DNA of 34,368 nucleotides from Gammaproteobacteria bacterium (GTDB lineage Bacteria > Pseudomonadota > Gammaproteobacteria > Steroidobacterales > Steroidobacteraceae): contig JAFAKO010000052.1 in the NCBI GenBank assembly GCA_019235245.1, positions 1-34,368 on the forward strand, in the 5' to 3' direction. The first letter of the stretch is position 1. Each line of letters starts with the position of its first letter. Made by a program: the position numbers and the translations under genes. Positions 1 through 34,368 of the stretch are shown in pieces. The notes under the pieces were generated by a model. That model did no database searches and was not told the origin of the DNA. It saw only the letters and a list, made by a program, of their open reading frames with translations.

Positions 1-155
1 CGCACCGCCGTGACCGTGGCGTTGGCCACCGGCGTACCCGTGGGCGTCGTGAGCCGGCCGACGATGGCGCCCGGTCCGGCGGCATCGGCGGTCCGGTGCC
101 CGGCCAGCGCGAGCAGCGCCAGCGCCGTCAGGATCCACCTGGCTCGCGCGGTCAT
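1..155 (-). CDS. N-terminus of an exported protein with a carboxypeptidase-regulatory-like (Ig-like) domain, truncated by the window edge
   Basis: Reverse complement from ATG at 155 reads MTARARWILTALALLALAGHRTADAAGPGAIVGRLTTPTGTPVANATVTAV: signal peptide followed by a GxVGxLTxPxGxPVxxAxVT motif. Absent from the ORF track because it runs off the window. Confidence 0.55.
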   Translation of the reverse strand, partial: MTARARWILTALALLALAGHRTADAAGPGAIVGRLTTPTGTPVANATVTAV

Positions 156-315
156 CGAATGCGTTCCTCAGTCGTGGTCGCCGCGCAGTGCAGCGACAGG
201 GTCCGTCATCGTACGCAGCGGTGCGTGCGCCGATAGACCACGTGCTGTTAAGAAATCGCGAGGCCGCCCACGGGCGTGCTACCGTTATCGCTCCACGACC
301 TGCGGAAAAATCACC

Positions 316-2004
316 GTGGCTGCGCTCCGCGAGACCGCGCGACTCGGCTTCATTCTCTTCACCCTGCTGCTCACACGCGCGGCGCTCGCCGAGGATACGC
401 CATTGCCCGCCGCGGTCGAGCAGGCCGCGCGCACCTACATCACGCGCGGCGCGCTCGAGGGGCCGATCCGCTTCCTGTCCTCGGATCTGCTCGAGGGCCG
501 CGGCCCGGCGACGCGCGGCGACCAGCTCGCGCGGCTCTACCTGCAGACCCGGCTCGAGGGCCTCGGATACCAGGGAGCGTTTGCCAATGGCGCCTGGCAG
601 CAGCCTTTCGACATCGTCGGAATCCGCGGCCAGTTTCCCAAGAGCTGGAGCTTCCAGGGCCGCAGCGCGCGCGTCGATCTCACCTGGCGCGAGGACTACA
701 TCGCGGTGAGCGGGCTGCAGAGCGAGAGCGTCGCCATCGACGATGCCGAGCTCGTGTTCGTCGGCTACGGCATCCAGGCGCCCGAGTTCCGCTGGGACGA
801 CTACAAGGGGACGAATCTCACGGGAAAGATCCTCGTGATGATGAACAACGATCCCGACTGGGACCCCAACCTGTTCGCCGGCAAGCGCCGCCTCTACTAC
901 GGCCGCTGGGACTACAAGTACGAGAGCGCCGCGCGCCAGGACGCAGCCGGCGCCATCATCATTCACACGACGCCCTCGGCGGGCTATCCGTGGCAGGTGG
1001 TGCAGAGCTCCTGGGGTGGGGAGCAGTTTGCGCTGCCCGCCGGCAACGAGCCGCGGCTGCGACTGAAGGCGTGGGCCAGCGAGGATGCGGTACGGCGGCT
1101 GCTGAAATCGAGCGGCTACGAGCTCGATCAGCTGGTGGCTTCCGCCCATTCGCGTGATTTCCATCCGCTGCCGCTCGGCATCCGTACCTCGATCGGCTTC
1201 ACCAACAAACTCGCGAGCGTCCAGACCGCCAACGTGGGCGGCGTGCTGCCCGGCAGCGAGCCGCAACTCAGTGCGCAGGTCGTGGTGCTCTCGGCGCACC
1301 ACGACCACTTCGGCATCGGTGAGCCCGATGCGAGCGGTGACCGCATCCATCACGGCGCGGTCGACAACGCCTCCGGTTGCGCGCAGGTGCTGGCGATCGC
1401 CCAGGCGTTCGCGGCGCTGCCGGAGCGGCCGCGGCGCTCGATACTGGCGCTGTTCGTGGCCGGCGAGGAGCGCGGTCTGCTCGGCTCGAAGTTCTACGCC
1501 GAGCATCCGAGCGTCGCAGCGGGCCGCATCGCGGCGGACATCAATATCGATGGCGGCAACATCTTCGGGCGCACGCGCGATGCAACCTCGATCGCCCTCG
1601 GCAAGTCCTCGCTCGATGCGGTGGCCGCGCGCGTCGCGGCGACGCAGGGACGCACCGTGAAGGGCGACCAGTTCCCGGACCGCGGTTATTACTACCGCTC
1701 CGACCAGTTCTCCTTCGCGCGCATCGGCGTGCCGGCGCTGTACTTCTCCGACGGCACCGATTTCATCGGCCGGCCGCCGGAGTGGGGACGCCAGCAGATC
1801 GAGCAGTGGGAGCTGAAGAAGTATCATCAGCCCGCGGACAAGCTGGACGACAGCTGGAACTTCGACGGTATGATCGAGGACGCACAGCTCGCCATGCTGT
1901 CGGCGTGGCTGGTCGCGCAGGCCGATGCCATGCCCACCTGGAAGGCGGGCGATGAGTTCGAGGCGGCGCGCAAGCGCGCGCTCGCCGCGCTCGGCAGTCC
2001 GTAA
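316..2004 (+). CDS. M28 family metallopeptidase (exported)
   Basis: Translation has LSSDLLEGRGPATRG, LSAHHDHFGIG, DNASGCAQVL, AGEERGLLGSKFYAEHP and YHQPADKLDDSW, typical of M28 aminopeptidases with a PA domain. Likely start is GTG at 316 (VAALRETARLGFILFTLLLTRAALAED signal peptide), not position 10. Confidence 0.88.
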   Translation: MAALRETARLGFILFTLLLTRAALAEDTPLPAAVEQAARTYITRGALEGPIRFLSSDLLEGRGPATRGDQLARLYLQTRLEGLGYQGAFANGAWQQPFDIVGIRGQFPKSWSFQGRSARVDLTWREDYIAVSGLQSESVAIDDAELVFVGYGIQAPEFRWDDYKGTNLTGKILVMMNNDPDWDPNLFAGKRRLYYGRWDYKYESAARQDAAGAIIIHTTPSAGYPWQVVQSSWGGEQFALPAGNEPRLRLKAWASEDAVRRLLKSSGYELDQLVASAHSRDFHPLPLGIRTSIGFTNKLASVQTANVGGVLPGSEPQLSAQVVVLSAHHDHFGIGEPDASGDRIHHGAVDNASGCAQVLAIAQAFAALPERPRRSILALFVAGEERGLLGSKFYAEHPSVAAGRIAADINIDGGNIFGRTRDATSIALGKSSLDAVAARVAATQGRTVKGDQFPDRGYYYRSDQFSFARIGVPALYFSDGTDFIGRPPEWGRQQIEQWELKKYHQPADKLDDSWNFDGMIEDAQLAMLSAWLVAQADAMPTWKAGDEFEAARKRALAALGSP

Positions 2005-2013
2005 GGGGAGCGT

Positions 2014-3210
2014 ATGTTCGAGCATCTCGCCAGCGTCGTCCCGGACCCGATCCTCGGCCTCATGGCGGCCTTCCGCGCCGACACCGACCCGCGCAAGGTC
2101 GATCTCGGGATTGGCGTGTATCGCGACGAGGACGGCAACACGCCGGTGCCCGCCGCGGTGCGCAGCGCCGAGCGCGCGCTGCTCGCCAGCCAGAAAACCA
2201 AGAGCTACGTCGGCCCGGCGGGAAATCCGGGATTCAACCAGGCCATGGAGCAGCTGGTGTTCGGCGCCGCGCACCCGGCCGTGACGGGCGGCCGCGTGCG
2301 CAGCGTGCAGACTCCGGGCGGATGCGGTGCGCTGCGGCTCGGCGCGGAGCTGATCCGGGCCGCCGCGCCCGACAGCGTGGTGCACGTCAGCACCCCGACC
2401 TGGGCCAACCACACTCCGCTGCTCGCCGGCAGCGGACTGCGGCTCGAGCGCTACCCGTATTTCGATGCCACGACCGGCGGGGTGCAGTTCGCCGCGATGA
2501 TGGCCGCCGTGCAGCGGCTGCCGCCGCGGGCGGTGCTCCTGGTGCACGCCTCCTGCCACAACCCGACCGGCGCGGATCTCTCCACCGAGCAGTGGCGCGA
2601 GCTGCTCGAGGTGGTGAGACGGCGCGAGCTGCTGCCCTTCATCGACATGGCCTACCAGGGGCTGGGCGAAGGCCTCGATGCCGATGCGTTCGGGCTGCGG
2701 CTGTTCTGCGCCGAGCTGCCGGAGGTGCTGTGCGCGGTGTCCTGCTCGAAGAACTTCGGCCTGTACCGTGAGCGCACCGGCTCCCTGCACCTGGTGAGCC
2801 CGTCGCCGGCCGCGGCAGATGCGGCGCTCAGCCAGCTGGTGCGCATTGCCCGCGGCATCTGGTCGATGCCACCCGATCACGGCGCGGCCATCGTGCACGC
2901 GGTCCTTGCCGAGCAGACGCTGCGCGCGCAATGGCTCGCCGAGCTCGAGGGCATGCGCCGGCGCATCGTGGAGCTGCGCCTGGAGGTGGTGCAGCAGCTG
3001 CGACGGCACTGCCCGCAGCGCGACTTCGGCTTCATCGCGCGCCAGCGCGGCATGTTCTCGTTCTTCGGTATCGAGACGGCCCAGGTGCAGGCGCTGCGCC
3101 AGCGCCATCACGTCTACATGACCGACGACAGCCGCATGAACATCGCCGGCCTGCGGCGCGGCAATCTCGAGTACTTCGCGCAGGCCGTGTCGCAGACGCT
3201 GGCCGCGTAG
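2014..3210 (+). CDS. Aromatic amino acid / aspartate aminotransferase (class I PLP)
   Basis: MFEHLASVVPDPILGLMAAFRADTDPRKVDLGIGVYRDEDGNTPV... with HASCHNPTGADLS and SCSKNFGLYRERTG; classic AspC/TyrB family. Confidence 0.92.
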   Translation: MFEHLASVVPDPILGLMAAFRADTDPRKVDLGIGVYRDEDGNTPVPAAVRSAERALLASQKTKSYVGPAGNPGFNQAMEQLVFGAAHPAVTGGRVRSVQTPGGCGALRLGAELIRAAAPDSVVHVSTPTWANHTPLLAGSGLRLERYPYFDATTGGVQFAAMMAAVQRLPPRAVLLVHASCHNPTGADLSTEQWRELLEVVRRRELLPFIDMAYQGLGEGLDADAFGLRLFCAELPEVLCAVSCSKNFGLYRERTGSLHLVSPSPAAADAALSQLVRIARGIWSMPPDHGAAIVHAVLAEQTLRAQWLAELEGMRRRIVELRLEVVQQLRRHCPQRDFGFIARQRGMFSFFGIETAQVQALRQRHHVYMTDDSRMNIAGLRRGNLEYFAQAVSQTLAA

Positions 3211-3219
3211 CCCGCCGCC

Positions 3220-5616
3220 TCAGTCCCGGCGCAGGCGCACTCCGGCCCACAGCGCGCGCGGCTGCGCCGGCGACACCAGGTCCTCGTTCGTCCAGCCCGC
3301 GGGAGCGGCGATGAAGGTTCCCGCGGCAGTGAAGGAGTTGCTCGCGAGGAACCCGGCGGTGGCGTAGTGACGGTCGAAGAGGTTGGCGACCTTCGCGAAC
3401 AGCTCGCAGCCCGCGGCGATCCGCACGGTGGCGTGCAGGTCGGTCACAGCGTAGGCGGGCAGCCGGCCGCTGCCGAGGATCAGCGCACCGGCCGCGTTGG
3501 TGGCGCCCGCCTGGTTGGCGTTGTTCTCATTGCCGTGCAGGTAGGAGCCGGATGCGGCAACCAGGTTGGCTCCGAGGTCCCAGCCGCGGGCGCGGTACTC
3601 GAGCATCAGGCGTCCGGTGTGGCGCGGAATGAGCGGAATGTGCGCGCCGGGGCTGACGAGAATGTTGCCGGCCGCGTCGGCGCTGCTGTTCGATGCGGCG
3701 TTCACCGCGAAGCTCGAGCGATAGGTCGCATCGACGAGACTGTAGCTCGCCTGCCAGCGGAAACCGGTGTGCTGTCCGCCGATGGCGAGATCGAGTCCCT
3801 GACGGCGGGTGCTGCCGACATTGTCGAAGTAGCCTGAGTTGGCGGCGGTGGCGACGAACTGGATATCGTCGCTGTTGACGGTGCGGAACGCGCCGGCGCT
3901 CCACACCAGGCTCCTGCCGGGAGTCTCAGCGCGCACGCCCAGCTCGGCGGTGCGCGCGATGACCTGCTGCAGGGATGGGTCGCCGGCGAACTCGTTGGGC
4001 AGTCCGCAGGGTGCGCCGGGATTCGCGCAGCCGAGCTCGATGACGGTCGGGGCACGGCTCGCTTCGGCGTACTGCACGTAAAAGGTCGGGGCGTGGCCCG
4101 GTGTCAACGTGAAGCCCATGGATGGATTGAGACGGCTGAAGGTGTGATCACCGCTCAGCGGGCGGGCGAGGCCGAAGCCGGCGCCATAGTCGCCGAGGTT
4201 GCTGTTCACGCTGTAGCCGGCGAGCGTCTCGGTGCTGCGGTTGTAGCGCGCCGACACCGTTAGGTGCAGGAGGCTGCCGGGCGAGAGGGTGTCGGTCGCG
4301 TACAGGCCAAAGGCGCGGCTGTGGCCGGCGAGCGAGACCACGGTCTGGTCATTGAAGGGACTCTGCGCGTCAATCACCATGCGCTCGGCCGATAACTGTC
4401 CGTACTGGTACGACTGCGTGAAGTCATCGTCCGATCCGTTGTAGTCGGCGCCGAGGATCGCCTGGTTGGGCGCGCCGCGGAGCGGATGCGCATCGGTGAG
4501 CTGCAGGCCGGCGCCGGCGCCATGCTGGCTGAGCCGGCCCGAGGCGTTCTGTCCCGGCGAGCACCACAGGAGCTCCGCGGCGCTCGCCGGCGGGGTGTCG
4601 CAGCGCAACGGCGGGCCGCTGTAGTCCTCATCGAGGTAGCTGGCGTTGATGTTGCCGTTGACGGTGCTCGTGAGCAGCTCGCGGTAGTAGGCGTTGCCCG
4701 AGAGCAGCAGCCACGGCGTCAGGAACTGCGTGGCGGTGAGATTGAGGAAGTTGAGGCGATTCTCGGTGAGGTCGGGCGGGGTGTAGCTCGCCTCGCGGCG
4801 GTAGTCGAGCATGCTGGTCGGGAGCGGGCCGTTGCCGTTGAGACGCGTGTCGGCATAGGTGTAGCTGAGGTCGATGTCGGTGCGCTCGTCCTGCCAGCCG
4901 GCCTTGCCGAACGCCTGCCAGAGCCGCGAGGGCGAGAAGTCGCGCCACCCGTCCTCGTCGAAGTATCTCGCGGTCACGAAATAATCGAAGCGGCCGTGCC
5001 CGGCGCCGGTGGTCGCCTCGAACGAACGGCGGCCGAAGGAGCCGCCGTAAGCCTCGAGCTCGGTGCCGGGATTGTCGTGCCCGCTCTTGGTCCGCACCGA
5101 GAGCGCTCCGCCGAGCGTGTTCAGTCCGAACACGGGATTGGATCCCGAGATGAGCGTGACGGTGGAGATCGCCGACTGCGGCAGCAGGTCCCAGTTCACG
5201 GTGTCGCCGAAGGACTCATTGACGCGTACGCCGTCCACGTACACCGAGAGCCCCTCGGGCGTGCCGAGGAGTGGCGAGGCGGTAAAGCCGTGATACGTGA
5301 CCTCGGGCTGCAGCGGGCTGGCGCTGGTCTCGCTCACGTGGATACCGCTGAAGTTGTCGTTGAGGTAGTCGCCGAGATCGACCGACAGCTGCCGCTGCAT
5401 GCTCTCGCTGTCGCCGGTCTGCACGCCGGCAGGAATCTGCCCGCGCGGCAGCCCGAGGCCGGCCTGTGGCGTGTTGCCGATCACCGTGACCTGCGGCAGC
5501 TCCTGCACGGTCGCAGGATTCGCCGGCGCCGGCACCGTCGGCTCGCTGGCGGCCGCCGCCAGCGGCAGCCCGCAGACCGTGAGCCACGAGAGGCCGCTCC
5601 GATAGCGACCGGCCAT
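3220..5616 (-). CDS. TonB-dependent outer-membrane receptor
   Basis: Signal peptide, plug motifs (VYVDGVRVNESFGDTVNWDLLPQSAISTVTLISGSNPVFGLNTLGGALSVRTKSG) and C-terminal LHATVRIAAGCELFAKVANLFDRHYATAGF. Confidence 0.92.
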   Translation of the reverse strand: MAGRYRSGLSWLTVCGLPLAAAASEPTVPAPANPATVQELPQVTVIGNTPQAGLGLPRGQIPAGVQTGDSESMQRQLSVDLGDYLNDNFSGIHVSETSASPLQPEVTYHGFTASPLLGTPEGLSVYVDGVRVNESFGDTVNWDLLPQSAISTVTLISGSNPVFGLNTLGGALSVRTKSGHDNPGTELEAYGGSFGRRSFEATTGAGHGRFDYFVTARYFDEDGWRDFSPSRLWQAFGKAGWQDERTDIDLSYTYADTRLNGNGPLPTSMLDYRREASYTPPDLTENRLNFLNLTATQFLTPWLLLSGNAYYRELLTSTVNGNINASYLDEDYSGPPLRCDTPPASAAELLWCSPGQNASGRLSQHGAGAGLQLTDAHPLRGAPNQAILGADYNGSDDDFTQSYQYGQLSAERMVIDAQSPFNDQTVVSLAGHSRAFGLYATDTLSPGSLLHLTVSARYNRSTETLAGYSVNSNLGDYGAGFGLARPLSGDHTFSRLNPSMGFTLTPGHAPTFYVQYAEASRAPTVIELGCANPGAPCGLPNEFAGDPSLQQVIARTAELGVRAETPGRSLVWSAGAFRTVNSDDIQFVATAANSGYFDNVGSTRRQGLDLAIGGQHTGFRWQASYSLVDATYRSSFAVNAASNSSADAAGNILVSPGAHIPLIPRHTGRLMLEYRARGWDLGANLVAASGSYLHGNENNANQAGATNAAGALILGSGRLPAYAVTDLHATVRIAAGCELFAKVANLFDRHYATAGFLASNSFTAAGTFIAAPAGWTNEDLVSPAQPRALWAGVRLRRD

Positions 5617-6125
5617 CAGTCGGGGACGATGATACGGTGCGTCGACTTGACCTCTTCCATGACGAAGTAGGTGTGCGTCTGTTGCACGCCACGCACCGCG
5701 GCGATGCGGTCACCGAGAAAGCGCCGGTAGCTCTCCATGTCCCGGACGCGCACCTTCAGCAGATAGTCGAAGCCGCCCGCCACCATGTGGCACTCCATGA
5801 CCTCATCGTGCGCCAGCATCGCCTGCTTGAAGTCGTCGAACGCATCCGGAGTGGTGCGATCGAGTGAGACCTCGACGTAGGCCAGCAGTCCCAGTCCCAG
5901 GCGTCGCGGGTTGAGGCGCGCGAAATAGCCTTCGATGTAGCCTCCGGACTCGAGGCGGCGGACGCGCTCGAGGGTCGGCGTCACGGTGAGATGCACCTCG
6001 CGCGCCAGCTGCGAAACCGAGGTCCGTCCATCCTGCTGCAGCCGCGCCAGCAGCCGGCGGTCGATACGGTCGAGCACGCGCTCGGCAGTCGCCTGAGCTG
6101 GCGCGGGGGTCGTCGAGGCTGTCAT
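5616..6125 (-). CDS. Lrp/AsnC family transcriptional regulator
   Basis: LDRIDRRLLARLQQDGRTSVSQLAREVHLTVTPTLERVRRLESGGYIEGYFARLNPRRLG followed by a RAM domain; divergent from the putA region. Confidence 0.93.
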   Translation of the reverse strand: MTASTTPAPAQATAERVLDRIDRRLLARLQQDGRTSVSQLAREVHLTVTPTLERVRRLESGGYIEGYFARLNPRRLGLGLLAYVEVSLDRTTPDAFDDFKQAMLAHDEVMECHMVAGGFDYLLKVRVRDMESYRRFLGDRIAAVRGVQQTHTYFVMEEVKSTHRIIVPD

Positions 6126-6133
6126 GGCAGTTG

Positions 6134-6168
6134 ATTATACTAATAATAACCTTTAAACGTGAAACTAT
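6134..6168 (-). promoter_or_regulatory. Candidate promoter for the Lrp gene: -10 TATAAT at 6134-6139 (minus strand), possible -35 TTCACG with 18-bp spacer
   Basis: AT-rich island between divergent genes; perfect TATAAT on the minus strand ending 8 nt before the ATG at 6125. Confidence 0.5.
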
Positions 6169-6223
6169 TCTCTGCAGATTCCAATAAAATAAGCGAAATT
6201 TTCCACAAGCGCGGAGTATCGGC

Positions 6224-7687
6224 ATGAAGGACACCGGGGTCAGCCTGACGGAGCTGCGCACGCGGCTGCGCGCCGCAACGCTGCGGGCGGAGGCGGACGC
6301 CTCGGACGAGGCGGTCGCCGACCTGGTGCCGGCTCTGGGTGCGCTCGAGCGTGCGCGCGAGCGCGCTGCGCGCTGGGTCGAAGCGGCGCGCGCCGATCAA
6401 CGCTCGCGGCCGCTCGTCGAGCGGATGCTCGAGCAGTTTCCCCTCGACAGTGCGCAGGGCAAGGCGCTCATGAGTCTCGCGGAGGCACTGCTGCGCACGC
6501 CCGATGCCAGGCGCGCCGACCAGCTCATCGCCGAGCGGCTCGCGACCATTCGCGAGGCGGGCGTCCCCGGTGACACGGACCTGTTGCTGCGCACCGGCTT
6601 CACCTTGCTCGGTGCCGCCGGCAGGCTCCTGCCGGATGTGCTCGGCGAGCTCGCCGGTGAGTTCTCCACCGCGAGCCTCACGCGGCCGGTCATCGCACCG
6701 GTCGTGAGAGCGGCGCTGCGCCAGTCGATGCAGCTGCTGGGTCACGCCTTCATCGTCGGTCAGACCATCGATGAGGCGCTGGCACGCGGCGCGGCCGACC
6801 CGGAGCTGTCGCTGTGCTCCTACGACGTGCTCGGCGAGGGCGCGCGCACGGAAGCGGATGCGCAGCGCTATTTCGACGCCTACTCCCAGGCCATCGGCGC
6901 GCTCGCGCAGCAGGCGGCACACGGCACGCACGCGCGCTCGGGCATCTCGGTGAAGCTCTCGGCGCTCGAGCCGCGCTACACGCTGTTGCAGAGCTCGCTG
7001 GTACACGAGCGACTCGCCCCGCGGATGCTCGAGCTCGCACTCCAGGCGGCCCGCGCCGGTATCGGCTTCACCGTCGATGCGGAAGAGGCAGACCGCCTCG
7101 ACCTGTCGCTCGACATCATGGAGGCGCTGGCGCGTGATGCGCGGACCCGCGAGTGGGACGGCCTCGGGCTCGCCGTGCAGGCCTACGGCCGACGCGCGCC
7201 GCTGGTCATCGCCTGGGTGGCGCAGCTGGCGCGCGAGAGCGGCCGGCGCATGAGCGTGCGCCTCGTGAAGGGCGCCTACTGGGACAGCGAGATCAAGCGT
7301 GCGCAGGAGCGCGGACTGGCGAGCTTCCCGGTCTATACCTCCAAGGCGGCGACCGATGCGAGCTACCTCGAGTGCGTGCGCGACCTGTTCGCCGTGCCCG
7401 AGGTCATCTATCCCCAGTTCGCGACCCACAATGCCTACACCGTCGCCGCGGTACTGGAGCTCGCGCCGCCTGGGGCCGCCTACGAGTTCCAGCGGCTGCA
7501 CGGCATGGGCGAGGCGCTGTACGCGGCGGCGCGGGCCGAAGTGCCGCATCTGCCGCCGGTGCGCGTGTATGCGCCCGTCGGCACCCACGAAGAGCTGCTG
7601 CCATACCTGGTGCGACGGCTGCTCGAGAACGGCGCCAACACTTCTTTCGTGCACCAGTTCATGAATCCGCAGATCCCGGTGGAGTAG
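6224..7687 (+). CDS. putA: Proline dehydrogenase half of PutA, ending at an in-frame TAG at the inter-domain linker
   Basis: PRODH motifs MSVRLVKGAYWDSEIKRAQ, YPQFATHNAYTV, EFQRLHGMGEALY and LLENGANTSFVHQFMNPQIPVE; no N-terminal RHH DNA-binding domain. Confidence 0.9.
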   Translation: MKDTGVSLTELRTRLRAATLRAEADASDEAVADLVPALGALERARERAARWVEAARADQRSRPLVERMLEQFPLDSAQGKALMSLAEALLRTPDARRADQLIAERLATIREAGVPGDTDLLLRTGFTLLGAAGRLLPDVLGELAGEFSTASLTRPVIAPVVRAALRQSMQLLGHAFIVGQTIDEALARGAADPELSLCSYDVLGEGARTEADAQRYFDAYSQAIGALAQQAAHGTHARSGISVKLSALEPRYTLLQSSLVHERLAPRMLELALQAARAGIGFTVDAEEADRLDLSLDIMEALARDARTREWDGLGLAVQAYGRRAPLVIAWVAQLARESGRRMSVRLVKGAYWDSEIKRAQERGLASFPVYTSKAATDASYLECVRDLFAVPEVIYPQFATHNAYTVAAVLELAPPGAAYEFQRLHGMGEALYAAARAEVPHLPPVRVYAPVGTHEELLPYLVRRLLENGANTSFVHQFMNPQIPVE

Positions 7688-9346
7688 GTGGGCCGCGACC
7701 CGGTCACCTTGCTCGCCGCCGCCGCGGCGCCTGCGGCGCCCTCGCGGCTGCGCGAGCCGGGCGCGCTCTTCGGCGCCGAGCGCGCCAACTCGATGGGTGC
7801 CGACTTCGGCGATCCGGTGTCACTCGCCGCGCTCGAGGCGGAGGTGCGCGCCCAGGCTGAGGTGGTCCACACGGGCGGTCCCCTGTTGAATGGCCGCCCG
7901 ACCCGGGACCTCGCGGTCGCGGTCACCTCGCCCGCGGATCGAAGCGTCGTCGTCGGCCACACCCGCGATGCCACCGCCCGGGAGATCCGCGAGGCGATGG
8001 CGGCGGCCGCCGCGGCCCAGCCGGCCTGGGACGCGTCCGGGGCCGAGGCGCGTGCGGCCTGCCTCACGCGCGCGGCCGATCTGCTGCAGGCAAGGCGCGG
8101 GACGTTCCTCAGTCTGCTGATCCGCGAGGGCGGCAAGACCCTGCCCGATGCGATGGCGGAGCTGCGCGAGGCCGTCGACTTCTGCCGCTACTACGCGGCG
8201 CGCGGGCGCGAGCTTTTCGGTGCGCCCGAGCAGCTGCCGGGTCCGACCGGCGAGCGCAACACGCTCTCGCTCGAGGGACGCGGCGTGTTCGTGTGCATCA
8301 GTCCGTGGAATTTCCCGCTCGCGATCTTCACCGGTCAGATCACCGCGGCGCTCATGGCGGGCAACGCCGTGGTCGCGAAACCCGCGCCCGCGACGCCGCT
8401 GGTCGCGCATGCCATGACGCGCCTGTTGCACGAGGCCGGCGTGCCGCCGCAGGTGCTGCAGCTGACACCGGCCGACGGACCGCCTTTCGGCGAGGTCGCG
8501 CTGAACCATGCCGCGCTCGCCGGCGTCGCCTTCACCGGCTCGACGGCTACCGCCAGCACCATCAATCGCACTCTCGCCGGCCGCGACGGCGCCATCGTTC
8601 CCCTGATCGCCGAGACCGGTGGGGTGAATGCCATGGTGGTCGATGCCACGGCTCTGACGGAGCAGGTGGTGGACGATGCGCTCACCTCCGCCTTCACGAG
8701 CGCCGGCCAGCGCTGTTCGGCGCTGCGCGTGCTGTACCTGCAGGAGGAGATCGCCGAGCGCGTCGTCGGCATGCTGATCGGCGCGATGCGCGAGCTGAAG
8801 ATCGGACCGCCGGAGGAGCGGTCGACGGATATCGGCCCTGTGATCAGCGAGGCCGCGCGCGAGCGACTCGCGCGGCACGCCGAGCGCATGCGGCGCGAGG
8901 CACGGCTGCTGTATGCCTGCGAGCTCGATCCGGCGCTCGCCCGCAAGGGTAGCTTCTTTGCGCCGCAGCTCTTCGAGCTGCAGCGGCTCGATCAGCTGCG
9001 CACCGAGGAGTTCGGGCCGATCCTGCACGTCGCGCGTTACCGCAGCGATGCGCTGCCGCAGGTGCTCAGCGCGATCCGGGCGACCGGTTTCGGTCTCACG
9101 CTCGGCATCCACACGCGCGTCGAGAGCCTCGCCGAGCACGTGTTCCGCGCGCTGCCGGTCGGTAACACCTACGTCAACCGCAATATGATCGGCGCGGTCG
9201 TCGGCGTTCAGCCCTTCGGCGGCCAGGGGCTCTCCGGGACCGGACCCAAGGCAGGCGGGCCGCACTACCTGCTGCGCTTCGCCAACGAGCGCACACTCAC
9301 CATCAACACCGCCGCCATCGGTGGCAACGTCGAGCTATTGTCGTAG
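7688..9346 (+). CDS. putA: Delta-1-pyrroline-5-carboxylate dehydrogenase half of PutA, same frame as the upstream ORF and immediately after its TAG
   Basis: ALDH/PutA motifs ISPWNFPLAIFTGQITAALMAGN, LIAETGGVNAM, SAFTSAGQRCSALRVLYLQ, NTYVNRNMIGAVVGVQPFGGQGLSGTGPKAGGP. The actual translation start is uncertain (GTG 7688 or the internal ATG near 7793). Confidence 0.88.
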   Translation: MGRDPVTLLAAAAAPAAPSRLREPGALFGAERANSMGADFGDPVSLAALEAEVRAQAEVVHTGGPLLNGRPTRDLAVAVTSPADRSVVVGHTRDATAREIREAMAAAAAAQPAWDASGAEARAACLTRAADLLQARRGTFLSLLIREGGKTLPDAMAELREAVDFCRYYAARGRELFGAPEQLPGPTGERNTLSLEGRGVFVCISPWNFPLAIFTGQITAALMAGNAVVAKPAPATPLVAHAMTRLLHEAGVPPQVLQLTPADGPPFGEVALNHAALAGVAFTGSTATASTINRTLAGRDGAIVPLIAETGGVNAMVVDATALTEQVVDDALTSAFTSAGQRCSALRVLYLQEEIAERVVGMLIGAMRELKIGPPEERSTDIGPVISEAARERLARHAERMRREARLLYACELDPALARKGSFFAPQLFELQRLDQLRTEEFGPILHVARYRSDALPQVLSAIRATGFGLTLGIHTRVESLAEHVFRALPVGNTYVNRNMIGAVVGVQPFGGQGLSGTGPKAGGPHYLLRFANERTLTINTAAIGGNVELLS

Positions 9347-9392
9347 CGGCCGCGTCTACGCCTGCCAACATGCATCGCACGCCTGGCGCGCG

Positions 9393-9409
9393 GATAGTTA
9401 GGCTCGCGG

Positions 9410-9418
<9 letters not shown>
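9393..9418. terminator. Candidate bidirectional stem-loop between convergent putA and DUF255 genes
   Basis: GATAGTTAG-gctcgcgg-CTAACTATC: 9-bp perfect stem, 8-nt loop; the right arm includes the minus-strand stop codon. No U-tract. Confidence 0.35.
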
Positions 9419-11578
<2,160 letters not shown>

Positions 11579-11648
11579 GCTGCGCAGCCTGTGTTCGTGG
11601 CGATCATAGCGCGATTGCGCCGGCCGAGGGCCGGCGGCGAGGCGTTTT

Positions 11649-11665
11649 TACCGATTCGGTATAAT
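11649..11665 (+). promoter_or_regulatory. Candidate promoter/operator: palindrome TACCGA-t-TCGGTA overlapping a TATAAT -10
   Basis: Perfect 6-bp inverted repeat (11649-11661) overlapping TATAAT (11660-11665) upstream of the 11695 ORF. Confidence 0.4.
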
Positions 11666-11694
11666 CTCGCTTCGTCTGTTGCGCCTCCGATCCC

Positions 11695-12930
11695 ATGTCA
11701 CTGCCGGCAACTTCCCCGACACTACCCGTCGAGCACTCCGCCCCCGTGCTGCGCCTCAAGCGTGGCGAGGAGCGGCGCCTGCTCGCCGGCCACCTTTGGG
11801 TCTTCAGCAACGAGATCGACACCGAGCGGACTCCCCTGGTGCAGTTCGCGCCCGGCGCGCTGGCCGTGCTGCGCTCGCACCGCGACGCCTTCCTCGCTTA
11901 CGCCTACGTCAACCCGCACGCCTTGATCTGCGCACGCATTCTCTCGCGCGATCCGCTCCAGCCAGTGAACGACGAGCTCATCGGCGCGCGCCTGCGCGCC
12001 GCGCTGGCGCTGCGCGAGCGGCTCGGCGATGCCCGCTACTGCCGGTGGGTGTTCGGCGAGTCGGACCTGTTGCCGGGACTGGTGCTCGATCGCTACGGCG
12101 AGGTGGTGGTGGGTCAGATCGCCACCGCCGGGATGGAGGCGCTGCGCGCGACGCTCGAGAGTGCCGTGCGCCACGTGGTGCAGCCGCAGGCGCTCATCTG
12201 GAAGAACGACTCGGCGGCCCGCGACCTGGAGCAGCTGCCGCACGTGGTGCACGCCGCCTGCGGCGAGCTGCCCGCGGAGGTCGCGGTGGTGGAGGCCGGG
12301 CTGAGCTTCGCGGCGCCGCTCGCCGCGGGCCAGAAGACCGGTTGGTTCTACGACCAGAGCGGCAATCGCGCGCGGCTGCGGCGTTATATCGCGCCCGGCG
12401 CGCGCGTGCTCGATGTGTGCTCCTATGTCGGCGCCTGGGCAATCACCGCGCTGCGTGCCGGGGCGGCGCAGGCCTGTTGCGTGGACTCATCCGCGGCAGC
12501 GTTGGAATACGCCACGGCCAACGCCCGGCGCAACGCGGCCACGATCGAGCCGCTGCGTGCGGACGCGTTCGATGCGCTCCGTACGCTCCTCGCTCAGGGG
12601 GCGCAGTTCGATGTCGTAGTGCTCGACCCGCCGGCCTTCATCAAGCGCAAGAAGGATATTCCGCAGGGCCAGGCGGCCTACCGCAAGCTCAACCAGCTGG
12701 CGTTGGGACTGCTGGCGGCAGGGGGCCTGCTGGTGTCCTGCTCCTGTTCCTATCACCTCTCGGCCGAGGAGCTGCTCGCGGCGATCCAGGCAGCAGCGCG
12801 CCACAGCGGCCGCTTCGTACAGGTCCTCGAGGCCGCCGGGCAGTCGCCCGATCATCCGCTGCATCCGGCGATTCCGGAGACGCGTTACCTCAAAGCGTTC
12901 TTCTGCCGCGTGACGCGCGCGGTCGGCTAA
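11695..12930 (+). CDS. Class I SAM-dependent rRNA (cytosine-C5) methyltransferase, RlmI-like, with N-terminal PUA domain
   Basis: LKRGEERRLLAGHLWVFSNEID (PUA), GQKTGWFYDQSGNRARL, VLDVCSYVGAWAI, FDVVVLDPPAFIKRKKDI, LVSCSCSYHL. Confidence 0.9.
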   Translation: MSLPATSPTLPVEHSAPVLRLKRGEERRLLAGHLWVFSNEIDTERTPLVQFAPGALAVLRSHRDAFLAYAYVNPHALICARILSRDPLQPVNDELIGARLRAALALRERLGDARYCRWVFGESDLLPGLVLDRYGEVVVGQIATAGMEALRATLESAVRHVVQPQALIWKNDSAARDLEQLPHVVHAACGELPAEVAVVEAGLSFAAPLAAGQKTGWFYDQSGNRARLRRYIAPGARVLDVCSYVGAWAITALRAGAAQACCVDSSAAALEYATANARRNAATIEPLRADAFDALRTLLAQGAQFDVVVLDPPAFIKRKKDIPQGQAAYRKLNQLALGLLAAGGLLVSCSCSYHLSAEELLAAIQAAARHSGRFVQVLEAAGQSPDHPLHPAIPETRYLKAFFCRVTRAVG

Positions 12931-12942
12931 ACTTCGCGCTGC

Positions 12943-13758
12943 ATGCTCGTCTACCCCGGATTCAACCCGATCGCGTTCGAGATCGGCCGCGTCAAGGTTC
13001 ACTGGTACGGCATCATGTACCTGCTGGGTTTTGCCGCGGCCTGGTGGCTCGCGCGGCGGCGCGCCGCCCGGCCCGGCTCGACCTGGAAGCCGCACGATGT
13101 CGATGATCTGATCTTCTTCGCCATGCTCGGGGTGATCCTCGGCGGGCGTATCGGCTACGTGCTGTTCTACGGCCTGAGCTTCTGGGCGAGCGACCCGTGG
13201 TATCCGCTGAAGATCTGGGAAGGCGGCATGTCCTTTCACGGCGGGCTGATCGGTGCCCTCGTAGCACTCGCGCTGTTCGCCTGGCGCCGCGACCGCAACG
13301 TCGCCGACGTCTACGACTTCACCGCGCCGCTGCCGGCGCTCGGGCTGTTCTTCGGCCGCATCGGCAACTTCATCAACAGCGAGCTGTGGGGCAAGGTGAC
13401 CACCGTGCCGTGGGGCTTCCGCGTGAACGGCGAGGTACGCCACGCCTCGCAGCTCTACGAGGCGACCCTCGAGGGGCTGCTGCTGTTCGCGGTCCTGTGG
13501 TGGTTCACCGCGCGTCCCCGGCCACGCCTCGCGCCCTCGGGGCTGTTCCTGGTCATCTATGGCGTGGCGCGCTTTCTCATCGAGTTCGTGCGCGTGCCGG
13601 ACGAGCACATCGGCTACCTCGCCGGCGGCTGGCTCACCGAAGGGCAGGTGCTGTCGATGCCGATGATCCTGGCCGGGCTGGTGATGCTCGCCTGGGCGTA
13701 CCGCGCCCGCCAACCCTCGGGCAACTTCCTGCCCGCCGCAGCGACGCCGGCACGATGA
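12943..13758 (+). CDS. lgt: Prolipoprotein diacylglyceryl transferase
   Basis: [71 protein letters not shown]. Confidence 0.97.
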
Positions 13759-14549
13759 GGCAGTATCTCGAGCTGCTGCAGCGCATCCGCACGCGGGGTG
13801 TGCGCAAGGAGGACCGCACCGGTACCGGCACGCTGTCGCTGTTCGGCGAGCAGATGCGCTTCGATCTCGAGGTCGGCTTCCCGCTGGTCACGACCAAGAA
13901 GGTCCATCTGCCCGCGGTGGTCTACGAGCTGCTGTGGTTCCTGCGCGGCGACACCAACGTCGCCTGGCTGCACGAGCACGGCGTGAGCATCTGGGACGAG
14001 TGGGCCGATGAGCGTGGCGAGCTCGGTCCGGTCTACGGGCGGCAGTGGCGCGCCTGGGCCACCGCCGATGGCCGCCACATCGACCAGATCGCCGCGGCCC
14101 TCGAGCAGCTGCGGCGCGATCCCGACTCCCGCCGCATCCTGGTGAGTGCCTGGAACGTCGGCGAGCTCGAGCGCATGCGCCTCATGCCCTGTCACGCCTT
14201 CTTCCAGCTGTACGTGGCGGGCGGCCGCCTGTCCTGTCAGCTGTACCAGCGCAGCGCCGACATGTTTCTCGGTGTGCCGTTCAACATTGCCAGCTATGCG
14301 CTGCTCACGCACCTCATCGCGCAGCAAAGCGAGCTGCGCGCCGGCGAGCTGGTATGGACCGGCGGCGACTGTCACCTCTACCTCAATCATCTCGAGCAGG
14401 CCGACCTGCAGCTGCAGCGCACGCCGCTGCCGCTGCCGCGCCTCGAGATCCGGCGCCGCCCGCCGAGCATCTTCGAGTATCGCTACGAGGACATCGAGTT
14501 CGTGAACTACCAGCATCACGCGCCGATCCGCGCACCGGTGGCGGTATGA
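13755..14549 (+). CDS. thyA: Thymidylate synthase
   Basis: [38 protein letters not shown]..., [44 protein letters not shown] overlaps the lgt stop (ATGA). Confidence 0.97.
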
Positions 14550-15046
14550 GCCGCGCGCGCCGCGAGGCCGCGCCGCTGCTCGAGGTGCGGGACTCGCCGC
14601 TGCACGGGCTCGGGGTGTTCGCAGCGCGCCGCATCCGCAAGGGTACGCGCGTCGTCGAATATCTCGGCGAGCGTGTCTCGCATGCCGAGGCCGACCGCCG
14701 CTACGAGTACAAGGACGCCGGCGATGCCCACACGTTCCTGTTCATCGTCGATGCGCGCACCGTCATCGACGCCGGCGTCGGCGGCAACGAGGCGCGCTTC
14801 GTGAATCACTCCTGTGATCCCAACTGCGAGTCGGTGATCGAAGGCCGGCGGGTGTTCATCGAGGCCGTGCGCGACATCGAGCCCGGTGAGGAGCTCACCT
14901 ACGACTATCAGATCCAGCGCGAGGCCGACGATCCGCCGGATGTCGATGCGATCTTCGCCTGCCGCTGCGGCAGCGGGCGCTGCCGCGGCAGCATGCTGTG
15001 GCCGCCGCGGCGCACCGCCGCGCGCGCGCCGGCGCCGCGCCGCTGA
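14546..15046 (+). CDS. SET-domain protein (putative protein-lysine N-methyltransferase) with post-SET-like cysteine motif
   Basis: [45 protein letters not shown]..., [42 protein letters not shown] overlaps the thyA stop (ATGA). Confidence 0.92.
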
Positions 15047-15072
15047 GCCACGGCACGGCTGCGGACAAACCA

Positions 15073-16932
15073 GTGAACAACTCCCGCCGACCCGGCCTGT
15101 CCTCGATCGTCGGCGCCATCGGCATCGTCTATGGCGACATCGGCACCAGCCCGCTCTATGCCCTGCAGCAGGCGGTGGGCGAGGCGGGCACCTTCGACGC
15201 CGCGGCGGTGCGCGGGGTGCTGTCGCTGATCTTCTGGGCGCTCGCCGTCTCCGTCACGCTCAAGTACGTCACGATCATCATGCGCGCCGACAATGACGGC
15301 GAGGGCGGGATCCTGGCGCTGTTTGCGCTCGCCCAGCGGCGGCTGATCCACGGCAGCACCTGGGCCAAGGTGTGCGTCGGACTCGCCCTCGCCGGCACCG
15401 CCTTCTTCTTCTGCGACGCCCTCATCACGCCGGCCATCTCGGTGCTGAGCGCGGTCGAGGGCCTCGAGCTCCTCAGCCCCAATCTCAAGCAGGCGGTGGT
15501 GCCGATCACGCTCATCGTGCTGGCGGTGCTGTTCGCCTACCAGCGGCACGGCACTGCGCGGGTCGGGAGCCTGTTCGGCCCGGTCATGGTGGTCTGGTTC
15601 CTGGTCATCGCCGCGATCGGTATCTTTCCGATCCTGCGCCACCCGGAGGTCCTCACGGCGCTCAACCCGCTCGCGGGGGTCGAGCTGCTCGCACGCCGTC
15701 CGCAGGTGGCGCTCGCGGTGATCGGCGCGGTGTTCCTCGCGCTCACCGGTGCCGAGGCGCTGTACGCCGACATGGGCCACTTCGGCCGGGCGCCGGTGCG
15801 CGTCTCCTGGTACACGCTGGTGGCGCCGGCGCTCGTCATCAACTATTTCGGACAGGGCGCGCTGCTGCTCGAGCTCGGTAAGCCGGTGGAGCATCCGCTC
15901 TTCCAGCTGGTGCCCGCCGCGGTGCTGCCGTGGCTGGTGCTGCTCGCGACCGCGGCGACCGTCATCGCCTCGCAGGCCGTCATCTCCGGTGCATTTTCCA
16001 TGGCACGCCAGGCGGTGCACCTCGATCTGCTGCCGCGCCTGCGCGTGCTGCAGACCTCGGCGCTCGAGCACGGACAGATCTACGTACCCATGGTCAACTG
16101 GCTGGTGTTCATCGCCGTCTGTGGGTTCGTGATCGGCTTCGGCTCCTCGGACGCGCTCTCGGGTGCGTACGGCGCGGCGGTGGTCGGCACGATGGTCGTC
16201 ACCACCATCCTCGGCGGCTTCGTCGCCGCGACCCAGTGGAACTGGCCGAAGTGGCAGATCGCGGCCCTCTTCGGGCTGATGCTGGTCACCGACCTCGCCT
16301 ATGTCGCCGGCAACATGACCAAGGTGCCGACCGGAGGCTGGATCCCGCTCACCCTCGGCGCACTCCTGTGCCTCATCTTCACCACCTGGCGCAACGGGCG
16401 GCTGGAGCTGCGCGCCGCGCTCGCCAAGCTCGCCGTACCGCGCAGCGAGCTGCCGAAGCTGGTCTCGGGCGTCCACCGCGTGCCGGGCACGGGCGTGTTC
16501 CTCGCCAGCAATCCGCAGCTGGTCCCCTCGGCGCTGATCCGCAACATCGAGCACAACGCGGTGGTGCACCAGCGCGTCATCATTCTCAACGTCGAGATCG
16601 CCGACTCGCCACGCCAGGATCCGGTGCGTCGGCTGCAGATCGAGGAGGTGCTGCCGGGGGTGTTTTATGTCACGGCGCGCTTCGGCTTCATGGAGACCGC
16701 CGATGTGGCCGAGGCGCTCAAGGCATGCCGCGCACGCGGGCTGCGCGTATTCACCGAGGACAGCTCGTTCTTCGTCGGCCGCCACGTGGTGCGCGCGCGT
16801 CCGCTCACCGGGCTGCGCGGCCTGCAGCGCCGGCTGTTTGCCCGCATGCAGCAGTACAGCACCCAGGCGGCGGAGTTCTTCCGCATGCCCTTCCGCGACG
16901 TGGTCATCCTTAACACCGCGGTGGAGATCTGA
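15073..16932 (+). CDS. kup: Low-affinity potassium uptake protein, KUP family
   Basis: LSSIVGAIGIVYGDIGTSPLYALQQ, GEGGILALFALAQRR, DALITPAISVLSAVEGLELL, ALYADMGHFGRAPVRVSWYTLVAPALVINYFGQGALLL. GTG start at 15073 is inferred. Confidence 0.95.
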   Translation: MNNSRRPGLSSIVGAIGIVYGDIGTSPLYALQQAVGEAGTFDAAAVRGVLSLIFWALAVSVTLKYVTIIMRADNDGEGGILALFALAQRRLIHGSTWAKVCVGLALAGTAFFFCDALITPAISVLSAVEGLELLSPNLKQAVVPITLIVLAVLFAYQRHGTARVGSLFGPVMVVWFLVIAAIGIFPILRHPEVLTALNPLAGVELLARRPQVALAVIGAVFLALTGAEALYADMGHFGRAPVRVSWYTLVAPALVINYFGQGALLLELGKPVEHPLFQLVPAAVLPWLVLLATAATVIASQAVISGAFSMARQAVHLDLLPRLRVLQTSALEHGQIYVPMVNWLVFIAVCGFVIGFGSSDALSGAYGAAVVGTMVVTTILGGFVAATQWNWPKWQIAALFGLMLVTDLAYVAGNMTKVPTGGWIPLTLGALLCLIFTTWRNGRLELRAALAKLAVPRSELPKLVSGVHRVPGTGVFLASNPQLVPSALIRNIEHNAVVHQRVIILNVEIADSPRQDPVRRLQIEEVLPGVFYVTARFGFMETADVAEALKACRARGLRVFTEDSSFFVGRHVVRARPLTGLRGLQRRLFARMQQYSTQAAEFFRMPFRDVVILNTAVEI

Positions 16933-16961
16933 CCTGACATACGGCTCCGTATCGCGACACG

Positions 16962-16992
16962 TTGACTTTCGCGCACGCACCCCTGCAATAAT
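16962..16992 (+). promoter_or_regulatory. Candidate folA promoter: TTGACT -19 nt- AATAAT with TGC extended -10
   Basis: TTGACT at 16962-16967, TGCAATAAT ending 16992, 8 nt before the ATG at 17001. Confidence 0.45.
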
Positions 16993-17000
16993 CCGTGGCC

Positions 17001-17528
17001 ATGAGCGCCGGGCCACCGTTGATATCTCTGATGGTCGCCATGGCGCAGAACGGCGTGATCGGGCGCGATAACTCCCTCCCCTGGCGTCTCCCCGAGGATC
17101 TCAAGCGCTTCCGGGCTTTCACCCTCGGCAAGCCGATCCTCATGGGCCGCAAGACCTTCGAGTCCATCGGCCGGCCGCTGCCGGGGCGCACCAACCTCGT
17201 GTTGACCCGCGACCGCAGCTGGTCCGCGCCCGGGGTGATCGTGGTCCACTCGGTCGAGGACGCGCTGGCGCATGCCAGCTCGAGCAACGAGCTGGTGGTG
17301 ATCGGTGGCGCGGAGATCTACCGCCTGGTGCTGCCGTTCGCGCGTAGGATCTATCTGACCCACGTGCACGCCGATGTGCCGGGCGATATCACCTTTCCCG
17401 AGTTCGACTCGACGCAGTGGGCCGATGTCGAGTGCAGCAGCCAGCCGGCCGACGAAGAGCATGCGTACCCGCTCACCTTCGTGACGCTCGAGCGCCGCAA
17501 TGCTCCCGAGGTGCCGCGTCAGCATTGA
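17001..17528 (+). CDS. folA: Dihydrofolate reductase
   Basis: LISLMVAMAQNGVIGRDNSLPWRLPEDLKRFRAFTLGKPILMGRKTFESIGRPLPGRTNLVLTR, VIGGAEIYRLVLP. Confidence 0.97.
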   Translation: MSAGPPLISLMVAMAQNGVIGRDNSLPWRLPEDLKRFRAFTLGKPILMGRKTFESIGRPLPGRTNLVLTRDRSWSAPGVIVVHSVEDALAHASSSNELVVIGGAEIYRLVLPFARRIYLTHVHADVPGDITFPEFDSTQWADVECSSQPADEEHAYPLTFVTLERRNAPEVPRQH

Positions 17529-17560
17529 GCGGGTCCGCAACCGCGGGGCCTGGCTGCAGC

Positions 17561-18082
17561 TCAGCGCAGTGACTTGAAGAAGAAGGTGGTCGCACAGGGC
17601 CGGCCGTCCGGATAGAGCGCATAGTCCGGAACGACACCGACACGCTGCCAGCCGTGGCGGGCGTACAGGCGCGCGGCCTCCGCGCTGGCGGTGTCGAGCA
17701 CGAGGAGAGTGCGCCCCGCTTCGCGTGCGCACTCCTCGGCCGCAGTCAGCAGCGCGCTCCCCACGCCGCGGCGCCGCGCCCGCCGGTGTACCAGCATCTT
17801 CGCGAACTCCGCGCGGTGCGGCTGATTCTCGGGGAGATCGAGCAGCACCTGCACGCTGCCGACGATGCCCGCGCCATCGTGCGCCGCCACCACCAGCCGC
17901 TCGCCGCGCATGGCGCTCGCGGCGACCTCGCGCCAGTACCCCTCGGCCTTGTGTGCCGGCAGCGGTAGCATGAAGCTCACGGAGGCGCCGCCCTCGACAC
18001 AGTCGGTCAGAACCGCGGCGAGCTCCTGCACCGCGCGCTCATCGAAGGACCGCAGACGCTGCACACGGACCGTGGAGCCCAC
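17561..18082 (-). CDS. GNAT family N-acetyltransferase
   Basis: GIVGSVQVLLDLPENQPHRAEFAKMLVHRRARRRGVGSALLTAAEECAREAGRTLLVLDTAS...ARLYARHGWQRVG. Confidence 0.88.
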   Translation of the reverse strand: MGSTVRVQRLRSFDERAVQELAAVLTDCVEGGASVSFMLPLPAHKAEGYWREVAASAMRGERLVVAAHDGAGIVGSVQVLLDLPENQPHRAEFAKMLVHRRARRRGVGSALLTAAEECAREAGRTLLVLDTASAEAARLYARHGWQRVGVVPDYALYPDGRPCATTFFFKSLR

Positions 18083-18088
18083 CCCGCG

Positions 18089-19477
18089 TTACCGCGCTGC
18101 GCCCGGCGCGGGGGACCGCGCCCCGAGGGAGGGCAGCCGCGCCTCGATGAGCTGCGCCGCGCCCTCTGAGTCCGCGGCCGCGGTGCCGCCGCCCTGCGCA
18201 TCGAGCTCGTGCAGCAGCTGCTCCTGCAGGGCGCCGCGCCGCTGCGCCTCGGCGTACGGAATCTCGGGGTGAAACATCACCATCGAGTAGCGCGGAATGA
18301 AGCGATCCGGGAAGCGGCGCTCGAGGGCCATCGCGAGCGCCTTGCGCCGCACGAAGGCGCTGTCGAGCACCGCATCGCGCATCTCCAGGTAGTTCTCGAG
18401 CGCCATCTGCGCGATCGCCAGGGTGTTGACGCGCCGCGTCTCCTCGAAGCCGGCGAACAGCGCCGTCCAGCTGGCGGCGCCAGCGAGCAGCGCATCGAGC
18501 TGCGCACAGTCCTCGAACGCCGCATTCATGCCCTGGCCGTGGAAGGGCACGATCGCGTGCGCCGCATCACCGAGCAGCAGCACGCTGCCGGCGAGGTGCC
18601 AGGGTGCGGCATGTACGGTGCCGAGCTGCCCCTGTGGGTGAGCCGCGAACTGCTCCGCCAGGTCCGGCAGCAGCGGCAGTGCGTCCGGAAACTCCCGCGC
18701 GAAGAATTCCTGCACCGCCCCCGCTGAGTCGAGCGCCGCGAAGCTCACTGGGCCGCTGCGGGCGAGAAACAGGGTCGCGGTGAAACTGCCGTCGGTGTTC
18801 GGCAGCGCGATCAGCATGAACCCGCCACGCGGCCAGATGTGCAGCGCCTGCCGCTCGAGCGGCGCGGCGGCCTGCGCCGGGATGCTGAGCTCCTTGTAAT
18901 CGTGGTCGAGCCAGTCCTCGCGCACCCGCAGCAGCCCCGCCGTCGTGAGACTGGCGCGCACCGCAGAGCCGGCACCGTCGGCGGCGATGGTGGGTGCGAG
19001 GGGCAGCGGGTACTCGCGCCCGCTGGCGATGTCGCGGAAGGTGAGCCGTTGCGCGTCCAGGTCCGCGCCGAGGCACTGCTGGCCGAAGTGCACGCTGACC
19101 CCGGCGTGCCGCGCGGCGGACTCGATGAGCACGCGGTTGAGATCCGCGCGGCCCACGGAGTAGATGACCTCGTGCTCGCGCTGGCCATAGGCCTGGAGCG
19201 CCGCAGTACCGCCGCGTTCGTGCACCATGCGACCGCGCATGGGGATCAAGAGCGGCGTGACGGCATCGAGCACGGCGGCGCGCTCGAGCGCGCGCAGCCC
19301 GCGCGCGGCGAGCGCGAGGTTGATGGAGCGGCCCCGCTCGGGACGCACCTGGCGCGGATCCGGCCGACGCTCGTAGAGCGCCACCGCCAGCCCGCGCCGC
19401 GCGAGCAGCAGTGCCAGCAACGCTCCGGCGAGCCCGGCGCCGACGATGTTGACCCGTGCGCCTGCGGCAATGCTCAT
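18089..19477 (-). CDS. kmo: Kynurenine 3-monooxygenase (FAD-dependent)
   Basis: VNIVGAGLAGALLALLLARRGLAVALYERRPDPR...GRSINLALAARGLRAL, LLLGDAAHAIVPFHGQGMNAAFEDCAQLDAL; adjacent to kynU and haaO. Confidence 0.93.
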   Translation of the reverse strand: MSIAAGARVNIVGAGLAGALLALLLARRGLAVALYERRPDPRQVRPERGRSINLALAARGLRALERAAVLDAVTPLLIPMRGRMVHERGGTAALQAYGQREHEVIYSVGRADLNRVLIESAARHAGVSVHFGQQCLGADLDAQRLTFRDIASGREYPLPLAPTIAADGAGSAVRASLTTAGLLRVREDWLDHDYKELSIPAQAAAPLERQALHIWPRGGFMLIALPNTDGSFTATLFLARSGPVSFAALDSAGAVQEFFAREFPDALPLLPDLAEQFAAHPQGQLGTVHAAPWHLAGSVLLLGDAAHAIVPFHGQGMNAAFEDCAQLDALLAGAASWTALFAGFEETRRVNTLAIAQMALENYLEMRDAVLDSAFVRRKALAMALERRFPDRFIPRYSMVMFHPEIPYAEAQRRGALQEQLLHELDAQGGGTAAADSEGAAQLIEARLPSLGARSPAPGAAR

Positions 19478-20781
19478 CAGCCTGCCGGCAGCGTCTCGCT
19501 GAGTGCCTGCGCGAACCGCCAGGCATCCTCGAAGCGGTTGTAGAGCGGCACCGGAGCGACGCGGATGATGTCGGGCGAGCGCCAGTCGCAGACGATGCCC
19601 CGGGCAGCGAGTGCGTCGAACACCCGCTTGCCGCGCTGCTCGCCACCCACGAGCCGCAGCGACAGCTGGCAGCCGCGGCGGTCCGGTTCGCGCGGCGTCA
19701 GGATCTGCACCTCCGCGGAGAGCGGCCGCAGCAGCTCCTCGAGAAAGCCGGTCAGCGCGATGGACTTGTCGCGCAGCGCCTGCATGCCGGCCTCGAGGAA
19801 GATCGACAGTGACGCGATGAGCGGCGCGGCCGCCAGGATCGGCGGGTTGCTGATCTGCCAGGCGGCGGCTCCGGCCGCCGCGCGAAACTGCGGCTCCATC
19901 AGAAAGCGCGTGTGCTGCTCGTGGCCCCACCAGCCCGCGAGGCGCGTCCCCGGCAGCGTCCCGCCGTGGGAGGTGCGCGGTTGCGCCTCGCTGTGCCGCT
20001 GATGCACGAAGCAGCCGCCGATCGCGCCCGGGCCGCCGTTGAGATATTTGTAGCTGCACCACACCGCGAAGTCGGCATCCGCGTCGTGGAGTGACAGCGG
20101 CGTGTTACCCATGGAGTGGGCCAGGTCGAAGCCGGCGATCGCACCCGCACCGTGCGCGGCGCGCACGATGCGCGCGATGTCGAAAGCCTGGCCGGTGCGA
20201 AACTGCACTCCCGGCCAGAGCACCAGCGCGACCTCCGCGCCCCGCTCGGCAAGCACGGCCTCGATGGCTTCCTCGTGGATGGTGGCACCACCTTCAGGCG
20301 GCGCCAGCTCGAGCAGCGCACTCTGCGGGTCGAGCCCGTGCCAGGCGAGCTGCGAGGTCACGGCGTGGCGGTCGGAGGAGAAAGCGCCCGCTTCGATGAG
20401 GATGCGCGTGCGCTGTCCCTGTGGCCGGTAGAAGCTCGCCAGCATCAGGTGCAGGTTCACGGTGAGGGAGTTCATCGCGACCACTTCGAGGGGTCGCGCA
20501 CCGCTCAGTGCCGCGAGGCCGGCGGTGAGGTTCTCGTGGTAAGGCACCCACGGACGCCCGCCGTGCTCGTGCGCCTGCACGGCGTGGTCCGCCCATGCCG
20601 CGAGCTCCTCGTTCACCCGCTCGAGCGCGGCGAGGGGCAGGAGGCCGAGCGAGTGACCACAGAGGTAGACGAGCGGCTCGCCGCCACCATCGCGGGGCAG
20701 GGCGAAGCGCGCGCGCAACGGCGCGAGCGCATCGCGGGCGTCGTGCCCGCGCGCCGCCGCGAGGCTGCCGGCGGAGCTCAT
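19477..20781 (-). CDS. kynU: Kynureninase
   Basis: RFALPRDGGGEPLVYLCGHSLGLLPLAALERVNEELAAWADHAVQAHEHGGRPWVPYHENL..., CSYKYLNGGPGAIGGCFVH, GWWGHEQHTRFLM. Confidence 0.96.
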   Translation of the reverse strand: MSSAGSLAAARGHDARDALAPLRARFALPRDGGGEPLVYLCGHSLGLLPLAALERVNEELAAWADHAVQAHEHGGRPWVPYHENLTAGLAALSGARPLEVVAMNSLTVNLHLMLASFYRPQGQRTRILIEAGAFSSDRHAVTSQLAWHGLDPQSALLELAPPEGGATIHEEAIEAVLAERGAEVALVLWPGVQFRTGQAFDIARIVRAAHGAGAIAGFDLAHSMGNTPLSLHDADADFAVWCSYKYLNGGPGAIGGCFVHQRHSEAQPRTSHGGTLPGTRLAGWWGHEQHTRFLMEPQFRAAAGAAAWQISNPPILAAAPLIASLSIFLEAGMQALRDKSIALTGFLEELLRPLSAEVQILTPREPDRRGCQLSLRLVGGEQRGKRVFDALAARGIVCDWRSPDIIRVAPVPLYNRFEDAWRFAQALSETLPAG

Positions 20782-21581
20782 GCGGCGCGTCCGGCCAGCG
20801 GGTACAGCAGCGGCCGGCTCGGCACCGCGTCGCCGCTCAGGGCCGGCACCTGCAGCTCGAGGAGATACGCGCCGTCGGCGAGCTGCCCGGGAATGAACGC
20901 GAGCTCGGTAACCGTGGCGGCAGGCCGCGCGGCCGCAGCCAGATGCGCCGCGCCGCGCGGCAGGCCGAAGAACAGCCGGTGCGCGGTCAGCCGCCCCTCG
21001 TCGTGCTCACGATCGATCGAGGGCACATCGACCACCAGGTGCAGCACCTCACGCATCACGAGCGCCGCCGCGGCTTCGCGCGACAGGTAGGGCGGGGTCG
21101 TGCCGGTATAGTCGCGGGCGCGCTTGTCGGGAGTATTCGGCAGCGTGCGGATCACCACCGCGCGCGGCGCGAACGGCAGCTCGCGCGGCCAGGCGCGCTC
21201 GATGGCAGCGCGGGTGATCAACCGGTCGGCAGGCTGCGGCGCAGGCTCGGTTCCCTCGGCCCCGGGGGGCTCCGGGGTGACCGACAGCAGCACGGCCGGC
21301 ACCAGTCCCGCGGGCACCACCCGCCAGGCATCGAGCCGCTCGTGCGTCAGGTGCCCGGCGGACTCGGTGTGCGTGCCGTTGCAGTGGGGGATGAGCGTGA
21401 GCACCTCGCAGTTGCAGCTAGCGCCCGCAGCGACCGAGCCGCGGAACCCGGGCACTTCCAGCGGCCGGGAGGCGGCGCGCGGGGCGCCGAAGTGCCGCGG
21501 CTGGGGACCTGCGAAATCCAGCTCGAGCGCGAGATCCGCCGGTCGCGCCAGGTCGATGGCGAGCTCGCGCCCATCGATCAT
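20778..21581 (-). CDS. Cyclase-family hydrolase, likely kynurenine formamidase
   Basis: LTLIPHCNGTHTESAGHLTHERLD (cyclase-family HxxGTHxxxxxH-type metal motif) and HLVVDVPSIDREHDEGRL; sits between haaO and kynU. Start uncertain (ATG 21581 or GTG 21596). Confidence 0.78.
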   Translation of the reverse strand: MIDGRELAIDLARPADLALELDFAGPQPRHFGAPRAASRPLEVPGFRGSVAAGASCNCEVLTLIPHCNGTHTESAGHLTHERLDAWRVVPAGLVPAVLLSVTPEPPGAEGTEPAPQPADRLITRAAIERAWPRELPFAPRAVVIRTLPNTPDKRARDYTGTTPPYLSREAAAALVMREVLHLVVDVPSIDREHDEGRLTAHRLFFGLPRGAAHLAAAARPAATVTELAFIPGQLADGAYLLELQVPALSGDAVPSRPLLYPLAGRAA

Positions 21582-21597
21582 CACCCGCGCCTGCACC

Positions 21598-22110
21598 TCA
21601 GGAGCGCTCCATGACTGCGTGACAGCGCGCGCAGGTGCGTTTCTCGCGGCTGGCGAAGAAGCGCTCGAATACCGGCGGAAACTGCTTCTCGATGTCAGTG
21701 AGCTCGAAGAATTCCTCGTAGAGCAGCTGGCCGCACTGCTCGCAGTACCACTGAAAGCCGTCGCGCTCGCCGGCGCGGCGGGCGCGCTCGACGACGAGGC
21801 CCACGGTGTTGGCCGGGCGCTGCGGCGAATGCGGCACGAGCGGCGGCAGCAGCAGCACTTCCCCGGCACGGATCGGCAGCGCCACCGCGCGGCCCTCCTG
21901 CATGGTGCGCAACACCATGTCGCCCTCGAGCTGGTAGAAGAACTCCTCGCCGGGATCGACGTGATAGTCCTGGCGCGCGTTCGGGCCGCCGACCACCATG
22001 ATGATGAAGTCGCCGTCGCGGAACACACGCTTGTTGCCGACCGGCGGGCGCAGCTGAGCGCGGTTGGCATCGATCCATTGCCGTAGGTTGAATGCCTGCA
22101 GGGATTGCAT
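21598..22110 (-). CDS. haaO: 3-hydroxyanthranilate 3,4-dioxygenase
   Basis: [60 protein letters not shown]..., with C-terminal metal-binding CEQCG and CARCH. Confidence 0.95.
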
Positions 22111-22169
22111 GAGGCCTCCGTGCCTACGTATGTTACGCGTTGCGCGGCTGGCAGGAGGAGTTCCAGGGC

Positions 22170-22622
22170 ATGCGACGAGTCAAGGGTTATCGCGCCGGGA
22201 TGTGGACCGCGCTCATGGTGCTGGCACTGGCCGTATCCGGGTGCTCGCACTGGCCATGGCACAAGCAGCTGCCACCTGCGCCCCGCTCGGTCCACTACCT
22301 GGAGGTGAGCGGGAGCGACACGGCCGCGGTGCTGGCACAGTACTGGAAGCGCAACACCCTGGTCGTCGATCTCACGGCCGCGAGCGGCACGGGCAGCATC
22401 ACGCTGCGGCCCCCCGGCGATGGCTGGCCGGTACGGGTGGCGCTGCGCGTCACGCCGGGTGCGGTCGGGGAGCTCGACGTGCGTGGCGGGCAGCGCGTGG
22501 TGCTGCCGATCGTGCCAGGCGGAGTGAAACCGGTCGAACTGCAGCTGCCCCCCGCCATCTACACCGCCAAGACTCCCGAGGTCGCCGTGGCGTGGGGGCC
22601 GGCGCCGACACCCACCGGCTAG
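22170..22622 (+). CDS. Small putative lipoprotein of unknown function
   Basis: Lipobox [18 protein letters not shown] at 22153-22160, 9 nt before ATG 22170. No recognised domain. Confidence 0.7.
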
Positions 22623-22625
22623 CGC

Positions 22626-23450
22626 TCAGCCGGCGTCGATCTGCTGGTAGGCGGCGCACTCCACACTGACCGGCGGCCGATCCGAGTCGAGGTCCTGGGC
22701 GGTGAGCGAGCCGCCCCACACGCAGCCGGTATCGAGGCCGAGGACGTCGGAGCGCTCGACCAGGCCGAGCGCCGACCAGTGGCCGAAGATGACGCGCACC
22801 TCGCGGCTGGCACGCCCGCGGTGCTCGAACCACGGGCGCAGCGGTGAGGGCGGCGGTGGCGGCGGTCCCTTGAGGCTGATGTCGACGCGCCCGTCGGCGG
22901 TACACAGCCGCAGCCGCGTGAGCACGTTGATGATGAAGCGCAGCCGCTCGGCCCCGGCGAGGCGCTCGTCCCAGCGGTCGGGCTCATCGCCGTACATCTG
23001 CTCGAACAGCCGGCGGGGATCGCGGCGCAGCGCATCGCTCACCTCGGCGGCAAGCGCCAGGGTGCGCGCCGCGGTCCACTGCGGCACCACGCCGGCGTGC
23101 ACCATGAGGTCGCGCCCCTCCGCATGCGCGAGCGGCCGCATCAGCAGCCACTCGATCAGTTGCTCGCGGTCGTCTGCGGCCAGCACCTCGTCGAGCGTGT
23201 CGGAGCGGCGGCGCCGCTGCGCGCCGCAGGCAACCGCGAGCAGATGCAGATCGTGGTTGCCGAGCACGACGACGGCGTTGTCGCCGAGCGCGCGCACCGT
23301 GCGCAGCGTGGCGAGCGAGGCCGGCCCGCGATTGACGAGGTCACCGACGAACCACAGCCGGTCGCGGTCCGCCGAGAACTTCAGGCGCGCGAGGAGGGCG
23401 CGCAGCTCCTGATCACAGCCCTGCACATCACCGATGGCATAGCGGGTCAC
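22626..23450 (-). CDS. apaH: Symmetrical bis(5'-nucleosyl)-tetraphosphatase
   Basis: [55 protein letters not shown]. Confidence 0.96.
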
Positions 23451-23827
23451 TGCAGAATGCCCGGCATCGCCAGGCGGAACGGCTGGATCGGCGCGTCGAA
23501 CTGCGCGCCGTCATCGGCGAGCATCTGGTAGCTGCCCTGCATGGAGCCCACCGGCGTCTCGATGACCGCGCCGCTCGAATAGCGGAAGCCCTGCCCGGGC
23601 TTGAGGTAGGGCTGCTCGCCGACCACTCCGTCTCCGCGCACCTCCTCGACCTTGCCGTTGGCATCGGTGATCACCCAGTGGCGTGCCAGGAGGCGTGCCG
23701 CCACCTGGCCTTCGTTGCGGATGGTGATCGTGTAGGCGAACACGTAGCGACTCTGACGCGGATCGGACTGCTCATCGAGGTAGCTCGTCTCGACATCGAC
23801 GCGGATACGGTGCTCGGTGGAGGCCAT
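23447..23827 (-). CDS. apaG: ApaG (Co2+/Mg2+ efflux-associated) protein
   Basis: [76 protein letters not shown]. Confidence 0.97.
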
Positions 23828-23856
23828 GGGTTTATTCTACCGAAAGCGCTCCCGGC

Positions 23857-24291
23857 TCAAGGCCGGGCGCGCATCGCCAGCACGTCGCAGGGCGCCGCGT
23901 GCAGCACGGTGTCCTCGGTGAGGTTCACGAGTATCGACAGCCCATGGCGCTCGCGGCTGCCGAGCACGATGAGATCCGCGTGACGCTCGCGCGCCACACG
24001 CACGATCTCGGCTTTGACGTTGCCGCTCTCCACGCGACAGGGTGCACCGGTGAGATCGAGCTCGGCGGCGAGCGCGCTGAGGCGCTGCTGCGCGCGCTGC
24101 AACAGCTCTTCCTCCATCTGCACCGCCGGCATCAGGGTTTCCCCCATCGGCTCGACGGGCACGAATTCCACGACGTGCAGCAGCTCGACCTCGGCGCCGA
24201 GAGCGGCGGCCAGCGCCCGCGCCTTGCGGCCGATGGCCAGGCTATCGTCGGTCAGATCGACGACCAGGAGCACACGGCGGTAAAGCGCCAT
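23857..24291 (-). CDS. Universal stress protein (UspA family)
   Basis: MALYRRVLLVVDLTDDSLAIGRKARALAAALGAEVELLHVVEF...HADLIVLGSRERHGLSILVNLTEDTVLHAAPCDVLAMR. Confidence 0.9.
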   Translation of the reverse strand: MALYRRVLLVVDLTDDSLAIGRKARALAAALGAEVELLHVVEFVPVEPMGETLMPAVQMEEELLQRAQQRLSALAAELDLTGAPCRVESGNVKAEIVRVARERHADLIVLGSRERHGLSILVNLTEDTVLHAAPCDVLAMRARP

Positions 24292-24325
24292 TGCCACCCC
24301 CCAATGCGGCTTCGGTGACGGAAGA

Positions 24326-25156
24326 CTAGCCTTCGCCGCCGGCGCGGTCGAGAGTCGCGCGCGCGGCCGCCTCGGCCAGCGTGTTGAAAGCCTCCGCCGC
24401 GAGCGTCCCGGGACGCGCCCCCGGATCGATCCCGCAGGCGACGATCTGCCCGGAGGTGAGCATCTGACTTAATGCATTGCGCAGGGTCTTGCGGCGCTGG
24501 CTGAAGGCTGCCGCCACCACCGCCGCGAACTGCGGGCTGATCGGGAAGAGCGGCTGGGCGCGCACGCTGAGTCGCACCACCGCCGACCATACGCGCGGCG
24601 CAGGCTGAAAGGCCCCCGGCCCGACATCGAACAGGCGCTGCACCTGCACCCTTGGAGCGAGCATGACGCCGAGGCGGCCGTAGTCACCGTCCCCCGGTGC
24701 GGCCGCAAGCCGCGCCACCACCTCCCGCTGCAGCATGAGCGTGAGATCGATGATGGCGTCGGTGTGGCTCAACAGGTGAAATAGGAGCGGCGTGGAGATG
24801 TTGTAGGGAAGGTTGCCGAGGATGCGCAACCGCCCGCCGCGCGCGCGCGCCAGCGCGCTGAAGTCGAAGGCGAGCGCGTCGGCTTCGTGCAGAGTGTGGC
24901 CTGGTGCGCCGGCGAACGCCGGGCGCAGCCCCGCCGCGAGGTCCCGATCGATCTCGATGGCATCGAGCGTGCAGCCGGGCAGCTCCAGCAGCGGGCCGGT
25001 GAGCGCGCGGCGGCCCGGGCCGATCTCGACCAGGTGATCGCCCGGACGCGCATCGAGCGCCCGCACGATGCGCGCGGCGACGCGCCGGTCGTGCAGAAAA
25101 TGCTGGCCGAAGCGCTTGCGCCGTGGCGGTCCCGCGGGACGGGCCGCGGCGGGCAT
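24326..25156 (-). CDS. rsmA: 16S rRNA (adenine1518-N6/adenine1519-N6)-dimethyltransferase
   Basis: RKRFGQHFLHDRRVAARIVRAL, HLVEIGPGRRALTGPLLE, ILGNLPYNISTPLLFHLL, MLQREVVARLAAAPG. ATG 25156 overlaps the pdxA stop. Confidence 0.96.
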   Translation of the reverse strand: MPAAARPAGPPRRKRFGQHFLHDRRVAARIVRALDARPGDHLVEIGPGRRALTGPLLELPGCTLDAIEIDRDLAAGLRPAFAGAPGHTLHEADALAFDFSALARARGGRLRILGNLPYNISTPLLFHLLSHTDAIIDLTLMLQREVVARLAAAPGDGDYGRLGVMLAPRVQVQRLFDVGPGAFQPAPRVWSAVVRLSVRAQPLFPISPQFAAVVAAAFSQRRKTLRNALSQMLTSGQIVACGIDPGARPGTLAAEAFNTLAEAAARATLDRAGGEG

Positions 25157-26139
25157 CAACGCTGCGCCGCGAGCGTGCTGGCGAGCTGCACGGCGGCGAT
25201 GAGGCTCGAGGGATCGGCGCGGCCGCTGCCGGCGAGGTCGAAGGCGGTACCGTGATCGGGAGAGGTGCGGATGAGGGGCAGGCCGAGCGTGACGTTCACC
25301 GCCTGCTCGAAGCCCGCGTGCTTGATGACCGGCAGCCCCTGGTCGTGGTACATGGCGAGCACGGCGTCGAATCCTGCCAGCACCCGCGGCACGAACACGG
25401 TGTCGGCCGGCAGCGGACCACTCACCTGGATACCACTCGCGCGCAGCCGCTCGAGCGCCGGGGCGATGATGCGCTGCTCCTCATCGCCGAGGTGCCCGCC
25501 TTCCCCGGCGTGCGGGTTGAGCCCGCACACGGCGATGCGTGGCGCGGAGACTCGGAAGCGGCTGCTGAGCTCGCGCGCGAGGATGGCGGTCACCTCGTAC
25601 AGCAGGTCGGCACTGAGCGCAGCGCTCACCGCGCGCAGCGGCAGGTGGGTGGTCGCGAGCGCGACGCGCAGCTTTCCGGTAACCAGCATCATGACCGCGC
25701 GCCCGCCGGTGCGCTGCTGCAGGTATTCCGTGTGACCGGTGAAGGCGATGCCCGCATCGTTCACGACACCCTTGTGCACGGGCGCGGTCACGAGCGCATC
25801 GAACTCCCCGGCGCGCACACCCTCGATGGCGCGGTCGAGGAGCGCGAGCACGTAGCGCGCGTTACCGGGATCGGGGCGGCCGGCAACGCTCGGCACGGCG
25901 AGCGGCAGGTGCTCGACGGTCAGCTCGCCCGCGGGGCGTGGCGCGGCGGGCCGCAGCCCGGGTGGAGCGGGCTCGCGCAGCCGTACATCCAGGTGCAGCG
26001 CCTGCGCGCGCCCGGCGAGCAGCGCGCGGTCACCGAGACACACCAGCTCGCACGGCAACGATCTGCCTGCCATCGCGAGGCACAGCTCCGGGCCGATTCC
26101 CGCCGGCTCCCCGCTCGTCAATGCGATCCGGGGAATCAT
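25156..26139 (-). CDS. pdxA: 4-hydroxythreonine-4-phosphate dehydrogenase
   Basis: PRIALTSGEPAGIGPELCL, FTGHTEYLQQRTG, VCGLNPHAGEGGHLGDEE, AMYHDQGLPVIKHAGFEQAVNVTLGLPLIRTSPDHGTAFDLAG. Confidence 0.97.
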   Translation of the reverse strand: MIPRIALTSGEPAGIGPELCLAMAGRSLPCELVCLGDRALLAGRAQALHLDVRLREPAPPGLRPAAPRPAGELTVEHLPLAVPSVAGRPDPGNARYVLALLDRAIEGVRAGEFDALVTAPVHKGVVNDAGIAFTGHTEYLQQRTGGRAVMMLVTGKLRVALATTHLPLRAVSAALSADLLYEVTAILARELSSRFRVSAPRIAVCGLNPHAGEGGHLGDEEQRIIAPALERLRASGIQVSGPLPADTVFVPRVLAGFDAVLAMYHDQGLPVIKHAGFEQAVNVTLGLPLIRTSPDHGTAFDLAGSGRADPSSLIAAVQLASTLAAQR

Positions 26140-26151
26140 CGCGCTGCGTCG

Positions 26152-27474
26152 CTATGACTTGTATTCGACGTAGGCCTCGTCCCGCATGCGCCGCAGCCAC
26201 AGCTCGGTCTCCTCGTCCGCCTTGCTGGCGCGGATGGCTTCCATCGCTTTGCGGCGCTTGATCTCGTCGCTGTTGTCGAAGCGCCGGTGGCCGAGCATCT
26301 GCGCGATGTGCCAGCCGTACTGGCTCTTGAAGGGCTCGCTGATCTCCCCGTCCTTGAGCGGCGCGATGGCCTGCTCGAACTCCGGTGCGAAGGTGCCGGG
26401 ACCGCTCCAGCCGAGATCGCCGCCTTCGGCGGCAGAGCCCGGGTCCTGCGAGGTGACCTGGGCAATGGCGCCGAAATCCTCGCCCTTGAGAACCCGCTCG
26501 CGCAGCGCCGCGAGCTTGCCGCGCACGGTGGCGTCGTCAGCCAGCTCGTTGGTCTTCATGAGGATGTGCCGCACGTGCACCTGGTCCTCGACCGCGCTCG
26601 CGCTGCCGCCGCGGATCTCATTCAGACGGATGATGTGGTAACCGGTCGGAGTGCGCAGCGGCTCGCTGACCTCGCCCGGCTTCAGCCGCGCAATCGTGTC
26701 CGAGAGGAAGGTCGGCAGCTCGCCGCCTTTGCGCCAGCCGAGCGCGCCGCCTTCGAGCGCCGTCTGGCTGTTGGAATAGGCCACGGCCAGCTTGGCGAAG
26801 TCCTCGCCCGACTTGGCGCGCTGATAGACCTCCTGGGCGCGCTTGGCGGCCGCGTCCTGCTGCGCCGGGCTCGCCTCCTGGCCGACGGCGATGAGGATGT
26901 GCGAGACGTTGTACTCGTTGTTCTCAGCGGGCGCCTTGGCCTGCTTCTCGAGGAACTGGTCGATCTCGCGCGGCGTCACGCTGATGTGCTGCAGCACGTC
27001 GCGCTGCTGCAGCATCTGCAGCATCATCTCGCGGCGGATCTCCTCGCGATACTCGGGGTAGTCGACGCCCTGCTGCTTCAACGCCTCGGGCAGCTGCGTG
27101 AGGGTGAGACCGTTGCGCTTGGCGACGTCCTGCAGCGCCGCATTCAGCATCTCGTCGGGAACCTTCACGCCGGCGTGCGCGGCGCGCTGCACCTGGATCT
27201 CCTGCAGCACCAGGCGCTCGAGCACCTGCTGGCGCAGCACGTTCTGCGGAGGCAGCTCGAGCTTCTGCTGCCGCAGGCGCTGACTCACGATGTCGACCTG
27301 CGCATCGAGGTCGCTGTTGAGCACGACGCCGTCGTTGACGATGGCGACCACCCGGTCGAGCAGCTCTCCCTGGGTGGCGAGCTCGCGGGTCTGGCCGTGG
27401 GCGCTGCCCTGCACGGCGAGGCCGGCGAGGCCCAGCAGCATCCACGGGGAGCAAGCAAACGCAATGTGCCGCAT
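26152..27474 (-). CDS. surA: Periplasmic peptidyl-prolyl isomerase/chaperone SurA
   Basis: Signal peptide MRHIAFACSPWMLLGLAGLAVQGSAHG, LLDRVVAIVNDGVVLNSDLDAQV and two parvulin domains. Start moved to ATG 27474. Confidence 0.96.
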   Translation of the reverse strand: MRHIAFACSPWMLLGLAGLAVQGSAHGQTRELATQGELLDRVVAIVNDGVVLNSDLDAQVDIVSQRLRQQKLELPPQNVLRQQVLERLVLQEIQVQRAAHAGVKVPDEMLNAALQDVAKRNGLTLTQLPEALKQQGVDYPEYREEIRREMMLQMLQQRDVLQHISVTPREIDQFLEKQAKAPAENNEYNVSHILIAVGQEASPAQQDAAAKRAQEVYQRAKSGEDFAKLAVAYSNSQTALEGGALGWRKGGELPTFLSDTIARLKPGEVSEPLRTPTGYHIIRLNEIRGGSASAVEDQVHVRHILMKTNELADDATVRGKLAALRERVLKGEDFGAIAQVTSQDPGSAAEGGDLGWSGPGTFAPEFEQAIAPLKDGEISEPFKSQYGWHIAQMLGHRRFDNSDEIKRRKAMEAIRASKADEETELWLRRMRDEAYVEYKS

Positions 27475-27494
27475 GGCTTCGAACTTCCCTCGAC

Positions 27495-29900
27495 TCACCA
27501 GACGCCTCGCAAGGGGCCCTGGGCCCTGACAACGGGCGCCGTGCCCGAGGTATAGCCGCGGATCTCCTGGGTGAGGAACGAATCCGACGCGGATCCGACA
27601 CCCGCGAGCCCGGCGAGTTCCAGCTGCAGCCACACTCCCGTGGTCTGCCCGGCGTTCGGATCGTGGCTATTGACGTAGCGGCGGGCCCCGAGCCGCACCC
27701 GCCAGCAGCACGCACGGTACTCGAAGCCGACGAAACCCTCAATTTCCTGGCCATGGGGCTGCTCGGGGTCGCGCAGCGAGTAAACCTCCTTGGCGAACAC
27801 CTCCCAGTTGCGCTTGATGGGCCAGGCCCCGGAGAACTCGACCTGGTCGTAGCCCTGCTGCACCTGCATGGGAACCAGCACCTCGCCGCCGTTGCCGGTC
27901 TCCGGGACCAGCTCGGTGGTGGTCGTGAAGCGCTCATAGCGATAGGCGAGGTTGATGAGCGCATTCGGGGCGGGCTTCCACTGCACGTTGAGCGTGGTGC
28001 GCTCGCTGCGCTGATTCTGCGGATCCCACTGCACCCCGACATCGGCGCTCCAGTCTTCAAACGCGGCGAGCGACAGCTGTGCCACGAAGTCCGAGCGGCC
28101 ATAGCTGATGGGTGTCTCGCCCGGAAGCGTCACGCGCGGCGTCTCGAAGTAATAGATCTGCCCGATGGTGCCGGCGATGAACTGGCGACCGCTCTGCGCG
28201 TCCAGCAGCCGACTCGTGAGGCCGAGGCTCACCTGGTTGGCATCGCTTACGCGGTCGGCGCCGACATAGCGGTTGGTGCGGAAGAGCTCGACGGGGTTGA
28301 CGAGGTCGGGCACCGCGGTATCGAACACCGGCAGCTGGTCCTGCGCGCGGTAGGGAACGTCCAGGTAGAGGATACGGGGCTCGAGGGTGAGGCGACGCTG
28401 CGCGTGCGAGCCGGCGGCGCGCTCGAACAGGAGTCCCGTGTCCACGCTGGTGATCGGCAGCGTGCGCGAGGGCGAGCGCTCCACCTGCCCCGGGCCGAGC
28501 GTGTCGAGCTCGTACTGCGTCGCGCGCCAGGCGAAGGCCGGCCGCAGGAAGTAACCAGGGCCGGTGAGATCGAGCGACACCAGTGGCATGAGGTCGCCGC
28601 GCCAGCCGGTGGTGACGGTCTCGGGGGCCTCGGAGTGCCGGAAGTTCGTGATGTCGGAATAGAAACCGTAACGCAGCACCCCGTTCGGGCCGAGCGAGTA
28701 GTGGGCATCCGCGGCGAGGTGCGGCGCGCGCGCATAAGGGTGGTCCGGCTCGGCGAGCGTGTAGTCGATCGTCTGGTATTCCTGGGCCTCGGCGTCGATG
28801 GCCCAGTGCTCGCTGCGGTAGGCGAAGGTGGCGCGCCGCTCGAGGAAGGCGGTGCTGGCGCCCTCCGGCCCGTTGGAGAAATCCTCGAAATACTGCCGGT
28901 CGCTCACGTTCTCGGCGGTCACATCCAGCCGCCAGTCCCAGGGCAGGTCGGCGAGCTCGTTGAGCCGCACGCGGCTGCGGGTCGCTCCGTAGGCGTTGTC
29001 GTACGGCAGATAGTTCCAGTCGAGCTCGCCGCGCTGGCTCTCGGTCATCTCGCGGAAGTCGCCCCCGAGGTCGATGCCGGCCTTGCTGTAAAGGGTGGGC
29101 TGGAAGGTGAAGTCGGCGTTGGGCGCGATGTTCCAGTAATACGGGGTCGACAGCTGCACGCCGTTGGTCGAGGTGTTGCCGATGCTCGGAAACAGGAAGC
29201 CGCTCTTGCGCTCGCTCGAGAGCGGAAAGCTCAGCCACGGCAGGTACATGAGCGGCACGCCCATGAAGTCAACCCGGGCATCGTGCCCGGTGCCGATCTT
29301 GTCGTGGGTGTCGAGCACGATGCTGTTGGCCTTGATGTGCCAGCTCTCATCGTGGAGCGGGCAGGTGGTGAAGGTCACTCCCTGCAGCTGGATCTGTCCG
29401 TCCGGGGTGACGGCGAGATCCTGCGCGGCGCCGCGCGCCGCGCGCTGGCGCAGGTTGAACTGCGCGTCGCGGAACTCGGCGCCGCTGGCGGCGGAATAGC
29501 TGCCGGAGGCGCCGGCGACGTGCACCAGCGGGTCCTGGTAATCGATGCGCCCGTCGCTGTGCATCGCCCCGCTGCGCGAGTCGTACTCGATCTGGTCGGC
29601 GCGGATCTCGCGATCGCCCTGGCGCGCCTCGACGTTGCCGCGCAGGGTGGCGTTGCCATCGACACCGAGCGAGGCCTCATCGCTCGCGACGCTGATCTGA
29701 CCAACACCGCCCGGCTGCGCGGTGCCTGCCGGTGCCGCCTGCTGCGCTGCCGGCGTCGCAGCGCTGTTGCCGGTCGCGGCGGCAGGCTGCACATTCTGTG
29801 ACGGACAGGGCGGTTCTTCGGCCCGCACCGCGGGCATGATGCAGCCGAATGAGGCGATGACGATCCAGAATGGCCTCGAACGCAGCATGAAGGGCGGCAT
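27495..29900 (-). CDS. lptD: LPS-assembly outer-membrane protein LptD (start 29900, or more likely ATG 29888)
   Basis: LptA-like N-domain, GVPLMYLPWLSFPLSSERKSGFLFPSIG, FEYRACCWRVRLGARRYV, C-terminal W; divergent from amgK and upstream of surA. Confidence 0.96.
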   Translation of the reverse strand: MPPFMLRSRPFWIVIASFGCIMPAVRAEEPPCPSQNVQPAAATGNSAATPAAQQAAPAGTAQPGGVGQISVASDEASLGVDGNATLRGNVEARQGDREIRADQIEYDSRSGAMHSDGRIDYQDPLVHVAGASGSYSAASGAEFRDAQFNLRQRAARGAAQDLAVTPDGQIQLQGVTFTTCPLHDESWHIKANSIVLDTHDKIGTGHDARVDFMGVPLMYLPWLSFPLSSERKSGFLFPSIGNTSTNGVQLSTPYYWNIAPNADFTFQPTLYSKAGIDLGGDFREMTESQRGELDWNYLPYDNAYGATRSRVRLNELADLPWDWRLDVTAENVSDRQYFEDFSNGPEGASTAFLERRATFAYRSEHWAIDAEAQEYQTIDYTLAEPDHPYARAPHLAADAHYSLGPNGVLRYGFYSDITNFRHSEAPETVTTGWRGDLMPLVSLDLTGPGYFLRPAFAWRATQYELDTLGPGQVERSPSRTLPITSVDTGLLFERAAGSHAQRRLTLEPRILYLDVPYRAQDQLPVFDTAVPDLVNPVELFRTNRYVGADRVSDANQVSLGLTSRLLDAQSGRQFIAGTIGQIYYFETPRVTLPGETPISYGRSDFVAQLSLAAFEDWSADVGVQWDPQNQRSERTTLNVQWKPAPNALINLAYRYERFTTTTELVPETGNGGEVLVPMQVQQGYDQVEFSGAWPIKRNWEVFAKEVYSLRDPEQPHGQEIEGFVGFEYRACCWRVRLGARRYVNSHDPNAGQTTGVWLQLELAGLAGVGSASDSFLTQEIRGYTSGTAPVVRAQGPLRGVW

Positions 29901-29907
29901 TATAATG
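29898..29907. promoter_or_regulatory. Palindromic CATTATAATG containing overlapping TATAAT -10 boxes on both strands (amgK and lptD)
   Basis: Perfect 10-bp palindrome; + strand TATAAT 29901-29906, minus strand TATAAT 29904-29899. Confidence 0.45.
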
Positions 29908-29947
29908 GCGCAACGCAGCCACGCGGGCCGGAAATCCCCACTCCCTG

Positions 29948-31665
<1,718 letters not shown>

Positions 31666-31669
31666 GCGC

Positions 31670-32725
31670 ATGTCGAAGCGCCTGGGCATCCCGGTCGTAG
31701 CCGAGCCGTCGTCCGCGCGGAGTGGGGAGAAATACCTTACTCCACAGGGCTTTACAGCCGTGCGTGACGGCATCCGTCCGCAGCGGGGTGCACCGGCCGC
31801 GAGGGGCGCGGAGTCCCCGGACGCACCCGGCGCCGTCTCGCGGCTGCCACCGTGGCTGCGGGTGCGTGCCCCGAGCGGGGCAGGGTTCCAGGCGGTACGG
31901 GCCCTGGTCCGCGAGCATCGCCTCGCCACGGTGTGCGAAGAGGCGCACTGCCCGAACATCGCCGAATGTTGGAATGCCGGCACCGCCACGCTGATGCTGA
32001 TGGGCTCGGTGTGTACCCGCGCCTGCCGCTTCTGCTCCGTCGACACCGGCCATCCCCACGGCTGGCTCGATGCGCAGGAGCCCGAGAACGCGGCGCGCAC
32101 CGTCGAGCTGCTGAAGCTCCGCTACGTCGTGCTCACTTCCGTGGACCGCGACGACCTGCCCGATGGCGGCGCCGCGCATTACGCGGCCTGCGTGCGCGCC
32201 ATCAAGCGACGCAACCCGGCCACCGCGGTGGAGGCGCTGACTCCGGACTTCAGCGGCGTGCTGGCGGACGTCGAGACGGTGGTCGACTCCGGGATCGAGG
32301 TGTTTGCCCAGAACATCGAGACGGTGCGGCGCCTGACGCACCCGGTGCGCGACCCGCGCGCCGGCTATGAGCAGACGCTCGCGGTGCTGGCGCACGCCAA
32401 GCGCCATCGTCCGGCACTGCTCACCAAGAGCAGCCTGATGCTGGGTCTCGGTGAGAGCGATGCGGAGATCGATGCGACCTGCGCCGATCTGCGGGCCGCA
32501 TCGGTCGACCTGCTCACACTCGGGCAGTACCTGCGGCCGACGGCGAACCACCTGCCGGTGGAGCGCTTCGTCACGCCGGCGCAGTTCGATCAGTACCGCG
32601 AGCGTGCGCTGGCGCGCGGGTTTCTCGAGTGCGTGGCGGGTCCGCTGGTGCGCTCGAGCTACCGGGCCGAGCAGGCGCTCGCGCGCAACAACGCGGGACT
32701 CGACAACTCGCGCCTCGCCCGGTGA
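31670..32725 (+). CDS. lipA: Lipoyl synthase (radical SAM)
   Basis: [67 protein letters not shown]. Confidence 0.97.
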
Positions 32726-33414
32726 GCGCGACGCGGCACGATCTGGCGGCTGCCAGCGCCCCGCTGCGGGGCGCAAGCGCGGCGGCTGCCTGCGGGGTGC
32801 CGCCGGCGCTGGTGCGCCATCTGGGGCTGCGCGAATACGAGCCCACCTGGCGCGCGATGCAGCGCTTCACCGCAGAGCGCCGGGCAGACACGGCGGACGA
32901 GATCTGGTTTCTCGAGCATCCGCCGGTGTTCACTCTCGGTGTGAGCGGCAACCGCACGCACCTGCTCGCGCCGGGCGCTATCCCGGTGGTGCAGACCGAT
33001 CGCGGCGGGCAGGTCACCTACCACGGACCCGGGCAGCTCGTGGTCTATCCGCTCATCGACCTGCGGCGCGCCGCGCTCGGCGTGCGCGAGTTCGTGCGCG
33101 CGCTCGAGCGCGCGGTGATCGATCTCGCCGCAGAGTTCGGCATCGCCGCGGCTGCGCGCCGTGAGGCGCCGGGGGTGTACGTCGCCGACCGCAAGCTCGC
33201 GAGCGTCGGCGTGCGCGTGCGCCGCGGCGGCAGCCTGCACGGCCTCGCCCTCAACGTGGCGCTCGATCTCGAGCCGTTCGCGCGCATCAATCCCTGCGGC
33301 TATGCGGGACTGCGCATGACGCAGCTCGCCGAGCTCGGCGGCCCGCGCAGTGTCGCGGAGTGCGCGCGGGCGCTCGAGCCGCACCTGCGGCGTGCGCTGC
33401 GCCTGCCGGCCTAA
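32722..33414 (+). CDS. lipB: Octanoyl-[ACP]:protein N-octanoyltransferase
   Basis: [77 protein letters not shown] start overlaps the lipA stop. Confidence 0.95.
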
Positions 33415-33418
33415 GCAC

Positions 33419-34368
33419 GTGCGGCTCGCGCGGACCTGCATCCTCGCGCTGGCGCTCGCGGCACTGGCTGCCTGCGGCCGGGCCGGCGACGGCACCGGCG
33501 CCGCACGCATCACGCTGCGCAACGTCTCCTACGACCCGACCCGCGAGCTGTACGCCGACTTCGACAGCGCCTTCGCCGCTTACTGGCAAGGCAAGACCGG
33601 GCAGCAGGTGCGCATCGAGATGTCGCACGGCGGCTCGGGCACCCAGGCGCGCTCGGTCATCGAGGGCAATGCGGCCGATGTCGTGACGCTGGCACTCGCG
33701 GCCGACATCGATGCGATCGCCGCGACCGGCCGGCTCCTGCCGGTGAACTGGCAGAGCCTGTTGCCGGACAACAGCTCCCCGTACACCTCGACGGTGGTTT
33801 TCCTGGTGCGCGCGGGTAACCCCAAGGCGATCCACGACTGGGGCGATCTGGTGCGACCCGGCGTGGCCGTGATCACACCGAACCCCAAGACCTCCGGCGG
33901 TGCCCGCTGGAACTACCTCGCCGCCTGGGCCTGGGCGCTCGCCCAGCCCGGCGGCAACGAGCAACAGGCGCGGGAGTTCATGCAGCGCCTGTATGCCAAC
34001 GTGCCGGTGCTCGATGCCGGCGCGCGCGGTGCCACCACGACTTTCGTGCACAACGGGCTAGGCGATGTGCTGTTGGCGTGGGAGAACGAGGCGCTGCTGG
34101 CGCTGCGCGAGGTCGGCAACGACAAGCTCGAGATCGTCGTGCCGTCGGTGAGCGTGCTCGCCGAGCCCCCGGTGGCGGTGGTCGAGAGCGTCGCGCTGCG
34201 CCACGGCACGCGCGAGGTCGCCCGCGCGTATCTCGAGTATCTCTACAGCAAGGAAGGCCAGGAGATCATCGCGCGGAATTACTACCGTCCGCGCGATCCA
34301 GAGGTCGCGGCGGAGCATGCCGGGCAGTATCCCAAACTCGATCTCATCAGCATCGCCGAGTTTGGAGG
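33419..34368 (+). CDS. Sulfate-type ABC transporter substrate-binding protein, predicted lipoprotein, truncated at window end
   Basis: My translation from GTG 33419: [25 protein letters not shown]...[71 protein letters not shown]...[18 protein letters not shown]. Absent from the ORF track because it is open at the edge. Confidence 0.9.

Follow-up and report, generated by a model that had tools for sequence, protein, structure and literature searches.

An in-frame amber codon between the two domains of a gammaproteobacterial PutA is probably a recent mutation or a sequence error

The window analyzed here, a 34,368-nt stretch of DNA that makes up contig C180 of a draft gammaproteobacterial genome (3.59 Mb, 401 contigs, 83.9% complete), carries at positions 6224-9346 a single collinear reading frame for PutA (proline dehydrogenase, PRODH, plus P5C dehydrogenase, P5CDH), whose sole break is an in-frame TAG at 7685-7687. 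The PRODH half (6224-7687, forward strand) begins with an ATG, encodes 487 amino acids comprising the alpha-domain and the proline dehydrogenase barrel, and ends in NTSFVHQFMNPQIPVE-TAG. Directly 3′ of this stop, at a stop-to-start distance of 0 nt, a GTG at 7688 opens a second ORF in the same frame with no gap (GTG GGC CGC GAC CCG GTC ACC). This ORF (7688-9346, forward strand) ends at a normal TAG and would encode the P5CDH (aldehyde dehydrogenase) half, with 552 amino acids if the GTG is its start. A Shine-Dalgarno-like GGTGGAG (7678-7684, forward strand) ends 3 nt before the GTG. Reading through the amber codon yields 1040 residues with this one internal stop.

Profile searches identify the two halves as parts of one protein. 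The upstream half matches Pro_dh (PF01619, E=3.5e-96) and the PutA alpha-domain (PF14850) in Pfam, the downstream half matches Aldedh (PF00171, E=2.1e-108) and TIGR01238, and the two jointly span the PutA model NF008869 nearly end to end (profile positions 9-491 and 496-1039, respectively). The domain order, PRODH with the alpha-domain followed by P5CDH, is that of PutA. All residues invariant in 25 PutA relatives are kept, including C831, E797, and the PRODH motifs GAYWD and RRLLENGAN, and we found no second lesion within the 3.1 kb of putA. These results bear out the original prediction, made from the DNA alone, of one collinear PutA split by an in-frame amber codon and a following GTG, with catalytic motifs intact in both halves and no further frame disruption. 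The one property of a bifunctional PutA that the gene lacks is an uninterrupted chain, owing to the TAG. Because the downstream half matches its relatives in both length and conservation, a chance pair of ORFs is ruled out.

The closest solved structures are 3HAZ (E=4e-296) and 5KF6, the PutA proteins of Bradyrhizobium and Sinorhizobium, respectively, both without a DNA-binding domain. The window gene is collinear with them through PRODH, linker, and P5CDH and keeps the invariant residues, but differs by one internal amber codon that, as written, cuts the chain after residue 487. In monofunctional pairs, such as PruB/PruA of Mycobacterium and the Thermus enzymes, the same two activities reside on separate chains, as they would here if both halves were made. 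In sequence, however, the window halves are PutA, with its alpha-domain and linker, rather than members of the separate-gene lineage.

The 83.9% complete draft has no proline dehydrogenase match other than this putA, and a second PRODH gene as backup was accordingly rejected. The gene adjoins a divergent Lrp/AsnC-family regulator (5616-6125, reverse strand; PF01037 and PF13412), an arrangement matching that in the alphaproteobacterium Caulobacter, where the Lrp/AsnC-type regulator PutR lies beside putA (PMC6168545). The remaining neighbors are ordinary: a TonB receptor, an aminotransferase, a DsbH-like protein, and lgt.

The interruption is private to the source genome. We compared 58 genomes of the genus, including the source genome, several of which lack putA or have it truncated at a contig end; in none of the other 57 where putA is readable does the PRODH or P5CDH match contain an internal stop. 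Likewise, no break at the PutA linker was found among 80 relatives from a wider contig collection. The TAG-GTG arrangement is not kept in the genus, as it would be in a conserved, translationally coupled gene pair. Most near relatives carry Gln (CAG or CAA) at the stop position, with Asp or His in some; the codon is GAT in two relatives, L008 and L007 (G017), the latter being the sister of the source genome in the tree. Judging from these codons, a single C-to-T transition from CAG to TAG would be the simplest path to the stop, and a change from GAG to TAG, also one step, would be less likely. The original prediction had put the codon one substitution away from GAG or CAG, with Glu in E. coli; the single step holds, whereas the near relatives do not point to Glu. 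The comparison of this codon in PutA orthologs that it had proposed thus returned mostly CAG, and one part of what it had named as evidence against itself, an uninterrupted PutA in all close relatives, was found. A private single substitution with intact flanks is what a recent null allele or a sequence error would leave. The residue after the GTG also departs from the near relatives, which carry Val (GTG or GTC) there: it is Gly (GGC, 7691-7693), with two bases changed beside the stop.

Both halves of PutA are under full purifying selection. In codon models fitted on a reduced taxon set, branch omega is 0.050 against a background of 0.054 for PRODH and 0.087 against 0.070 for P5CDH, with neither difference significant (2dlnL of 0.06 and 0.88, respectively). 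With the halves combined, the log-likelihood drops by 3.2 when the final 5% of the branch is made neutral and by 8.0 at 8%, which limits the neutral final fraction to about 4% at most. The branch of the source lineage is as long as that of its sister. Because a 5% neutral branch already costs more than 3 log-likelihood units, any loss of function would have to be recent, though only in relative terms, as the branch of the source genome is long. Constraint does not discriminate between a working split, a recent lesion, and an error, given that the flanks stay intact in each case.

The base rate of isolated stops in PutA genes bears on how the position of this one should be read. We surveyed the family and the class with the PutA model (about 150 matches listed in each) and checked the flagged candidates. 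Many flags (e.g. G356, G452, and G469) were rejected as internal stops, having only the normal terminal stop. Among the matches listed, a few percent of draft-genome PutA genes contain an isolated in-frame stop, mostly within the catalytic cores. The family survey yielded a TAG in the PRODH core of G536 (L250, G536:C124), right after GAYWDS and directly followed by GTG, a TAG in the PRODH core of G492, and a TAA between the domains in G574. In the class survey, a TAA lies in PRODH in G145 and a TAG in P5CDH in G210, while G373 (L170, G373:C29) has a frameshifted stretch within PRODH with several stops, the frame recovering before FATHNA. The loci with isolated stops related to that of L250 are L252, L251, L168, and L169. 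The interruptions in G536, G492, G574, G145, and G210 resemble that of the source genome in being single stops in an otherwise intact, open PutA. In contrast to the stop in the linker of the source genome, however, those of other draft genomes lie mostly in catalytic cores, a placement with which most of them could not be functional splits.

By chance, about 7 isolated PutA stops would include one or more in the linker with a probability of ~0.24. Two interdomain stops of about 7 (the source genome and G574) are slightly above expectation, with a chance of ~0.05, which hints weakly that stops between the domains may be tolerated somewhat longer. Because G536 has TAG-GTG within the PRODH core, and because isolated stops lie mostly in catalytic cores, neither the TAG-GTG sequence nor the linker position argues strongly for a split. 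The claim that the stop falls exactly at the linker is correct as to position, but one or two interdomain stops among about seven do not stray far from chance.

We consider it unlikely that the locus encodes a functional two-subunit PutA, in which the PRODH half would end at the TAG, ribosomes would reinitiate at the adjoining GTG, and the separate P5CDH would pair with PRODH non-covalently. In a predicted model (mean pLDDT 80.5), residue 488 lies just past the final helices of PRODH (455-480) and ahead of a stretch of low confidence (503-507), and on this placement a split appears mechanically possible. The TAG and GTG are as close as in a translationally coupled gene pair, their 0-nt spacing falls within the range of stop-to-start distances over which reinitiation works (PMC10666635), and a GGAG lies just upstream. 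Monofunctional PRODH and P5CDH also occur naturally and are able to channel P5C (PMC10537722). The full constraint on both halves fits a split as well, but is equally expected under a recent lesion or an error. Against a split, the arrangement is known from one draft genome only and is common to no sister, the same TAG-GTG arose in G536 where it interrupts the PRODH core, and both the GTG and the GGAG-like stretch stem from inherited coding sequence. GGTGGAG, which sits close to the GTG, has a duplex energy of -5.9 kcal/mol compared with -6.1 at the true start; the equivalent stretch in relatives with an unbroken gene gives -5.6 (L143, L144, and L138) and -9.3 (L152). As these relatives have it too, GGTGGAG is coding sequence rather than an acquired signal. 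An internal ATG at 7793 was rejected as the start of the P5CDH half, since it has a weak Shine-Dalgarno site and would drop a conserved stretch (LREP-LFG-ER-NS). Our paper searches found no natural linker split of PutA. In favor of the stop-restart option in the original prediction are the stop after a complete PRODH fold, the 0-nt restart, and the constraint on both halves, a support that does not exceed what chance would give. It is improbable, too, that the window captures a PutA just after fission, with one substitution having turned it into two translationally coupled, still assembling, working subunits in a reversal of the usual PRODH-P5CDH fusion. A working split would offer a natural way of asking whether P5C channeling by PutA requires the covalent link.

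Very little likelihood attaches to an older pseudogene, that is, to a species in which proline catabolism was lost at an earlier time and putA is decaying. The in-frame stop does lie in the only PRODH gene found in the draft genome. However, decay would be expected to bring further lesions or relaxed constraint, and the 3.1 kb contain neither, with branch omega as in the relatives. The rate analysis contradicts this reading, as neutral branch fractions above about 4-5% are rejected and the branch is no longer than the sister's; with constraint undiminished and a neutral fraction of at most ~4%, an old pseudogene is excluded.

Equally remote is readthrough or suppression, whereby some ribosomes would decode the TAG to give both PRODH and full-length PutA. 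The frame past the TAG does stay open and conserved, but the search for a suppressor tRNA came back negative, with no CUA anticodon among 25 tRNA matches (23 of them ARAGORN genes) in the 84% complete genome. RF1 is present (C368), and no pyrrolysyl synthetase (PylS) was found in the same 84% complete genome. TAG is also an ordinary terminator here, neither rare nor absent: besides putA itself, it closes rplM, which precedes rpsI, along with genes for RNase H, AlgH, and others, in each case with an unrelated gene following. With RF1 present and TAG in normal use, genome-wide amber reassignment was rejected, and the readthrough option raised earlier is disfavored on the same evidence. The in-frame-stop scan is able to detect recoding, since it picked up a selenocysteine codon, an in-frame TGA at RVUHGPT of formate dehydrogenase (L185, G000:C117, position 5115). 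A tRNA-SeC gene, selC (G000:C324:5169-5260), accompanies this codon.

Because every close relative has an uninterrupted gene, a recent mutation or a sequence error is the most likely explanation. The TAG, confined to a single draft genome, is most likely either a very recent, unselected nonsense change in an otherwise normal bifunctional PutA gene or an error of the consensus, and not the mark of a new kind of split enzyme. Of the options first put forward, the recent null mutation and the error are thus favored by the uninterrupted relatives, the single C-to-T step, and the small neutral fraction. A CAG in the stretch between the two domains would have become TAG very recently, or only apparently. 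Should the base prove real, ribosomes would terminate behind a complete 487-residue proline dehydrogenase domain, leaving the P5CDH half either lost or produced only as far as chance reinitiation at the adjoining GTG permits. The TAG is thus either an allele of recent origin, null or weak, in the population sampled or an error in the draft consensus, the two being inseparable here. We infer the recency of the change, the absence of selection for a split, and the protein output. Against a recent lesion or error, the stop sits at one of the few places that leave both enzyme domains whole, and the slight excess of interdomain stops (this one and that of G574) points the same way. As it is, the case chiefly illustrates how frequently a lone stop in a draft genome resembles a designed split, and it provides controls for telling the two apart: comparison with relatives, constraint on the branch, and the occurrence of stops within catalytic cores.

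A single-base error or a population variant at the TAG is possible, and there is precedent in a Vibrio fischeri draft, in which a split putA was a sequence error corrected by resequencing (PMC2330054). We surveyed the source genome for in-frame stops, sampling ~627 kb of stretches. Within the ~58 kb of conserved frames that these contain, putA has the only credible in-frame stop (tblastn, best-frame filter), the other tblastn candidates having been rejected as out-of-frame or upstream matches. A coding-score scan with Pfam read-through of the 20 top sites returned only gene boundaries and the selenocysteine codon of formate dehydrogenase. As putA is the sole credible case in these ~58 kb, the assembly is not generally error-ridden, which itself counts against a recent lesion or error.

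Elsewhere in the source genome, two tRNA-Leu(CAG) genes on one contig (L132, G000:C190, 1501-1585 and 1908-1992) lie in facing orientation with about 320 bases between them and have similar flanks; they are either an inverted duplicate or an assembly artefact.
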